DNA of 64,000 nucleotides from positions 1 through 64,000 of IMG/VR virus record IMGVR_UViG_3300023115_000010. One strand, given 5' to 3'. The notes below the pieces were generated by a model. That model saw nothing but the letters and a program-made list of their open reading frames with translations, ran no database searches and had not been told where the DNA came from. Source of the DNA: a virus. Position numbers and translations under genes: made by a program. This document shows positions 1 to 64,000 of the stretch, in pieces. Positions within the stretch are counted from its first letter, which is position 1; each line of letters opens with the position of its first letter.

Positions 1-1068
1 AACATTTACGAAAGATTATTTCCATCAGCATCAACTGGTCCTACTTTTTTTGAAAAAATAGAAACAAAACTCAATGATCTTTTATTTCCCGATGCATTAC
101 CAGGTTCAAGTGTAATAGATAATGCATTAGAATACATCAATGATCTTTTATTTCCCGATGCATTACCGCGTACAAGTGTTATAGATAATGCATTAAAATA
201 CATTAATGAACTAATATACGGAACTAATACTAGACCAGATGGCACTGGCGGTAGAACTGGAGGCATATTATCAAGTATTTCTCAAGCAGTAAGTGAAATA
301 CTTAGTGATAATGCAGCCACATTTGCTAGTTTATCAGAGACTATCGGTAACAGTATACTTACAGTGTTTAATGAAAGAATACCCGAACTTCTTAGCACTA
401 TCATAAACTCAGCAAGAGACGCAATAGACGGCGGTGGTGCAAACACAACTTCAAGTATATCCGGAGGTGAAAACTTTGGAGGAGGCATACTTGGAGCACT
501 AACAGGTATAGGACAAAGCACTCTAGATTCTGACTTATTCTATAATCAAGCAACTAGAGGAACATTTGATCCAAGACGTATGTTAGACGCTTATAATACT
601 AGTACCTATATAAACAGAGCATATCGAGAACTTGAGTCAAGCGGACAGTACACCAGTGCTGAAGCAAAAGCTGCACTAGCAGGGGCATTAAAAACTTATG
701 TTAGTAACAACTATCAAGGTCAGCAACTACAAGAAATGCAAGGCTATTTGTCAGGTACTATTCAAGATTACATCAACGAACTACCTGCTTACAATATAGG
801 TACAAATGGTTTTGAAAATTTTGGATTAGGTACACCTGTAATGGTTCACAACGAAGAAGCTATTGTGCCAAGAAATAGTCCAGCAGGAGAAATGCTAGAT
901 TCGTTTTATAGTGGTAGTCAAGAACAACTGGCAAATAAGGTAGATCAGTTAAATACTACTATGCTACACGTGGTAAAACTATTAGCAACTGGTAATCAAA
1001 TAAACGAAAAGACTGCAAGAGGATTAAGGGGCATGACAACAGATTTTTATAGAGGAGCAAAAGTATGA
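1..1068 (+). CDS. Large virion protein, C-terminal part (tape-measure-like), 5' truncated by window
   Basis: The frame is open from base 1, so the gene starts upstream of the window; about 355 codons are visible. The last third carries a pattern seen at the ends of phage tape-measure-type proteins: a Gly-rich stretch, then 'GTPVMVHNEEAIVPRNSPAG', then an amphipathic helix ending 'NEKTARGLRGMTTDFYRGAKV'. A 22-residue tandem repeat lies near the visible N-terminal end. The stop overlaps the portal start by 4 nt, so the two genes are probably translationally coupled. In T4 the tape measure (gp29) is not next to gp20, so this could also be another tail or baseplate protein with a similar end. The tape-measure call is inference; being a virion protein is more likely than not. 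Confidence 0.55.
   Translation, partial: NIYERLFPSASTGPTFFEKIETKLNDLLFPDALPGSSVIDNALEYINDLLFPDALPRTSVIDNALKYINELIYGTNTRPDGTGGRTGGILSSISQAVSEILSDNAATFASLSETIGNSILTVFNERIPELLSTIINSARDAIDGGGANTTSSISGGENFGGGILGALTGIGQSTLDSDLFYNQATRGTFDPRRMLDAYNTSTYINRAYRELESSGQYTSAEAKAALAGALKTYVSNNYQGQQLQEMQGYLSGTIQDYINELPAYNIGTNGFENFGLGTPVMVHNEEAIVPRNSPAGEMLDSFYSGSQEQLANKVDQLNTTMLHVVKLLATGNQINEKTARGLRGMTTDFYRGAKV
73..204 (+). repeat. Two-copy 66-bp in-frame tandem repeat
   Basis: Two adjacent 66-bp copies (73-138 and 139-204) differ at only a few bases and encode the 22-residue unit NDLLFPDALPxxSVIDNALxYI. A third, degraded copy begins at 205 (NELIYG...). The near identity at DNA level suggests a recent duplication inside the virion protein gene. 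Confidence 0.85.
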
Positions 1069-2783
1069 GTTGGAAAAAACATTTTACACCTGTTCCTACT
1101 AGCATGAACACTAGTGGAAGTTATTCTCCATTTTCCTTTAATCGTGGAACAGGTATTGGTCCAGCAGCAGCAAACTATAGCAGTCACTTACCCGATGTGT
1201 ATGTTGGTTCACCTAACCGTATTGAGCGTTATGGTCAGTACAACACAATGGACAACGATTCAGAAGTAAATGCTGCTCTTGATATACTTGCAGAGTTTTG
1301 TTCGCAAAAAAATAAAGAAAATCAAACACCATTTAAGTTGAAGTTTAATGCATCTCCAACTAACTCAGAAGTACAAATCATTGGACAATATTTGAAACAA
1401 TGGTGCAAAATACAAGAGTTTGAGCAGCGTATTTTTAAAATTGTAAGAAACACATTCAAGTATGGTGACCAGTTTTTTATTAGAGATCCTGAAACACAGA
1501 AATGGTTTCATGTAGATCCTGCTAATGTTACAAAAGTTATTGTAAACGAAAGTGAAGGTAAACGTCCTGAACAGTTTATCATTAAAGATTTAAATATTGC
1601 TTATGAAGGGTTGAGTGCAACCAAGATCAACACACAAAATGCTTATGGCCCAGGAGGTAACCAACCAGGTTATCAAACACTAGATCAAAAGTACATGACA
1701 GGCAAAACACCTGATGCAGGTACAAGTCGTTGGAGCACAGAGTCAAATGAAACAGCAGTTGATGCTGATCATATTGTTCACTTGTCAATGAGTGAAGGTC
1801 TTGATCAAAACTTTCCTTTTGGTAACAGCTTACTTGAAAGTATTTTTAAAGTGTACAAGCAGAAAGAACTGCTTGAAGATGCGATTATTATCTATCGTGT
1901 CCAACGTGCGCCAGAGCGCAGAGTATTCTACGTTGATGTGGGCAACATGCCTTCACACCTTGCTATGCAGTTTGTGGAGCGTGTTAAAACGGAAATACAC
2001 CAAAGACGCATCCCATCCAAGACAGGCGGAGGTCAAACAGTCGTAGACTCAAGCTATAATCCGCTGTCAATCAACGAAGACTACTTCTTTCCACAGACTG
2101 CCGAAGGTCGTGGATCAAAAGTTGAAACACTGCCAGGTGGTACTAACCTAGGTGAAATTGATGACTTGAAATATTTTACAAACAAACTGCTACGTGGTTT
2201 GCGTATTCCTTCGAGTTACTTGCCAACAGGCGCAGACGACAGTGCAAGTCAGTATAATGACGGGCGTGTAGGCACAGCATACATTCAAGAACTACGATTC
2301 AACAACTATTGTGAACGTTTGCAAAGTTTAATCACTGAAGTGTTTAACAGAGAGTTTAAACTATATCTAAGTAAAAAAGGTGTAAACATTGATGTGTCAA
2401 TGTTTGACTTAACATTACAACCTCCACAAAACTTTGCCAGTTACCGTCAAGCAGAACTTGACAACAATAGAATATCAACTTTTGCTCAAATGCAGCAGAT
2501 TCCTTTTATTTCAAACAGATTTGCATTACAACGTTTCTTAGGTTTAAGTAAAGAAGAGATTGCCGAAAACGAAAAGTTATGGCGTGAAGAAAATGACGAA
2601 CTACTACAAGTTCCAGGCGAAGATGCAGCAAGTCAACTCAGAGATGCAGGCATTACAGGCAGCGATATTAGTGCAGATGCAGAAAATACACAAGGCGATG
2701 AAATCACAGGCGATGATGATGTATCGGCTGGAGATAATGCATCAGTAGTAGGAGGAGGTGCTGAAGTAGAACCTACAGCATAA
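1065..2783 (+). CDS. 20: Portal vertex protein, gp20-like
   Basis: The 572-aa product matches the T4 gp20 portal family. This family forms the dodecameric ring at one capsid vertex through which DNA is packaged and to which the neck attaches. Supporting segments are an N-terminal 'RIERYGQYNTMDNDSEVNAAL', a central 'RVQRAPERRVFYVDVGNMP', and 'LKYFTNKLLRGLRIPSSYLP', all typical of the gp20 clip and stem regions. Length is close to T4 gp20 (524 aa); the extra residues are mostly an acidic, low-complexity tail (about residues 515-572). It starts inside the end of the preceding gene (ATGA-type overlap) and heads the capsid-assembly block, as in T4. Confidence 0.95.
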   Translation: MSWKKHFTPVPTSMNTSGSYSPFSFNRGTGIGPAAANYSSHLPDVYVGSPNRIERYGQYNTMDNDSEVNAALDILAEFCSQKNKENQTPFKLKFNASPTNSEVQIIGQYLKQWCKIQEFEQRIFKIVRNTFKYGDQFFIRDPETQKWFHVDPANVTKVIVNESEGKRPEQFIIKDLNIAYEGLSATKINTQNAYGPGGNQPGYQTLDQKYMTGKTPDAGTSRWSTESNETAVDADHIVHLSMSEGLDQNFPFGNSLLESIFKVYKQKELLEDAIIIYRVQRAPERRVFYVDVGNMPSHLAMQFVERVKTEIHQRRIPSKTGGGQTVVDSSYNPLSINEDYFFPQTAEGRGSKVETLPGGTNLGEIDDLKYFTNKLLRGLRIPSSYLPTGADDSASQYNDGRVGTAYIQELRFNNYCERLQSLITEVFNREFKLYLSKKGVNIDVSMFDLTLQPPQNFASYRQAELDNNRISTFAQMQQIPFISNRFALQRFLGLSKEEIAENEKLWREENDELLQVPGEDAASQLRDAGITGSDISADAENTQGDEITGDDDVSAGDNASVVGGGAEVEPTA

Positions 2784-2786
2784 ATA
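2779..2786 (+). promoter_or_regulatory. T4-like late promoter (CATAAATA)
   Basis: CATAAATAC overlaps the gp20 stop codon (TAA, 2781-2783) and ends 4 nt before the ATG at 2791. It matches the NATAAATA late element of T4-like phages. There is no Shine-Dalgarno sequence between it and the ATG, so a transcript from here would be essentially leaderless. Confidence 0.55.
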
Positions 2787-2790
2787 CATT

Positions 2791-3039
2791 ATGATATTAC
2801 GTGAACTATATTACTTTGACAAAGATACAATGGAACCTATTGAAGATCAGCGATATAATGCTGAAGACGATGAATCAATTGTAGATATGGATGACACACG
2901 TAAAACTAGACTTACACTTAAAGATATCAACAAAGCACGTAGGGCAGATGATATGCACAGACAAGAGGCGCAAAAAGATTTAGTGCATATAAGACAAATG
3001 TATGGTATTGCAGCACAGCAACCTGAGGAAGCACTGTAG
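2791..3039 (+). CDS. Small charged protein in capsid operon (possible gp67-like core protein)
   Basis: The 82-aa product is rich in charged residues (DDESIVDMDDTRKTRLTL, then a basic helix KDINKARRADDMHRQEAQKD). I do not recognise a catalytic motif. T4 places the small prohead-core protein gp67 directly after gp20, so position and composition fit a core component, but sequence evidence for that is weak. It has no Shine-Dalgarno; the late element at 2779 sits directly before its ATG. Confidence 0.7.
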   Translation: MILRELYYFDKDTMEPIEDQRYNAEDDESIVDMDDTRKTRLTLKDINKARRADDMHRQEAQKDLVHIRQMYGIAAQQPEEAL

Positions 3040-3047
3040 GAGTTAAG

Positions 3048-3767
3048 TTGGTTAAAAAATATATACCTGGCGAAACCAAAGAACAAAGAAAAGCCAGGAA
3101 GCGCCTAGAAAAAGCTAGACAAGAACAAAAACAACTTCAAGAAATAGCAGAACGTCCTAGTATGATTATAGGACGTACAGCATTTGTTCTAGGCAATGGA
3201 ACTAGCAGAGAAAGTATCGATCCTGTATTACTTAGACCACACGGAAGAATATATGGTTGTAATGCATTGTATAGGTCCTTTAATCCAGATTATTTGATTG
3301 CCGTAGACACTAAAATGATACGTGAAATAAGCAACAAAAACTACCATTTACAACACGGAAATGTATGGACTAACCCTAACAAGTATACAAGAAGCATACC
3401 AGGATTAAACCTTTTTAATCCTAACTTAGGTTGGAGTAGCGGACCTACTGCACTCAACTTAGCAAGCAAACATGAAAATGATATTATATATATTTTAGGT
3501 TTTGACTACCAAGGCATAGGTAGAAAACATGAACTAGTTAATAATATCTATGCAGGAACTGATAACTATAAAAAAGTTAATGACAAAGCAACGTATTTTG
3601 GCAACTGGTCTCGTCAAACTATGACTATATTACGACAAAACTCTAGTACTAAATATATCAGAGTTGTGCAAGATAAAGATTATTTTTTGCCAGATAACTT
3701 AGAAGGAATACCAAATCTAGAACATATTACAGTAAAAGATTTTAAAAAACAATTTAATATTTCTTAA
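3048..3767 (+). CDS. DUF115 / GT42 (sialyltransferase-fold)-like protein
   Basis: The 239-aa product starts at TTG (3048) after AGGAG at 3039-3043. After a basic helical N-terminus (about residues 1-45) comes a Rossmann-like pattern: 'AFVLGNGTSRESID', then 'GCNALYR', 'DYLIAVDTKM', and 'SSGPTALNLASKHENDIIYI' leading into 'LGFDYQG'. The order GNGxSxxxID - CNxxY - SGxxALxxA - IYxxGxDxxQ is that of DUF115 proteins and of bacterial GT42 sialyltransferases (CstII-like). That suggests a nucleotide-sugar or related transferase, but no substrate can be read. It is odd to find it between portal and protease genes. An internal ATG (MIIGR, about residue 39) is an alternative start that would remove the basic N-terminus. 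Confidence 0.7.
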   Translation: MVKKYIPGETKEQRKARKRLEKARQEQKQLQEIAERPSMIIGRTAFVLGNGTSRESIDPVLLRPHGRIYGCNALYRSFNPDYLIAVDTKMIREISNKNYHLQHGNVWTNPNKYTRSIPGLNLFNPNLGWSSGPTALNLASKHENDIIYILGFDYQGIGRKHELVNNIYAGTDNYKKVNDKATYFGNWSRQTMTILRQNSSTKYIRVVQDKDYFLPDNLEGIPNLEHITVKDFKKQFNIS

Positions 3768-3782
3768 ACTGCTTAGAAAATA

Positions 3783-3803
3783 GGCTCAAATGAGCCCATT
3801 TCT
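3783..3803 (+). terminator. Hairpin after the DUF115-like gene, probable weak terminator
   Basis: GGCTCA-AA-TGAGCC (3783-3796) is a perfect 6-bp hairpin followed by a short pyrimidine-rich run (CATTTCT). It lies in the 97-bp gap between the DUF115-like gene and the acidic protein gene. The T-tract is poor, so it may only attenuate. Confidence 0.45.
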
Positions 3804-3823
3804 ACGCATATTTTTCTAAAAAG

Positions 3824-3831
3824 TGTAAATA
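3824..3831 (+). promoter_or_regulatory. Possible late promoter (TGTAAATA)
   Basis: TGTAAATATAAC is a one- or two-base variant of the GATAAATA late element seen elsewhere. It is followed by a 33-nt leader with a good Shine-Dalgarno (AAAGGAG) before the ATG at 3865. It is the only promoter-like element in this gap. Confidence 0.3.
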
Positions 3832-3864
3832 TAACTGACAGCCTTGACAATAAAGGAGATAATC

Positions 3865-4836
3865 ATGACTGATCTAAATAAGTTTGAGGAAATGCTCGAG
3901 CGTCTTGTCAATGAAGACAAAGAAGGTGCAGAAGAGCTATTCCACGAAATCGTGGTAGAAAAATCACGTGAGATTTACCAAAACATCATCGAGTCAGACG
4001 AAGAAGTCGACGAATCAGAAGATGATGACCTAGACGAAGCAACTGATGAAGAAGTTGATGAAGCAACTGATGAAGAAGTTGATGAATCAGCAGACGAGGA
4101 AGTAGACGAAGCAACTGATGAAGAAGTTGACGAGTCAGAAGAAGACGACCTTGACGAAATGTTTGGTCTAGACGAACTAGACGCACCAGAAATGGGCGGA
4201 GACGAAACAGACGACATGATGGGTGACATTGCAGCCGACATGGATGGCGATGATGACGAAGAAGGTGACGACGAAGAAGCACCTGAAGGTCCAGAAGAAG
4301 CAATGGCTGATCTAGAAGCAGCATTCCAAAATCTACAAGCCGAGTTTGAAAAAATGATGGGCGACGAAGATGAAGGCGATGACGACGAAGCTGAAGAAGA
4401 AGCAATGGATATGCCATTTGAAGCAGCTGACGAGGAAGTAGAAGAAGCAGCTGACGAGGAAGTAGAAGAAGCAGCAGATGAAGAAGTTGAAGAATCAACA
4501 GACAAATCAGCAGCAGAAATCATGCGTGAGTATGCTAACAAAATGGCAGACGAACCAAAAAAAGGTGACAACGGCGCAAACGCAAAATCACCAGTAGCAG
4601 GTAAAAACGATATGGGCGGAACAACGTCAAACATCGTAGCAGGCGGCGAAGCTGATACAAAAGGTACAGCAGGCGGTTTAGCACAGCCATCTACAAAAGA
4701 AGATAACGCAGGTAACAGAAATGTTAAAGGCGGTACAAGTGCCAAATCTGGCATGAAAAACGAACCTGGCCACGGCGCTGAGAAAAAGGGCAAGCCAGAG
4801 ACTGCTGACAATAAAAAATCAACTATTGGCAGCTAA
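3865..4836 (+). CDS. Very acidic repeat protein, prohead core/scaffold-like
   Basis: The start is ATG 3865, preceded by AAAGGAGATAATC; a TTG further upstream (3844) has no ribosome site. The 323-aa product opens with a helix, 'DLNKFEEMLERLVNEDKEGA' followed by 'EELFHEIVVEKSREIYQNI', similar to small prohead-core proteins of marine T4-like phages. It then runs into Glu/Asp-rich repeats: (D/A)EEVDEAT-type units at about residues 46-90 and EEVEEAADEEVEEAAD at about 190-210. The C-terminal third is Gly/Lys/Asn-rich and probably disordered. Position next to protease (gp21) and scaffold (gp22) fits an internal core protein cleaved during maturation (inference). Confidence 0.75.
   Translation: MTDLNKFEEMLERLVNEDKEGAEELFHEIVVEKSREIYQNIIESDEEVDESEDDDLDEATDEEVDEATDEEVDESADEEVDEATDEEVDESEEDDLDEMFGLDELDAPEMGGDETDDMMGDIAADMDGDDDEEGDDEEAPEGPEEAMADLEAAFQNLQAEFEKMMGDEDEGDDDEAEEEAMDMPFEAADEEVEEAADEEVEEAADEEVEESTDKSAAEIMREYANKMADEPKKGDNGANAKSPVAGKNDMGGTTSNIVAGGEADTKGTAGGLAQPSTKEDNAGNRNVKGGTSAKSGMKNEPGHGAEKKGKPETADNKKSTIGS
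4036..4137 (+). repeat. 24-bp degenerate repeats coding acidic octapeptides
   Basis: Units coding variants of EATDEEVD recur in tandem here, with a second cluster (EEVEEAAD) at about 4426-4500. Third-position differences between units (GATGAA, GACGAG) show that they have diverged under protein-level constraint. Confidence 0.75.
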
Positions 4837-4848
4837 GATAAGGACTAA

Positions 4849-5469
4849 ATGATGTTTCAACTACGTGAAAATCTAAGTTTTGACCAAGCTAGAATGGTCG
4901 TTGAGTCTGCCAACGAAGGCAAAGATCTTTACATGAAAGGTATTTGCATTCAAGGCGGCGTAAAAAACGCTAACCAGCGTGTTTATCCCGTAGAAGAAAT
5001 TGGCAGGGCTGTCACCACGCTCAATGAGCAAATAAGCGGCGGTTACTCAGTTTTAGGCGAAGTTGATCATCCTGAAGGACTTAATATTAACCTTGATCGT
5101 GTATGTCACATGGTAACAGAAATGTGGATGGACGGACCAAATGGTTACGGAAAACTAAAAATCCTACCAACTCCGATGGGAGGCCTAGTAAAAACAATGC
5201 TAGAAAGCGGCGTTAAACTAGGTGTCTCATCTAGAGGTAGCGGTGAAGTAAACGAGTCCGGAGATGTTTCGGGCTTTGAAATAATCACTGTGGACGTTGT
5301 GGCTCAGCCCAGCGCCCCCGGTGCGTATCCTACACCAATTTACGAGCATATAATGAACGAAAAAGGTGGATACAAGGCATTATTAACTTCTAAAGAAGTA
5401 ACAGGCGACCCAAAGGCAAAAAAATACATCAAAGAGAGCTTATTAGATATAATAAGCAGGCTCCAATAA
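4849..5469 (+). CDS. 21: Prohead core protease, gp21-like
   Basis: The 206-aa product matches the T4 gp21 serine protease, which cleaves core and capsid proteins after assembly. Visible motifs are 'GEVDHPEG' with the probable catalytic His74, 'GVSSRGSGEV' with the probable Ser at 127/128, and 'ITVDVVAQPSAPGA' with Asp149, a conserved segment in this family. Length is close to T4 gp21 (212 aa). Two ATGs lie in tandem at 4849/4852. Position between the acidic core protein and gp22 is the T4 order. Confidence 0.95.
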   Translation: MMFQLRENLSFDQARMVVESANEGKDLYMKGICIQGGVKNANQRVYPVEEIGRAVTTLNEQISGGYSVLGEVDHPEGLNINLDRVCHMVTEMWMDGPNGYGKLKILPTPMGGLVKTMLESGVKLGVSSRGSGEVNESGDVSGFEIITVDVVAQPSAPGAYPTPIYEHIMNEKGGYKALLTSKEVTGDPKAKKYIKESLLDIISRLQ

Positions 5470-5481
5470 AAGGAGAATACA

Positions 5482-6573
5482 ATGGAAGCACTTAAATCCC
5501 TTTTAGAGAGCGAAGCAATCACAGAGCAAATGGCTGCCGAAATTCAAGAAGCTTTTGATTCAAAAGTTAATGAAAATCGTGTGGCTGTAACTGCTGAACT
5601 GCGTGAAGAGTTTGCAAAAAAATACGAGCACGATAAAGGTGTTATGGTTGAAGCCGTTGACGCACTAGTTACTGAAAAACTAGCTGAGGAAATGACAGAG
5701 TTCCATGAAGATCGTAAACAACTTGCAGAACAAAAAGCAAAATATGCAGTAGCAATGAAAGAAAATGCAAGTATGTTGCAAAGATTTGTAACAGAAAACT
5801 TAGCAAAAGAAGTTAATGAACTACACGAAGATCAAAGAGCAATGGCAAGCAAGTTTGCTGTTCTTGAAGAGTTTGTTGTAGATCAACTTTCACAAGAGAT
5901 TGCAGAGTTCCAAGAAGACAAAAAAGATCTTGCTGAAACAAAAGTACGTTTAGTACGTGAAAGCAAAGACCACCTAAATAAAGTTAAAACAAACTTTATT
6001 CAAAAAAGTGCAGCAATGATTTCAGAAACTGTTGAAAAAGCATTGACAAATGAGATTTCGCAGTTGAAAGAAGACATTGATTCAGCACGCCAAAATGATT
6101 TTGGGCGTAAGATTTTTGAAGCATTTGCAAATGAGTACATGTCATCGCATTTGAACGAAAAATCAGAAACTCAAAAACTATTAAAAGTTCTTGCAGCTAA
6201 AGACAAACTACTATCTGAGGCAAAAGATCTTGCTGCTAAAGCAAAAGATATTGCTGAAGTAAAAGATCAAGAAGTATCTCGTCTTGTAGAAGCGCAAGAG
6301 CGTACAAAAGTAATGAACGAGTTGATTGCACCATTAGGTAAAGATCAGCGAGAAATCATGACAGATTTACTGGAAACAGTTCAAACGAAGAAACTACGTG
6401 AATCGTTTGACAAATACCTACCATCGGTTATTGATGGTAAGAGCCCAGCAAAGCAGAAGGCACCATTAACAGAAGGCAAAGAAATTACAGGCAACAGAAA
6501 AGAAAAGTTCAATAATGAAGCAGACGCAAATGACAAAAATGTCATTGATATTAAGCGTCTAGCTGGATTATAA
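5482..6573 (+). CDS. 22: Prohead scaffolding core protein, gp22-like
   Basis: The 363-aa product is almost entirely helical and highly charged, with long Lys/Glu heptad-like stretches (e.g. EKLAEEMTEFHEDRKQLAEQ), the usual look of T4 gp22 scaffold. Three segments resemble each other ('LAEEMTEFHEDRKQLAEQK', 'LAKEVNELHEDQRAMASK', 'LSQEIAEFQEDKKDLAETK'), an internal repeat of roughly 40 residues. The end ('RKEKFNNEADANDKNVIDIK') resembles gp22 C-termini of marine T4-like phages. AAAAGGAG precedes the ATG. It sits between gp21 and gp23. Confidence 0.92.
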   Translation: MEALKSLLESEAITEQMAAEIQEAFDSKVNENRVAVTAELREEFAKKYEHDKGVMVEAVDALVTEKLAEEMTEFHEDRKQLAEQKAKYAVAMKENASMLQRFVTENLAKEVNELHEDQRAMASKFAVLEEFVVDQLSQEIAEFQEDKKDLAETKVRLVRESKDHLNKVKTNFIQKSAAMISETVEKALTNEISQLKEDIDSARQNDFGRKIFEAFANEYMSSHLNEKSETQKLLKVLAAKDKLLSEAKDLAAKAKDIAEVKDQEVSRLVEAQERTKVMNELIAPLGKDQREIMTDLLETVQTKKLRESFDKYLPSVIDGKSPAKQKAPLTEGKEITGNRKEKFNNEADANDKNVIDIKRLAGL

Positions 6574-6585
6574 AGGAGAAACATT

Positions 6586-7758
6586 ATGTCAGAACTATTA
6601 GAAAGTCGCTGGCAGGAGACCAAAGGTGCCCTAGTCGAAGGCCTTTCAGGCAACAAAAAAGCTGTTATGGAAACAACTCTTGAAAATACTCGTAAGCATT
6701 TGATGGAGACAGCAACAGCGGGTGCAACTTCTGCAGGTAACGTAGCAACATTAAACCGTGTGATTCTACCAGTAATCAGACGTGTTATGCCAACAGTGAT
6801 CGCGAACGAAATCGTTGGTGTTCAACCAATGACTGGTCCAGTTGGCCAGATTCACACATTGCGTGTACGCTATGCAGATGCGTTCACAGGTACAGCAGGT
6901 GGATCAACAACAGCAGGTGAAGAAGCACTTTCACCATTTAAAATTGCTGAAGGTTATTCAGGTAATGCAAATGGTAAAGCAGACGCAACTGCAACAAAAG
7001 AAGGTACAGCTGGTAATAGACTAAGCATCCAAATCTTGAAGCAAACTGTTGAAGCTAAATCACGTAAGCTATCAGCACGTTGGACATTTGAGTCAGCTCA
7101 AGACGCTCAGTCACAACACGGTATCGACGTAGAAGCAGAAATCATGGCAGCACTTGCACAAGAGATTACTGCTGAAATCGACCAAGAAGTACTACGTAGC
7201 CTAGCAACACTTGCAGGTACAGGTACAGACACATACAACCAAGCAGGTGTATCTGGTACAGCTACATTCGTTGGTGACGAACATGCAGCATTAGCGGTTC
7301 TAGTTAACCGTGCAGCAAACCGTATCGCACAACGTACACGTAGAGGCGCAGGTAACTGGGCTGTTGTATCACCAGCAATCTTAACAGTACTACAATCAGC
7401 AACAACATCAGCGTTTGCACGTACTACTGAAGGTTCATTTGAAGCACCAACAAACACAAAAATGGTTGGTACACTAAACAACGCAATGCGCATTTATGTT
7501 AACACATATGCAGACGACGATGATGTACTTGTAGGTTACAAAGGTTCATCTGAATCAGACGCAGCAGCATTCTACTGCCCATACATCCCATTGATGTCAA
7601 GCGGTGTTGTACTTGATCCAACAACATTCGAACCAGTCGTGAGCTTCATGACTCGTTACGGTTATGTTGAGCTTTCAAACACAGCGTCTTCACTTGGTAA
7701 CGCAGCTGACTACCTAGAAAAAGTAGAAGTTACTTCTGCAAACCTAAGCTTCAGCTAA
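6586..7758 (+). CDS. 23: Major capsid protein, gp23-like
   Basis: The 390-aa product shows the gp23 signature 'PTVIANEIVGVQPMTGPVGQ' followed by 'IHTLRVRYADAF', then 'LSARWTFESAQDAQSQHGID' and the C-terminal 'YGYVELSNTASSLGNAADYL'. It is shorter than T4 gp23 (521 aa), mostly through a reduced insertion domain. A possible gp21 cleavage site of the (L/I)xE type is L39-M40-E41, which would remove a 41-residue propeptide (inference). TAAAGGAG precedes the ATG, a strong ribosome site suited to the most abundant late protein. A terminator follows directly. Confidence 0.97.
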   Translation: MSELLESRWQETKGALVEGLSGNKKAVMETTLENTRKHLMETATAGATSAGNVATLNRVILPVIRRVMPTVIANEIVGVQPMTGPVGQIHTLRVRYADAFTGTAGGSTTAGEEALSPFKIAEGYSGNANGKADATATKEGTAGNRLSIQILKQTVEAKSRKLSARWTFESAQDAQSQHGIDVEAEIMAALAQEITAEIDQEVLRSLATLAGTGTDTYNQAGVSGTATFVGDEHAALAVLVNRAANRIAQRTRRGAGNWAVVSPAILTVLQSATTSAFARTTEGSFEAPTNTKMVGTLNNAMRIYVNTYADDDDVLVGYKGSSESDAAAFYCPYIPLMSSGVVLDPTTFEPVVSFMTRYGYVELSNTASSLGNAADYLEKVEVTSANLSFS

Positions 7759-7779
7759 GTTTTATTTTAAAAATAAGAA

Positions 7780-7805
7780 AAAAGGCTCTACGGGGCCTTT
7801 TTTTA
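7780..7805 (+). terminator. Intrinsic terminator after gp23
   Basis: AAAAGGC (7780-7786) pairs with GCCTTTT (7795-7801), followed by further T residues. It closes the capsid operon and separates it from the independent RNA unit downstream. Confidence 0.85.
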
Positions 7806-7826
7806 TGACTTTTTTAAAAAAAGTGG

Positions 7827-7855
7827 TTGACCTTAGCTTATTCTTTTGCTATATT
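7827..7855 (+). promoter_or_regulatory. Sigma70-type promoter for the RNA unit
   Basis: TTGACC (7827-7832), a 17-bp spacer and TATATT (7850-7855) form a near-consensus bacterial promoter. The predicted start is at about 7861-7862. No protein-coding frame of useful length follows; the next landmark is the terminator at 8079. Confidence 0.8.
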
Positions 7856-7860
7856 AAGTA

Positions 7861-8109
7861 CATAACAAAGACGACGGTCCGAGTTAGATAGTGCAAGGAA
7901 ACGATGCTTCACATAGGCATTAACTTGACTCACACGCTGTGGTGGCGCTGTAAGACTTTGGAGACAAGGCGTTGCAGAGAAAGTAGAACTAACCATTCTA
8001 TTGTGAGGTTGTGCTAGTTATGTAGACAGGATATGTCACGGCACTTGTAGGTAATCCTTAGTCCTACCTATCACTATTAAAAAAGGTCTACTACGGTAGG
8101 CCTTTTTTT
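7861..8109 (+). ncRNA. Putative stand-alone structured non-coding RNA next to gp23
   Basis: This stretch of about 245 nt between gp23 and the fibre genes has no credible reading frame. It is bounded by a sigma70-type promoter and an intrinsic terminator. Local pairing is extensive. TACATAAC (7859-7866) pairs exactly with GTTATGTA (8017-8024), closing a 5' domain. ATGC/GCAT (7904-7907/7917-7920) and CACA-CGC-TGTG (7931-7941) form internal hairpins. GACA-GGATA-TGTC (about 8025-8037) and GTAGG/CCTAC (about 8047/8063) form 3' hairpins. I do not recognise it as tmRNA, RNase P RNA, SRP RNA, tRNA or a named phage RNA. Function is unknown. An early host-regulating or antisense RNA is possible, and its promoter class suggests expression before late genes. 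Confidence 0.7.
8081..8109 (+). terminator. Intrinsic terminator of the RNA unit
   Basis: AAAAGGTCTA (8081-8090) pairs with TAGGCCTTTT (8097-8106) through a CTACGG loop, with one G-U pair, and a run of T residues follows. It defines the 3' end of the putative RNA. Confidence 0.85.
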
Positions 8110-8139
8110 ACGGACATTATAACCCATTTTTACGAAAAA

Positions 8140-8147
8140 GATAAATA
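8140..8147 (+). promoter_or_regulatory. T4-like late promoter (GATAAATA)
   Basis: GATAAATAC is the full late element of this genome. It is followed by a leader of about 84 nt with two hairpins (CCTCA-CGA-TGAGG and GGGG-ACCCAA-CCCC) and then AAGGAG before the ATG at 8232. It starts the fibre gene block. Confidence 0.75.
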
Positions 8148-8231
8148 CTTATGTCAAGAGGAGAGCCTCACGATGAGGACTTATGGGGACCCAACCCCGT
8201 AGACCTAGAACGTCAACATAAGGAGAAAACA

Positions 8232-8597
8232 ATGGGACGTCCAGTAAATAAAAGAAACTTCGGAGCAACTGGTGTTGATGCAGCACCTACAGTTCCAATC
8301 CGCTTCTACTCAGGTGGAAGTTTGTATGAAGGAAAAATTCTTTCACAAAGAGCAACAAACAAGTTTAACTGTTCAAATGACGGTGATTCAGTCACTGAAG
8401 TATGCACATTAACTTCGGATGGTTCTGCACCAAATGCAAACGGCGAATGCCAAATCATTGGTATTGTTGATGGCGGTGGTGCTATTGCAATCAAAAAGTT
8501 GTTTAACAGAACAGCAGTAGACTTCAACAACAATCGTTATACATGGACAGCAGAAGACGACTCAACAGAATCATTACTTAGACTTACAGCTATCTAA
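8232..8597 (+). CDS. Small virion-associated protein, unknown
   Basis: The 121-aa product begins GRPVNKRNFG after the ATG. I chose ATG 8232 because AAGGAG lies 8 nt before it. An in-frame ATG at 8151 has no ribosome site, is only 3 nt from the late promoter, and would translate a hairpin-rich leader. The body is beta-rich with Gly/Asn/Thr turns and no recognisable enzymatic motif. It heads the fibre operon, and similar small proteins precede fibre genes in marine T4-like phages, so a structural role is likely but unproven. Confidence 0.7.
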   Translation: MGRPVNKRNFGATGVDAAPTVPIRFYSGGSLYEGKILSQRATNKFNCSNDGDSVTEVCTLTSDGSAPNANGECQIIGIVDGGGAIAIKKLFNRTAVDFNNNRYTWTAEDDSTESLLRLTAI

Positions 8598-8607
8598 GGA
8601 GTGATAC

Positions 8608-9636
8608 ATGTTAAAGTTACAACAGTATGATCAAGTAAGCGAATACAAAGTAAAGATCTCCGACGGAGGCAACTTTACATTTGATACAGGTGACGGCACA
8701 GGCACAGTATTCGTTAATGGAAACTTAAATGTGCAAGGTGAAACAACAACTGTTGGCTCTAGTGACTTGGTAGTATCTGATAATACTATTACAGTCAACA
8801 GCGGCGAAACAGGCGCTGGTGTTTCATTAAACACTGCCGGCTTGATTATAGATAGAGGAACTTTAACTTTTGCTAACCTACTATTTGATGAAAGATTAAC
8901 AACTATTGACTCGGGTGGTAATGATAGTCAGCCAGGTGCATTTAGTTTTACAAATGACAATGGTGATTTCCTAGGTATTCATGTTGCAAGTATTAAAACA
9001 GCAGATGATCAAAATCTGTATCTCTTAGGAGAAAACTCAACAGGATTTCTAAGTGTTACAGGCACAGTAGACTACGAACAACAACTATTTCCGTATGTTA
9101 GTGGTGCAATACAAGGAAACCCAAGCACTGACGACAGATTACAACCACCAGTTGACGACGATGCAATACCAAACGTCAAATCTGTAAAAGATTATGTCAA
9201 GGCATATAACTCAAGGAACTTCCAAGATACTATTGCCGCACTTCAAGATAGTGACACAAGGGTAACTGCATTTGATGCAGATGATCCAGATGTTACTGTA
9301 AGCAGCGTTGATATTCAAATAGACAATATTGTTACAGCAACTTTTAAAGCATCATATGCAGATATATTCGATTATCGTTTTAGCACTGGAGATTTGGAAA
9401 CAACAAATCTTGATGGTAACTTGAGGATATCAGCCAATGGAACAGGCAGTATTATTACAGGGTTTCCGTTTGAAATAGAAAAACAAACAGACCCAACTGC
9501 ACCAACTGATGGTATAAAGTTGTATTCAAAGACTGAAGCAGACGGCGGTACAGGTTTGTTTTTTATTAATGAAAACAGCACAAACGACGAATTGATTAGT
9601 AGGAACAAAGCATTACTTTACAGTATTATTTTTTAA
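8608..9636 (+). CDS. Fibre-like structural protein
   Basis: The 342-aa product contains short beta repeats typical of phage fibres, including 'GNLNVQGETTTVGSSDLVVS' and 'DNTITVNSGETGAG'. The same segment type recurs in the giant fibre at 19387 (GNLTVNGTTTTVDSATLIVE), so the proteins share a building block. The C-terminal half has Asp-rich turns ('DDPDVTVSSVDIQIDN') and a final Gly/Asn segment. AAGGAG precedes the ATG. It is probably part of the adhesion apparatus; its position on the particle cannot be read from sequence. Confidence 0.75.
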   Translation: MLKLQQYDQVSEYKVKISDGGNFTFDTGDGTGTVFVNGNLNVQGETTTVGSSDLVVSDNTITVNSGETGAGVSLNTAGLIIDRGTLTFANLLFDERLTTIDSGGNDSQPGAFSFTNDNGDFLGIHVASIKTADDQNLYLLGENSTGFLSVTGTVDYEQQLFPYVSGAIQGNPSTDDRLQPPVDDDAIPNVKSVKDYVKAYNSRNFQDTIAALQDSDTRVTAFDADDPDVTVSSVDIQIDNIVTATFKASYADIFDYRFSTGDLETTNLDGNLRISANGTGSIITGFPFEIEKQTDPTAPTDGIKLYSKTEADGGTGLFFINENSTNDELISRNKALLYSIIF

Positions 9637-9647
9637 AGGATTAGATT

Positions 9648-9980
9648 ATGGCAATAAACAATGTATCAATACTATCAACTGACACAACGGCATTATCGGT
9701 TCCTGCTGACAAAAAGTATGCTATCACAACATTACTTGTTTGTAACTATGCGTCATCGTCTAACAGTATAAACGATAGTTCTTTTAATATGCATGTTATT
9801 AAAGGATCTGGAGGAGTTAAATCAAACGAAAATTTAATATTGAATAGTATATCTTTACCAGCTCAAGAAACATTTACATTTAATGTTGAAAGACTGATAT
9901 TGGAAGCAGGCGATAGGGTTATTTTGAACAGCCCTGACGACGACAAACTAAGTGCTACTATTAGTTATTTGGAAGTATAA
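9648..9980 (+). CDS. Small beta-rich structural protein
   Basis: The 110-aa product (MAINNVSILSTDTTALSVPA...) has alternating hydrophobic beta-strand patterning and no catalytic motif. Proteins of this size and N-terminal style occur beside fibre genes in T4-like cyanophages, where they are treated as virion components. The stop overlaps the next start by one base (TAATG), so expression is probably coupled to the giant fibre downstream. Function unknown. Confidence 0.65.
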   Translation: MAINNVSILSTDTTALSVPADKKYAITTLLVCNYASSSNSINDSSFNMHVIKGSGGVKSNENLILNSISLPAQETFTFNVERLILEAGDRVILNSPDDDKLSATISYLEV

Positions 9981-12900
9981 TGAAGTACATAAAGAAGCAG
10001 ATATTACACGAAAGAAAAGTAAACAATCAATCGTTTGTTTTGAACGCAGATGGTAGTATTGAACTTACACCGTTGCCAGGAAAAGATGTTACAATAACAG
10101 GTAATCTAAATGTAACAGGAAACTCGCCTGGCGCAACAAATGATAATGTTTACTATGTGAGTTTACAAGGTAACGATAGTAACAACGGTAAAGGTGCAGG
10201 ACCGGGGCAAGCAAAAAGAACTGTTAAAGCAGCAGTTGAAGCAGCTCCTGCTGGTGCTACAATACATGTTGCTGCCGGAGACTTTTATGAAGAAAACCCT
10301 ATTACACTAAAAGCAAGACAAACTGTTAGAGGTGATAGTTTACGTAATACTCAAATTTATCCAAAAAATAATACAGAAACTATATTTTATATGGATAATG
10401 CGTGTTATTTGTTTCAACTTACTTTCCGTGCACTAAGAGATCCAGGTTGGTGTGCTGAAATCAAACCAGGTGCACTTGTTACTGTGTCACCTTATGTTCA
10501 AAACTGTACAAACATGAATGGTCCTTGGTTAAATGACGGAACTGAGTTTATACCATTTGAAACTGTACAAATCGAAGGTGTTGCACCAGGTGCAAGGCCT
10601 ATTGAGAATGATCCTACAGTTCCACTAGCAAAACGTGTTAACACAACTGGCGGCGGTAATGGTATGTTGGTTGATGGTAATCAATATGATCCAAACAGTT
10701 TGGTTAAATCATTTGTTGCTGACGCATTTACACAGATTGCACAAGGTGGTATTGGTTTCCACATTACAAATGAAGGTTATACACAGATTGTTAGCTGCTT
10801 CTCTGTTTTTACAAGAGTTGGTTTCCAAGCAACAAAAGGCGGATATCTAAGTATTTCAAACAGTGTTAGTGACTTTGGAACTTATGCTATCATTGCTGAC
10901 GGATTATTTGATAAAGTATTTACTAATGCTAGACCAACACAGGATTATTTTTCAAGTGTAGGTAGTGTTACAGTAAATAGTACAGGTGCAGGATATACTA
11001 GTGTACCTACTGTTGAGTTTGATCCACCTTTAGGAGATCCTAATGGTATAACGGCTACTGGTACAGCATCGCTTGATGCAACAACTGGACAGATTTCTGC
11101 TGTTACAATAGTAAACGGCGGTACTGGTTATGATAGAATACCTGATGTAAGATTTGTTGGCGGCGGGTTTGACGTTATTGCAACAGCTACAGCTAACCTT
11201 GTTACAAATAGAATCATTCAAGTTAATGGTTTGAGAGATATTCCACAAACTGGTAGTATATTACAGTTTCCTGGCGATTCAAATGCATATTATGTAACTG
11301 CAAATGATATTACACAACAACCGTTTATATATGACGAAGCTGTCTGTCGTAGAGACACACAACGCATTGTAGATGCAGTTGCTGGTGATCTAGTTATGGG
11401 AACTAACTATCAAAGTATTGCAGCAGGTAGAAGTTATTTACGTGCAAGAGCAAATAAAGTTCTTGCAGCACAACTTGCTCCAACTATTTACGGTATTGAA
11501 GCAGCAAGAGACGAAATGCTTGCTCGTATTCCTGATAGTGATCCTGCAAATGAAGATGCAAGATATTATATTATTGAACGTTTTGCAGAAATAGTTTCAT
11601 ACTTAAATCAAGGTGATAGTACTGCGGCTCCTGATATCGATTTAGGAAGTATTACTACAATCGATGAAGGCACAAGAGCAGCAGCAGATAATATTGTAGC
11701 CAACAAAGACTTTATTGTAGACGAACTTACAAACTATATTAGTACACAGTTTACAAACTTGTCTTATAATCAAAGTAAATGTGAAAGAGATACTAGATTA
11801 TTAGTTGAAGCTATTGGTTATGATATTGCAACAGGCAGTAACTCTAGAACAATAACAGCAGCAGTAAGTTATGCAAGAGCAAATGCAAGTGTTGTATCTT
11901 CGGATGTACAGTTTACAGTTTCAAAAGCAACATTTGAAAATACAAGGGACAGTATTCTTGCATTAGGAGATGTTGCAGCAAGTGCAACAGCAACAACAAG
12001 AGTTAACAACTTATTCACAGAGTTTTTAGATATTTTCACAGGTTTAAACTTCAATAAAGAAAAGTGTGAAAGAGATATAGGTTACATTGTTGATAGCGTA
12101 GCATGGGATGTTATTTTAAATACAAACTACAATGCAGTCACAACAGGATTGAGTTACCAAAGAGCTAATAGTGGATATTTGTTGAGCAACCAATCTCAAC
12201 AAACTGTACGTGCATACGAATACATGAAAACCATTAGTGCAGAAACTTATATGGAATCTAGTAGCACAGCAGTAACAAGAAGTGATGCAGCATTCGACGA
12301 AATACTCGATATCATACAAAATGCTGATAGTAGTCAAGATGAAAATGTTGTAGATACTATTACTTTTACAGATCCGGGTGTCGATGTAAACAAAAGATAT
12401 GCAAGAGAACTATTGCAACTTAACAGAGGCTATATTGCAACTGAACTTACAACTTGGATTGCTGCAAACTTTCCAAGTTTAACATACGACAGTGTAAAAT
12501 GTGAAAGAGATGTAAAATTTATCACAGACGCAGTGTGTTTTGACGTTCAGTATGGAGGCAACTTTGCAACAAGAAGAGCTGCTGATGCATACCTAGTAGG
12601 CACAGTAAGTCAGTTAGGAAGTGCTGATGAGATAACAGCCACGATAGCTGCATACAACGAACTGATTAATATTATGCAAAACATAATATTAGAAACCTAT
12701 TCGGGGCAACAAACAACTACTAATCCAGCAACATCAACAGAAGTTGATGAAGTTGGTACTCTTGTACAGGTTGTAATTGATGTTATTGAAGCAGGAAATA
12801 CAAATGTATTACCAACACTTACAGAGCCAAGTATTTCACATATCACTGATGCAGACTTGATATTTGCCTTCAACAACTGGCAAGATAATATGCCTGCTAT

Positions 12901-15900
12901 CAAAGTAGATGTTTTAGAAGAAATAGATGTAAACATTACAAATGCAGATACAGTTACTTACCCTGCACCAACTGGTATAAATGATGCTAAAGTAAATGCA
13001 AATGCACAACTGGTTGCAAACAAAGAGTTTATAAAAGATGAGATAGCAGCATGGGTAAACATTACTTATCCATCCGTTTATAACAACGGCAATGGTTACA
13101 ATGAAAGAAAATGTAAAAGAGATGTTGGTTACATTGTAGATGCACTTGCGTATGATGTTTTATATGGCGGTAATACTCAAACAAGAGTTGCAGCAGAGGC
13201 ATATTTTGTTGGTACTGCAAACCAGCTAGGAACAGATTCAGACGAAATAGAAGCAACAACTGCTGCATACGATAGATTAAAAACAGTTGTAAGTCAAGTT
13301 GTTTTAGAAGGTGCTGTAAGTAGATCAACCGGTAACGATACTACACAAGACACAAGCGGTGAGCCAGCAACAGGTACAGAATCTACTATTTTACAACAAC
13401 TAGTGCAAATCATTATCGATGTTATTGATGCGGGTAATCTAAACAATCTGCCAGAACAAATTTTGCCTGATATTAGTTTTGCAGCAGATGATGTTGAAGC
13501 AGCAGCATTAACAACATACGGACAAAGAAATAATCTAGGAGAAGAAACTACAACATTTGTTTTAGAAAACTATCCTGATTTTACATACGATCAAACAAAA
13601 TGTAAACGAGATGTACAACTGGTTTTAGAAGCAGTCATTCGCGATACAAGATTAGGAACTAATCACAACACAATAGTTGCAGCTCAAGCATATCAACGTG
13701 CAACAGCAACGTATTTTAATGTAAATCAAAATCCTGCAACTATAATGGCTCTAAGATATGTTAAAACACAAGCATTAGCATATGCAGCAGCAGATTCAGT
13801 TGCAACAACACGTATTACAGAAAACTTTGAAAACTTCTTTAATATTGTTCAATACGAAGTAGAACCAAGTGAAGGTACAACATTTCCATCACCAACTCCT
13901 GCTAGCCAAGAACGTATTGATTCAGCGAGATTGCTACAAGATAATAGAGATTTCTTGATTGAAGAAACTGTTCTACATATTAACAATCAATATTTTATAT
14001 ATGATGCAACAAAATGTAGAAGAGACAGTGGATTAATATTAGATGGTATTATAAAAGATTTAACATTAGGAACAAACTATTGGGCTGTGTTGAATGGTCT
14101 ATCTTATCGTAGAGCAAACTCCGCAAAAGTTATAAACGATCAGTTAACCGAAACTATCTCAGCAATCACAAGATTAAAAACACAAACAATAGCAGTTCTT
14201 ACAGATGCTCCAAGTATCTCAGCAGTAAGTGCAGCATTTGATGAAGTGATTGATATTTTAACTAATGGTACAGCAAATGCAGATGCATTAACATGGACAT
14301 CAACTGGAGTAAATGTTGATCACACTAATGCAAGAATACAGCTTCAAAATAATAGAAAACTAATCGAAGACGAAGTTATTTTATGGATAAGAGACAACGA
14401 ACCATCTTTGGTATATGACGAAGCAACATGTCGTAGAGATTTAGGTTACATTATTGATGCAATCAGTCATGACTTAAACTATAACACAAATCTTGCAACA
14501 AAAGAAGCAGCTAAAGCATATTTTGTTGGTACTACAAGTCAACTTCCAGCAGACCAAAGGACTGCTACAGGCAACGCTATGGAACAACTTGGTCTTATCA
14601 CATATGATGTTTTACTTGAAGCATACTCAGGGCAAGATACATCTGCTGGACTTGTATCAAGTGAAGAAGCAAATAAATCAACAGAACTTGCTAATATTAT
14701 TAGAGATGTAGTAAAAGCAAATACTTTAGAGTTATTGCCAGCAGACGAAGCACTGGATGATACTTGGAGTTCTTCAAACTTGCTTGCAAGTAAGGATTTG
14801 ATTAATACAAACAGAACTGCGTTACTTGACGATAACATTAACTATATTAATACTGTACTAAACGGATTTAGTTATGATGAAAGCAAGTGTCGCAGAGATA
14901 CTGGACGTATTATTGATGCGGCTACACATGACTTATTATATCTTGGTAATAGAAGTATTTTGATTGCTACTCGTAGTTATTTTGACGACGGTGTAATACA
15001 AGTTTATGGACAAGAATCTCAAACACAAGATGCATTAGAACATTTGCGAGATACAGCTATTCAAGTCATTCAAGGTGCTGCTGTTGTTCCTGAGGTTGGT
15101 AATCCAGAAACACAAAGTATATCTGGAACATATGGAACATCGTCAGAAAGCGAAGAACTTGGTGAATTATTTGATATTGTTATTACTGCTATATCTGATT
15201 CAGACGGACTTGCAACAACTCCGCAAAACAGCAACCCTGATGTAAGCTGGATCGAAGTTGGACTTTCAGAAGCAATGATAAATGTTGAGAATAATATCTC
15301 AACAATACAAGAAGGCACTATTACATATATTACAGATAACATTGTATCTTTTGATTATGATGTTGCAAAATGTGAAAGAGACACTGCCTATATTGTTGAT
15401 GCAGCAGTTTATGATATGACGTTTGGAGGCAATAAACAAACTCGTCGTGCAGCTGAAGCATATTATAGTAATGCAGTTATTGCAGGACAAGAATCTATTA
15501 CAGAACTAAGCTATAGACATCTTGCTGACGTAGTTGAAAAAGTTGCACAAAACTTGAAAGTAACAGCAACATCTGGAACTACAGAAACACAAACTTATGG
15601 AACAATAGGCGGAAGTTCTACATCAGGTGGCTATGCATCTTTATTGATCAATAAAATTGCAGATGTTATAGAATATGGAGGAACTTCGTATTTGCCTGCA
15701 GAGGAAGATCATCATTATGATAGTTTAGGACCAACTTCTCTTGTCAAACAACAGCGTGAAGATATCTTAAATGATTTAGACGATATTGTAGATGAAGCGA
15801 TTAGACTACTTAACATCGAATATGGTGGTATAGCTAATCTAACATTGTTCCCAGGTGTTGTTTCTGTTCTTGAAGGTACAAAAGGAAGTATGCAACGTGT

Positions 15901-18900
15901 TAGCACAGTTAGTACTTCGGGTCATGCATTTGAATATGTTGGCGCAGGTATTACCTATAATGCTCTACCATTCTTTGGCGGATCACCTATTGCAGAAAAC
16001 GAGTTTGTTGAAACAGATAACGGTAAGGTTTTTGCAGGTGGTACAGTTGACCAAATCGGTAACTTTAAAGTTGGTAACTTCTTTAATGTTAATGCACTTA
16101 CAGGTGCTATTACATTAAACGCTGAAGAAATCAATCTAAGTGGTATTGCAAGTATTGGTCCATTTAAACGTTTTGGTATTCCTGTTGGTGTTGAACTACA
16201 AGAAGTAAGTAACAATGCAGACATGACTGCAAGCACAGGTGTTGCTGATATTAATACAGTGCCTACACAAGTTGCAGTTGTAACGTATGTTGAAAACAGA
16301 TATCTAAACAAACTAACTGGCGGTGTTGTAGAAGGCGATGTACAGTTTGAAACTGATATTGCAGTAGACGGTGGCGATTTAAGTACAACTTCAACTGTGT
16401 TTAACTTGATCAACGATAACGCAAGCACAGTGAACTTTGCAGGTGGTGCAACTAGTATTGTAATAGGTGCTGACACAGTTGGTTTAACAGAAATCAAACA
16501 TGATTTAGATGTAACTGGTACACTTGATGTAGGCGGCAATACAACTATTGTTGGTGACTTTGACCTAACATTACCTGATGAAACTCAACAAGCATTTAAT
16601 GTAAGCATGAGTACAGAAGATTATATTAGTATTGATACTAGAAATGCACTTGAAAACATTACATTTGGTGTTATTCCTACTGTTAGTGTTTTGAACGATA
16701 AAGAAAGTCCTAATAAAACCGACGGTGCATTTACAGTTGCTGGTGGCGTAGGCATTGGTAAAAACTTAAATGTTGGCGGCGATATTTTCTTCGAAGGTAC
16801 TATTGTTAGTACAGATAGCGCAAGTTTGAGCTTATTCAACGATACAGCTGGTACAGTTGAAGCGTTTGGCGATGCTACTGAAATCACTATTGGTAGTGCA
16901 GGTATTGTTCCTGGTAACTTTACAGTAGAAAACGACTACATTAGATTTACCAGTGTTTATAACATGAAAATACCAACAGGTACAACAGGTGAAAGAGGAC
17001 TTGTCCCAGATGAAGGTTATATTCGTTTCAACACCGACTTGGGTATTTTTGAAGGCTACGATGGTATTGCTTGGAACACACTAGGCGGTGTTAGAGATGT
17101 AGATGGTAACACATATATCGAAGCAGAAAGCTCGCCAGGATCAAATGAAAACGAACTGAGTTTTGTTACAGATGGCTTGGAAAGAATGAATCTGAGCACA
17201 ACATCATTCCGTTTAGATGATACAATAACAAGTATTACATTTGAAGGAACAACCCAGTCAGACAGTCCAGACAGTGGTTTGTTGGTTATCGAAGGTGGCA
17301 TGGGCATTGAGAAAAATCTCAATGTAAGAGGTGATTTAAGAGTTTATAACAACACTGTATTAAATGGTGCTCTTGATGTAGACGGTAGTGTTACTATTGG
17401 TACAAACGACAGTGTTGTAGACAATCTTACAGTTAATGCAAATGCAACATACAATGTGTACGATGCTACAACAGGTGCATTTGAAATACTAGAAGGTGCA
17501 AACAGTTACTTCAAAGTAAACACAACAGATGGTGCAGAACAAGTATTATTTGGTGTAAATCCAGTTATTAGAATCCAAAACACAACAGAAGCAACAGATT
17601 CAAATACAGGTGCATTAGTAGTATCAGGCGGCGTGGGCATAAACGGTAATGTATTTGTTACTGGCAATATGCAAGTTGATGGTTCGCTTACATTTGGTGA
17701 CGATGCAGTATTAGATGCAATCAATGTAGCTGGTGATGCAGACTTTAACATTCCTGATAACACAGCAGAAGCATTCACTGTTAGACAAGCATCTGCAAGT
17801 TATATCAATGTTGATACTCAAAATACTACAGAAAATATTACATTTGGTGCAACTCCAAAGATTGTTATACAAAATGTAACTGATAGTGTTGACAAAGACA
17901 CTGGAGCATTAGTTGTCGAAGGCGGCGTTGGTATTGAGAAAAACCTTACTGTAGGTGTTGATGTTGTTGTTGATAGAAATATTGAAGCAGCTGGAGATGT
18001 TGCAGTTAACGGCGGAGATATTACCACAACAGCAACTACATTTAATCTTGCAAATGCAAATGCTACAACAGTAAATGCATTTGGAGATGCAACAAGCATT
18101 ACATTTGGTGCTGAAACAGGTACTATTACATTTAACAACGAAAACTTTATATTTGATAGTACAGCAAGTCTCCAACTTCCAGCTGGTACAACTGCTCAAA
18201 GAACATCACCTGTAACAGGTCAAATTAGATTTAACACAGATGATACTTTGTTTGAAGGTTATGATGGTACTGCTTGGGGTTCGCTAGGTGGCGTAAAAGA
18301 CGTTGACCAAGACACATTTATTAGACCAGAAACAGCACCAGGATCAGATGAAGATACATTAGAGTTCTTTACTAATGGTGTAAAGAGACTGACTCTTACA
18401 CAAACTGATCTTGATATTGATTCTAGCATACAAGTTGATATTGCAAACACAAGCACAAGTTATAGATATGACACTGGTGCACTTACTATTGCAGGTGGAT
18501 TAGGTGTTGCAGAAAACTTATTTGTTCAAGGATTTATTGGCGGTGATACAACTGGAACACTACAACTTACAGATTTATACACTGATAAGTTGTTAATCAA
18601 AGCTGGTACTATTGAAACACCAGATGATTTTAAAATAGTATCAAATGCTCCTGATAGCGCAGCAGATGATATTGTTTATCCAGTTACACTAGCGCATCAT
18701 AGCGTAAGTGGAACACCTGTTGCAGGCTCTGGTGTTGGTATGAAGTTTGAGCTTGAAACAACAAACAGCAACTTTGAAACAGGTGTACAGTTTGATGTGA
18801 TTGCTCAAGATGTTACCGGCGGACAAGAAGATTTTGACTTTGTTGTAAGTAATATGATAGCAGGTTCGCTAGTTGAAAAACTTAGAATAAGCGAAAATAC

Positions 18901-19279
18901 AACAACAATCACAACAGACTTACAAATAGATCAAGACCTGTTTGTTACTGGTATACTTGACGCATCAGGGTTTAGAGGAAGTGTATTTGCTGATGACAGC
19001 ACAGAAATCATTGATAGTATTAACAACAGATTAATAGTAGTAAATGCAGATGTTGGAACACTAACACTTACAACTGATCTTGAAGTACAGTACGGTGGTA
19101 CTGGTGTAAGCACATTTACCACAGATGGTATACTTTATGGTAATGCAGCAGATCCAGTTCAAGTTACAGCAGCAGCAGGCACAGCTGATGCAACAGACAG
19201 TTTCCAAATATTAACTGTAACAAGCGATGTGGATGCAACACCAGTTTGGACTGATACAATCGACGGTGGTAGCTTCTAA
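9980..19279 (+). CDS. Giant fibre/adhesion protein 1 (3099 aa)
   Basis: The N-terminal part (about residues 50-330) resembles a right-handed beta-helix: 'YYVSLQGNDSNNGKGAG', 'RTVKAAVEAAPAGATIHVAA', then repeated short strands. Residues about 440-1900 hold ten copies of a Cys-containing repeat with core (Y/F)(D/N)xxxCxRDxxxIxxAxxxD. After 'SGHAFEYVGAGITYNALPFF' the rest is made of short fibre repeats (GGDLSTTSTVFNL, GTTAQRTSPVTGQIRFNT, EGYDGTAWGSLGG) and ends with a 'YGGTGVSTFTTDGILYGN' unit typical of tail fibres. It shares its N-terminal domain, Cys repeat and fibre repeats with the protein at 19387, so the two are paralogues. No chaperone domain is seen at its own C-terminus. Confidence 0.85.
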   Translation: MKYIKKQILHERKVNNQSFVLNADGSIELTPLPGKDVTITGNLNVTGNSPGATNDNVYYVSLQGNDSNNGKGAGPGQAKRTVKAAVEAAPAGATIHVAAGDFYEENPITLKARQTVRGDSLRNTQIYPKNNTETIFYMDNACYLFQLTFRALRDPGWCAEIKPGALVTVSPYVQNCTNMNGPWLNDGTEFIPFETVQIEGVAPGARPIENDPTVPLAKRVNTTGGGNGMLVDGNQYDPNSLVKSFVADAFTQIAQGGIGFHITNEGYTQIVSCFSVFTRVGFQATKGGYLSISNSVSDFGTYAIIADGLFDKVFTNARPTQDYFSSVGSVTVNSTGAGYTSVPTVEFDPPLGDPNGITATGTASLDATTGQISAVTIVNGGTGYDRIPDVRFVGGGFDVIATATANLVTNRIIQVNGLRDIPQTGSILQFPGDSNAYYVTANDITQQPFIYDEAVCRRDTQRIVDAVAGDLVMGTNYQSIAAGRSYLRARANKVLAAQLAPTIYGIEAARDEMLARIPDSDPANEDARYYIIERFAEIVSYLNQGDSTAAPDIDLGSITTIDEGTRAAADNIVANKDFIVDELTNYISTQFTNLSYNQSKCERDTRLLVEAIGYDIATGSNSRTITAAVSYARANASVVSSDVQFTVSKATFENTRDSILALGDVAASATATTRVNNLFTEFLDIFTGLNFNKEKCERDIGYIVDSVAWDVILNTNYNAVTTGLSYQRANSGYLLSNQSQQTVRAYEYMKTISAETYMESSSTAVTRSDAAFDEILDIIQNADSSQDENVVDTITFTDPGVDVNKRYARELLQLNRGYIATELTTWIAANFPSLTYDSVKCERDVKFITDAVCFDVQYGGNFATRRAADAYLVGTVSQLGSADEITATIAAYNELINIMQNIILETYSGQQTTTNPATSTEVDEVGTLVQVVIDVIEAGNTNVLPTLTEPSISHITDADLIFAFNNWQDNMPAIKVDVLEEIDVNITNADTVTYPAPTGINDAKVNANAQLVANKEFIKDEIAAWVNITYPSVYNNGNGYNERKCKRDVGYIVDALAYDVLYGGNTQTRVAAEAYFVGTANQLGTDSDEIEATTAAYDRLKTVVSQVVLEGAVSRSTGNDTTQDTSGEPATGTESTILQQLVQIIIDVIDAGNLNNLPEQILPDISFAADDVEAAALTTYGQRNNLGEETTTFVLENYPDFTYDQTKCKRDVQLVLEAVIRDTRLGTNHNTIVAAQAYQRATATYFNVNQNPATIMALRYVKTQALAYAAADSVATTRITENFENFFNIVQYEVEPSEGTTFPSPTPASQERIDSARLLQDNRDFLIEETVLHINNQYFIYDATKCRRDSGLILDGIIKDLTLGTNYWAVLNGLSYRRANSAKVINDQLTETISAITRLKTQTIAVLTDAPSISAVSAAFDEVIDILTNGTANADALTWTSTGVNVDHTNARIQLQNNRKLIEDEVILWIRDNEPSLVYDEATCRRDLGYIIDAISHDLNYNTNLATKEAAKAYFVGTTSQLPADQRTATGNAMEQLGLITYDVLLEAYSGQDTSAGLVSSEEANKSTELANIIRDVVKANTLELLPADEALDDTWSSSNLLASKDLINTNRTALLDDNINYINTVLNGFSYDESKCRRDTGRIIDAATHDLLYLGNRSILIATRSYFDDGVIQVYGQESQTQDALEHLRDTAIQVIQGAAVVPEVGNPETQSISGTYGTSSESEELGELFDIVITAISDSDGLATTPQNSNPDVSWIEVGLSEAMINVENNISTIQEGTITYITDNIVSFDYDVAKCERDTAYIVDAAVYDMTFGGNKQTRRAAEAYYSNAVIAGQESITELSYRHLADVVEKVAQNLKVTATSGTTETQTYGTIGGSSTSGGYASLLINKIADVIEYGGTSYLPAEEDHHYDSLGPTSLVKQQREDILNDLDDIVDEAIRLLNIEYGGIANLTLFPGVVSVLEGTKGSMQRVSTVSTSGHAFEYVGAGITYNALPFFGGSPIAENEFVETDNGKVFAGGTVDQIGNFKVGNFFNVNALTGAITLNAEEINLSGIASIGPFKRFGIPVGVELQEVSNNADMTASTGVADINTVPTQVAVVTYVENRYLNKLTGGVVEGDVQFETDIAVDGGDLSTTSTVFNLINDNASTVNFAGGATSIVIGADTVGLTEIKHDLDVTGTLDVGGNTTIVGDFDLTLPDETQQAFNVSMSTEDYISIDTRNALENITFGVIPTVSVLNDKESPNKTDGAFTVAGGVGIGKNLNVGGDIFFEGTIVSTDSASLSLFNDTAGTVEAFGDATEITIGSAGIVPGNFTVENDYIRFTSVYNMKIPTGTTGERGLVPDEGYIRFNTDLGIFEGYDGIAWNTLGGVRDVDGNTYIEAESSPGSNENELSFVTDGLERMNLSTTSFRLDDTITSITFEGTTQSDSPDSGLLVIEGGMGIEKNLNVRGDLRVYNNTVLNGALDVDGSVTIGTNDSVVDNLTVNANATYNVYDATTGAFEILEGANSYFKVNTTDGAEQVLFGVNPVIRIQNTTEATDSNTGALVVSGGVGINGNVFVTGNMQVDGSLTFGDDAVLDAINVAGDADFNIPDNTAEAFTVRQASASYINVDTQNTTENITFGATPKIVIQNVTDSVDKDTGALVVEGGVGIEKNLTVGVDVVVDRNIEAAGDVAVNGGDITTTATTFNLANANATTVNAFGDATSITFGAETGTITFNNENFIFDSTASLQLPAGTTAQRTSPVTGQIRFNTDDTLFEGYDGTAWGSLGGVKDVDQDTFIRPETAPGSDEDTLEFFTNGVKRLTLTQTDLDIDSSIQVDIANTSTSYRYDTGALTIAGGLGVAENLFVQGFIGGDTTGTLQLTDLYTDKLLIKAGTIETPDDFKIVSNAPDSAADDIVYPVTLAHHSVSGTPVAGSGVGMKFELETTNSNFETGVQFDVIAQDVTGGQEDFDFVVSNMIAGSLVEKLRISENTTTITTDLQIDQDLFVTGILDASGFRGSVFADDSTEIIDSINNRLIVVNADVGTLTLTTDLEVQYGGTGVSTFTTDGILYGNAADPVQVTAAAGTADATDSFQILTVTSDVDATPVWTDTIDGGSF
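11320..15560 (+). repeat. Ten diverged Cys-repeat modules in giant fibre 1
   Basis: Each module of roughly 110-160 aa starts near (F/L)xYDxxKCxRDxxxIVDAxxYD and continues with an Asn/Thr segment and AxxYxxxxA helices. Copies begin near nt 11325, 11763, 12048, 12480, 13096, 13580, 14000, 14410, 14868 and 15349. Every copy keeps the Cys and the following RD. Three more copies sit in the second giant fibre (near 20920, 21390 and 21885). Confidence 0.85.
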
Positions 19280-19297
19280 AAAGCTGCCACTTTTATT
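19266..19297 (+). terminator. Terminator overlapping the giant fibre 1 stop codon
   Basis: GTGGTAGCTT (19266-19275) pairs with AAGCTGCCAC (19281-19290), with one T-G pair; the TAA stop lies in the loop, and TTTTATT follows. The last four codons of the gene are therefore part of the terminator stem. Confidence 0.8.
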
Positions 19298-19302
19298 CCT
19301 AT

Positions 19303-19310
19303 GATAAATA
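19303..19310 (+). promoter_or_regulatory. T4-like late promoter for giant fibre 2
   Basis: GATAAATAAC lies directly after the terminator. It precedes a 76-nt leader with the hairpins ACGAT-TTCT-ATCGT (about 19319-19332) and a nested GGG..GTCT/AGAC..CCC structure (about 19340-19364). A Shine-Dalgarno AGGAGG follows before ATG 19387. Confidence 0.75.
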
Positions 19311-19386
19311 ACATTACAACGATTTCTATCGTGTAGTACGGGCGTCTTTATAGACTTGACCCACACCTAAATAGGAGGCAGCCTTA

Positions 19387-22300
19387 ATGGCAACAAAGAT
19401 TAGACACAAGCGAAGTGCGGTCGCGGGTAAGCAACCGCTAGTATCTCAACTAGAATCAGGCGAACTAGCTATTAACACAGCAGACGGTAAAGTGTTCCTA
19501 CTGCGTGATGATAATACAGTTCAAGATATTACCAAAAGAATATTTGAAAACAATACTGAAGTAAAAGTAGATGATGCAGGAGATAGTGCATCAGCAGAGA
19601 TTTCATTTACAGTTAATGATTCTGAAAAGATGACAATAACCAACGAGGGTTTGAACATCAAAGAAGCCCTTGACATGGAAAATGCAACTGCTATTACATT
19701 TAGAGAACTTACTGCATCTGGTGAAGATGGAGTAAAAATTAAAGCACCTGATACACTTCCTGCTAGTTATAATCTAACTTTGCCTCTTACAGCAGGTACA
19801 AAAGGTCAGTTGCTACGTACAGATGCTACAGGACAACTAGAATTTGTTGATTCAGACTTGTTTGGCGGAAATGTTATCTATGTTAGTGCAGACAAAGGTG
19901 ACGATGAAAATGATGGTCAGACAGCACCAGTTAAAACTCTTAAACGTGCATGTAAACTTGCAAGTGCTTTAGTTTACAATCCTGATGGAACTTTAACCAA
20001 CAAACGTGTTAACATAAAAGTTGCGGTTGGTGACTACACAGAAGACAACCCAGTTATTGTTCCAGATAACGTTGTTATCAAAGGTGACGGTTTGCGTGGA
20101 TGTATTATTCGTCCTGCAAATGCTAACTTGGACATGCTACGTGTTCGTAACGCATGTTACTTTGGTGAATTTACATTTAGAGATGGCGTTGACGATAACT
20201 TTGTTCCATTGATTACATGGGATTATGCAACAACGTTTGATGACCCTGATGCAACAGATATAACAGACCGTGCGGAATATACAAACTTACCTAATACAAA
20301 ACCAAGCATTGTAACTTCACCGTATACACAGAACTGTTCTATTATTTCGTTTTTAGGAGGTAGTGGTGCAAAGATTGATGGTGCACTTGTAAACTCTCCT
20401 AACGTTCCTCAGTTTGCTATTGAAGCTGAAAACCCTGCCATTGGCGCTGTACCTGAACAAGGTAAATCAATGGTTGCTAACGCATACACCATGCTTTCAT
20501 TTGGTGGTACAGGTTGGCGTCTACTTAACGATGCTTATGCACAGATCGTTAGCTGTTTCCAAATCTTCCTACTAAACGGTGTTTACACACAATCTGGTGG
20601 TTATTGTTCTATTACCAACTCTGCTACTAACTTTGGTTTGTATGCTCTGCGTTCATCTGGTTATTCTCCAAAAGCGTTCGAGTTTGACCGTGCGTTTGTT
20701 ACTCAAACTGGTCAAAGTGAAGGCAAACAAACTATCACAATGGTGGGGCTAAACAGAACAGCACCAGTTGAAGAATTTGTTCTTAGATACAGAGAACCAG
20801 GATATAAAGAAGCATATGATGTTCTTAAAAGTAAAGAAGACCAGATTGCTAATGACACTGTCACATGGATTAATGCACAGATTTCATCAGCTACTGCAAA
20901 TATTTGGGCTGGATTTACATACAATGAAGAAAAGTGTAGAAGAGATGTAAGATTCTTGTTAGATGCTATACGTTACGATATTATGTTTAACAGTAACTAC
21001 AGAACTATTAGTAGTGCTATTAAATATTATAACGGAACAAGCGACACTGTTATTAATGATCAAAGAGATCAAACTGTAGAAGCATTTACACAAGCAAAAG
21101 CATATACCGCAGCAGCATTAAATGATGCAACAGCAGTTACCAGAGCAAATGCCCTTTGGGATGAAGTTATTGATATTATTACCAATGGTAGTAGTAACGA
21201 TGTTCCTGGAGAGATTGCAGACACATACAGCTATCCAACTCCAACAGGCGGAACTGGAAATGCTAGTGACAGTGGCTATGCAAATGCAGTTACACAGCTA
21301 TTAAACAACAAAACATTTATCAAGAAAGAAGTTACAGCATGGATTGCCGATCAAGTTGCAGCAGGAACACCTCCGTTTGCAACAGATTTTACTTATAACG
21401 CAACAAAGTGCGAAAGAGACACTGCACTTATTATTGATGCACTTGTTTATGACTTGACATACGGTGGTAACTTGCTTACTAGAGATGCAGCTTTCCAATA
21501 CTTTGTCGGAACATCCGCACAATATGGATCAGGTGAAAAAGAAGAAACAATCGCTGCATACGGCAGACTCAAAGATGTTATTGGTGATGTTATTTTAGAA
21601 AACACTGTTACAGTTTCAAGTGGAAATGTGGAAACACAGGATACAAGTGCAGCCGCAGGTAGTGCAGCAGCAAGCACACAAGCCCAAGCACTTGTACAAA
21701 TTGTAGTTGATCACCTTGACAACGACGGTGGCGAAATCGTTAGAAGCGAACCAGACACAACATGGCCGAACCAAACACTTGTTGCCGATTCTAACAATGC
21801 ATTAGGAACAGAAGGTGCAACTAACATTGCTCAAAGAGTTACACAATACATTAATGAACAAATCGATGCTGGATTGTGGTACAACTTTACATATGATCAA
21901 TCAAAATGTTTGAGAGATACAAAACTGATTGTAAATGCAGTTGCTAAAGATACGTGGGATACAGGAAACAGATATTCTAGAAACGCAGGTTTGAGTTACT
22001 TTACTGCAAACATTGCAGACAGTTCTAGAAGTCAAATTTCAGGACAAGAACTGCAAACAATCAAAGCTATTCAACAAGCTGCTACACTTGCAAACACAGA
22101 AATCTCAGGATATGGACAGATTACTACAGAAGTTGAGGATTTTGTTCAAAGTAGATTTAATATTGTTACAGATATTATTAGAGATCCAGATACACTTCCA
22201 GATCCATTTGATGTAAGTAGTGAAGGTGACATAACAAATGACTATATTCCAACACCTACAGAAACATCATTTGATGCAGCAACAGCTTTAGATGTTGCTA

Positions 22301-25300
22301 CAGGTATATTTACAATAGTAGGACACGGATTTACAAATCTACAAAAAGTTGTTTATAGTGCCAATGGCAATACTATTATTGGTGGTTTAGATGATGAACA
22401 AACTTACTATGTGAATATTATTAACGAAGATGAATTTACACTTGCATATGACGACGGTGGCGAGTTTGAAGTAACAATCTTTAGTAACTTTAGTAACACA
22501 GGAAACCATATATTCAAAAGTAATATTATTGAGTTTTTTGTTGAAGAAGTATTGTCAAGTCATACAACATACCAAACTCTTGAACTAGAATCTGGTGCAG
22601 AAAGTTATAACTTTGTGCCAGGAAGAGCAATCACAGGTTCAACAGGTGCTAACAATAACAGTGCTATTGTAGCAAGTTGGATTCCTGCAGATCGCTTACT
22701 TGTTGTAAGTATTGAAGAAGTTACAGTCGGCTCAAGCACATTACGTATTCAGTTTGATGCAACTAGCACTATTACAGAAGACCATAGTGGCACACCTAAC
22801 ACAAATATTGGTGTAAACGAAGTTTCCACTAAACGTGGTTTGAGTACAGCAACATTTAGCATCACTGCTACAGACGGAAGTAGTAGTGTTACAAACACTA
22901 TCAACCTTCCAGAGAAGCAACTTTGGTTCCACAGACCTAGTATTGTTAACAGTTCTGCACACACTTGGGAATATGCAGGTTCGGGTACAGACTACAACGC
23001 TCTACCACAAAACGGCGGTAATACAAGAGAAGAATACGAACAGTTTGAAGAACTGCCAGGACGTTGCTACTCATCGGGTACAAACGAACTTGGTGACTTT
23101 AAAGTTGGTGACTTTATTACAGCGTTCAACAGAACTGGTAACATTACCTTTAGAAACAAAGTGCAGGTTGATGAACTTGACGCTTTGAAACTTAGTGTTA
23201 GTGATGTTGCTATTGAAGAAATATCAACTGATGTTAACTTAGGTGATGACGAAATAGGCGGCGCAAGCAACAATCGTTTGAGTACTCAGCTTGCTGTTAG
23301 AAGCTTCTTGTCAAACAGACTAGGTGGTTTTATTGACAAGACAGTTAGTTCTGCTGCTGTTCCGGGTGCTATTGTACAGCTCAATGTTAACGGTCAGCTT
23401 AACGCAGACTTGATTCCTGCTACTAGACAGTTTACAAACACAAATACCAAAGGATATCGATCTAGATTAGAACAAATTGAAGATATTCCGGCAGTTGACT
23501 TGAAAGCTGGTGACATTGGTACTGAAGAATACGAACAGGTAGAACTTAACTTATCTGGAACTATTACAGCAAGCGACGGCGATACTATTACACAACCAGG
23601 AGTAACTGGTGCAACTGCTTATGCTAAAGGTGATTTTTCTCTCAGTACTAATATTCTTGTTGCTACAATCGGAGAAGCATGGGATAAAACAGATGATAGC
23701 ACTGGCGATCCTTGGGAAGTAAGTGCTGGAAATATCTATGTAAATGGCGTAGACAGCGGAGTAAATATTACTTCAAAAGGTGTAAGTAGTGAAATTATTG
23801 ATAACTACTTCTTACGTAGCAGTAACAGTAGCCAGTATTTAATACTTGATAGCGACGATACTTATACATTTACTATTGCAACTATTACAGATGTAAGTAG
23901 AAGTGGAAATATTGCGACTATAACAACTAGCGGAGCACATAATATTAATGTGGACAACAACGTAAAAGTTGCAGTTGATGGCGATTCTACCTATAACCAA
24001 AACGGTTTGGTTTTAAGTGTTCCTACTACAACAACATTTACTATTGCAAACACAGGCGACGACGAAGCTTCAAAATCAGTAACTGGTACTGCAAATACTA
24101 TTGTAACAAGTGCTGATGGTAACGCCCAAGGTGCTGTTACAGAGTTACGTGAAGGTATTGCAGCAAGTGTAGATAACGCTAACATTACAACTGGTAGCTT
24201 GTACACTCCTACAACTGGATCGGTAATATACGAAAATGTAAGTATGACAAGCGTTACTGGATCTGGTACAGGTGCAAAAGCCAACATCACAGTGCAGGCT
24301 GGTGCTGTTACCGATGTTGACTTAACAAGAGGTGGTACAGGATATGTGGCAGGTGATTTGTTAGGTGCAAATGCTAGTGACATTGGCGGCACAGGAAGTG
24401 GATTCCAGATTGAAATATCTGCTATTGAAGATAGAGCGTATGTAGACATCTTAGGAGGCGAACTATTTGTTGCTAGTGCATCGAGTATTGACTTTGTTGA
24501 AGATAATACAGCAGTGCAAAATTCTAATGATATTAACTTTGATGACACTATTAGTCATAACTTCCTAGCTGGTACAACAGGCGGCGGCGGTGCAGTAAAC
24601 TATACAGATAGTAGAGTAAGTGTCACAGCTCACGGATTTTCAAATGGCGATCCAGTAACATATGATACATTAGGAAATGTTGCAATCGGCGGATTGTTAA
24701 ACGGTAATGTTTATTATATTAAAGTTGTTGATGATGACACCTTTGAGGTATATGACGACTTTAGTTTAAATACTCAGATAACTTTCTTAAGTACACCTGC
24801 TAACAACAACCACAACTTTACTAGATACACTGTAAACTTAACTGATAACAGTGTTGTCGTAGTAGGTCATGGATTTACAACAGGTGATGCTATAAGACTT
24901 GTATCACTGGAAGATGGTTCAACTAGCAACGCATTGCCAACTGTGAATGGCACAGAGATTGCAAGTGGTGCAAGATTCTTTGTAGGAAGTGTCACACTTA
25001 ACTCATTTACTATTCATGCTCTACGTTCAGACGCACTAAGCAGTATCAATGGACTAGTTACAAACGCTAGAGATATTGGCACTAATGGTGTAGGTAGTGC
25101 AAGAGTTATTAGAAATAATGTTCAAGTAAATGCTATTGTTAACACCTCAAGTAGATTGATTGCAAACTGGAACACTCTTGCTGTTACAAACATTGACGCA
25201 GAAAATATTATTTCTGGAACAATATCTCCAAGTAGACTTGGTGCAAGTGGGGTTGCTAATACTGAGACAGCATTGTTTGGTAACAGTGAATACAAGGTTG

Positions 25301-28300
25301 TTGTTCAAACCTTGAAAAAAGCTAATACAACAGATAACCCTATTACTCTTACTGGTTTAAACACAGCAGGTGAGTATTATGGTGATCCAGTAAATATTGG
25401 TATTGCAAATGCCGACTATGATGCTGGAGGTACATTTAGTACACTAGGTGTAAGTCGTTTCTTGCAAACACAGTTTGATGTTAACTCAAACGGTAGTGGT
25501 GAAGTATTCATTAAAGATGGTATTGTTGATGCTGGTACACTTGACGGACTTGATAGTGCATACTTCTTAAACCCTGCTAACTTAACAAGTGCAGTTCCTG
25601 TTGATAGAGGTGGCACAGCTATAACAACCTATGCACAAGGTGATATACTTTATGCACAATCGTCAGGTACATTAAATACTTTGAACATCGGTCGTGCAAA
25701 TACTTTCTTAAAGTCAAACGGTAGTACACCTGAGTGGGGTACAGCACTTGACCTTGCTGAAGGACTAGACGTTGGTTCAGCTAAACTTAGCTCTTCAAGC
25801 GATGCTCTAGGTCAAGTTTATAATACTAATGTTACGACTTTAGAACTTGGAGGCGATGCACACAATGTAAAAATAGGTAAGTCTAGCGACACGAGAGATA
25901 TTACAAGTTTTGCTCTAGATTATGAAGCAACAGCATCTCAAGACGTTGTTGTAAACCTAGCAAGTATTGCTTTAGATACTAGTGAAGCAACTGCTAATGC
26001 TGAAAAAACTTTGGTATTTACAGACACTACTGGTGTAAAATATGGTATGACAGTAACAGGAAGCGGAAGTATTCCTGCTAACACAACTGTTACTGGTGTA
26101 ACCGAAACTGAAGTATTTTTGAGTGCAGAAACCACAGGTACTGTATTAACATCAACAGAAATAACATTTACTTATACACCTGAAACACTTGGTGTCCGTG
26201 CAGGCGATTCTATTATTATTTCTGGAAGTAATGTCACAAACTTAGATGGTACATGGCCAGTAAGTGGCGCAACTATTGATGCAACATCATTTACAGTTAG
26301 AACTGCTGCAAATGTGACTGCTGCCAATGTAGTAGTGCAAGGTACTATTTCTAAAGATAATACAATGGTTATTAGAAATAGAGATGTTATCTTTGGTAGT
26401 GCAGAAGCTAGTGCAAGTACTTCGAGTGCAGTTATTAGAGGCGAAAACGGTCTAGGAACAAACATTGCCGGCGGCGATATCACTATACAAGGCGGATTAA
26501 GCACAGGTAATGCAACTGGAGGTAGTGTTATAATCAAAACTGGTCAAACAGGTACTAGTGGAGAAACATTACAAACATCAACAACAAGAATGACCATTGA
26601 TACCGAAGGCGATGTTACAGTAACTGGATACACAAACTTTAGTGATACAAGTGCTGTAAAACTTCCAGTTGGTACAACTGCTGAAAGACCTACAGCAGCA
26701 CAAGGTCAAGTTCGTTACAACTCAACAGACGGACAATTTGAAGGATATGATGGAACAAACTGGAGTGGTTTAGGCGGTGTAATCGACGTTGACCAAGATA
26801 CTTACATTGTGGCCGAAACAACATCAGGTACTGACAATGACGACTTAGACTTCTACACAGCCGGTACTCGACGTATGCAAGTTGATCAAGATGGTAACTT
26901 TAACTTTGGCGACGGCTTGAATAAAGTAACAATGGCGTATACTACAGGTAATACAAACATTGCAGGTGACGTTGAAATAACAGGAAATCTTACAGTTAAT
27001 GGTACAACAACCACAGTTGATAGTGCAACACTTATTGTTGAAGATAAAAATATCGAACTTGGCAATGTTGCAACACCAACTGATGTTACAGCAGACGGTG
27101 GTGGTATTACCTTAAAAGGAACAACTGATAAAACTATTAACTGGGTAGATGCTACTGATAGTTGGACAAGCAGTGAAAACTTTGAACTTGCAAGTGCAAA
27201 AGCATATCGTATAAATGGCAATAATGTTTTAACGTCAACAACACTTGGTACTAATGTTGTAAATAGTAGTTTACAACAACTAGGTACTGTTAACACAGGT
27301 ACATGGCAAGCTACAGTCATTAATCCAACTTACGGTGGTACAGGTGTAAACAATGGTAGTAAAACTATCACACTAGGAGGTAGCTTTACACACACTGGTG
27401 CTCACACTCTTGGACTTACAACAACAGGTAATACAAGTGTAACACTTCCAACAAGCGGTACATTAGCAAGAACTGAAACAGGATTGAATCAGTTCGCTGC
27501 AACAACTAGTGCGCAACTTGCAAGCGTGTTAAGTGACGAAACAGGAACAGGTGCAGCAGTTTTTGCTACATCTCCTGAGTTTACAACTGGCATTGAGGCA
27601 GCAAGCACCACAATGGCATTGTTTGATGACACAGCTACTACAATCAACTTTGGTGGTAGTGCAACTGCTATAGACATCGGTGCATCAACTGGCACTACAA
27701 GTATTAACAATAACTTAGATGTTGATCTTGATTTAAATGTCGACGGTGGCGATATCACAACAAACCAAACAACATTTAACTTGTTGAATACAAATGCAAC
27801 TACAGTGAATGCATTTGGTGCAGCTACAGCAGTTGACATTGGTGCTGCAACAGGTACTACAAGTGTTAACAACGATCTTGATGTTGATGGCGATTTAAAT
27901 GTTGACGGTGGCGATATTACAACAAACCAAACATCATTTAACTTACTAAACACAAATGCTACAACAGTAAACTTTGGAGGAGGCGCAGCTACAATCAATG
28001 TTGGCGCCGCAACAAGCACTGTTAGTTTTGCAGATGATATAAGTGTCGCAGGCAATGTTGGTATTTCAGGAACATTAACTATACCTGCTATCGACAATGT
28101 TCCAATCGGAGGAACAACACCTTCAACTGGTGCATTTACAACTCTTACAGCAAGTGGATTAACAACCGTTACAAATAACACTAGTGCTACTAGTACAAGC
28201 ACAGGTGCGCTTGTCATAACAGGCGGACTAGGTGTAGGTGGTGCAGTACATGGTGCCAGCTTTACAGGTAGCATTGCAGCATCTAATATTGATAGTGGTA

Positions 28301-31206
28301 CACTAGCTGATGCTCGTATTGCTGTTAGTAACGTAACTCAACACCAAGCAAGTATTACAGGTACTGGTGCACTTAATAGCGGTAGTATCACAACTGGTTT
28401 TGGAAACATCAACATCGGTACAAGCACATTTACTGGTAATGGCAGCGGACTTACAGATTTAAATGCAAGTCAGCTAACATCAGGTACTGTACAAGGTACA
28501 CGCCTAGGCGGTAACCAAACAATGGCAGGTGTAAAAACATTTAGTGATACTAGTGATGCAAGCAATAGTACTAGTGGTGCTGTGCGTGTTGGCGGCGGTT
28601 TAGGTGTTGCTAAAAAGATTTACACAGGATCAGGATTCTACGGTAATGGTGCAAATATTACAGCACTTAATGCAACTAACTTGTCAAGTGGAACTGTAAA
28701 CGATGCTAGATTGCCAACTAGTCAAGCAGGTAAAACATTTACAAGCGATATTACTGTAAATGGTCATAGGATTGGTAGAGGCAATCAAGGCGAAGCAACA
28801 AACTTGGTGTTTGGTGAAGGCGGCAGCATTGGTACGGGTGCACAGTTTAACACAGGTATTGGTGATGCTACATTTGCAGGAGGACTAACAGGTGACAGAA
28901 ATACTGCACTAGGCTACAATGCATTAAACGCTGTAACAACTGTGAGCAACAACACAGCAGTTGGTGCAAATGCAATGGAGCAAAGAACTAATGCAGGTGC
29001 AGGTAACACAGCAATAGGTAAAAGTTCGCAATCAAACAGTACTGCTGGTGATTATAACACTAGTGTTGGTATTGAAGCACTTGAACTTGTAACTGGAGAT
29101 AATAACGTTGCTATTGGTGCATTCACAGGCGATACATTAACAACTGGTAGTAATAACGTTCTTATTGGTTATAACGTTGAAACAGCAGCAAATACTACAA
29201 GTAATGCTATTATTATTGGTAATGCAAGCAACGATTTGTTTAGTGTACCTGGTGTAAACTTGAGCGTAAATACCACAACATTTACATTTAGTGGCACAAC
29301 AGGCTTTAGTGGTGTTGGTACAAACTTGACTGCACTTAATGCAAGCCAACTTACAAGCGGTACTGTACCAGATGGCAGAATTGCTGCTACCAGTATTACA
29401 CAACACCAATCAAGTATTACAGGAACTGGTGCACTTGGAAGCGGGTCTATAACAAGCGGATTTGGAAATATTGATATAGGTACAAGTAACTTGACTGCAA
29501 CCGGTAGTGTAAGTCTTGGTGCTACAAACTTGAATGGCAATGTGATTACAGGTGTTGAAGATATTGCACTTGCTGATAGAATCTACCACACAGGTGATAG
29601 CAACAACTATATTCAGTTCCATGCAACCGATCAATGGCGTGTTGTTACAGCAGGTGTAGAGAGACTAGAAGTAAACAATACTACAACTACCGTTTCTAAT
29701 AACCTAAGTGTTACTGGAAGTATAACAGGTAGTGGTAGTGGTATTACATCTCTTAATGCAGATAATCTTGGATCAGGTACAGTGCCTAACGCAAGAATAA
29801 GTGGAAGTTACACAGGCATTACTGGTACAGGTGCATTAGATGCAGGTAGTATTACCAGCAACTTTGGCGATGTTAATATTGGTACAAACACATTTACTGG
29901 TAATGGTAGTGGACTTACAAGCGTTGATGCTGATACTGTTGATGGTATTCAAGGTGCTAGTTTCTTACGTAGTGATGCAAATGACACTGCAACTGGACAG
30001 ATAACTTTCCAAAGAGACGGAGAAGTATTTAAGATTGTTGCTCCTACAACAAACAACTCTCCTTATATTGGATGGTATCAAGGTACAACAAGACGTGCTT
30101 ACATGCAATATGTAAACGGCGGCACATTAAGATTAGCATCAGATGCTACAGGCGAAAGACTTGATATTGGCAGCGGTATTAATGGTCTTAAGTTTTATGA
30201 CAATGGCACTGCAACAGCACATACTGTTTGGCACTCTGGCAACGATGGATCAGGTTCAGGACTTGATGCTGACACTATAGATGGTATTGATAGTGGGTCG
30301 TTTATACGCAGTGATGCAAATGATACTGCAAGCGGAACTTATGATTATTCAAGCACAAGCGACGATATCATTGATTTTACTGGTAATAGCACAAGCGATA
30401 ATAGAGGTATTGCGTTTAACAGTAGAACAGCATTGAGTGCAGATTTTGATGACGGTTGGTTGCGTATGAATAATGCTAGTGAGTTTACAAACGGTATATA
30501 CACACCAGGTAACTTACGTGCAGACGGTATTATTAGAGTTGATAGCACACGTGGTATTACCAATGTTACCGGTAGTTATGGTACTATACAAACAAGTGGT
30601 TCCGGCGTAAACGGCTGGGAAGGTTACAGCATTGACGGACGCATTGTGTTAATGCACGATGGTAGCTCAAGCACATATCTATATAACGATGTTGATAACG
30701 AGGCACACTTCTTAGCTGTAAGAAACAGTTACTTTAGATTGTATTACAATGGTGGTACTCGACTAACTTGTAACAATACTACTGTTGATGTTTCGGCATC
30801 GTTTACAGCAACAGGCGAAGTAACAGCATATTCATCAGATGAAAGATTGAAAACAAATATTCGTCCTATTGAAAATGCAATTGATAAAGTTAAGCAACTA
30901 CAAGGTGTGCATTATGATTGGATTGATGAAGTAGAAGAACTAGGATTTAATCCAACTATAAAAGTCAACGATGCAGGTGTACTTGCACAACAAGTTCAAA
31001 AAGTATTACCACAAGCAGTTGATTATGCACCGTTTGATAGACTACGTGATGAACAGACTGGTGACGACATTGGAAGTAAATCAGGAGAAGATTACTTAAC
31101 AGTTAAGTATGAAAAGATGGTTCCTCTTTTAATCGAAGCTATAAAAGAACAACAGGAAGAAATAGATCAACTTAAAGAAATGGTCAAGAAGTTGATAGAT
31201 AAATAG
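19387..31206 (+). CDS. Giant fibre/adhesion protein 2 with S74-type intramolecular chaperone (3939 aa)
   Basis: The N-terminus ('MATKIRHKRSAVAGKQPLVS' followed by QLESGELAINTADGKVFL) is a common fibre attachment start. Residues about 155-440 resemble the beta-helix of giant fibre 1. Three Cys repeats follow (about residues 510-860), then a long run of short fibre repeats. Near residues 3160-3290 is a YadA-head-like stretch of NTAxG units (NTALGYNAL, NTAVGANAM, NTAIGKSSQ). The C-terminal ~125 residues start 'YSSDERLKTNIRPIENAI' and end in a coiled coil: this is the peptidase S74 / endosialidase chaperone, which drives trimerisation and cuts itself between Ser and Asp of SSDERL. This is probably the main host-binding fibre. 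It has its own late promoter and leader. Confidence 0.93.
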   Translation: MATKIRHKRSAVAGKQPLVSQLESGELAINTADGKVFLLRDDNTVQDITKRIFENNTEVKVDDAGDSASAEISFTVNDSEKMTITNEGLNIKEALDMENATAITFRELTASGEDGVKIKAPDTLPASYNLTLPLTAGTKGQLLRTDATGQLEFVDSDLFGGNVIYVSADKGDDENDGQTAPVKTLKRACKLASALVYNPDGTLTNKRVNIKVAVGDYTEDNPVIVPDNVVIKGDGLRGCIIRPANANLDMLRVRNACYFGEFTFRDGVDDNFVPLITWDYATTFDDPDATDITDRAEYTNLPNTKPSIVTSPYTQNCSIISFLGGSGAKIDGALVNSPNVPQFAIEAENPAIGAVPEQGKSMVANAYTMLSFGGTGWRLLNDAYAQIVSCFQIFLLNGVYTQSGGYCSITNSATNFGLYALRSSGYSPKAFEFDRAFVTQTGQSEGKQTITMVGLNRTAPVEEFVLRYREPGYKEAYDVLKSKEDQIANDTVTWINAQISSATANIWAGFTYNEEKCRRDVRFLLDAIRYDIMFNSNYRTISSAIKYYNGTSDTVINDQRDQTVEAFTQAKAYTAAALNDATAVTRANALWDEVIDIITNGSSNDVPGEIADTYSYPTPTGGTGNASDSGYANAVTQLLNNKTFIKKEVTAWIADQVAAGTPPFATDFTYNATKCERDTALIIDALVYDLTYGGNLLTRDAAFQYFVGTSAQYGSGEKEETIAAYGRLKDVIGDVILENTVTVSSGNVETQDTSAAAGSAAASTQAQALVQIVVDHLDNDGGEIVRSEPDTTWPNQTLVADSNNALGTEGATNIAQRVTQYINEQIDAGLWYNFTYDQSKCLRDTKLIVNAVAKDTWDTGNRYSRNAGLSYFTANIADSSRSQISGQELQTIKAIQQAATLANTEISGYGQITTEVEDFVQSRFNIVTDIIRDPDTLPDPFDVSSEGDITNDYIPTPTETSFDAATALDVATGIFTIVGHGFTNLQKVVYSANGNTIIGGLDDEQTYYVNIINEDEFTLAYDDGGEFEVTIFSNFSNTGNHIFKSNIIEFFVEEVLSSHTTYQTLELESGAESYNFVPGRAITGSTGANNNSAIVASWIPADRLLVVSIEEVTVGSSTLRIQFDATSTITEDHSGTPNTNIGVNEVSTKRGLSTATFSITATDGSSSVTNTINLPEKQLWFHRPSIVNSSAHTWEYAGSGTDYNALPQNGGNTREEYEQFEELPGRCYSSGTNELGDFKVGDFITAFNRTGNITFRNKVQVDELDALKLSVSDVAIEEISTDVNLGDDEIGGASNNRLSTQLAVRSFLSNRLGGFIDKTVSSAAVPGAIVQLNVNGQLNADLIPATRQFTNTNTKGYRSRLEQIEDIPAVDLKAGDIGTEEYEQVELNLSGTITASDGDTITQPGVTGATAYAKGDFSLSTNILVATIGEAWDKTDDSTGDPWEVSAGNIYVNGVDSGVNITSKGVSSEIIDNYFLRSSNSSQYLILDSDDTYTFTIATITDVSRSGNIATITTSGAHNINVDNNVKVAVDGDSTYNQNGLVLSVPTTTTFTIANTGDDEASKSVTGTANTIVTSADGNAQGAVTELREGIAASVDNANITTGSLYTPTTGSVIYENVSMTSVTGSGTGAKANITVQAGAVTDVDLTRGGTGYVAGDLLGANASDIGGTGSGFQIEISAIEDRAYVDILGGELFVASASSIDFVEDNTAVQNSNDINFDDTISHNFLAGTTGGGGAVNYTDSRVSVTAHGFSNGDPVTYDTLGNVAIGGLLNGNVYYIKVVDDDTFEVYDDFSLNTQITFLSTPANNNHNFTRYTVNLTDNSVVVVGHGFTTGDAIRLVSLEDGSTSNALPTVNGTEIASGARFFVGSVTLNSFTIHALRSDALSSINGLVTNARDIGTNGVGSARVIRNNVQVNAIVNTSSRLIANWNTLAVTNIDAENIISGTISPSRLGASGVANTETALFGNSEYKVVVQTLKKANTTDNPITLTGLNTAGEYYGDPVNIGIANADYDAGGTFSTLGVSRFLQTQFDVNSNGSGEVFIKDGIVDAGTLDGLDSAYFLNPANLTSAVPVDRGGTAITTYAQGDILYAQSSGTLNTLNIGRANTFLKSNGSTPEWGTALDLAEGLDVGSAKLSSSSDALGQVYNTNVTTLELGGDAHNVKIGKSSDTRDITSFALDYEATASQDVVVNLASIALDTSEATANAEKTLVFTDTTGVKYGMTVTGSGSIPANTTVTGVTETEVFLSAETTGTVLTSTEITFTYTPETLGVRAGDSIIISGSNVTNLDGTWPVSGATIDATSFTVRTAANVTAANVVVQGTISKDNTMVIRNRDVIFGSAEASASTSSAVIRGENGLGTNIAGGDITIQGGLSTGNATGGSVIIKTGQTGTSGETLQTSTTRMTIDTEGDVTVTGYTNFSDTSAVKLPVGTTAERPTAAQGQVRYNSTDGQFEGYDGTNWSGLGGVIDVDQDTYIVAETTSGTDNDDLDFYTAGTRRMQVDQDGNFNFGDGLNKVTMAYTTGNTNIAGDVEITGNLTVNGTTTTVDSATLIVEDKNIELGNVATPTDVTADGGGITLKGTTDKTINWVDATDSWTSSENFELASAKAYRINGNNVLTSTTLGTNVVNSSLQQLGTVNTGTWQATVINPTYGGTGVNNGSKTITLGGSFTHTGAHTLGLTTTGNTSVTLPTSGTLARTETGLNQFAATTSAQLASVLSDETGTGAAVFATSPEFTTGIEAASTTMALFDDTATTINFGGSATAIDIGASTGTTSINNNLDVDLDLNVDGGDITTNQTTFNLLNTNATTVNAFGAATAVDIGAATGTTSVNNDLDVDGDLNVDGGDITTNQTSFNLLNTNATTVNFGGGAATINVGAATSTVSFADDISVAGNVGISGTLTIPAIDNVPIGGTTPSTGAFTTLTASGLTTVTNNTSATSTSTGALVITGGLGVGGAVHGASFTGSIAASNIDSGTLADARIAVSNVTQHQASITGTGALNSGSITTGFGNINIGTSTFTGNGSGLTDLNASQLTSGTVQGTRLGGNQTMAGVKTFSDTSDASNSTSGAVRVGGGLGVAKKIYTGSGFYGNGANITALNATNLSSGTVNDARLPTSQAGKTFTSDITVNGHRIGRGNQGEATNLVFGEGGSIGTGAQFNTGIGDATFAGGLTGDRNTALGYNALNAVTTVSNNTAVGANAMEQRTNAGAGNTAIGKSSQSNSTAGDYNTSVGIEALELVTGDNNVAIGAFTGDTLTTGSNNVLIGYNVETAANTTSNAIIIGNASNDLFSVPGVNLSVNTTTFTFSGTTGFSGVGTNLTALNASQLTSGTVPDGRIAATSITQHQSSITGTGALGSGSITSGFGNIDIGTSNLTATGSVSLGATNLNGNVITGVEDIALADRIYHTGDSNNYIQFHATDQWRVVTAGVERLEVNNTTTTVSNNLSVTGSITGSGSGITSLNADNLGSGTVPNARISGSYTGITGTGALDAGSITSNFGDVNIGTNTFTGNGSGLTSVDADTVDGIQGASFLRSDANDTATGQITFQRDGEVFKIVAPTTNNSPYIGWYQGTTRRAYMQYVNGGTLRLASDATGERLDIGSGINGLKFYDNGTATAHTVWHSGNDGSGSGLDADTIDGIDSGSFIRSDANDTASGTYDYSSTSDDIIDFTGNSTSDNRGIAFNSRTALSADFDDGWLRMNNASEFTNGIYTPGNLRADGIIRVDSTRGITNVTGSYGTIQTSGSGVNGWEGYSIDGRIVLMHDGSSSTYLYNDVDNEAHFLAVRNSYFRLYYNGGTRLTCNNTTVDVSASFTATGEVTAYSSDERLKTNIRPIENAIDKVKQLQGVHYDWIDEVEELGFNPTIKVNDAGVLAQQVQKVLPQAVDYAPFDRLRDEQTGDDIGSKSGEDYLTVKYEKMVPLLIEAIKEQQEEIDQLKEMVKKLIDK

Positions 31207-31234
31207 AGTAAGGGCATCAAGCCCTTACTTGTTG
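31207..31234 (+). terminator. Strong hairpin after giant fibre 2
   Basis: AGTAAGGGC-ATCAA-GCCCTTACT (31207-31229) is a perfect 9-bp hairpin directly after the stop codon. The following TTGTTG is only a weak T-tract. It abuts the next promoter. Confidence 0.7.
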
Positions 31235-31260
31235 ACATCTTAGATTCTTTTTGTTAAAAT
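31232..31260 (+). promoter_or_regulatory. Sigma70-type promoter before the propeller protein
   Basis: TTGACA (31232-31237), a 17-bp spacer and TAAAAT (31255-31260) give an almost perfect host-type promoter. The predicted start near 31267 leaves a 17-nt leader with no clear Shine-Dalgarno before ATG 31284. Confidence 0.8.
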
Positions 31261-31283
31261 AAGTAAAATAGGACAATTTATAA

Positions 31284-33302
31284 ATGGCATTACCCCCTAC
31301 CGGCTCTCAAATAACAATGACAGAAGTACGCAACTATTTTGGTGCAAGCGGTACACCTATTGTAATGAGCGTTTTAGGATCATATTTAGGTATTTCAGTT
31401 GGTTCAACTATATTTCTAAGTGCAACATTTGGCGGACTTACAACTAGTGGTAATAACTGGATTGTTTCTTCTTTGGTTCCGGGTGGAGGATTAACAAACA
31501 AACCAGTTCCTTATCTGTACACTGGTACAAGTGCTAGTTACAATGCTCAGTGGGTAGATGGAGGATCAAAACTTGCTGTTGCTTGGCAAAGCAGTTCTGG
31601 TAGCGAAATGACTGCTATTTGGAATATTCCAAATCCATACGATTTAACCAGTTTAGTAGGTGACGGTGTTCCAGACATTTATATAGACGAACCTACTAAC
31701 AAAGGCGCAAATCAAATCGACTTTAACTCCGACGGTACAAAAGTTTTGACACAACATAATACCACATTGGGCTTTGGCATCGAAGGTGCTATTATTAGAA
31801 CTTGTACAACACCGTTTGATACTAGTACTGCTAGTGCAACACCGGATGAAACATTTACAGACCAACAACGAAACTCAGGATATTCTGGAAGAAATGGTAT
31901 TGCTTGGAGAGATGGTGGCTATATGTTCTGTTACATGGGTGAAAAATCTACAGGAGAATGCTCCTGGGAAATCTATAGAACAATGCCAGGGGGAACACCT
32001 TATACATTTGCTGGATTATATGATGGAAGTTTTCCAAATCTAGTAGGATTAGTTGACAATACAAGCACAGCATTTTATAGAGGTGGCTTTGCTGACGATG
32101 GTTTTCATTTTTGGGCATATTACATTGCTGGTAAAACAATGGACATGAAAACTCATAGTGGAACAGCTTGGTTTGACTGGAAACCCAGTACTACTACTAC
32201 ACAAACTGGAGGCCCAGATCTTCCAACATATGGAAGAATTGCACCAGTTGCATTTGCCCCAAATGGAACACAGTTAGTTGCCGGAGGTCCTGGAACCTAC
32301 AATGGATATATAACTGCATACGAACTTAGCACAGCATGGGACTTGTCAACATGGAGTACTAAAACCACAAAACCAAATAGACACAGTGGTGCACATTTAA
32401 GTTTGTGGCATTTTGATGATCAAGCTGAGTTGCAATATACTGGTCTTAATGCTACCAATAACGGTCTTATGGAAGGTGGCGTATGTTGGAATCTAAACGG
32501 AACATCCTTTTTATCTATAATTAATCGTGAATATATTGAACAAGACATGCCTACTGCTTACGACTTTTCAAGTATTAACTCAAGTCAAGCTTCTGGATCT
32601 TGGGCACATACTGCTGCAATGCCTTTTTATTTTAGTTCAAGTACACCTCAAAATGTTATGAGCATGAAAATGCATCCGCAATCAAGTATAGGTATATCAC
32701 AAGTTATTAACTATAATGGTACCTATGTTTTGATGTATAGAAGGTTAAACTCAGCAGGAACTATTGCTAATGGTGTAAGTAATAGTTATGCTAGTAGAAC
32801 CATTGGTAGCACAGTAACTACAGATTTTCAAGTACAACATTTTCAAGCATACAGCCCAACGTATCTACCAACGTATCCATATATCTATCATGCATATTTA
32901 CAATGGAACACTACTGCACAAACACTAGTATTCAGCAGAGGAACAAGCAGCGTAATCAGTAGTCCTAGTGCTGCAAGTTTTTATAGTTCTTTAAACTTGT
33001 CAAATATAACAGGAAAGGCATCTGCGTCATACTTTGCAAGATGTTTTGCTATGTCTCCTGAAGGAGATAAAGTTTGGGTGGCTTATAACGCAAGGTATAC
33101 TCAAACACGTTTAGTTGATAGAGCTATTATTTACGAAATTTCACTTCCAACTCCGTTTCGTAGTAACAGTGCATCAATAACCGGAACATTTACACTTCCA
33201 TGGTACATTAGTGCTGTAACTGGAATGGATGTAAATTCAACAGGAACGGCTATGATATTAAGAGATCAAGCTGGTTATGTTCATAGTTATGAAATACCAT
33301 AA
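31284..33302 (+). CDS. Beta-propeller-like tail/adhesion protein (672 aa)
   Basis: The N-terminal 'MALPPTGSQITMTEVRNYFG' is a frequent start of phage tail adhesins. The rest has spaced strand motifs of propeller type: 'FNSDGTKVLTQH', 'VAFAPNGTQLVAGGPGTYNG', 'AYELSTAWDLSTWSTKTT', 'MSPEGDKVWVAYNARYT' and a final 'GMDVNSTGTAMILRDQAGY'. The xxDGTKV...Y(D/E)LSTxxDLST pattern is that of WD/NHL-like repeats in marine phage adhesins. Aromatic and Trp residues are abundant, as expected for a carbohydrate-binding surface. The family call rests on repeat pattern only. Unlike the other fibres, it is preceded by a host-type promoter rather than a late element. Confidence 0.75.
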   Translation: MALPPTGSQITMTEVRNYFGASGTPIVMSVLGSYLGISVGSTIFLSATFGGLTTSGNNWIVSSLVPGGGLTNKPVPYLYTGTSASYNAQWVDGGSKLAVAWQSSSGSEMTAIWNIPNPYDLTSLVGDGVPDIYIDEPTNKGANQIDFNSDGTKVLTQHNTTLGFGIEGAIIRTCTTPFDTSTASATPDETFTDQQRNSGYSGRNGIAWRDGGYMFCYMGEKSTGECSWEIYRTMPGGTPYTFAGLYDGSFPNLVGLVDNTSTAFYRGGFADDGFHFWAYYIAGKTMDMKTHSGTAWFDWKPSTTTTQTGGPDLPTYGRIAPVAFAPNGTQLVAGGPGTYNGYITAYELSTAWDLSTWSTKTTKPNRHSGAHLSLWHFDDQAELQYTGLNATNNGLMEGGVCWNLNGTSFLSIINREYIEQDMPTAYDFSSINSSQASGSWAHTAAMPFYFSSSTPQNVMSMKMHPQSSIGISQVINYNGTYVLMYRRLNSAGTIANGVSNSYASRTIGSTVTTDFQVQHFQAYSPTYLPTYPYIYHAYLQWNTTAQTLVFSRGTSSVISSPSAASFYSSLNLSNITGKASASYFARCFAMSPEGDKVWVAYNARYTQTRLVDRAIIYEISLPTPFRSNSASITGTFTLPWYISAVTGMDVNSTGTAMILRDQAGYVHSYEIP

Positions 33303-33309
33303 AAATCAC

Positions 33310-33338
33310 TTGACAAAACAAACTTAGTTATATATATT
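33310..33338 (+). promoter_or_regulatory. Sigma70-type promoter before the small gene/GT operon
   Basis: TTGACA (33310-33315), a 17-bp spacer and TATATT (33333-33338). The start would be near 33345, leaving a short leader with the ribosome site GGAGAT before ATG 33361. Confidence 0.8.
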
Positions 33339-33360
33339 ATAACAAATAATGGAGATATAC

Positions 33361-33768
33361 ATGTATTCAAAATACCAAATACTCAATGTTGAACTTTCTA
33401 CGGAGTTTAGCAAATCTAGAAAGCTACTTAAACTAGATTCACTAAACCTAGAAGATGAAGACATTTATAATGAGATTGTAGAATCTATTTTAGGTGGCGA
33501 ATCAGAAGCTGAGGTAAATCATCCTGATCGTGTAGAACAAGACGACAGAACTCATTGGATTAACGTCATTGCACACAAAGCAGCAGCAGACTTATTAACT
33601 TTAGGTAAAGTTCAACCTGAAAATATGGTTGTAATGAGTTCTCTTCCTAGTGAAGATTTTAAAGAAGCAGTTAAGATTGCTGTAGGCAAAGCAAGAGATC
33701 TAAACGAAAGCACTATTGGTGCTGAAAAACAACTTAACTTGGATACTATTTCTGAAGAAATCGTCTAA
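33361..33768 (+). CDS. Small acidic protein, unknown
   Basis: The start is ATG 33361, with GGAGATATAC before it; an in-frame ATG at 33349 lies inside that ribosome site. The 135-aa product is acidic and mostly helical ('KLDSLNLEDEDIYNEIVESI', 'DDRTHWINVIAHKAAADLL', then AVGKARDLNESTIGAEKQL). I do not recognise a family. It is first in an operon of three: its stop overlaps the start of the glycosyltransferase gene (TAATG), which overlaps the giant GT-like gene (ATGA). A linked role is plausible but unproven. Confidence 0.7.
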   Translation: MYSKYQILNVELSTEFSKSRKLLKLDSLNLEDEDIYNEIVESILGGESEAEVNHPDRVEQDDRTHWINVIAHKAAADLLTLGKVQPENMVVMSSLPSEDFKEAVKIAVGKARDLNESTIGAEKQLNLDTISEEIV

Positions 33769-34370
33769 TGAAAGTAGCAATATGTGTGCCTGCACGAGAC
33801 TATGTTCATGCAGGATTTGCACTAAGTTTATCTAATATTTCTTCTTTGTTGACAAAAAATAACATTGATTTTAAAATCTTTATTAACTTAGGTTCGGTTA
33901 TACCTCAGCAAAGAAACACATTAGTAGATCAAGCCTTAGAGTATGATGCTACACATATTATGTGGTTAGATAGTGACATGCATGTACCTTCTGCAACAAT
34001 AAACACTTTATTAGAGCATGATAAAGATATTGTTGCAGCAGCATACAGCACAAGAGTACCGCCATACAATATCACTGCTTGGCCCGATTCAAGCAATCTA
34101 AATGTAAGATTAGATGCACACCAAGGTTTACATAAAATTTGGGCAGTTGCTATGGGCTGTATGTTGGTAAAAACACATGTATATAAATATATTTCTAAAC
34201 CGTATCATCAGTATTTGTACAACGAAGATACAAAAGATTTAAGCGGCGAAGATATTTTTTTCTGTAAAAACGCAAATGACGCTGGATTTGAAATCTATGT
34301 AGATGCAGCTCTAAGTCAAGAAATAGCACATTACGGAACAAAATCATTTAGGTTAAAAGATTTACAATGA
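33768..34370 (+). CDS. GT-A-fold glycosyltransferase, GT2-like
   Basis: The 200-aa product begins 'MKVAICVPARDYVHAGFALS', the first strand of GT-A enzymes. It carries 'QRNTLVDQALEYDATHIMWL' leading to D68-S-D70, the DxD metal and nucleotide-sugar site. It ends with 'GEDIFFCKNANDAGFEIYVD', similar to the acceptor/catalytic ED region of GT2 enzymes. It is shorter than most GT2 proteins but holds the core. It probably transfers a sugar to a phage or host glycan in the cytoplasm; the substrate is unknown. It is tightly coupled to the giant GT-like protein downstream, so joint action is likely. Confidence 0.85.
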   Translation: MKVAICVPARDYVHAGFALSLSNISSLLTKNNIDFKIFINLGSVIPQQRNTLVDQALEYDATHIMWLDSDMHVPSATINTLLEHDKDIVAAAYSTRVPPYNITAWPDSSNLNVRLDAHQGLHKIWAVAMGCMLVKTHVYKYISKPYHQYLYNEDTKDLSGEDIFFCKNANDAGFEIYVDAALSQEIAHYGTKSFRLKDLQ

Positions 34371-37300
34371 GCACAGCATTTGATAAGTTTGAAAAATTTG
34401 GAAAAAAGGTATATAATGGTCAAGACGTTTTAAAAAATCATTTTTTAAACACCTGGCCTATTCACAGGACAGATAATCCAGAAGACGAAACTCAAGCATT
34501 ACAATACAAAGACCAAGCAGAGTGGGTATGGATTATACATGAAGATTTAGACTTACTAGACACATTTCCTTTATATGTTCGGCCAACTGCAAAAGGAAAA
34601 GTACAAGTATTTCCTTATGTTTATAAATCTAGTCACAGAATAAAAACCTATGAATGGTGTAAGTTGTGTCCTACTAGATTTACAACTGAACTTAGAGAAA
34701 AACACGATCATATTGCAGGAGTTTATGACGTTTATCAAGGAAAATCGCAGTTTGATTTGTTTTTTATTGGAGATGAAAACTCTACACAATATAAAAAACT
34801 GCTTGATAGATTTCCACATGCACAATGTGTAGATGCTATTGATACAGCACAAGCATTGAGTGAAACTGATATGTTATGGATCGTACCAGATGATATTGAC
34901 GTGACTCCTATTTTCAAGTTTTCATATCAGCCAGACGACTGGAGTCAAAAATATGCTCATATGTTTAGAAACGGAGACAGCCAAGATGGTATTGTTCTTT
35001 TACCAAAATTTTATGAACTAACCGATAAAGAAGTTGATCATAGATTTTACATCAATAAAAAAGAAGTAAAAATACTTGCAAGTAATCCTGTACCTTATGA
35101 TAAACCTATTATTAACAGTTATGATGATTATTTACATGCATTAGAAAATAGTAAAACTGAAATGTTTTGGTATGTTCCAAATGATGTAGAAGTAGACGAC
35201 GACTTTGATTTTGGTTTATACTTTGATCATCATGTAAAGTTTGACCGCAACATCAATCATGTCTTTTTAAATGATCAAAGTTACGACGGTATTGCACTGT
35301 TTTCAAAAAACGCTAAAGTTTCTAAAAAAGAGTTTGAACATAGATTTTACACTCATAAAAAAGAGCACGAGGTGGTAGCAAGCCGCCCAAAAAAGTTTGA
35401 TCAGTTTGTAGTCAATAACTACGATGATTACAAACTAGCATTAGAGCGTAGTTCAACAGAGATGTTCTGGGCAGTGCCTGATGATGTTGTTGTTAAATCA
35501 GATTTTGAGTTTGATTTATACTTTAATTATCACAATCAATACGATAGAAACATCACGCATGTATTTTTGAACAATGACATGTATGACGGTATTGCCTTGC
35601 TTAGTAAAAATGTGTCATTAAGCGAAAAAGAAATAAACAATAGGTTTTTTGTAAAAAAGAAAGAGCACAATATTGTTGCAAGTTTTCCAAAATCTTATGA
35701 TATTTTTGAAGTAGACAACTATCAAGATTACTTAGATGCAGTGGAAAATACAACAACAGACTTGTTTTGGATGAGCAGTAAAAATCTCAATATCCTAGAT
35801 TATGATGTTATTGAAAACTTTTATATCAGCTACCACAGTGTAATAGATAGAAATCAACATCATAGTTTTTTACATGCTGCAAATAATGATACTTTCCGCA
35901 CAGGTTTATATCTTATAAACAAAAATAAAAAACTTACAAAAAAAGAAGTCGAACATAGATTTGTTGCTAAACGTAAAGAATGGGATGTTGTTTTAAGTAC
36001 CGCAGTATCCTATGATATTTTTAATGTTGAAACATATGAAGATTATCTATATGCTTTAGATAATACAAAAACAGAAATGTTTTATGCAACATCTCCTAAT
36101 ATTAGTATAGATTTTGATTTTAATCAGTATTTTGAACATAGTAACGAATATGATCGTAAAACAAATCATGCATTTATACATCAAGTAAATGGCAAAGACT
36201 TGTATAATGGGTTGTGGTTAATGAGTATACACAATCCTGTTAGTCAAAAAGAGATTGAGCACAAACACTTACTAAAACGTAAAGAATGGAATATTATTGC
36301 AAGTAAGCCTGTGATATACGACGAGTTTGTTGTAGAAACATATCAAGATTATTTAAATGCACTAGAAAATACAAAAACAGAAATGTTTTGGGGTGTAACA
36401 AACAACGTTGACTTTTATAGTGGCATGGTAAAAGATTTATACTTTTCTCATGACAATACATATGATAGAAATATTAATCATGCATTTATTCACAGAGTAG
36501 ACAATGAAGATTTTTACAATGGTATATTTTTATTTTCAAAGAACTGTATAGTTACTGAAAAAGAAATTGAGTACAGACATTTAATAAATGTAAAGCATTG
36601 GAATATTGTTGCAAGTGGTGCAAAACAATATGACAAGTTTATAATCGAAACATATGAAGATTATAAAATTGCACTTGAAAAAAGCACAACGGAGTTATTT
36701 TGGGCAGATAGTGAAAATATAGACACAAGTAGTTTTGATTTTTCTAGTATCTATTTTACTCATGATAATACATATGACAGAACACACAACCATGCATTTG
36801 CTCATGGCGTAGATGGTAATATTCTCTACAACGGATTATTCTTATTAAGTAAGCATTCTCCTATTACACCTAAAGAGTTAGAGTATAGACATATTATTAA
36901 TGTCAAAGAATGGCTAACAATAGCAAGTAAGCCTATCACATATCCTTTGTATATTGTGGATAGTTTTGAAGATTACGAAATGGCATTTTATAATAACGGT
37001 CCAGAAATGTTTTGGATGAGTAGTGCTAATATTGATACTAGTGATTTTGATTTTTCAAGTGTTTATTTTAGTCATGACAATCAGTATGATAGAAAAATAA
37101 ATCATGCATTTAAACATGTAGTTGATGGTAAAGAATATTATAACGGTTTATTTTTAATCAGTAGACATTGTCCTATTAGTAAAAAAGAAGTAGAACACAG
37201 GTTTTTAGTAAATCGAAAAGAATGGGATATTGTTGCTAGTGGACCTAAAAAATACGAAGTTTACACAGTTGATAGCTGGCAAGATTACAAGTTTGCAATG

Positions 37301-40300
37301 GATACATGCGAAACTGAAATGTTTTGGATGACAAGTAAAAATATCGATACAAGTGATTTTGACTTTGACATTTATTTTACACATGATAACGAATATGATA
37401 GAAATATTAATCATGCATTTATACATGAAGTAAAAGACGAACAACTATACAATGGCTTGTTTTTGATGAGTATAAACAAGCCTGTAACAGAAAAAGAAAT
37501 CCAGTATAGACACATTGCTGAATGTAAGTATTGGGATATTGTAGCAAGTAAACCAAAAACTTATGATAAGTTTATTGTTGAAAGTTATGACGATTATCTT
37601 GAAGCATTAGATAACTCAACAACAGAAATGTTTTGGGCTACGTCTAGAAACGTTGATGATTCTAACTTTGATTATAGTTTGTATTTTAGTCATGACAACG
37701 TATTTGATCGAAATATGAATCATGCCTTTTTGCATTGTGATGACAAGTATAATGGTATTTTTCTTCTAAGTATTAACAAACCTATTACAAGTAAAGAAAT
37801 CGAATATAGACATATCATAGATGTGAAACAATGGAAAAGTCCTTGCACAAAAGCAAAACAATACGATAGTTTTGTTATTGATACATACGATGATTATGTT
37901 GAAGCATTTAGTAAAACTCAAACAGAAATGTTCTGGGGTTTATCGAGTTATACAAAGTTATGTGCACCGTTAGATATTTATTTTACTCATGACAACGAGT
38001 ATGACAGAAACACTAACCATCAGTTCTTACACAAAGGTAATCAAACAAGTTATAATGGAGTAATACTTTACAGTAAACATTCTCCGGTTACAGAAAAAGA
38101 AGTTGAACATAAACATATTGTAAAAAGAAAAGAATGGGATATTATTTTAAGTGAATCTAAACAATACGATATATTCAATATTGATACATATGAAGATTAT
38201 CTAGTTGCTGTAGATAACACAAAAACAGAACTATTTTGGGCAAAAACACATAACATTAATACAGATAACTTTGATTTTAGTATAGTTTTTGATTGGAATA
38301 ATGAATACGATCGTAAAACAAATCATGCATTTATTCATAATGTAGATGGCAAAAAAATGTATAATGGTTTGTTTTTACTCAGTAAACATACACCTGTTAC
38401 TGAAAAAGAAATATTATATAGACATATAGTAAACGCTAAAGAATGGGATATTGAAGCAAGTACAAAAGTTGTGTACGATAAGTTCAATATTGAAACTTAC
38501 ATGGATTATGTTAATGCATTAGAATCGTCTAATACTGAGATGTTTTGGGGATGCAGTAATAACATAGATACAAGCGATTTTGACTTTAACATTTACTTCA
38601 GCCACGATAATGACTATGACAGAAAACAAAATCATAGTTTTATTCATCAAGTTGGTGATAAAAAACTACGTAATGGATTATTTTTGTTTAGCAAGCACAG
38701 ACCAGTAACACAGCGTGAAGTTGAATATAGACACTTGCTCGCAGGCAAAGAATGGAATACTGTTGCAAGTAAATCCGTAATGTATAACAAGTTTACTATC
38801 GATAGTTATGATGATTATTTAACTGCATTAGATACATGTAAAACTGAAATGTTCTGGGGTGTACCAAGCGATCTAGATATTTTAGACTTTGATTTTGACA
38901 TTTATTTTTCTCATGATAATAGGTATGACAGAGAAACAAATCATGTATTTTTAAATGGGGAACATTATGACGGTGTTGTTTTGTTTACAAAACATAGTCC
39001 TGTTACTAGGAAAGAAGTAGAAAATAGATTTTACGCAAATAGTAAAAAATGGGAAACAGTAGTAAGTAAGCCTAAACCGTATGATATATTTAATATCGAA
39101 ACATACGATGATTATCTTGAAGCTATAGAAGATTCGAGCACCGAAATGTTTTGGGCAACTACTCCTAATATTAAAATAAACAACGACTTTGATTTGACTA
39201 TGTATTTTAGTCATCATAACAGTTATGATAGAAGTATTAATCATACATTTGTACACAAAGTAAATAACGAAGATTTACACAATGGCTTATTCTTGCTGAC
39301 AAAACGTTCACCTTTAACACAAAAAGAGATTGAGCATAGACTAGTTGCTAAAAGAAAAGAATGGAATATTGTTGCTAGTGGCCCAATTAAATACGAAAAG
39401 TTTATAATCAACACCTACAGTGATTACGAACATGCTCTCAAAAAATCAAAAACAGAAATGTTTTGGATGATTCCGCCTGAAGTAAATATTGCAGATAACT
39501 TTGATTTTGATATGTATTTTTCTCATAATCAATGGTTTGAAAGAAATACAAATCATGTATTTAAAAACGGCGATGCGTGGGACGGCATTAGTCTTGTAAG
39601 CAAAAAAGTTCCGGTTACTGAGCGAGAAATAAACATGCGTTTCTTAACAAATAAGAAACAACACGAAGTTATTGCAAGTTATCCAACTCTTTATGATATT
39701 GTGTTTATTAGTAAAGATGAAGAACATGCAAATGAAAACTTTGAAAACTTATTACAAAAGTTTCCTGAAAGAACTATACATAGGGTGCATGGAGTTGAAG
39801 GTATACACCAAGCTCATATTATGGCAGCACAAACAGCTGAAACAGATATGATTTGGATTGTAGACGCAGATGCTCAAATTGTTGACAACTTTAACTTTGA
39901 TTACTATGTACCTGCATATGATCCTGACAGTAGAAAAACTGTGCATGTGTGGAAGTCACAAAATCCTATTAATGGATTAATATATGGTTATGGTGCTGTA
40001 AAACTATTACCAAGAGATCTTACTATTAACATGGACACAAGCAAGCCTGATATGACTACAAGCATTAGTCCGTTGTTTAAAACTGTTAATAGAGTATCCA
40101 ATATTACCAAGTTTAATACAGACGAGTTTAGTACGTGGCGTAGTGCCTTCCGTGAATGTGTAAAATTAAGTGCAAGAGCAATTGACGGACAACTTGACGA
40201 TGAAACCGAGTTTAGATTAAATGCTTGGTGTACAAGAGGTAAAGATAAGTTGTTTGGTGATGCAGCGATTAGTGGTGCTATTCACGGCAAAAAATACGGT

Positions 40301-40393
40301 GAAAATAATAGAGGCAATCTTGAAGCATTGCGCAAAATCAATGATTTTGATTGGTTAAGACAACAGTTTGACAACTTCAAAAACAGTTTGTAG
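34367..40393 (+). CDS. Giant tandem array of degenerate glycosyltransferase-like modules (2008 aa)
   Basis: Sixteen internal modules of about 100 aa follow the pattern F(I/V)(V/I)(D/E)(T/S)Y(D/E)DY..AL(D/E)...TEMFW ... DFDF..YFSHDN.YDR..NH.F ... YNGL.L.SK..P(V/I)T.KE(I/V)E.RH...K.W.IVAS. The C-terminal module (about residues 1785-2008) is fuller: 'YDIVFISKDEEHANENF', 'HRVHGVEGIHQAHIMAAQ', then 'TDMIWIVDADAQIVDNFNFD' with an intact DxD-like DAD. The first modules keep acidic pairs (WIIHEDLDL, WIVPDDIDV); most internal ones have lost them (MSSANIDTS). The alignment of TDMIW..D.D..V..NFNFD with TEMFW..xD.xV..DFDFD suggests all modules derive from one GT-A-like domain. Related C-terminal domains occur in marine T4-like phages. 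The role of the array is unknown: scaffold, glycan-binding or virion protein are options. Confidence 0.85.
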   Translation: MSTAFDKFEKFGKKVYNGQDVLKNHFLNTWPIHRTDNPEDETQALQYKDQAEWVWIIHEDLDLLDTFPLYVRPTAKGKVQVFPYVYKSSHRIKTYEWCKLCPTRFTTELREKHDHIAGVYDVYQGKSQFDLFFIGDENSTQYKKLLDRFPHAQCVDAIDTAQALSETDMLWIVPDDIDVTPIFKFSYQPDDWSQKYAHMFRNGDSQDGIVLLPKFYELTDKEVDHRFYINKKEVKILASNPVPYDKPIINSYDDYLHALENSKTEMFWYVPNDVEVDDDFDFGLYFDHHVKFDRNINHVFLNDQSYDGIALFSKNAKVSKKEFEHRFYTHKKEHEVVASRPKKFDQFVVNNYDDYKLALERSSTEMFWAVPDDVVVKSDFEFDLYFNYHNQYDRNITHVFLNNDMYDGIALLSKNVSLSEKEINNRFFVKKKEHNIVASFPKSYDIFEVDNYQDYLDAVENTTTDLFWMSSKNLNILDYDVIENFYISYHSVIDRNQHHSFLHAANNDTFRTGLYLINKNKKLTKKEVEHRFVAKRKEWDVVLSTAVSYDIFNVETYEDYLYALDNTKTEMFYATSPNISIDFDFNQYFEHSNEYDRKTNHAFIHQVNGKDLYNGLWLMSIHNPVSQKEIEHKHLLKRKEWNIIASKPVIYDEFVVETYQDYLNALENTKTEMFWGVTNNVDFYSGMVKDLYFSHDNTYDRNINHAFIHRVDNEDFYNGIFLFSKNCIVTEKEIEYRHLINVKHWNIVASGAKQYDKFIIETYEDYKIALEKSTTELFWADSENIDTSSFDFSSIYFTHDNTYDRTHNHAFAHGVDGNILYNGLFLLSKHSPITPKELEYRHIINVKEWLTIASKPITYPLYIVDSFEDYEMAFYNNGPEMFWMSSANIDTSDFDFSSVYFSHDNQYDRKINHAFKHVVDGKEYYNGLFLISRHCPISKKEVEHRFLVNRKEWDIVASGPKKYEVYTVDSWQDYKFAMDTCETEMFWMTSKNIDTSDFDFDIYFTHDNEYDRNINHAFIHEVKDEQLYNGLFLMSINKPVTEKEIQYRHIAECKYWDIVASKPKTYDKFIVESYDDYLEALDNSTTEMFWATSRNVDDSNFDYSLYFSHDNVFDRNMNHAFLHCDDKYNGIFLLSINKPITSKEIEYRHIIDVKQWKSPCTKAKQYDSFVIDTYDDYVEAFSKTQTEMFWGLSSYTKLCAPLDIYFTHDNEYDRNTNHQFLHKGNQTSYNGVILYSKHSPVTEKEVEHKHIVKRKEWDIILSESKQYDIFNIDTYEDYLVAVDNTKTELFWAKTHNINTDNFDFSIVFDWNNEYDRKTNHAFIHNVDGKKMYNGLFLLSKHTPVTEKEILYRHIVNAKEWDIEASTKVVYDKFNIETYMDYVNALESSNTEMFWGCSNNIDTSDFDFNIYFSHDNDYDRKQNHSFIHQVGDKKLRNGLFLFSKHRPVTQREVEYRHLLAGKEWNTVASKSVMYNKFTIDSYDDYLTALDTCKTEMFWGVPSDLDILDFDFDIYFSHDNRYDRETNHVFLNGEHYDGVVLFTKHSPVTRKEVENRFYANSKKWETVVSKPKPYDIFNIETYDDYLEAIEDSSTEMFWATTPNIKINNDFDLTMYFSHHNSYDRSINHTFVHKVNNEDLHNGLFLLTKRSPLTQKEIEHRLVAKRKEWNIVASGPIKYEKFIINTYSDYEHALKKSKTEMFWMIPPEVNIADNFDFDMYFSHNQWFERNTNHVFKNGDAWDGISLVSKKVPVTEREINMRFLTNKKQHEVIASYPTLYDIVFISKDEEHANENFENLLQKFPERTIHRVHGVEGIHQAHIMAAQTAETDMIWIVDADAQIVDNFNFDYYVPAYDPDSRKTVHVWKSQNPINGLIYGYGAVKLLPRDLTINMDTSKPDMTTSISPLFKTVNRVSNITKFNTDEFSTWRSAFRECVKLSARAIDGQLDDETEFRLNAWCTRGKDKLFGDAAISGAIHGKKYGENNRGNLEALRKINDFDWLRQQFDNFKNSL
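34480..39960 (+). repeat. About 300-315-bp protein-level tandem repeat (GT-like modules)
   Basis: The TE(M/L)FW landmark recurs near nt 34868, 35156, 35456, 35756, 36071, 36380, 36690, 37003, 37313, 37620, 37920, 38223, 38535, 38842, 39142, 39452 and 39842, with an earlier weaker copy (EWVWIIHEDLDL) near 34520. Spacing is regular at 288-315 bp until the last, longer unit. Confidence 0.9.
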
Positions 40394-40789
40394 TTTTCTT
40401 TGATTCGTTTTATTTCTAAGCGTGTTAGTCAGTCCTTGATGTAATGGTTTAGGCCATTTGCTAAAACTTACCCATGCATATCCATCATGTTCATTATTTA
40501 GATTTGGAATAAACTCTTTTTCTACAACGCACAAATATGTGTGAAAATGAAAATGATCATCTTTACTAATAAATGTTTCTAAAGGCATTGTCTTTTTTAT
40601 TTCAGGAAGGAAGCCTATTTCTTCTTCTATTTCTCTAGTTAAACCTTCAAATGGAGTTTCTTTTTCTTCGTTTGTACCGCCTACTAAACCCCAAACATTA
40701 TTATGTTTACTGGCAGTTCTGTGTAAAAGTAAAAATCTACTAGTGTTGAGAGTATAGAATAGAGCTCCACTACATACTATCTTTTTCAT
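40355..40789 (-). CDS. Nudix hydrolase
   Basis: The 144-aa product carries a complete Nudix box, GX5EX7REUXEEXGU, at residues 38-60 (G38, E44, R52-E53-I54, E56-E57, G59-F60), preceded by 'NNVWGLVGG'. Such enzymes hydrolyse nucleoside diphosphates linked to other groups, for example NDP-sugars, ADP-ribose or oxidised nucleotides; the substrate cannot be read. Near full family length. It is the last gene of a minus-strand set (gp14-gp15-Nudix), and its 3' end overlaps the convergent giant GT-like gene by 39 bp. A link to the neighbouring sugar transferases is possible. Confidence 0.93.
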   Translation of the reverse strand: MKKIVCSGALFYTLNTSRFLLLHRTASKHNNVWGLVGGTNEEKETPFEGLTREIEEEIGFLPEIKKTMPLETFISKDDHFHFHTYLCVVEKEFIPNLNNEHDGYAWVSFSKWPKPLHQGLTNTLRNKTNQRKLQTVFEVVKLLS

Positions 40790-40797
40790 ACAAATAG

Positions 40798-42285
40798 TTA
40801 TCCACCGAGTTGGATATTCCAGTTACCATGTGAATATTCGCCTTCATATGCTTGTATCCATTCGCTGCCTGTCCATTTGTAGATAATATTAGTTGTAAGA
40901 TTTTGTGTATTAGTAAATGTTGTTGTAGCACTAGCATCAAATACAACGTGCCATTTTGCACCATCCCATTCAATAATATCATTTTTTCCTGCAACAAAAT
41001 CTGTACCGTCATCATTTTTCCATGCATCGGGCCCGTCATAAGCAAAGTTATATGGAGTATCTCCTACATTCTGTCCTACATTATCGCTAGGATTTATATC
41101 ATCTAATATCAATACTCTAAATCCACTAGTTTTATCAGTTGCTGGATTATAGTTATATGGGTCTACTATTTTATCTATGCTTGTTAAACTATTTGAACTA
41201 CGTGCAGGTCCTTCTATTACGTCTCCTGTTGGCAAAGTATCTGAATCCCAGTTTATAGTAAGTTTTGTCTCATTTACTGCATTTAATGTAAATGTACCAA
41301 CTATTAAACTATCTGTATTATCTTTACGTAATGTTATTTTAGATACATCTGCAACATATTGCCCCGGATATGCTTCAATGACTTCTCTCCAGTTATGAGT
41401 GCCAACATCTCTTCCATCAACAAGTTGTGCAGTATTTCCTAAAATATAAACACCATAATCTCTAAATGTTGTTGAAGTTGTTACTCTATTATTTGTTACA
41501 TCGTCTACCCTTGTTGTTGTATCAAGATTGCTATCTGCAACTTTTTCAATAGGATGCGGAGTTTCGCTATATGCACTAAGTACAGGCATACTTTGGCCTA
41601 AGTCAATATCTCCTGTTGCTTCATTAAATATGTTTGCAATAATATTTGTTACAACGCCTAACTTTTTTACCTTTACTGGTAAGCTAATATATATAGGTGT
41701 ACTAAACTCTAACGAACTTACATCTATTTCACTATCAACACCTACTGGTATAGTTCTGTTACTAAAGTTTACTCTATCTAGATTTACTACACTTAAACTA
41801 GTCCAGTCAACATAGTTATCTGTTGTTTGTATTTCTAAACTAGGATTAAATAACATCAGTATTTGTTCTAATATTTGTAACTTTTGATCAGTGTTACTTG
41901 TCCATATATCAACTGCTACTCCTAGTGTATATGGACTTGGCATAGGACGTTCAATAGTATAGTTTTTACCTTGAGTATTTAAATATTCATTATTATCACT
42001 ATCGTATGCTCGTTCTCTAATATTCATTTTACTGACAAATGTTGCGTCACTTGAGCGACTTCTGTCCATTTCTAAATTTGTCACATAAACACTTATGCGT
42101 GGCACCGATGGAAGTTTATTTTCACTATTTTCTCTTATGATGTTGGCAACTTGTCTAGTGATATCTCCGTACATCACAGGAATACTTGATATAGTTCCAT
42201 CGTTAGTTTTATAGGTAAATCCGCTCATCAATCTAACAATTTGAGTTATGTAACGTCTAATCTGTCCATCATAAAAATGTTGCAT
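40798..42285 (-). CDS. 15: Tail sheath stabiliser / tail completion protein, gp15-like
   Basis: The 495-aa product opens 'MQHFYDGQIRRYITQIVRLM', like the FYxxxxRRYxTLM start of T4 gp15. It continues with 'IPVMYGDITRQVANIIREN', 'LPSVPRISVYVTNLEMDRSR' and 'QILEQILMLFNPSLEIQTTD', matching the gp15 pattern (VPITY.., LPRINL.., QIVEQILPYFQPHF). T4 gp15 (272 aa) forms the ring that locks the sheath end and joins tail to head. The extra ~220 C-terminal residues hold short Trp/Gly motifs (e.g. IIYKWTGSEWIQAYEGE) resembling the display-type repeats in the sheath and gp14 homologues here. It is on the minus strand; its start overlaps the gp14 stop (TAATG). Confidence 0.85.
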   Translation of the reverse strand: MQHFYDGQIRRYITQIVRLMSGFTYKTNDGTISSIPVMYGDITRQVANIIRENSENKLPSVPRISVYVTNLEMDRSRSSDATFVSKMNIRERAYDSDNNEYLNTQGKNYTIERPMPSPYTLGVAVDIWTSNTDQKLQILEQILMLFNPSLEIQTTDNYVDWTSLSVVNLDRVNFSNRTIPVGVDSEIDVSSLEFSTPIYISLPVKVKKLGVVTNIIANIFNEATGDIDLGQSMPVLSAYSETPHPIEKVADSNLDTTTRVDDVTNNRVTTSTTFRDYGVYILGNTAQLVDGRDVGTHNWREVIEAYPGQYVADVSKITLRKDNTDSLIVGTFTLNAVNETKLTINWDSDTLPTGDVIEGPARSSNSLTSIDKIVDPYNYNPATDKTSGFRVLILDDINPSDNVGQNVGDTPYNFAYDGPDAWKNDDGTDFVAGKNDIIEWDGAKWHVVFDASATTTFTNTQNLTTNIIYKWTGSEWIQAYEGEYSHGNWNIQLGG

Positions 42286-43439
42286 TAGTTATCTGCCTTT
42301 GGTTTGAGTGCTTTACTCAAGCTCTGTCTTTCTTTTACAGTATCGCCTGCTATATTACTTTCGTTAGTGTTATTAACAAATCCTGTGCGCTGTGTATTTC
42401 TTGTATCGCTGTTAGAAAGTGTATGTCTTACTGCATCTTCCATTTTTACCCATCTACTTCCATCATATCTAAATAGTCTATTCGGCAAAAAGTCAGTGCG
42501 TAAAAAATAATCGCCAACATGCGTATTTGTAGGAAATGTTATACCACTACCAAATGCTTCGCCATTAGGAGGAATACCGTCGCCTAATAAGTAACCAGTA
42601 TATCCTGTTCTTTCCGGTGCTTTGTTTATTCTATCAGCTTCTATACTACTAGATGCGTCTAAGTCTGTAACATCGACAGTGTTAAGTTCGGGCACTCCGT
42701 TTTCGTCAACTTGTAAAGTATACAAGTGTGTAGTATCGGCACCACTTTTAGCAGAATCTGCTTCTGCTTGTGCAACAACTGCATTGTTGATTTGCATTTC
42801 TTTTTCAAATGTACTTAACAAGTCTTTTAGTGTATTGTCTGCATCGTCATTTGCAGGAAGATCAAGTATGTCTTTAAACTCTTGACTATCTACCATTTGT
42901 TTAAGTTTTAATCTATACAAATGCGGATACCAAGTTTGTGAAAAACCTTCTGCTGCACGATTAACATCTTCTACAACGTAAAATCTTTTTAATGCAACAC
43001 TGTAATCGTTTGCTGCATATTCATCAGCTAAATGGGGAAGTTCTATAACATCTCCACTCATAATTTTTCTGCCTAAAGTTTTAACACTAGCATTTTGATG
43101 TATTGTTATAAACAATGTGTCATTTTGCAAAAATAAACCAAACTGACTTAGATTAAAATCAGTGTCAGAAACATTATAGATACCCCTAATGGTATAAATG
43201 TCTTTATCATATTTTCTGTCACGATTTTCAAGGAATAACATATCTTGAATATTTCTCTCACTTTGAGTACTATACTGTGGCTGGTCTGCTGTTGCATCTT
43301 CGTCAGTAGGATTTTCAGTTCCTATAAACTTGTGTACAAAAAGGTCAGTTCCGCCAATACTAAACTGTTCGTAGATAACTTTATCTAAAAACTCATAGTC
43401 GGCTGTTTTGTTTGGTCTATATAAGCTAAGTCTTGGCAT
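42285..43439 (-). CDS. 14: Neck protein, gp14-like
   Basis: The 384-aa product (MPRLSLYRPNKTADYEFLDK...) has the pattern of marine T4-like gp14: 'EQFSIGGTDLFVHKFIG', 'ERNIQDMLFLENRDRKYD', 'LSQFGLFLQNDTLFITIHQN', then GRKIMSGDVIELPHLADEY. gp14 helps form the neck between portal and tail. I chose ATG 43439 rather than 43445, because the first overlaps nothing and lies 5 nt after a minus-strand late promoter, while 43445 overlaps the promoter itself. The C-terminal third is longer than T4 gp14 (256 aa) and includes 'RLFRYDGSRWVKMEDAVRH', a motif shared with fibre and sheath decorations. It is divergent from gp13, unlike the collinear T4 order. Confidence 0.82.
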   Translation of the reverse strand: MPRLSLYRPNKTADYEFLDKVIYEQFSIGGTDLFVHKFIGTENPTDEDATADQPQYSTQSERNIQDMLFLENRDRKYDKDIYTIRGIYNVSDTDFNLSQFGLFLQNDTLFITIHQNASVKTLGRKIMSGDVIELPHLADEYAANDYSVALKRFYVVEDVNRAAEGFSQTWYPHLYRLKLKQMVDSQEFKDILDLPANDDADNTLKDLLSTFEKEMQINNAVVAQAEADSAKSGADTTHLYTLQVDENGVPELNTVDVTDLDASSSIEADRINKAPERTGYTGYLLGDGIPPNGEAFGSGITFPTNTHVGDYFLRTDFLPNRLFRYDGSRWVKMEDAVRHTLSNSDTRNTQRTGFVNNTNESNIAGDTVKERQSLSKALKPKADN

Positions 43440-43444
43440 ATACA

Positions 43445-43452
43445 TATTTATC
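43445..43452 (-). promoter_or_regulatory. Minus-strand late promoter (GATAAATA) for gp14-gp15-Nudix
   Basis: On the minus strand GATAAATA runs from 43452 to 43445, and ATG 43439 follows after 5 nt (TGTAT). There is no Shine-Dalgarno, so the gp14 mRNA would be leaderless. It faces away from the plus-strand element at 43458. Confidence 0.7.
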
Positions 43453-43457
43453 GATAC

Positions 43458-43465
43458 GATAAATA
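43458..43465 (+). promoter_or_regulatory. Plus-strand late promoter (GATAAATA) for gp13
   Basis: GATAAATAC lies only 5 bp from the minus-strand copy, making a back-to-back pair. The gp13 leader carries TTGGAGA before ATG 43482. Confidence 0.75.
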
Positions 43466-43481
43466 CTATTGGAGATAAAAA

Positions 43482-44246
43482 ATGGCCGATAGTAACCTAG
43501 TAACTCAGAAACAAGAAATATACGATTATGCACACACTTTTCTAGGTGGAGGCATGGTTGATGTTGAACTTGATCCAATACATTATGAAACTGCTTTAAC
43601 AAAAGCGTTAACACGTTATAGAATGCGTAGCGATCATAGTGTAGAAGAAAGTTATGTAAGTTTAAAACTTGTTGAAGATCAAAACGATTATACATTACCA
43701 AACGAAATCACAGAAGTAAATAAAATTTTTCGTAGAAGTGTTGGTTCACGCAGCGGCGGCGGAGACGGAGGTACATTGTATGAACCGTTTAATCTTGCCT
43801 ACACTAATACCTATTTGCTTGCAGGAAGCGGTATGGGCGGCTTAGCAACATACGAGTTGTTTGCACAACAACAAGAACTAGTAGGACGTATGTTTGGTAG
43901 TTTTATCGAGTTTACATGGAACTCCACAACAAAAAAGCTAACTATTTTACAGCGTCCAAGAGCAGGTGAAGAAGTTCTTATGGAGTGTTATAACTATAGA
44001 CCAGACAGCGAAATACTCAAAGATTATCTTGCAAAACAATGGATCAAAGATTATACACTAGCTGCTTGTAAATACATGTTAGGAGAAGCACGTGAAAAGT
44101 TCGCTACTATTGCAGGTCCTCAAGGCGGTACTAGCCTTAATGGAGCGAGTCTTAAAGCAGAAGCCCAGTCTGAAATGGAAAAACTAGAAGCAGAAGCAAG
44201 TTTAGCAGTTGCAGGCGGCACAGGATATGCATTTACTATTGGTTGA
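43482..44246 (+). CDS. 13: Neck protein, gp13-like
   Basis: The 254-aa product matches gp13 neck proteins: 'QKQEIYDYAHTFLGGGMVDV', 'LDPIHYETALTKALTRYRMR', 'DYTLPNEITEVNKIFRR', 'RPRAGEEVLMECYNYRPDSE', then 'KQWIKDYTLAACKYMLGEAR'. It forms the head-tail connector ring with gp14. Size is near T4 gp13 (309 aa). Its stop codon (TGA, 44244-44246) lies within the TTGACA of the next promoter. Confidence 0.93.
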   Translation: MADSNLVTQKQEIYDYAHTFLGGGMVDVELDPIHYETALTKALTRYRMRSDHSVEESYVSLKLVEDQNDYTLPNEITEVNKIFRRSVGSRSGGGDGGTLYEPFNLAYTNTYLLAGSGMGGLATYELFAQQQELVGRMFGSFIEFTWNSTTKKLTILQRPRAGEEVLMECYNYRPDSEILKDYLAKQWIKDYTLAACKYMLGEAREKFATIAGPQGGTSLNGASLKAEAQSEMEKLEAEASLAVAGGTGYAFTIG

Positions 44247-44271
44247 CAAATATATGCGATCAATGTAATAT
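44243..44271 (+). promoter_or_regulatory. Sigma70-type promoter for dNMP-kinase-like gene
   Basis: TTGACA (44243-44248) overlaps the gp13 stop; a 17-bp spacer is followed by TAATAT (44266-44271). The predicted start coincides with or lies just beside ATG 44277, so the mRNA would have no leader. Confidence 0.75.
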
Positions 44272-44276
44272 AACTT

Positions 44277-44786
44277 ATGCGAAAAAAGTTATTGATTGTC
44301 GGACACGGTAGACATGGTAAAGATACAGTCTGCGAAATATTAAGAGATAAACACGGATATAGTTTTGAAAGTAGTAGTGCATTTTGTTCTAAACTGTTCA
44401 TCTATGATATGTTAAAAAAGAAGTATAACTATACTTCGGAAGAAGAATGTTATAAAGACAGACACAATCATAGAGCAGAATGGTATAATGCTATTTGTGA
44501 TTATAACTATCCTGATGCTGCAAAACTTGGTAGAGAAATATTTAAAGCACACGATATTTACTGTGGTTTGCGTAATAAACGTGAATTTTTTGCAATGAAA
44601 AATACTGGTGTTTTTGATTATGCTATCTGGGTGGATCGAGGTGATCATTTGCCACCAGAATCAAAAGACTCAATGAGTATTGAACCGTGGATGGCAGACT
44701 ATCATATTGACAACAATGGAACAGTTGATGATCTAGAGTTTTGGGTAACAGATTTAATATTTTTCTTACATAATAGACGTACTTAA
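44277..44786 (+). CDS. Deoxynucleoside monophosphate kinase-like P-loop protein
   Basis: The 169-aa product starts with a P-loop, 'LLIVGHGRHGKDTVCEIL' (GxxxxGKDT at residues 9-17). Later come 'YPDAAKLGREIFKAHDIYCG' and a basic 'GLRNKREF', plausible nucleotide-binding elements. The GKDT loop and small size recall T4 gp1-type dNMP kinases and related phage kinases, which feed phage DNA synthesis. The lid region is not clear enough for a firm substrate call. It sits among structural genes but has its own host-type promoter, so it may be expressed earlier than its neighbours. No Shine-Dalgarno is present. Confidence 0.75.
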   Translation: MRKKLLIVGHGRHGKDTVCEILRDKHGYSFESSSAFCSKLFIYDMLKKKYNYTSEEECYKDRHNHRAEWYNAICDYNYPDAAKLGREIFKAHDIYCGLRNKREFFAMKNTGVFDYAIWVDRGDHLPPESKDSMSIEPWMADYHIDNNGTVDDLEFWVTDLIFFLHNRRT

Positions 44787-44789
44787 CCG

Positions 44790-44810
44790 CTAAAAACCGG
44801 TGGTTTTTAG
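44790..44810. terminator. Perfect 9-bp hairpin, probable terminator
   Basis: CTAAAAACC-GGT-GGTTTTTAG is a perfect inverted repeat directly after the kinase stop. The T-run lies inside the stem, so as an intrinsic terminator it would be weak; it may instead block RNA decay. Confidence 0.5.
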
Positions 44811-44818
44811 GATTACCT

Positions 44819-44826
44819 GCTAAATA
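44819..44826 (+). promoter_or_regulatory. Late promoter (GCTAAATA) for tail sheath
   Basis: GCTAAATATT is the NCTAAATA variant of the late element. A leader of about 30 nt with TTAAGGAG precedes ATG 44857. Confidence 0.6.
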
Positions 44827-44856
44827 TTACTATAAGCATCCTTAAGGAGAATAATA

Positions 44857-47800
44857 ATGGCAGGATTGACATCACCAGGTGTTCAGGTCTCAGTAATAGA
44901 CGAGAGTTTCTACACTCCGGCTGAACCAGGCACAACACCGCTTATCTTTGTAGCAACAAAGGAAAATAAATCAAATCCAGGCGGTACGGGTATAGCGCCT
45001 GGTACAACAAAAGCCAATGCAGGTAAAGTTTATGTGATGAGTTCACAAAGAGAGCTTGCAGAGACTTTTGGTGATCCACTATTTTATACCGACGAAAATA
45101 ACAACAGTATTCACGGCGGCGAACAAAACGAATATGGTCTACAAGCTGCATACTCATATTTAGGTGTAGCAAACAGAGCATATATTGTTCGTGCAGATCT
45201 TGACTTAGATGGTGTTACAGCAAGTGCAACAGCAACAGCAGGAAAATCAGCAGACGGTGCATATTGGTTTGATACAAATGATTCAAACTATGGTATGTTT
45301 GAATGGAATGGCGAGGCAGCAACAACTACAGGCGGTCAAGCATTTACACTAATCACTCCTATTGTAATCACAGATACAACAAAAGTTGTTGATTATACAG
45401 GCGAAGATTATACACCAAAAGGTTCTGTTGGTATCAACGGAGATTACGCAGTTGTTGCAGTAACAACAACAAATAAACTATGGTACAAAAATAGCACAGG
45501 TGTATGGGTTGAAGTAGGTTCAACTGAATGGAGAGCAAGTCATCCGTTCTTAAAAGGCGTAAATAATAACCCAACTGTAACAGCAGGTAAAACCATTACA
45601 GTTGATTTAGGTTCAGACTCAACTGGTATACAAACAGATATTGTAATGTCAGGTACAACACTTACTGACGTTGTAAGCGATATTAACGGTGCAGGCGTTG
45701 GCGGTTTAACAGCAAAAGCTGTAAACGGTTACTTGCATATTTTCTACACAGGTGCACAAGCAGATACTGTAGCAATATATGGTGATGACGCAACACTTGA
45801 TGCACTAGGATTACCAGCAGATGGCGCAGAACGTGCACTTCCAAAACTAGCTATTGCTGCACACACAGCAGTACCAGAATGGAAATCAACTGATACAACA
45901 CCAAGACCAACAGGTAGTGTTTGGTTCAAAACAACTACACCAAACAGTGGTGCAAATATCTTAGTTAAAACATACAATGCAACCGCAGACGAGTGGAGCG
46001 AAGTAGAGGCTCCTATCTATGCAAACAACCACACTGCATTAAAAGAACTTGACAGCACAGGTGGCGGAGCAAATCTTGCAGTTGGCGCATTATATGTAAT
46101 GTCAAATACATCAGAAGCAACAGATGCATTAGCAAACTTTAAAATCTTTAGAAGAGCAAATGCAGGTGCAACAACAATCACAAGTGCAGTTGTTGGCACA
46201 GGTACTTTTGGTGGAGCAACATACTCGTTTACATTACAAGAAACAAGAAAAAATAGTGCAGCATTAACAAACGCAACTGTATCTTGGACAGCAACAGGTG
46301 TAGCAGCCGACGCAGAAGCACTTGCATCAGCTATTAACGCATCAGGACTTACAAATGTAAGAGCAAGTGTAACTTCAGATAATAGAGTTACAATTTCACA
46401 CAATATAGGTGGTGATATCCGTATCACAGATACAGACGGTTCTATTGGAACAATCTTTACACCATATGTTGCAACAAACACAGCAAGCACTAAAAACTTG
46501 TTCTATAAACCAGGTACTGATTCAAGTTCTAGCCCGCTAGAGTATCTTGCAAGTAACTGGGATGTATTAACATACACTGCAAAAGACGGTGAGCCAACAA
46601 CTACACCAGCAGATGGCGCATTATGGTACAGCAGTGTTGTTGATGAAGTTGATATCATGGTACACGATGGAACTAACTGGAAAGGATATAAGAACGAATA
46701 TGCTGATATGAGTCCAGATGGTCCTATTGTTTCTGCATCGGAGCCAACTGAGCAATCAGATAAATCTGCATTAGTTGACGGAGATATCTGGGTAAGCACA
46801 GCCGATTTAGAAAACTATCCAATGATCTATAGATACAATGGAACAAGTAGCAAATGGGTTCTGCTAGATAAAACAGATCAAACTACAGAAAACGGTGTGC
46901 TATTTGATGATGCTCGTTACAATACAGCAGGCGCAAATAGCGACGAAGAAGGTACGATTGCAGATCTACTTACAAGCGATTACTTAGATCCAGATGCTCC
47001 AGATCCAGCACTATATCCAAAAGGCATGATTCTTTGGAATCTACGTAGAAGCGGATTTAATGTCAAACGCTTTGAGCGTAACTACATTGATGTAGATGGC
47101 GAAAATGCTCGTCAGAGTGATGAAAGCATGGCAGGATATCATCCACATCGTTGGGTAACTGAATCAGCAAACAACCTAGATGGTTCGGGTAGTTTTGGAC
47201 GTAATGCACAACGTAAAGTTGTAGTACAAGCACTACAGGCAGCAGTCAACAACAATGACGATATCCGTGATGATGAAAGAAATGTGTTTAACTTAATTGC
47301 ATCGCCTGGTTATCCAGAACTAATCGGTGAAATGATTACACTGAATACTGATAGAGGACTAACGGCATTTGTTGTAGGCGACTCACCAATGAGACTAGCA
47401 AGTGATACAACATCACTAAGCGAGTGGGCAACAAACAAAAATCTTTCGGCAGAAGATGATAAAAATGGCCTAGTAACTAGTGACGAATATTTGGGTGTTT
47501 ACTATCCAAGTGGATTCACAAGTGACAATGCAGGTAATAATATTGTTGTTCCAGCATCGCACATTGCACTGCGTACTATTGCACTTAATGACCAAGTTGC
47601 TTATCCATGGTTTGCACCAGCAGGTACAAGACGTGGTGGCGTAACTAACGCTACTGCAACAGGTTACATTAATGGCGAAGGCGAGTTTGTAAGCATTGCA
47701 CTAAATGAAGGACAAAGAAATATCCTTTATGAAAACAATGTTAACCCTATCACTTTCCTAAATGGCGCAGGTTTAGTAGTTTACGGACAAAAAACTCGTG

Positions 47801-48138
47801 CAAGAAATGCAAGTGCATTAGACAGAGTTAACGTAGCAAGATTGGTTGTTTACTTACGTGGACAACTTAAGAAACTTGCAAAACCTTACATCTTTGAACC
47901 AAATGATAAGTTTACAAGAGACGAGATTAAGGCAGCAGCAGAAAGTCTAATGTTAGAACTACAAAGTTTAAGAGCTATACAAGACTTCTTGGTAGTTTGT
48001 GATACAACAAACAACACACCAGCAAGAATTGATAGAAACGAACTTTATGTAGACATTGCAATCGAACCAACAAAGGCAGTAGAGTTTATTTACATTCCGC
48101 TACGCCTTAAAAACACAGGAGAGATTTCAGGACTATAA
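44857..48138 (+). CDS. 18: Tail sheath protein, gp18-like, strongly enlarged
   Basis: The N-terminus 'MAGLTSPGVQVSVIDESFYT' and the C-terminus 'AIEPTKAVEFIYIPLRLKN' are standard for contractile sheath proteins. The C-terminal domain also shows 'YPWFAPAGTRRGGVTNATAT' and 'LDRVNVARLVVYLRGQLKK'. At 1093 aa it is far longer than T4 gp18 (659 aa). The extra sequence lies between about residues 130 and 680 and includes repeated short Trp motifs: 'DGAYWFDTNDSNYGMFEWNG', 'KLWYKNSTGVWVEVGSTEW', 'GSVWFKTTTPNSGANILV', 'DGALWYSSVVDEVDIMVHDG' and 'DGDIWVSTADLENYPMIYRY'. These look like outward-facing decoration repeats, inserted while the polymerising core is kept. Confidence 0.95.
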   Translation: MAGLTSPGVQVSVIDESFYTPAEPGTTPLIFVATKENKSNPGGTGIAPGTTKANAGKVYVMSSQRELAETFGDPLFYTDENNNSIHGGEQNEYGLQAAYSYLGVANRAYIVRADLDLDGVTASATATAGKSADGAYWFDTNDSNYGMFEWNGEAATTTGGQAFTLITPIVITDTTKVVDYTGEDYTPKGSVGINGDYAVVAVTTTNKLWYKNSTGVWVEVGSTEWRASHPFLKGVNNNPTVTAGKTITVDLGSDSTGIQTDIVMSGTTLTDVVSDINGAGVGGLTAKAVNGYLHIFYTGAQADTVAIYGDDATLDALGLPADGAERALPKLAIAAHTAVPEWKSTDTTPRPTGSVWFKTTTPNSGANILVKTYNATADEWSEVEAPIYANNHTALKELDSTGGGANLAVGALYVMSNTSEATDALANFKIFRRANAGATTITSAVVGTGTFGGATYSFTLQETRKNSAALTNATVSWTATGVAADAEALASAINASGLTNVRASVTSDNRVTISHNIGGDIRITDTDGSIGTIFTPYVATNTASTKNLFYKPGTDSSSSPLEYLASNWDVLTYTAKDGEPTTTPADGALWYSSVVDEVDIMVHDGTNWKGYKNEYADMSPDGPIVSASEPTEQSDKSALVDGDIWVSTADLENYPMIYRYNGTSSKWVLLDKTDQTTENGVLFDDARYNTAGANSDEEGTIADLLTSDYLDPDAPDPALYPKGMILWNLRRSGFNVKRFERNYIDVDGENARQSDESMAGYHPHRWVTESANNLDGSGSFGRNAQRKVVVQALQAAVNNNDDIRDDERNVFNLIASPGYPELIGEMITLNTDRGLTAFVVGDSPMRLASDTTSLSEWATNKNLSAEDDKNGLVTSDEYLGVYYPSGFTSDNAGNNIVVPASHIALRTIALNDQVAYPWFAPAGTRRGGVTNATATGYINGEGEFVSIALNEGQRNILYENNVNPITFLNGAGLVVYGQKTRARNASALDRVNVARLVVYLRGQLKKLAKPYIFEPNDKFTRDEIKAAAESLMLELQSLRAIQDFLVVCDTTNNTPARIDRNELYVDIAIEPTKAVEFIYIPLRLKNTGEISGL

Positions 48139-48148
48139 TATCATTAAA

Positions 48149-48174
48149 TAGGGGGTTTATAAAAGAACCCCCTA
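48149..48174. terminator. Hairpin between sheath and tube genes
   Basis: TAGGGGGTT (48149-48157) pairs perfectly with AACCCCCTA (48166-48174). There is no T-tract after it. Partial termination or mRNA stabilisation between gp18 and gp19 is likely. Confidence 0.6.
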
Positions 48175-48178
48175 ATAT

Positions 48179-48186
48179 GATAAATA
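48179..48186 (+). promoter_or_regulatory. Late promoter (GATAAATA) for tail tube
   Basis: GATAAATAC follows the hairpin closely. A 20-nt leader with ATAGGAG precedes ATG 48207. Confidence 0.75.
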
Positions 48187-48206
48187 CTTTTGAATAGGAG
48201 TAAAAT

Positions 48207-48815
48207 ATGTCAATAGGTTTAAACAAAATCACAGTACCTAATGCAGGAGCAAATAGTAACGAAGGTTTACTAATGCCAAAGCTACAATATCGCTTCCGTG
48301 TTAGACTCATTAACTTTGGTACAGGTACACCACCTAACTATGAACTTACAAAGCAAGTTATCGATGTAACTAGGCCAAACTTAACATTTGAAAACATGCC
48401 AATTGAAATATACAACTCAAAAGTTAACCTTGCAGGTAAGCACACATGGAGCCCTGTAACACTTAACTTGAGAGATGATGTTTCAAACAATGTGCAAGCT
48501 GCTGTGTCTGCACAGATACAGAAACAGTTTGACTTTGCAGAACAAGCTGCACCAGTTTCAGGACAAGACTACAAGTTTAGAATGGACATTGACATTCTAG
48601 ATGGCGGCAATGGTGCAATCGAAGAAAGAACACTAGATACATGGGCACTATTTGGTTGCTACGTAACAGAAGTTAACTACAATACTTTAGCATACGCAAA
48701 CAACGATCCAGTATCTATCACACTTAACATCCAGTATGATAACGCTATCCAAAATCCAGCAGATGTAACAATCGACGGACCTTTAACAAACAATACGACA
48801 GGGGTAGGCGGCTAA
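48207..48815 (+). CDS. 19: Tail tube protein, gp19-like
   Basis: The 202-aa product has the gp19 pattern: 'LQYRFRVRLINFG', 'QVIDVTRPNLTFENMPIEIY', 'NSKVNLAGKHTWSPVTLNLR', then 'LDTWALFGCYVTEVNYN' and 'DPVSITLNIQYDNAIQ'. It stacks as hexamers to form the inner tube of the contractile tail. Length is close to T4 gp19 (163 aa), with an additional N-terminal arm. It follows the sheath gene as in T4 but has its own late promoter and terminator, allowing independent dosage. Confidence 0.95.
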   Translation: MSIGLNKITVPNAGANSNEGLLMPKLQYRFRVRLINFGTGTPPNYELTKQVIDVTRPNLTFENMPIEIYNSKVNLAGKHTWSPVTLNLRDDVSNNVQAAVSAQIQKQFDFAEQAAPVSGQDYKFRMDIDILDGGNGAIEERTLDTWALFGCYVTEVNYNTLAYANNDPVSITLNIQYDNAIQNPADVTIDGPLTNNTTGVGG

Positions 48816-48840
48816 AGTTTTACAAAACTATTGGCATTTT

Positions 48841-48870
48841 AAAAAGCAAGGATTTTTCCTTGCTTTTTTA
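48841..48870 (+). terminator. Intrinsic terminator after gp19
   Basis: AAAAAGCAAGGA (48841-48852), loop TTTT, TCCTTGCTTTTT (48857-48868): a perfect 12-bp stem whose 3' arm ends in a T-run that continues downstream. Confidence 0.9.
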
Positions 48871-48893
48871 TTTTATGGGTACTTTATTAATAA

Positions 48894-48901
48894 GATAAAT
48901 A
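48894..48901 (+). promoter_or_regulatory. Late promoter (GATAAATA), leaderless type
   Basis: GATAAATACATT runs directly into ATG 48906 with a 4-nt gap and no Shine-Dalgarno. The same ATAAATACATTATG arrangement occurs at 2780-2793. Confidence 0.75.
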
Positions 48902-48905
48902 CATT

Positions 48906-49937
48906 ATGGGAATATTCGACGGTCTTTTTGCAAACAACGTAACAGGTAGTACACTACGTGATTATCAACACGCTTCGAGAGTGTTTGTTGACAATAATAT
49001 GCGTTTGGCTCCAAAACTAAAACATCTTTATCATGTAGTTTTAAACATAAATCCTAATATTACTATTACAACAAACGGTCTTGATAATGTTGCAAAAAGA
49101 GAAATCAATCTCTTGGTTAAACAGTGTGACTTACCAGGTTACCAAATGCGAACAGAAACACTTAACCAATATAATAGAAAAAAAGTTATACAAACAGGTG
49201 TACAATACGATCCTATTAATATGACATGGCATGACGATAGTGCAAATCTTACAAACTTTTTGTGGCAAAAATATTTTGAATATTATTATTCAGATGCTTC
49301 TCATAACTACGATACTTCACCTGTTGTTACAGATCCAGCATATTTAAGAACATCGCAAGGTTTAAATACTGGATATAGTAATGGGGATGTGATGGCGTAT
49401 AAGTTTGGTTTAGATAGACCTGGAAAAACAGACAACTTTTTTACTAGTATTCAAATATTCCAACTACACACTCAAACTTTGCAACCAACTTCTACAAGTT
49501 TTACTTTAATAAATCCACTTATTGATAGTTGGGATCACGACGAAGTAAATAGCGAAGGATCAGAGTTTAAAACAAATAGAATGCGTTTAAGCTATGAAGC
49601 TGTAGTAATGGATTCAAACATAACAGACCCGGGCAACATTCCTGCGGGTTTTGGAGATTTTAAGTACGACCAAACTCCAAGTCCTTTAGGACAAGCAACA
49701 ACAACAAGTCCATTAAGTGGAAGAAATGCACCTCTAAAAGGATCGCAGCAGTTACAAACAAACTCAAACTTATTTGGTTCTAATGTTGTTGTAAATGCAG
49801 CAAATATTTTGCAAAATCCAGGTAGTATAGAAAATGCAGTTGAAAACGTTGTTAGCGGCACTATAGCAGATATTGTTTTTCCTAATAATCAAACTGCACA
49901 AAACATTACACAAGCTGTAATCAAAAGGTTTTTATAA
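48906..49937 (+). CDS. Tail-tube-related baseplate protein (gp48/gp54-like)
   Basis: The 343-aa product shares with tube proteins the order 'NMRLAPKLKHLYHVVLNINP', 'INLLVKQCDLPGYQMRTETL', 'NQYNRKKVIQTGVQYDPINM' and 'TWHDDSANLTNFLWQKYFEY'. These are the two-layer tube-fold strands with a long C-terminal extension rich in Asn/Gln/Ser. Marine T4-like phages carry such proteins as tube initiator or cap (T4 gp54 or gp48), which seed tube growth on the baseplate; which of the two this is cannot be decided here. Its stop is adjacent to the next ATG. Confidence 0.7.
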   Translation: MGIFDGLFANNVTGSTLRDYQHASRVFVDNNMRLAPKLKHLYHVVLNINPNITITTNGLDNVAKREINLLVKQCDLPGYQMRTETLNQYNRKKVIQTGVQYDPINMTWHDDSANLTNFLWQKYFEYYYSDASHNYDTSPVVTDPAYLRTSQGLNTGYSNGDVMAYKFGLDRPGKTDNFFTSIQIFQLHTQTLQPTSTSFTLINPLIDSWDHDEVNSEGSEFKTNRMRLSYEAVVMDSNITDPGNIPAGFGDFKYDQTPSPLGQATTTSPLSGRNAPLKGSQQLQTNSNLFGSNVVVNAANILQNPGSIENAVENVVSGTIADIVFPNNQTAQNITQAVIKRFL

Positions 49938-50303
49938 ATGAGCTACGAAACTACGTTAACAAATAATGATAGTGCAAAGTCCACTAAAAGTTTTTTTACA
50001 AACTATGGAAAAGATAGTATCAACTTTGCAAGTAATGATGTAGATGCAGTTGTTTCTTTTTTTGTATCAAAAGGATTTGAAAAATCAGCAGCTATAAGTA
50101 CAGGGACTTTGATTTTAAATCAAGCTAAAGCCGAAGGCAGACCTGTATTTGAAATCATAGAAACATTAAAAAATCTAGATAAAGTAAAACTAAACGAACT
50201 TGTTACAGCTATTTTAAATACAAATAGAAATAAAATCAGCATACTTGGATTTAGACAAACACCTTCTAATACTTCATTAGAAGAAAGGAATATCGTTGAT
50301 TAA
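49938..50303 (+). CDS. Conserved-type small structural protein, unknown
   Basis: The 121-aa product (MSYETTLTNNDSAKSTKSFF...) has helices around 'DAVVSFFVSKGFEKSAAI' and ends 'ILGFRQTPSNTSLEERNIVD'. Proteins with this helix plan and a terminal 'xIGFxxxxxxxRxI' motif lie near tube and baseplate genes in marine T4-like phages. No function is known to me. It is coupled on both sides: ATG adjoins the previous stop, and its stop overlaps the gp4 start by one base. Confidence 0.65.
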   Translation: MSYETTLTNNDSAKSTKSFFTNYGKDSINFASNDVDAVVSFFVSKGFEKSAAISTGTLILNQAKAEGRPVFEIIETLKNLDKVKLNELVTAILNTNRNKISILGFRQTPSNTSLEERNIVD

Positions 50304-50740
50304 TGGCAAAGTATGCACAAGGCAAGTTTTCACCAAAAAATCCTGACAAATATATAGGTGGGCGAACTCCAACATATAGAAGTAGTTGGGAGTTTGCTTT
50401 TATGAAATTTTGTGACGAACATCCTAGTGTAACAAAATGGGCCAGTGAAGCAATAAAGATTCCATACAGAAACCCTTTTACAGGTAAACATACAATATAT
50501 GTTCCTGATTTTTTTATTGCATATGTAAATGCAAATGGTGAACAAAGAGCTGAACTAATCGAAGTAAAGCCTAGTAATCAAATGACAATGGAAAATGCTG
50601 GACGTAGTAAAAAGAATCAAGCACATGTATTATTAAATCATGCTAAATGGTCAGCTGCTCAAGCATATTGTAAACAAAACAAAATTACATTTAGAGTTGT
50701 AACAGAACAAGATATTTTCCATACAGGTCGTAGAGGATAA
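50303..50740 (+). CDS. 4: Head completion protein, gp4-like (PD-(D/E)XK-type)
   Basis: The 145-aa product matches the T4 gp4 head-completion family: 'GKFSPKNPDKYIGG', 'PTYRSSWEFAFMKFCDEHPS', 'TKWASEAIKIPYRNPFTGKH', then 'TIYVPDFFIA' and 'ELIEVKP'. The PDF and ExK residues look like a PD-(D/E)XK nuclease-fold core (D of VPDF, E and K of IEVKP). In T4 gp4 acts late in head maturation before tail joining. Length equals the family's usual size (about 150 aa). Its stop codon is embedded in the next late promoter. Confidence 0.9.
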   Translation: MAKYAQGKFSPKNPDKYIGGRTPTYRSSWEFAFMKFCDEHPSVTKWASEAIKIPYRNPFTGKHTIYVPDFFIAYVNANGEQRAELIEVKPSNQMTMENAGRSKKNQAHVLLNHAKWSAAQAYCKQNKITFRVVTEQDIFHTGRRG

Positions 50741-50743
50741 ATA
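50736..50743 (+). promoter_or_regulatory. Late promoter (GATAAATA) embedded in gp4 stop codon
   Basis: GATAAATA contains the gp4 TAA stop (50738-50740). The leader to ATG 50769 contains TATAACGGATAATACT and no Shine-Dalgarno; a near copy of that motif lies before the gene at 51271. Confidence 0.65.
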
Positions 50744-50768
50744 ATATTAGTATATAACGGATAATACT

Positions 50769-51251
50769 ATGACAAAAAAACTAGAAAATCTATTTGATTT
50801 GCCTGAAAACAAAGAAATAATAGAAAAAGAAAAAGTTGCTCCACAAGCTCTTCCTGCTTCTGAAGAAACATTAAGAGATATAGAAGAACTTGACAAGATT
50901 GCTGCTGCATTACCACAAGTAAAAGGCTTAGGAGAACTTGCTGATAAAGAACTTAATGAAGTAGCAGATAAAGCAATGCAAGCATATGACGATTTAATGG
51001 ACTTAGGTATGAATGTTGAAAGTCGTTATAGTGGACGTGTGTTTGAAGTTGCAGGTAATATGTTAAAAACAAACTTAGATGCAAAAGTTGCTAAACTAGA
51101 TAAAAAACTCAAAATGGTTGAGCTACAACTTAAGAAACAAAAACTAGATGCAGATTCTGGAGACACAGATGGATTTACAAGCGGCGAGGGTTTTGTAGTA
51201 ACTGATAGAAACAGTTTATTAGAAAGATTAAAGGGTGTAAGTGATAAATAA
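50769..51251 (+). CDS. 16: Terminase small subunit, gp16-like
   Basis: The 160-aa product is helical, with 'LENLFDLPENKEIIEKEKV', the pair 'LPQVKGLGELADKELNEVAD' and 'KAMQAYDDLMDLGMNVESRY', and 'VFEVAGNMLKTNLDAKVAKL' followed by a coiled coil. This matches the marine T4-like gp16 pattern, in which a ring of small subunits regulates the gp17 packaging motor. Length equals T4 gp16 (164 aa). It lies three genes before gp17, whereas T4 has them adjacent. Confidence 0.85.
   Translation: MTKKLENLFDLPENKEIIEKEKVAPQALPASEETLRDIEELDKIAAALPQVKGLGELADKELNEVADKAMQAYDDLMDLGMNVESRYSGRVFEVAGNMLKTNLDAKVAKLDKKLKMVELQLKKQKLDADSGDTDGFTSGEGFVVTDRNSLLERLKGVSDK
51243..51250 (+). promoter_or_regulatory. Late promoter (GATAAATA) embedded in gp16 stop codon
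   Basis: GATAAATAA spans the gp16 stop (TAA 51249-51251). The 20-nt leader GTATAACGGGATAGTACA before ATG 51271 resembles the leader of gp16 itself. Confidence 0.65.
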
Positions 51252-51270
51252 TGTATAACGGGATAGTACA

Positions 51271-51810
51271 ATGAACAGTATCAAAGAAATATTAAACGAA
51301 AGTCACAGAACATATCCTTGGAAAATTGGCATTGCTGGCGATCTTCCTGAAGGTTGTGAACAACAAATAAAAACATGTATGGAAAAATGGGCAGTTGCAA
51401 GTTGGTCAAAAGTCAAAAAAACACCTATTCAAGAACGTCCACTTGATTTTCCGCAACTTGAAAATATTGACGTGCATTACTGGGACGCAGAAGTACGTTA
51501 TCCGAGCACAAGAGAATCTGTTCAAGAATACATTGCAATGTGTTGCGATGTACCAGCAAGTCACATTATTGTAAGACATCCTGACGAACCACAAGAACAA
51601 TATCAAGAAGTAAAAGACGAAAAAGAATATGAACCAATGTTAACACAGGAAGACATGGGCGGCGAAAGTGGTCAAGCAGACGTAGGCTCTACACGAGTAA
51701 TGGATTTGCTTAAAGAACTAGAAAAAGCCAAAAAAGAAAATGGCGATAAAGATTACAAAGCAGAAACACCTGCTGATGATAAAATGAATGATAAAGCTGT
51801 ATTAAGCTAG
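51271..51810 (+). CDS. Unknown protein between terminase genes
   Basis: The 179-aa product has a folded-looking first part ('YPWKIGIAGDLPEGCEQQIK', 'KWAVASWSKVKKTPIQERP', 'VHYWDAEVRYPSTRESVQEY', then 'VPASHIIVRHP') and an acidic, probably disordered tail. No catalytic motif is recognised. The tail ('TRVMDLLKELEKAKKE') includes one helix that could bind a partner. Location between gp16 and gp17 suggests a packaging or head role (inference only). Confidence 0.7.
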   Translation: MNSIKEILNESHRTYPWKIGIAGDLPEGCEQQIKTCMEKWAVASWSKVKKTPIQERPLDFPQLENIDVHYWDAEVRYPSTRESVQEYIAMCCDVPASHIIVRHPDEPQEQYQEVKDEKEYEPMLTQEDMGGESGQADVGSTRVMDLLKELEKAKKENGDKDYKAETPADDKMNDKAVLS

Positions 51811-51819
51811 GAGATTATT

Positions 51820-52404
51820 ATGGATAATGCAATGTTAAACATTTTGAAAGGATTCGACAATGTTGAAAAGAAAACATTGCAGGAATCGGCTATTGCAGAA
51901 TGTCCTCCAATGGGAATGGACAACGGCATGGCAGCACCAGGCGGTGAAATCAGTATTAAACTAGATGACACTGCACAAATGGCAAAAGTTTTAATGGCAC
52001 TACAGGCAGTTACAAGCGGCAGTGTAAATGATGTGCAAGACGAACCTTCAATGATGCCAGCACCAGAAGAAGTAGAAATGGAAGATTATGACAACGAGCC
52101 AGAAGAAGAATATATGGACACTGTAGATATGCTTCCAAGTGGTGATGATTTACATCGCCAAAAAGACATGAAAGCAATAAGAGTAAAAGATCCTGCTGTA
52201 GAAACAGCATCTATTAAAGATCGTTTATGGGCAGCATTAACCGAAAAAAAGTCAACATGCAGTGAGTGTGGAAAGCCTAGCTACACTACACTGCCTGAAG
52301 AAAAACAAAAAGGCGTAGACGGCAAAGTATGCTGGAAAGGCTACAAGCGCATGGGCACTAAGAAAAAAGGCGGTAAAACCGTAGACAACTGCGTTAAAAT
52401 GTAA
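51820..52404 (+). CDS. Acidic protein with C-terminal Cys motif
   Basis: The 194-aa product has an acidic, Met-rich first two thirds ('PEEVEMEDYDNEPEEEYMD'). Its C-terminal basic domain contains CSECG, then C near 'GKVCWKGYKRMGTKKKGG' and a final C in VDNCVKM. The GYKRxGTKxKxGKxVxNC pattern recurs in unrelated marine phage proteins, probably as a small module. CxxC plus two later Cys could bind zinc (inference). GGAGATTATT precedes the ATG. It is followed by a strong terminator, ending the transcript before gp17. Confidence 0.7.
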   Translation: MDNAMLNILKGFDNVEKKTLQESAIAECPPMGMDNGMAAPGGEISIKLDDTAQMAKVLMALQAVTSGSVNDVQDEPSMMPAPEEVEMEDYDNEPEEEYMDTVDMLPSGDDLHRQKDMKAIRVKDPAVETASIKDRLWAALTEKKSTCSECGKPSYTTLPEEKQKGVDGKVCWKGYKRMGTKKKGGKTVDNCVKM

Positions 52405-52421
52405 ATATCCCCCAGAACTCA

Positions 52422-52447
52422 ATAGCGCCTTTGGGCGCTATTTTTTT
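52422..52447 (+). terminator. Intrinsic terminator before gp17
   Basis: ATAGCGCC-TTTG-GGCGCTAT (52422-52441), followed by seven T residues; a textbook intrinsic terminator. Confidence 0.93.
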
Positions 52448-52448
52448 G

Positions 52449-52456
52449 ACTAAATA
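52449..52456 (+). promoter_or_regulatory. Late promoter (ACTAAATA), leaderless type
   Basis: ACTAAATATTTTTATG: the late element directly follows the terminator's T-run and ends 5 nt before ATG 52462. There is no Shine-Dalgarno sequence. Confidence 0.6.
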
Positions 52457-52461
52457 TTTTT

Positions 52462-54042
52462 ATGTCAAAATCATTAGATGGCGTATTAGTAAAAAAAGCC
52501 AACAAACAAGAAACATATACAAATGCACAAGTTGAAGACTTATTAGCTTGTATGGATCCTGACACAGGTTATTTGCATTTTGCAAAAAACTTTTCTCACA
52601 TTCAGCATCCTGTAAGAGGCAAACTATTGTTTGATCCGTATGAATATCAGTTAGGACTAATGGATAGTTATCATAGGTTCAGATTTAACATAAACATGAT
52701 GCCTAGACAAACAGGCAAAACCACTTGTGCTAGTATCTATCTAGCATGGTATGCTATGTTTAATCCTGATCAAACTATTCTTATTGCTGCTCACAAATAC
52801 ACAGGTGCCCAAGAGATTATGCAGCGTATACGTTATGTATATGAAACTTGTCCTGATCATATTAGAGCAGGTGTAACCAGTTACAACAAAGGTTCAATAG
52901 AGTTTGAAAATGGTAGTAGAATAATCAGCCAAACAACAACAGGCAACACAGGACGTGGTTTGTCTATTTCGTTATTATACTGTGACGAGTTTGCGTTTGT
53001 GCAACCTAACATTGCGGAAGAGTTTTGGACTAGTATTTCACCTACACTAGCAACAGGTGGTCGTGCTATTCTTACCAGCACACCAAACAGCGACGAAGAT
53101 ACTTTTGCTACTATTTGGAAACAAGCAGAAGACAAGTTTGACGAATATGGAAATGAAAATGATGTAGGTCGCAATGGGTTCCATGCTTTCCGTGCAGATT
53201 GGTGGGAACATCCTGATAGAGACGAACAGTGGAAAAAAGAAGAAATCGGTCGTATTGGCGAAGAAAAGTTTCGTAGAGAATATGGTTGTGAGTTTTTAGT
53301 ATTTGACGAAACTCTTATTAATAGTATAAAACTTGCAGTAATGGAAGGTACAGAACCTACAATACGACATGGGCAAACACGTTGGTACAAAAAACCAAGC
53401 GGCAAATACAACTATGCTATTGCATTAGATCCTAGTATGGGCACAGGAGGCGATTATTCTGCAATACAAGTAATAGAGTTACCGACTTACGAGCAAGTTG
53501 CAGAATGGCAACATAATACCACAGGAATACCTGGACAAATAAGAGTATTAAAAGATATATGCCAATATTTGCGAGACGAACGTGGCAGTGATAACGGTAT
53601 ATACTGGAGTGTAGAAAATAACGGATTAGGAGAAGCAGCTTTGCTAGTTATTCAAGATTTCGGCGAAGAAAATATACCTGGATTGTTTGTAAGTGAACCT
53701 ATACGTAAAGGACATGTTAGAAAGTTTAGAAAGGGGTTTAACACAACACATAGCAGTAAAGTGACTGCATGTGCTAGATTAAAAACTATGATTGAAAACG
53801 ATAAAATGCTTATAAAAAGCAAACCTTTAGTATCTGAACTAAAGGCATATATTGCAACAGGTAGTAGTTATCAAGCAAAACCTGGAGCAAATGACGACTT
53901 AGTTAGTGCGTTATTATTATCTTTGCGAATGATTGCAGTCATGAAAGATTGGGATCCTAAGATTTACAATACGTTTGTTCAAATCGAAGCTGAAGACGAT
54001 TACGAAATGCCCATGCCTATCTTTATAAGTAGCAATATATGA
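52462..54042 (+). CDS. 17: Terminase large subunit, gp17-like
   Basis: The 526-aa product has both motor domains. The ATPase has Walker A 'MMPRQTGKTT' (about residues 79-88) and Walker B 'LLYCDEF' with D175-E176. The coupling motif follows near 'AILTSTPN'. The RNase H-like headful nuclease has 'IALDPSMGTGGDYSA' (D323), 'WSVENNGLG' (E385) and 'ANDDLVSALLLS'. It packages DNA into the prohead through gp20 and cuts the concatemer. It is slightly shorter than T4 gp17 (610 aa). Its stop overlaps the next possible start. Confidence 0.97.
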   Translation: MSKSLDGVLVKKANKQETYTNAQVEDLLACMDPDTGYLHFAKNFSHIQHPVRGKLLFDPYEYQLGLMDSYHRFRFNINMMPRQTGKTTCASIYLAWYAMFNPDQTILIAAHKYTGAQEIMQRIRYVYETCPDHIRAGVTSYNKGSIEFENGSRIISQTTTGNTGRGLSISLLYCDEFAFVQPNIAEEFWTSISPTLATGGRAILTSTPNSDEDTFATIWKQAEDKFDEYGNENDVGRNGFHAFRADWWEHPDRDEQWKKEEIGRIGEEKFRREYGCEFLVFDETLINSIKLAVMEGTEPTIRHGQTRWYKKPSGKYNYAIALDPSMGTGGDYSAIQVIELPTYEQVAEWQHNTTGIPGQIRVLKDICQYLRDERGSDNGIYWSVENNGLGEAALLVIQDFGEENIPGLFVSEPIRKGHVRKFRKGFNTTHSSKVTACARLKTMIENDKMLIKSKPLVSELKAYIATGSSYQAKPGANDDLVSALLLSLRMIAVMKDWDPKIYNTFVQIEAEDDYEMPMPIFISSNI

Positions 54043-54048
54043 TAAATA
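54041..54048 (+). promoter_or_regulatory. Late promoter (GATAAATA), leaderless type
   Basis: GATAAATAACTATATG overlaps the gp17 stop (TGA 54040-54042) and ends 5 nt before ATG 54054. Confidence 0.6.
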
Positions 54049-54053
54049 ACTAT

Positions 54054-55817
54054 ATGAATAAGTTTGACACAATATCAAAAGATCTTTTTGACAAAATTAG
54101 AGGACGCTTTGAAAACGTCACAATAGGTGATAAGAATGGGCAAGTTACTAACGTGCCTGAAGAAGCGAGATATTTTGATTTTGAATATGTTTCTGAAAAT
54201 GTTCCATTAGGAAAAGTAAGTGTTAGTATTGATCCAGTTGAAGGATTGACTGTTATTGTTTCTAGAGATTTTGTTGATAATCAGTTAGAAAGTACACAAG
54301 ACGGTTGGTACAACTTTTTAAAAGAACTAAGAATGTTTTCTAAAAAAAGAATGATGAAGTTTGATGTCAGAGATATTAATAAGGCAAACTTAACAAAAAA
54401 AGATTACAACTACTTGTCAACAAATCGTAACGAGGAAAATCCTATGGCCGAATCTAAAATGTATGGTACAAATAAAACCAGTTTTCAAAAAATAGGCAAT
54501 GCAAGACTTGCTATTAAACATTCAGCACCAATTGGCGAAGGTGAAAGTAGATTAAAAAACATTTCATCTATTTTTATCGAAACACCAGAAGGTGAAAAGT
54601 TCAAATATCCTGTAAAACATTTGCAAGGTGCAAGAGCAATGGCTGTTCATGTTAGCGAAGGTGGTCATGCATTTGATGATTTTGGACAATATATTACAAG
54701 TTTAAGCGAAGAGTTAGCAAAGTTAGGCAAGTTCAAGACATACATGAGTCGCAAAAGTGTTATGGCCGAAACACTTAGCGAGTATATGGATATTGTTAAC
54801 ACAAGAGTAAAAAATGTAAAAAAAGAAATCTCAAACTTGCAAAAACCTGCATATTATGCAGAAGCATTTGCAAACTTTGTAGCACCAGTAATGGAGCAAG
54901 TACCAACTGATGTAGAAGAAGCATGGATTGATCAACTTACAGTAAAACAGTTTAACGAAGAGTTAAAAGATGTGTTTCCATACATTTACAATCTAGTAGG
55001 TGAATCTATGGTAGAAGAACTAGGTCCAGAAGACCTAGACGAATCAGGCTTGCAGTATTACACAGGTGTAAAAAAGCACGGTAAAGAATATATGAAAAAG
55101 GCTGCACAAGCAGGTCGTGAAGGCGCAAGTCAAGAAGAACTAGGTCGTTTAAAAGACAAATATAGCAAGGCAGAAAAAACAAAAGAAGAACTAGAACTAG
55201 AAGCAGCATTTGAAGGATTAATGGGTCAGTTTGCTGAACAAAGCACAAACGAAAGCAATGTAAAAGCAATTATTGATATGATTGCCAACGCTGATAATCC
55301 ATCACAAATGGTAATGGATTTAGTAAACAAAGGCGGACCAGTAGGCGATTTCTTATACAGTGAACTAGAACAGTTAGCAGTTGAGGCAGGCAAAACATTT
55401 AACAACGCTGAATCAGAACCAGAAGAGTTTGTAGATGAACTATTGGCTAACATGGGCATAGAAGAAGGCAATGCATATGCACACGCAGTGCGCCAAGCAA
55501 AAATGAATGGCAAGAAAAAAGGCGATAAGATAGATCACCCAGATTCAGACGAAGACGATATCACACTAGAAAAAGAAAAAACACCAATCGGAGAGTTCAT
55601 TCTATCTTACTTTGATAGAGAAAACGGAACATTTCCTAAAGGCGAAACAGCAGTATTGACCATGGTAGAAAAAGATTACGGAGAGCAATATGTTGAACCG
55701 GCTGCTAGATTCATGCAAAAAGCAGAGGCAATGTGTGCAAGCCGCAGAAAAAAGAAAACAATGGATAGCAGATATCCTGAAACCGAAAGAGTAAAGGCAT
55801 TAGCGGGCTTATCATAA
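54054..55817 (+). CDS. Large unknown protein after terminase
   Basis: Two starts are possible: ATG 54039 (ATGA overlap with gp17) and ATG 54054, 5 nt after a late promoter; I chose 54054, giving 587 aa. The first half is mixed alpha/beta ('GKVSVSIDPVEGLTVIVS', 'GARAMAVHVSEGGHAFDDFG'). The second half is helical and acidic and includes 'YYTGVKKHGKEYMKKAAQAG' with 'GASQEELGRLKDKYSKAEK', a motif that recurs in marine T4-like phages, and 'ERVKALAGLS' at the end. No function is recognised. Placement suggests a late protein linked to packaging or virion. Confidence 0.72.
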   Translation: MNKFDTISKDLFDKIRGRFENVTIGDKNGQVTNVPEEARYFDFEYVSENVPLGKVSVSIDPVEGLTVIVSRDFVDNQLESTQDGWYNFLKELRMFSKKRMMKFDVRDINKANLTKKDYNYLSTNRNEENPMAESKMYGTNKTSFQKIGNARLAIKHSAPIGEGESRLKNISSIFIETPEGEKFKYPVKHLQGARAMAVHVSEGGHAFDDFGQYITSLSEELAKLGKFKTYMSRKSVMAETLSEYMDIVNTRVKNVKKEISNLQKPAYYAEAFANFVAPVMEQVPTDVEEAWIDQLTVKQFNEELKDVFPYIYNLVGESMVEELGPEDLDESGLQYYTGVKKHGKEYMKKAAQAGREGASQEELGRLKDKYSKAEKTKEELELEAAFEGLMGQFAEQSTNESNVKAIIDMIANADNPSQMVMDLVNKGGPVGDFLYSELEQLAVEAGKTFNNAESEPEEFVDELLANMGIEEGNAYAHAVRQAKMNGKKKGDKIDHPDSDEDDITLEKEKTPIGEFILSYFDRENGTFPKGETAVLTMVEKDYGEQYVEPAARFMQKAEAMCASRRKKKTMDSRYPETERVKALAGLS

Positions 55818-55841
55818 TATAGGTAAGCCCCACATTATTAA

Positions 55842-56564
55842 ATGTATGCAGGTTCTAAAGTTCCTTATTCATATGATACGTTAAAACAAGCATTAAAACG
55901 TAATGATCTTATATTATTCAAAATAAGAAAAAACGTTTTTTTAGAAAACATACCGTATCCTTGGACTCCAAAAAGACATCGTTTTGATTTAATACAAGCT
56001 CTAGTTGCACAAGTAGAATCAAAAATGCAAAATCATACCTACTATGAAGTGAGCATTGATAATAGATCCGGTGCCTGGTATGATGATGAGCCTATGTGGC
56101 ATTTAACAAAGTTATATTATTTTTATAGTAATCAAGTTGATGAATATTTTTGTCCAATAACTATTGCACCTAATCATCCAATGTTAGATGTGCATCCTGG
56201 ATTGTATAGAATGGCAATGCTAGATTATCAACCAGATCATACTTTGTTAACATTTATTATAGATTATAACAGATGTATGCATGATATGAAACTTTTTAAT
56301 ACTTTTTGTACTTTAACTAAAATGCATTACTTTTCTAAAACATCCAAAGACAAATGGGAAAAACTGATTAACCTTGATAAACTTGGACCAGTTACAATCA
56401 CACATACAGCTCCTGGTCTAAACTTTGTCACAGATAGACCTAAGCAATCTGAATACAAAAAGTTATGGAATATATCTTACAATAAAAATCGTAAACTATT
56501 GAAAATAAACAAAAAACCTTTCTTGATTTTTAACGAAAATGATCAAGATTGGAGATTTTTTTAG
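55842..56564 (+). CDS. Unknown protein upstream of gp32
   Basis: The 240-aa product is rich in aromatic residues and His ('YDDEPMWHLTKLYYFYSNQV', 'NHPMLDVHPGLYRMAMLDYQ', 'KLFNTFCTLTKMHYFSKTSK'). I see no motif of a known family. No Shine-Dalgarno is clear before ATG 55842, and no promoter is seen in the 24-bp gap, so it may be read through from the preceding gene. The next promoter starts immediately after its stop codon. Confidence 0.7.
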   Translation: MYAGSKVPYSYDTLKQALKRNDLILFKIRKNVFLENIPYPWTPKRHRFDLIQALVAQVESKMQNHTYYEVSIDNRSGAWYDDEPMWHLTKLYYFYSNQVDEYFCPITIAPNHPMLDVHPGLYRMAMLDYQPDHTLLTFIIDYNRCMHDMKLFNTFCTLTKMHYFSKTSKDKWEKLINLDKLGPVTITHTAPGLNFVTDRPKQSEYKKLWNISYNKNRKLLKINKKPFLIFNENDQDWRFF

Positions 56565-56593
56565 TTGACAAGATAAATACATTTGTGTAGTAT
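56565..56593 (+). promoter_or_regulatory. Sigma70-type promoter for gp32-uvsX-uvsY
   Basis: TTGACA (56565-56570), a 17-bp spacer and TAGTAT (56588-56593). The spacer itself contains the late element GATAAATA. The predicted start is at about 56599. Confidence 0.8.
56572..56579 (+). promoter_or_regulatory. Late promoter (GATAAATA) inside the sigma70 spacer
   Basis: GATAAATACATT is a full late element located between the -35 and -10 of the host-type promoter. It would let gp32 be transcribed both early and late. Confidence 0.65.
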
Positions 56594-56610
56594 AAGACTT
56601 GTGCTACACA
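56584..56610. promoter_or_regulatory. Inverted repeat over the -10/start region (operator-like)
   Basis: TGTGTAG (56584-56590) and CTACACA (56604-56610) form a perfect 7-bp dyad spanning the -10 box and predicted start. A second pairing, GTGC (56601-56604) with GCAC (56617-56620), is possible in the RNA. It could be an operator or an RNA structure in the gp32 leader. Confidence 0.4.
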
Positions 56611-56652
56611 TATTAGGCACATAGAACATAGGCAAAACAAGGAGGCATAACT

Positions 56653-57660
56653 ATGGCATCATTAGCAGAAATTAGAGCAAAGCTCAAAGAACAAGAAAAT
56701 CGTTCAAGCGGCAACACTAGCGGCGGTGGCGATAACGCAATTTACCCATTTTGGAATATGAAAGAAGGCGAGCAAGCAACGCTACGCTTTTTGCCTGATG
56801 GCGACGATTCAAACACTTTCTTTTGGAAAGAGCGTTTGATGATCAAACTTCCATTTGCTGGCGTAAAAGGTGAAACTGATTCACGTCCAGTACAAGTACA
56901 AGTTCCGTGTATGGAAATGTATGGCGAATCATGCCCAATCCTACAAGAGGTACGTGGTTGGTTCAAAGATCCAAGTCTTGAGGATATGGGTCGTAAGTAT
57001 TGGAAGAAGCGTTCATATATCTTCCAAGGTTTTGTTGTAGATGATCCATTGAAAGAAGATGCGCAACCAGAGAATCCTATTCGTAGATTCATTATTGGTC
57101 CACAAATCTTCCAACTAATCAAAGCAGCACTAATGGACCCAGATATGGAAGAACTACCAACAGATTACACTGCTGGTGTAGACTTCCGTTTGTCAAAGGG
57201 TACAAAAGGTGGCTATGCAGACTACGGCGCAAGTAATTGGGCACGTAGAGAGCGTCCACTAGGTGATGCAGAAATGGCTGCGATTAACAATCATGGATTG
57301 TTTAATCTCAACGACTTCCTTCCTAAAAAGCCAGGCGAAGTAGAACTTAAAGTTCTTACTGAAATGTTTGAAGCAAGTGTAGATGGCGAAGCATATGATC
57401 CAGATCGTTGGAGTCAATACTTCCGTCCAGCAGGTATGGCAGCACGTACAGGTGATCCAAACACAACACCTGCACCAACACCTGCTCCACAACCAGCAGC
57501 ACCAGTACAAGAAACTGTAAATGATACTGGTTGGCAAGATCCAGCACCAGCAGCAACACCAGAGCCTGCACCTGCACCAGAAGCAGCGGCAGAACCAGCA
57601 GGTGATGCAGGTGGCGCACAAGACATTCTTGCAATGATCAGAGCACGTCAGAACCAATAA
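56653..57660 (+). CDS. 32: Single-stranded DNA-binding protein, gp32-like
   Basis: The 335-aa product has the gp32 plan: an N-terminal basic helix for cooperativity ('MASLAEIRAKLKEQENR'), a core with 'GEQATLRFLPDGDDSNTFFW', 'QVQVPCMEMYGESCPILQEV' and 'GRKYWKKRSYIFQGFV', and a C-terminal Pro/Ala/Glu-rich tail that recruits replication and recombination partners. T4 gp32 binds zinc with one His and three Cys; only C86 and C94 are evident here, so the zinc site is altered or absent. AAGGAGG precedes the ATG. It coats ssDNA during replication and recombination and works with UvsX and UvsY downstream. Confidence 0.93.
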   Translation: MASLAEIRAKLKEQENRSSGNTSGGGDNAIYPFWNMKEGEQATLRFLPDGDDSNTFFWKERLMIKLPFAGVKGETDSRPVQVQVPCMEMYGESCPILQEVRGWFKDPSLEDMGRKYWKKRSYIFQGFVVDDPLKEDAQPENPIRRFIIGPQIFQLIKAALMDPDMEELPTDYTAGVDFRLSKGTKGGYADYGASNWARRERPLGDAEMAAINNHGLFNLNDFLPKKPGEVELKVLTEMFEASVDGEAYDPDRWSQYFRPAGMAARTGDPNTTPAPTPAPQPAAPVQETVNDTGWQDPAPAATPEPAPAPEAAAEPAGDAGGAQDILAMIRARQNQ

Positions 57661-57662
57661 TA

Positions 57663-57692
57663 GAAAGGGCTTCGGCCCTTTCCTTTGCTTTT
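57663..57692 (+). terminator. Terminator/attenuator between gp32 and uvsX
   Basis: GAAAGGGC-TTCG-GCCCTTTC (57663-57682) is a perfect stem with a stable TTCG tetraloop, followed by CTTTGCTTTTT. It may lower uvsX expression relative to gp32. Confidence 0.85.
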
Positions 57693-57709
57693 TAGAATAG
57701 GAGATACGT

Positions 57710-58801
57710 ATGGCTACAAAAGCATTCGATCCTTCCAAGTTTCGAAACTCATTAACAAAATCTATTAAAGGTATGAGTGCAGGCTTTAATGATCCACAAG
57801 ATTGGATCAGCACAGGCAACTTTGCACTTAACTATCTGCTCAGTGGTGATTTCCGTAGAGGTATTCCACTAGGCAAAGTAAGCGTATTTGCAGGCGAAAG
57901 TGGTGCAGGTAAATCGTATATTGTGTCTGGTAATATTGTCAAGTCAGCACAAGAACAAGGTATTTTTGTTGTACTGATTGACAGTGAAAATGCTCTTGAT
58001 GAAAAGTGGCTACACGCCTTAGGTGTAGAAACAACAGAAGACAAAATCCTAAAACTCAATATGGCAATGATTGATGACGTTGCCAAAACTATTTCAACAT
58101 TTATGGATGACTATCGTGCAATGGACGAAGCAGATCGTCCTAAAGTATTGTTTGTAGTTGATAGTTTGGGTATGCTTATGTCACCAACTGAAGTTAATCA
58201 GTTTGAAGCAGGTGATATGAAAGGTGATATGGGTCGTAAGGCCAAAGCACTAAAAGCATTGGTTACTAACTGTGTTAATATGTTTGGTTCATATAACGTA
58301 GGTATGGTTGTTACTAACCACACATACGCAAGTCAAGATATGTTTGATCCAGATGATAAGATCTCAGGCGGTAGCGGTTTTATCTATGCAAGCTCAATGG
58401 TTGTAGCAATGAAAAAACTAAAACTAAAAGAGGATGCAGATGGTAACAAAACCAGCACAGTAAATGGTATTCGTGCAGCGTGTAAAGTTATGAAAACACG
58501 TTACGCAAAACCGTTTGAAGGTGTACAAGTTAAGATTCCATACGAAACAGGTATGGATCCATATTCAGGTATGTTTGATTTGCTTGAAGCAAAAGGCTTA
58601 CTTGAGAAACAAGGTAATCGTTACAAATACATTGATAGTACAGGTGTTGAAACACTAGAATATCGTAAGAATTGGACAGGTGACAAACTCGAAATGATCA
58701 TGGCCGATTTACCGGCAAAAGAAGAACAAATGGTAAATATCGCTAACGCTGACGAAGAAGCAGTGATTGATCATAACGAGGAGTTAGCCGAGAATGAATG
58801 A
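57710..58801 (+). CDS. uvsX: UvsX recombinase (RecA-like)
   Basis: The 363-aa product has Walker A 'AGESGAGKSY' (about residues 61-70), 'IFVVLIDSENALDEKWLHAL' and Walker B 'VLFVVDSLGML'. 'GMVVTNHTYASQDMFDPDD' and 'ISGGSGFIYASSMVVAM' follow, matching UvsX loop regions. It forms filaments on ssDNA and drives strand exchange in recombination-dependent replication. Length is near T4 UvsX (391 aa). ATAGGAG precedes the ATG. Its end overlaps the next gene by 8 nt. Confidence 0.95.
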   Translation: MATKAFDPSKFRNSLTKSIKGMSAGFNDPQDWISTGNFALNYLLSGDFRRGIPLGKVSVFAGESGAGKSYIVSGNIVKSAQEQGIFVVLIDSENALDEKWLHALGVETTEDKILKLNMAMIDDVAKTISTFMDDYRAMDEADRPKVLFVVDSLGMLMSPTEVNQFEAGDMKGDMGRKAKALKALVTNCVNMFGSYNVGMVVTNHTYASQDMFDPDDKISGGSGFIYASSMVVAMKKLKLKEDADGNKTSTVNGIRAACKVMKTRYAKPFEGVQVKIPYETGMDPYSGMFDLLEAKGLLEKQGNRYKYIDSTGVETLEYRKNWTGDKLEMIMADLPAKEEQMVNIANADEEAVIDHNEELAENE

Positions 58802-59015
58802 AGAACAGATTGTTGATATCTGGAACTTGTTTAAGCCAAACTTAGATAAAAAACAAGTAGAAATAACAGCAGAAAAGTTTGTTGATCTACTTGCAGACTA
58901 TGGAGTTGATGATATCGTACTAAAAGAATCGCTAGGTAATGATAAAGATTTAGATAATGCTATTCAATATTACTTAGATGTAGACGACGATTACGACGAA
59001 GACGACTGGGATTAA
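58794..59015 (+). CDS. Small acidic protein between uvsX and uvsY
   Basis: The 73-aa product is strongly acidic with a C-terminal run of Asp ('YLDVDDDYDEDDWD'). Small acidic genes occupy this place in marine T4-like phages. It has no recognised domain; an UvsX/UvsY accessory or DNA-mimic role is speculation. It overlaps uvsX by 8 nt and ends one base before uvsY. Confidence 0.7.
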   Translation: MNEEQIVDIWNLFKPNLDKKQVEITAEKFVDLLADYGVDDIVLKESLGNDKDLDNAIQYYLDVDDDYDEDDWD

Positions 59016-59016
59016 T

Positions 59017-59472
59017 ATGGGTTGGTATAGCCGTGTTAGCAGAGATATTAGTTTAATACCTGCAGCAATACAACATTTTGAAACTGAACTAGCAACAGCA
59101 AAAACTGAGGTAAAGTTAAAAGGCAATGTTGAAAAAGCAGCATCTGAAATGCCAGGTATTGTTGAACATCGTTTTAATCAGCTTCAAGAGATAGAAGCAA
59201 TCCTTGAATATATGAATATTGAGCTGCGAAAACTACGCAGCTCATATTTTAAAAAATATCTTGAAAACTATCAACGTGCATTAAGCAGTCGCGATGTAGA
59301 AAAATATGTCGATGGAGAAAAAGATGTTTGCGACTATGAAAAAATTATAAACGAGTTTGCATTAATGCGTAATAAATGGTTAGGTGTTCTAAAAGCTCTA
59401 GATCAAAAGCAATGGCAGATAACTAATATAGTAAAGTTAAGAGTAGCAGGCATGGAAGATGCAACACTTTAG
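59017..59472 (+). CDS. uvsY: UvsY recombination mediator
   Basis: The 151-aa helical product matches marine UvsY proteins: 'SSYFKKYLENYQRALSSRDV', 'EKYVDGEKDVCDYEKIINEF', 'ALMRNKWLGVLKALDQKQWQ' and 'ITNIVKLRVAGMEDATL'. UvsY loads UvsX onto gp32-coated ssDNA. Length is near T4 UvsY (137 aa). Order and tight spacing with uvsX support the call. Confidence 0.88.
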   Translation: MGWYSRVSRDISLIPAAIQHFETELATAKTEVKLKGNVEKAASEMPGIVEHRFNQLQEIEAILEYMNIELRKLRSSYFKKYLENYQRALSSRDVEKYVDGEKDVCDYEKIINEFALMRNKWLGVLKALDQKQWQITNIVKLRVAGMEDATL

Positions 59473-59480
59473 GAAGTTAA

Positions 59481-60035
59481 ATGTCATATTCAAAAGAGTA
59501 TTTAGAAGAGTTAAAAACTCTACACAATAAAAAAACATTTGGGTTAAATAGAAATATTCCCGAAATAGTTCATAAGATTATTAAAGAAAATAATATAAAA
59601 AGTTTTTTAGATTTTGGCGCAGGTAAAGGACATACCAGTGCTACTATATCTCAAACATATCCTGAAATAGATTTACATACATTCGATCCTGCTACATTTC
59701 CTAATCCTTTACCTAAGGAAGTTGAGTTAACTTATAGCAGTGATGTTTTAGAACATGTTGAGCCTGATTTGATTGATGAAACACTTAATGATTTGTGTGC
59801 TAGATCTACAAGATATCAATATCATTTAATAGCATGTCATCCTGCAAAGAAAGCATTAAGTGACGGTCGTAATGCCCATTTAATTATTGAAAATCCTAAA
59901 TGGTGGAAGAAAAAAATAGAATCATTAAATGGATGGAATATTATTCATGAAGAAATAACTGAAAGATATGCCAAAGTTAAAAAAGGACCTCCAAGACATG
60001 TTGTAAAATATATTGTTGTATTGGAAAAATCATGA
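59481..60035 (+). CDS. Class I SAM-dependent methyltransferase
   Basis: The 184-aa product carries the SAM-binding motif I 'SFLDFGAGKGHTSATIS' (about residues 41-57), the acidic end of strand 2 in 'LHTFDPATFP', and 'YSSDVLEHVEPDLIDETLND', a motif frequent in small-molecule or sugar methyltransferases. The substrate is unknown. It begins a run of sugar-related genes and overlaps the next gene by 4 nt, so methylation of a glycan is plausible. GGAAG precedes the ATG. Confidence 0.85.
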   Translation: MSYSKEYLEELKTLHNKKTFGLNRNIPEIVHKIIKENNIKSFLDFGAGKGHTSATISQTYPEIDLHTFDPATFPNPLPKEVELTYSSDVLEHVEPDLIDETLNDLCARSTRYQYHLIACHPAKKALSDGRNAHLIIENPKWWKKKIESLNGWNIIHEEITERYAKVKKGPPRHVVKYIVVLEKS

Positions 60036-60655
60036 AAAAAGTTTTTGAATATTGGATGCCCGATACCGATGAGCATTTTGAACGTCTTATAGCAAAAAGA
60101 ATAAAAAAAGGTGGGCCTCCACAATACCAAGACGATACTAGAGCAGAAGCATACAAATATGTAAAAGACTTTGATATTGCAGTTGATGTGGGTGCAAACG
60201 TTGGATTATGGTCTAAACATTTAGTAGAAAAGTTTAATCGAGTTATTGCATTTGAACCACTTGAACAAGTTTATAGTTGTTTAGAAATGAACTGTAAAGA
60301 TTTACCTGTAGAGATTAATAAGTTTGCACTTGGATCTACCAATAGCAAAGTTACTATGACCTATGATAGTGAAAACACAGGCGGTAGTTTTGTAAGCAAA
60401 GTAGGACAAGGCACTATTGATATTAAGACATTAGATAGTTTAGATTTACCTAAGTTTGGAATGTTAAAAATTGACTGTGAAGGTCACGAACTAGAAGTAG
60501 TCAAAGGCGGTAAAGATACAATACTAAAATACAAACCTATTGTTATAGTAGAACAGCATCCTGAATCAAAATATCAAGCAGCAGACTATTTGCGAGAACT
60601 AGGTGCAGTGTCCTTAGGTAATGTCAGAAAAGATTACATATTCGGTTGGAAGTAG
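60032..60655 (+). CDS. FkbM-family methyltransferase
   Basis: The 207-aa product has the FkbM layout: 'DIAVDVGANVGLWSKHLVEK', 'VIAFEPLEQVYSCLEMNC', 'TIDIKTLDSLDLPKFGMLKI' running into DCEGHELEVVKGG, and 'PIVIVEQHPES'. FkbM enzymes O-methylate sugars or small molecules, and members are common in LPS and capsule clusters. It overlaps both neighbours, so it is part of one operon with the preceding methyltransferase. Confidence 0.9.
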   Translation: MKKVFEYWMPDTDEHFERLIAKRIKKGGPPQYQDDTRAEAYKYVKDFDIAVDVGANVGLWSKHLVEKFNRVIAFEPLEQVYSCLEMNCKDLPVEINKFALGSTNSKVTMTYDSENTGGSFVSKVGQGTIDIKTLDSLDLPKFGMLKIDCEGHELEVVKGGKDTILKYKPIVIVEQHPESKYQAADYLRELGAVSLGNVRKDYIFGWK

Positions 60656-60661
60656 TAAATA
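60654..60661 (+). promoter_or_regulatory. Possible late promoter (AGTAAATA), leaderless type
   Basis: AGTAAATACCGTATG places a late-like element 4 nt before ATG 60666, the same spacing as at 2791 and 48906. The second base differs from the GATAAATA form. Confidence 0.35.
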
Positions 60662-60665
60662 CCGT

Positions 60666-61430
60666 ATGACCACAGTATTAGTTACAGGCGGATTTGATCC
60701 ACTACATAGCGGACATATTGAATATTTCAAAGCAGCAAAGCAACTAGGAGATAAACTGGTTGTTGGACTCAACAGTGACGAATGGCTTGTTAATAAAAAA
60801 GGCAAGCCATTTATGCCACTTGTTGAAAGAGCAAATATCGTTAAGCATCTAGATATGGTAGACGAGGTTATACTTGTTAAAGACGATGATACCGGAGGTA
60901 CAACACAAGCCATTGGCTATTTGCTGGCTACAAACAGTGGTAAGTTGATTGTCGCTAACGGTGGAGATAGAGTTGACGGAGAAATACCTGAACAAAAAAT
61001 ATATGGCGATCACAAAGACGTAGATTTTGTATTTGGTGTTGGCGGAGAAGATAAAAAGAACAGTTCGAGTTGGATATTAAAAAACTGGGAAAAGCCTGTA
61101 ACCAAACGTGCTTGGGGCGAATATAAAATATTAGATCGCAACGGCGAATGGCAGGTTAAAGAACTTACATTTTATCAAGGAAAGGCACTAAGCGATCAGC
61201 GCCACTTCAAACGCAGTGAACATTGGCATGTAGTTGACGGTGTTATAAATATGTTCCTTGAAGATAAAATAGGCAGAAGAACTAGCACACTACTAACACC
61301 AGGAGACAGTATTGATATTCCTGTTGGCTGGTGGCACAAGGCAGTTAACATTGACAACAAAGATGCTAAAGTAGTTGAAGTTTGGATGGGAAAAGAACTA
61401 ACGGAGAATGATATTGAGCGAAGAGATTGA
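60666..61430 (+). CDS. Cytidylyltransferase-like / cupin fusion protein
   Basis: I chose ATG 60666 (MTTVLVTGG...); an in-frame ATG at 60621 would overlap the previous gene by 35 nt. Residues 1-135 form a nucleotidyltransferase with 'GGFDPLHSGHIEYF' (HxGH) and a late 'KNSSSWILK' segment, as in RfaE/TagD-type enzymes that activate sugars or polyols with CTP or ATP. Residues about 145-254 form a cupin: 'TKRAWGEYKILDRNGEWQVK', 'QRHFKRSEHWHVVDGVI', 'GDSIDIPVGWWHKAVN', resembling the C-terminal isomerase part of ManC/AlgA. So two sugar-nucleotide steps are fused. It overlaps the next gene by 23 nt. Confidence 0.87.
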   Translation: MTTVLVTGGFDPLHSGHIEYFKAAKQLGDKLVVGLNSDEWLVNKKGKPFMPLVERANIVKHLDMVDEVILVKDDDTGGTTQAIGYLLATNSGKLIVANGGDRVDGEIPEQKIYGDHKDVDFVFGVGGEDKKNSSSWILKNWEKPVTKRAWGEYKILDRNGEWQVKELTFYQGKALSDQRHFKRSEHWHVVDGVINMFLEDKIGRRTSTLLTPGDSIDIPVGWWHKAVNIDNKDAKVVEVWMGKELTENDIERRD

Positions 61431-62148
61431 ACCACTTAGAATATATGTTGGATGGGACAGTAGAGAAGATATTGCATTTCAAGCATGTAAAGCAAGTATT
61501 TTGAAACATGCATCTGTGCCTGTAAAAGTAATACCATTAAAACAACATAACTTACGCAGAGATGGAATGTATACTCGTGCAGTAGATACACTTGCAAGCA
61601 CAGAATTTACTTTTACAAGATTCTTAGTTCCTAGACTTGCAAACTTTGAGGGATGGGCTTTGTTTATCGATTGTGATTTTATTTTCCTAGATGATGTTGC
61701 AAAGTTGTTTGCCAAAACAAATGACAAGTTTGCAGTCATGTGTGCGCAACACGATTACACTCCAAAAGCTGGCACAAAGATGGATGGAAAAGATCAGCAC
61801 ATTTATCCAAGAAAAAACTGGAGTAGTGCAGTTTTGTTTAACGCAGGCCATCCTGACAATAGTATTCTTACACCCGAGTGTGTAAATGATGAACACAAAA
61901 CTGGTGCATGGTTTCATAGATTTAGTTGGTTAGACGATGACAAGATTGGAGCAATCAGTCACGAGTGGAACTGGCTAGTTGGCTGGTACAAAGAGCCAGA
62001 CGATGGTAAACCAAAAGCACTACATTACACAGAAGGTGGTCCTTGGTTTGAAGATTATCAAGACTGCGAATATGCAAATGAGTATTACAAAGCAGAACGC
62101 TTGTATCTCACCAAGGAACTAGAAGATCAAAAAAAAAGGTCAGACTAG
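61408..62148 (+). CDS. GT-A glycosyltransferase, GT8-like
   Basis: The 246-aa product has 'LRIYVGWDSREDIAFQACKA', 'YTRAVDTLASTEFTFTRFLV', 'GWALFIDCDFIFLDDVAKLF' with the DxD site D88-C-D90, 'NWSSAVLFNAGHPDNS' and 'KPKALHYTEGGPWFEDY'. The last ends with the His-containing motif usual for GT8-type enzymes. Residue content is intact, so it should be active. It overlaps the cupin fusion gene. It ends 'QKKRSD' just after an A9 run; a -1 slip on that run would skip the stop and continue into the next gene. Confidence 0.88.
   Translation: MILSEEIEPLRIYVGWDSREDIAFQACKASILKHASVPVKVIPLKQHNLRRDGMYTRAVDTLASTEFTFTRFLVPRLANFEGWALFIDCDFIFLDDVAKLFAKTNDKFAVMCAQHDYTPKAGTKMDGKDQHIYPRKNWSSAVLFNAGHPDNSILTPECVNDEHKTGAWFHRFSWLDDDKIGAISHEWNWLVGWYKEPDDGKPKALHYTEGGPWFEDYQDCEYANEYYKAERLYLTKELEDQKKRSD
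62129..62137 (+). other. A9 run, candidate -1 frameshift site
   Basis: Nine A residues (codons CAA AAA AAA AGG) contain the in-frame heptamer A AAA AAA. The -1 frame is open from here without a stop through 62286 and to 63098. The 150-nt stretch between reads like protein (KVRLEKERPRYINNTTYSDV...) but holds no ATG, GTG or TTG. Confidence 0.5.
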
Positions 62149-62285
62149 AGAAAGAACGTCCTAGGTATATTAATAATACTACTTACTCTGATGTTATAAA
62201 AGCAAATCTAAATGCAAGTTTATATGATAAGATTGATCCACAAGAAAAATGGTTTACAAGTGAAGATAAAATAGAGGTAAAAAAC

Positions 62286-63098
62286 ATGGGTGTAAAAGTT
62301 GCAAGCATTATACCTGATCCAGGTGATTTTAACTACGATAAAAAAGGCGACATTTACGATCCGTATTGTAGAGATTTTATTTTAGGTGCTGGCGGAATCA
62401 TTAGTGATTGGAAAACCGAAGAAAATACCGATAACGACTTAGTTATAAGAGGCTTAGGAGGCACTAGTCAAAAAGCTCTAAAACAATGTATGTCAATAGG
62501 CAGAACATTTTATGCGATAGATACAGGTTATATTCAACCTGGCAAGAAAAAAGAATATCATCGCATTACAAAAAATGCATTACAAAATCTAGGTCCAATA
62601 AAAGATAGATCAATGGACAGATTACGTAAACTAAATTGGAGTTATACAAAACCAACAGGGGGTAGTTATATATTGGTTTGTCCTCCTAGTGAAAAGGTAA
62701 TGAAGTTTTATGGTAGAGATTTAAATCAATGGATGGAAGAAACACTCGACCAGATTAAAACTTATACAAATATACCCATTAAGGTAAGGCTAAAACCTAG
62801 TAGAGAAGACAGAGTTAATAATGATACAATATGGCAAGCATTAGAAGATGCTGTTTGTTTAGTAACATTTAATAGTATTGCTGCAACAGAGGCATTATTA
62901 ATGAGCAAACCTGCTATTGCATTAGCACCAAATGCAGCAACAGTTTTATGTAACACACATATATCCGATGTTAGAAGTTTACATATTCCTACAAAAGGAG
63001 AAGTACTAGCATTTGCAAAACATCTTTCCTATTGTCAGTTTACCGCAGCGGAAATGGTAAGTGGTTATGCATGGAATATAGTAAATGAAAGTAGTTAG
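62286..63098 (+). CDS. Capsule/surface-glycan type protein (possibly reached by frameshift)
   Basis: The 270-aa product from ATG 62286 carries 'IVRGLGGTSQKAL'-like Gly motifs, 'SYILVCPPSEKVMKFYGRDL', 'IPIKVRLKPSREDRVNN', and 'AVCLVTFNSIAATEALLMSK' with 'PAIALAPNAA'. The RxKPSREDR ... TFNSxxxxEALLxGxPAI order is that of capsule polysaccharide export/synthesis-type transferases with a GT-B-like end. No clear Shine-Dalgarno precedes ATG 62286, and 150 nt of open coding-like frame lie upstream, so its true N-terminus may be a -1 fusion to the GT8-like protein. Homologous in plan to the next gene. Confidence 0.75.
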   Translation: MGVKVASIIPDPGDFNYDKKGDIYDPYCRDFILGAGGIISDWKTEENTDNDLVIRGLGGTSQKALKQCMSIGRTFYAIDTGYIQPGKKKEYHRITKNALQNLGPIKDRSMDRLRKLNWSYTKPTGGSYILVCPPSEKVMKFYGRDLNQWMEETLDQIKTYTNIPIKVRLKPSREDRVNNDTIWQALEDAVCLVTFNSIAATEALLMSKPAIALAPNAATVLCNTHISDVRSLHIPTKGEVLAFAKHLSYCQFTAAEMVSGYAWNIVNESS

Positions 63099-64000
63099 TT
63101 ATTATAATAGTGTTCCAGCTCGAAATAGTAATAAACAAAAAACAGAGCTGCTTATTAAGTTTGCACAAGGAGTAAATGCCGCAGGAGATCAAGGCATACT
63201 GCACACAGGAAATACTATAGAAGATTGCGATGTAGGAGTTATACAAGGATGGGTATACGACAACATTAGCTCTCCTCATTTAAGATTACGTAAAACTGTA
63301 ATAGATACACAAATACAAAAACAAAAATTTGTTGCTTGTGCAGATGCAAGTTTGTTTAACTATAAAGATAAAACAAATCCTTTTGGTTATTTAAGGTATA
63401 GTTTTAATGGTGTATTTCCACAAACAGGATTGTACTGCGATGATAATATTAATCCAAAACGTTGGAGACAAATAAGCAAGCATCTTGGCATAAAAATAGA
63501 AGATACAAAACAACAAGGTAAATGGATTATATTAATGCTTCAGCGTCAAGGCGGCTGGAGCATGAAAGGATATGACGTCGAACAATGGGCACTAGATACA
63601 ATAAGCAAGATTAGACAACACAGCGATAGACCTATTTTAGTTAGACCACATCCTGGAGATAAAAAAGCACCAATATATCTAAACGTAAACAAAACTAGAC
63701 TTAAAAATCTACCTAATGTCAAAATAAGTTTACAAGGAAAATCTTTAGAAGAAGAACTTTCAAAAGCATGGGCAGTTGTAAATCATAATAGCAGCGCAGC
63801 AGTTGGACCTATTATACAAGGTTATCATTCGTTTGTAACAGATCCTGAAAGCAGCCAAAATAGAGAAGTAAGTAATACTGATTTTAGATTGATTGAAAAT
63901 CCAAACTTGTATGATAGAGAACGTTGGTTACAACGTATTAGTATGTTCCATTGGAACTTCGAGGAACTTGCAAACGGCTCTTGCTGGAAACATATGAGAA
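63085..64000 (+). CDS. Capsule/surface-glycan type protein, 3' truncated by window
   Basis: It starts at ATG 63085 (MKVVSYYNSVPARNSNKQKT...), overlapping the previous stop by 14 nt, and stays open to the last base (305 codons). Motifs 'WIILMLQRQGGWSMKGYDV', 'ILVRPHPGDKK' and 'AVVNHNSSAAVGPIIQGYHS' match the RPHP...NSSxxxxxxxxGxP order of capsule-type glycosyltransferases, the same plan as the preceding gene, so the two are likely paralogues. The Leu/Arg-rich end ('RERWLQRISMFHWNFEELAN') suggests that little of the gene is missing. Confidence 0.8.
   Translation, partial: MKVVSYYNSVPARNSNKQKTELLIKFAQGVNAAGDQGILHTGNTIEDCDVGVIQGWVYDNISSPHLRLRKTVIDTQIQKQKFVACADASLFNYKDKTNPFGYLRYSFNGVFPQTGLYCDDNINPKRWRQISKHLGIKIEDTKQQGKWIILMLQRQGGWSMKGYDVEQWALDTISKIRQHSDRPILVRPHPGDKKAPIYLNVNKTRLKNLPNVKISLQGKSLEEELSKAWAVVNHNSSAAVGPIIQGYHSFVTDPESSQNREVSNTDFRLIENPNLYDRERWLQRISMFHWNFEELANGSCWKHMR

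Follow-up and report, generated by a model that had tools for sequence, protein, structure and literature searches.

The segment between gp23 and the fibre operon of this marine T4-like phage is probably a free-standing gene, with its own promoter and terminator, for an early, stable and trans-acting RNA of the manA family (Rfam RF01745). The family itself was already known; what is new here is its stand-alone anatomy. As a structured RNA, manA has good support, and ocean phages commonly carry it; research so far has sought its ligand and the gene downstream. Weinberg (2010) judged it to be cis-regulatory (Y) and probably a riboswitch (y) (PMC2864571), and the paper on phage S-CREM1 lists it as cis-regulatory (PMC9964418). 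In a literature search, we found no paper treating manA as a stand-alone gene.

The DNA analyzed was a window of 64,000 nt, part of an 87,751-base IMG/VR virus record. The gp23 of the window was 66 to 72% identical to those of the cultured jumbo phages Vibrio phage 2.275.O, PA5oct, GAP32, and 121Q, and its stop codon is at 7758. An earlier note on this DNA had described a 391-bp gene-free gap after gp23 that contained a promoter, a structured segment and an intrinsic terminator and was followed by a separate late promoter at 8140. All four signals were present (Table 1). Promoter-like sites with at least 10 of 12 matches numbered just two within 5 kb, TTGACC-17-TATATT among them, and the segment from 7858 to 8112 folded better than its shuffles (z, −2.45; 4/200). 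The gap was also real, but it extends to about 8231: the most likely start codon of the following gene is ATG 8232, preceded by AAGGAG, rather than 8151, because the next-ORF family of the relatives begins at the same MGRP residues. The interval was filled by a freshwater-2 element (RF02980; 8164 to 8234, + strand), which scored near the threshold (47.3 versus a cut-off of 49.9). The same element scored above the cut-off, at 54 to 73 bits, in the relatives L032 (4774 to 4857), L023 (6624 to 6706) and L082 (6702 to 6772). In these relatives, as in the window, it lies in the 5' UTR of the gene after manA.

Table 1. Coordinates of the RNA gene, its helices and its flanking signals in the window
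Feature	Positions	Strand	Remarks
Intrinsic terminator after gp23	7777-7804	+	12-pair stem and T-run; insulates gp23 from the RNA gene
Sigma70-type promoter of the RNA, TTGACC-17-TATATT	7827-7855	+	Equivalent in 73/83 window-type RNAs
manA-family RNA	7860-8077	+	Rfam RF01745 match, 7868-8077; own model R1, 7860-8077
P1, 5' hairpin (AAC/GTT, GAC/GTC)	7864-7885	+	68-84% of cells paired; both sides vary in 6/6 pairs
P2, closing helix, 5' strand GATAG	7887-7891	+	Partner CTATC, 8068-8072; GGGAG/CTCCC in cyanophages
P3, arm CAAG/CTTG and inner hairpin	7894-7927	+	Covariation
P4 domain (CTCACA 7929-7934/TGTGAG 8002-8007)	7929-8007	+	Encloses hairpins P5, P6, and P7; covariation
P5 loop, TGGT	7940-7943	+	Kissing loop with P7 loop ACCA, 7992-7995; 96% of cells paired
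P8, hairpin GTGC/GCAC	8011-8044	+	97% paired; up to 6 pair types
P9, hairpin GTAGG/CCTAC	8047-8067	+	11-nt loop; abuts P2 3' strand; 100% paired
P2, closing helix, 3' strand CTATC	8068-8072	+	Covariation, 19-sequence alignment
Intrinsic terminator of the RNA gene	8079-8108	+	13 pairs; −16.7 kcal/mol; z, −7.1
Late-promoter-like GATAAATAC ahead of the fibre operon	8140-8148	+	NATAAATA in the survey of relatives

Membership in the manA family

The earlier note had recognized no named RNA class. The window RNA nevertheless matched Rfam manA over model positions 1 to 192 of 192, with 55.4 bits against a cut-off of 55.2 (E = 2.1e-11), and manA was the sole RNA above an Rfam cut-off in the whole 64-kb window. 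Because this margin is slim, membership needed independent support. A covariance model of 215 positions, R1, was therefore built solely from 19 window-type sequences. R1 detected the manA RNAs of P-SSM2, P-HM1, P-RSM4, S-SSM7, and S-CREM1 with 43 to 58 bits over all 215 positions, as well as that of pelagiphage Mosig (again all 215 positions) and most cyanophage-type environmental copies. Since the Rfam model finds the window RNA and R1 finds accepted manA RNAs, membership holds in both directions. As judged by these models, the window RNA is a member of manA; its clade is divergent and characteristic of this marine T4-like phage group.

Among 66 other gp23-bearing IMG/VR records, 22 had a full-length manA match, in every case downstream of gp23 and on the same strand. 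With the window, this gave 23 gp23-downstream copies, 9 of which pass the Rfam cut-off; most of the window's clade scores below it, and the window copy passes barely. The RNA also directly follows gp23 in P-HM1 and P-RSM4. Shared with Rfam manA are consensus positions 1 to 192, the helices, the GUGGUG and UAACCA loops, the 3' hairpin abutting the closing helix, and the occurrence in T4-like marine phages. The window clade differs in its divergent sequence, the closing helix included, in a longer P3 and, in much of the clade, in a helix between the 5' and 3' ends; the window copy has its own terminator and hence would be no leader. The known range of manA is thereby widened from cyanophages and pelagiphages to a group with a capsid closest to those of jumbo phages, which the Rfam model mostly misses.

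No manA was found in the cultured jumbo relatives searched (2.275.O, Phosso, PA5oct, GAP32, and 121Q). When the window RNA was compared with named phages by DNA similarity, just weak 39-base matches to Staphylococcus phages were obtained; with the RNA of relative L082, Mosig alone matched, over a single short and weakly similar stretch that the model confirmed as manA. Two genome-collection matches are filed as bacterial, one on a contig of Prochlorococcus SAG AG-418-C09 (L345) and one on a contig of a gammaproteobacterial MAG (L346), but both contigs carry T4-like phage genes beside manA (SbcC/SbcD-like, helicase; transaldolase, tail fibre). A bacterial chromosomal home was therefore rejected for them, and both look like phage sequence inside bacterial assemblies. 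No cellular copy was found among these two matches; the 2010 paper has manA copies from gammaproteobacteria as well.

Fold and covariation

Covariation was measured on an alignment of 19 sequences, with a structure of 51 pairs drawn on the window sequence. In this structure, 87.5% of the cells were paired (68.3% in shuffles), 39 of the 51 pairs changed on both sides (25.8 in shuffles), and the covariation score was 0.489 (0.167 in shuffles), with controls that ignore the relatedness of the copies. The signal was lost once the structure was slid by one column. Thus, compensatory changes among homologues, a test named in the earlier note, were abundant, and they maintain the consensus helices P1 to P9. 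In P4, all 6 pairs varied on both sides with 100% of the cells paired, and the variants CTCACA/TGTGAG, CTTGTT/AGCAAG, CTGTTT/AAACAG, and CTAGTA/TACTAG occurred without one broken pair. The loops of P5 and P7 covaried too, and three compensating variants (TGGT/ACC, TAGT/ACT, and TTGT/ACA) supported a loop-loop pseudoknot between GUGGUG and UAACCA. This covariation supports the pseudoknot that was marked uncertain in the 2010 paper, provided that it is the same one. Rfam 14 gives 48 significantly covarying pairs in its manA source alignment (PMC7779021). As read from the alignment, we regard the covariation of the manA fold as decisive.

Immediately beyond the two ends of the Rfam model, the flanking sequences were complementary across the clade (mean longest helix of 6.11, versus 5.21, with an sd of 0.11, for swapped flanks), as in ATAAGC/GCTTAT, TATATGC/GCATATA, and AATGCA/TGCATT; this terminal helix was weak in the window copy itself. 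The earlier note had instead paired TACATAAC with GTTATGTA. Such a pairing exists in the window, but just one of the 83 distinct homologues had GTTATGTA, and the complementarity at that place was no better than in shuffles. This long-range helix was therefore rejected. The pair is private to the window, with its 5' strand lying partly within hairpin P1 and its 3' strand within hairpin P8.

Signals flanking the RNA and the leader reading

About 175 phage copies of manA, of the window type and the cyanophage type, were surveyed among the matches listed. The cyanophage-type set was chosen by a core pattern, and the copies are related, so that the counts are not independent events. A promoter was scored when at least 10 of 12 positions matched just upstream of the RNA, against shuffles that kept base composition only. 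Among the matches listed, one was found at a near-fixed distance in 73 of the 83 distinct window-type RNAs (shuffles, 50/1,660) and in 85 of the 91 distinct cyanophage-type RNAs (shuffles, 29/1,820). Every named phage checked had such a promoter, with the exception of S-CREM1, where manA is located between tRNA-Leu and tRNA-Asn. In P-HM1 (L097), P-SSM2 (L098), and P-RSM4 (L099), the −35 box TTGACA lies inside the terminator hairpin of the preceding gene, 20 to 50 nt 5' of manA. An equivalent of the gp23-side terminator was found in nearly all gp23-adjacent relatives. Between gp23 and manA, relative L082 has a match to the glutamine riboswitch (RF01739; 6233 to 6280, + strand).

On the 3' side, 47 of the 82 window-type copies had a terminator (shuffles, 3/246), 2 had a tRNA, 20 had a late promoter only, and 13 had none of these; the figures for the 91 cyanophage-type copies were 21, 6, 6, and 58, respectively, all among the matches listed. 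NATAAATA occurred at most 120 nt 3' of the RNA in 55 of the 82 window-type copies listed, compared to 2.4% of background windows. A tRNA gene directly 3' of manA was found in L028, L068, S-SSM7, S-CREM1, L264, L248, L296, and L226, i.e., in 8 of the about 175 copies listed, with Gly and Asn types seen; the window copy has no such neighbor. The sole tRNA that ARAGORN predicted in the window (22857 to 22950, + strand) is a doubtful tRNA-Cys of 94 nt with the unusual anticodon aca. In S-SSM7, tRNA-Gly begins at the base after manA (0 nt). In S-CREM1, tRNA-Leu, manA, and tRNA-Asn are consecutive with at most 1 nt between them, and the annotation puts manA in the tRNA array despite its listing as cis-regulatory.

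The next ORFs belonged to at least 51 families. The largest was gp32, which in the window-type group mostly has a late promoter of its own. In a pelagiphage-like group (L188, L132, L200, L186, and others; HTVC008M, 5037 to 5296), manA lies 60 to 100 nt before gp32 (ssb), in most cases with the late promoter TATAAATA in between. A conserved hairpin of about 45 nt, GACCTAAGATGCAACT..GGGCAGA.GGTC, often followed by a T-run and absent from Rfam, was found directly 3' of manA in all 80 of the 80 distinct cyanophage copies with enough upstream sequence. The hairpin occurs, for example, in L265 (1978 to 2010) and L309 (6163 to 6195), both on the − strand, and at least 23 of the cyanophage-type loci end in it. 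This hairpin may be read as a manA-specific 3' module or as a decorated terminator.

These data bear on whether manA could be a cis-regulatory leader, in which it would be the aptamer and the hairpin at 8079 to 8108 a transcription attenuator controlling the fibre operon. The Rfam type Cis-reg and the candidate-riboswitch judgement of 2010 are consistent with this, the order promoter-domain-terminator-gene is the anatomy of a transcriptional riboswitch, and some copies that lack a terminator precede ORFs such as gp32 by 15 to 90 nt. However, a leader would occupy the 5' UTR of the gene it controls with no barrier, whereas a terminator and a late promoter intervene in the window and tRNA genes intervene elsewhere. 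A terminator-type riboswitch also needs an antiterminator, and no antiterminator signal was found: exchanging terminator arms between copies did not lower their match to the RNA (own arms, 12.0; swapped arms, 12.4; sd, 0.24), which argues against a riboswitch. Given the promoters, the terminators, tRNA genes or late promoters on the 3' side, the unrelated next-ORF families and this negative result, we consider a leader unlikely. The same comparisons contradict the Cis-reg label in the case of the window copy and the clade around it, and they weaken it for the family as a whole. Among the matches listed, neither a terminator nor a tRNA follows about 20 of the window-type copies and many of the cyanophage ones. 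Such copies may run on into mRNA (gp32/ssb, purL, talC, and others), where a leader role is possible, and read-through copies, such as those before gp32, may also act on that gene. An independent RNA gene, as the earlier note had proposed, is well supported by the promoter, the terminator and the tRNA neighbors in many homologues.

The earlier note had further suggested that the RNA acts on host RNA polymerase or in packaging. A 6S-like regulator or a packaging RNA would fit the host-type promoter and the position beside gp23 in window-type phages, P-HM1, and P-RSM4. We found no support for either, and hold both to be very improbable: the multi-branched junction of manA is unlike the single long, open-promoter-like hairpin of 6S RNA, and many phages carry manA away from gp23, near gp32, tRNAs, or purL. 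To our knowledge, no packaging RNA is known from T4-type motors. That the segment is a short mRNA or a remnant of the gp23 3' UTR with incidental structure, as the 37-aa ORF at 7904 to 8017 and the hypothetical proteins annotated over manA in some phages might suggest, is scarcely credible given the overwhelming base-pair covariation, the terminator between gp23 and the promoter, and the lack among homologues of a conserved small ORF, which the earlier note had named as a refutation (longest ORF, median of 33 aa versus 29 aa in shuffles; scattered starts; RNA lengths in all three frames). The annotated proteins that overlap manA, PHM1_121 of P-HM1 (112705 to 112881), SSSM7_180 of S-SSM7 (151441 to 151572), and gp008 of HTVC008M (4993 to 5163), are probably spurious.

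Proposed working and known systems

For the stand-alone gene, we propose that host RNA polymerase with a sigma70-type factor would transcribe manA from its own promoter and, in the window, stop at the terminator at 8079 to 8108; elsewhere, tRNA processing or a different terminator would generate the 3' end. The host-type promoter amid late genes, with terminators on both sides, points to an early RNA gene in a late region, and we infer that the transcript is made, probably early, and is stable. The flanking terminators and the separate late promoter would isolate it from the late gp23 and fibre transcripts. The RNA would fold into a compact, P2-closed domain with the P5-P7 loop-loop contact and act in trans as a stable structured RNA. 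It might work with the translation or tRNA machinery, or bind a host protein or RNA. The former is suggested by several phages in which manA adjoins tRNA genes or lies among them and by the T-arm-like hairpin on the closing helix, which might loosely be likened to a T-arm stacked on an acceptor stem. Should manA prove to be an early RNA in its own right in marine phages related to T4, a different experimental approach would be suitable, for which the phages P-HM1, P-SSM2, P-RSM4, S-SSM7, S-CREM1, and HTVC008M are culturable.

Other structured RNAs of T4-like cyanophages are likewise filed as cis-regulatory, namely, wcaG, which neighbors manA in S-CREM1, and PhotoRC-II, but they are separate Rfam families without a match in the window. 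T4 itself encodes RNA C and RNA D, two stable RNAs of its tRNA cluster whose function is unknown. manA is likened to them by description, whereas sizes and position differ.

GOLLD and ROOL are phage RNAs of unknown function that are often found near tRNA islands and are held together by kissing loops (PMC12286853). Their covariance models gave no match in the window, and manA, at about 190 to 245 nt, is far smaller. It resembles them as a stand-alone phage RNA with kissing loops that lies near tRNA genes in the copies noted above. A tentative extension, which we rate below the reading of the window copy and as somewhat doubtful, is that manA as a whole is a phage-specific class of RNAs that are made early from genes of their own, act in trans and move together with tRNA genes; they would act on the translation or tRNA machinery or else, through their conserved kissing loops, form an RNA assembly as GOLLD and ROOL do. 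In genomic habit, GOLLD and ROOL appear comparable to manA and would be its nearest precedent.
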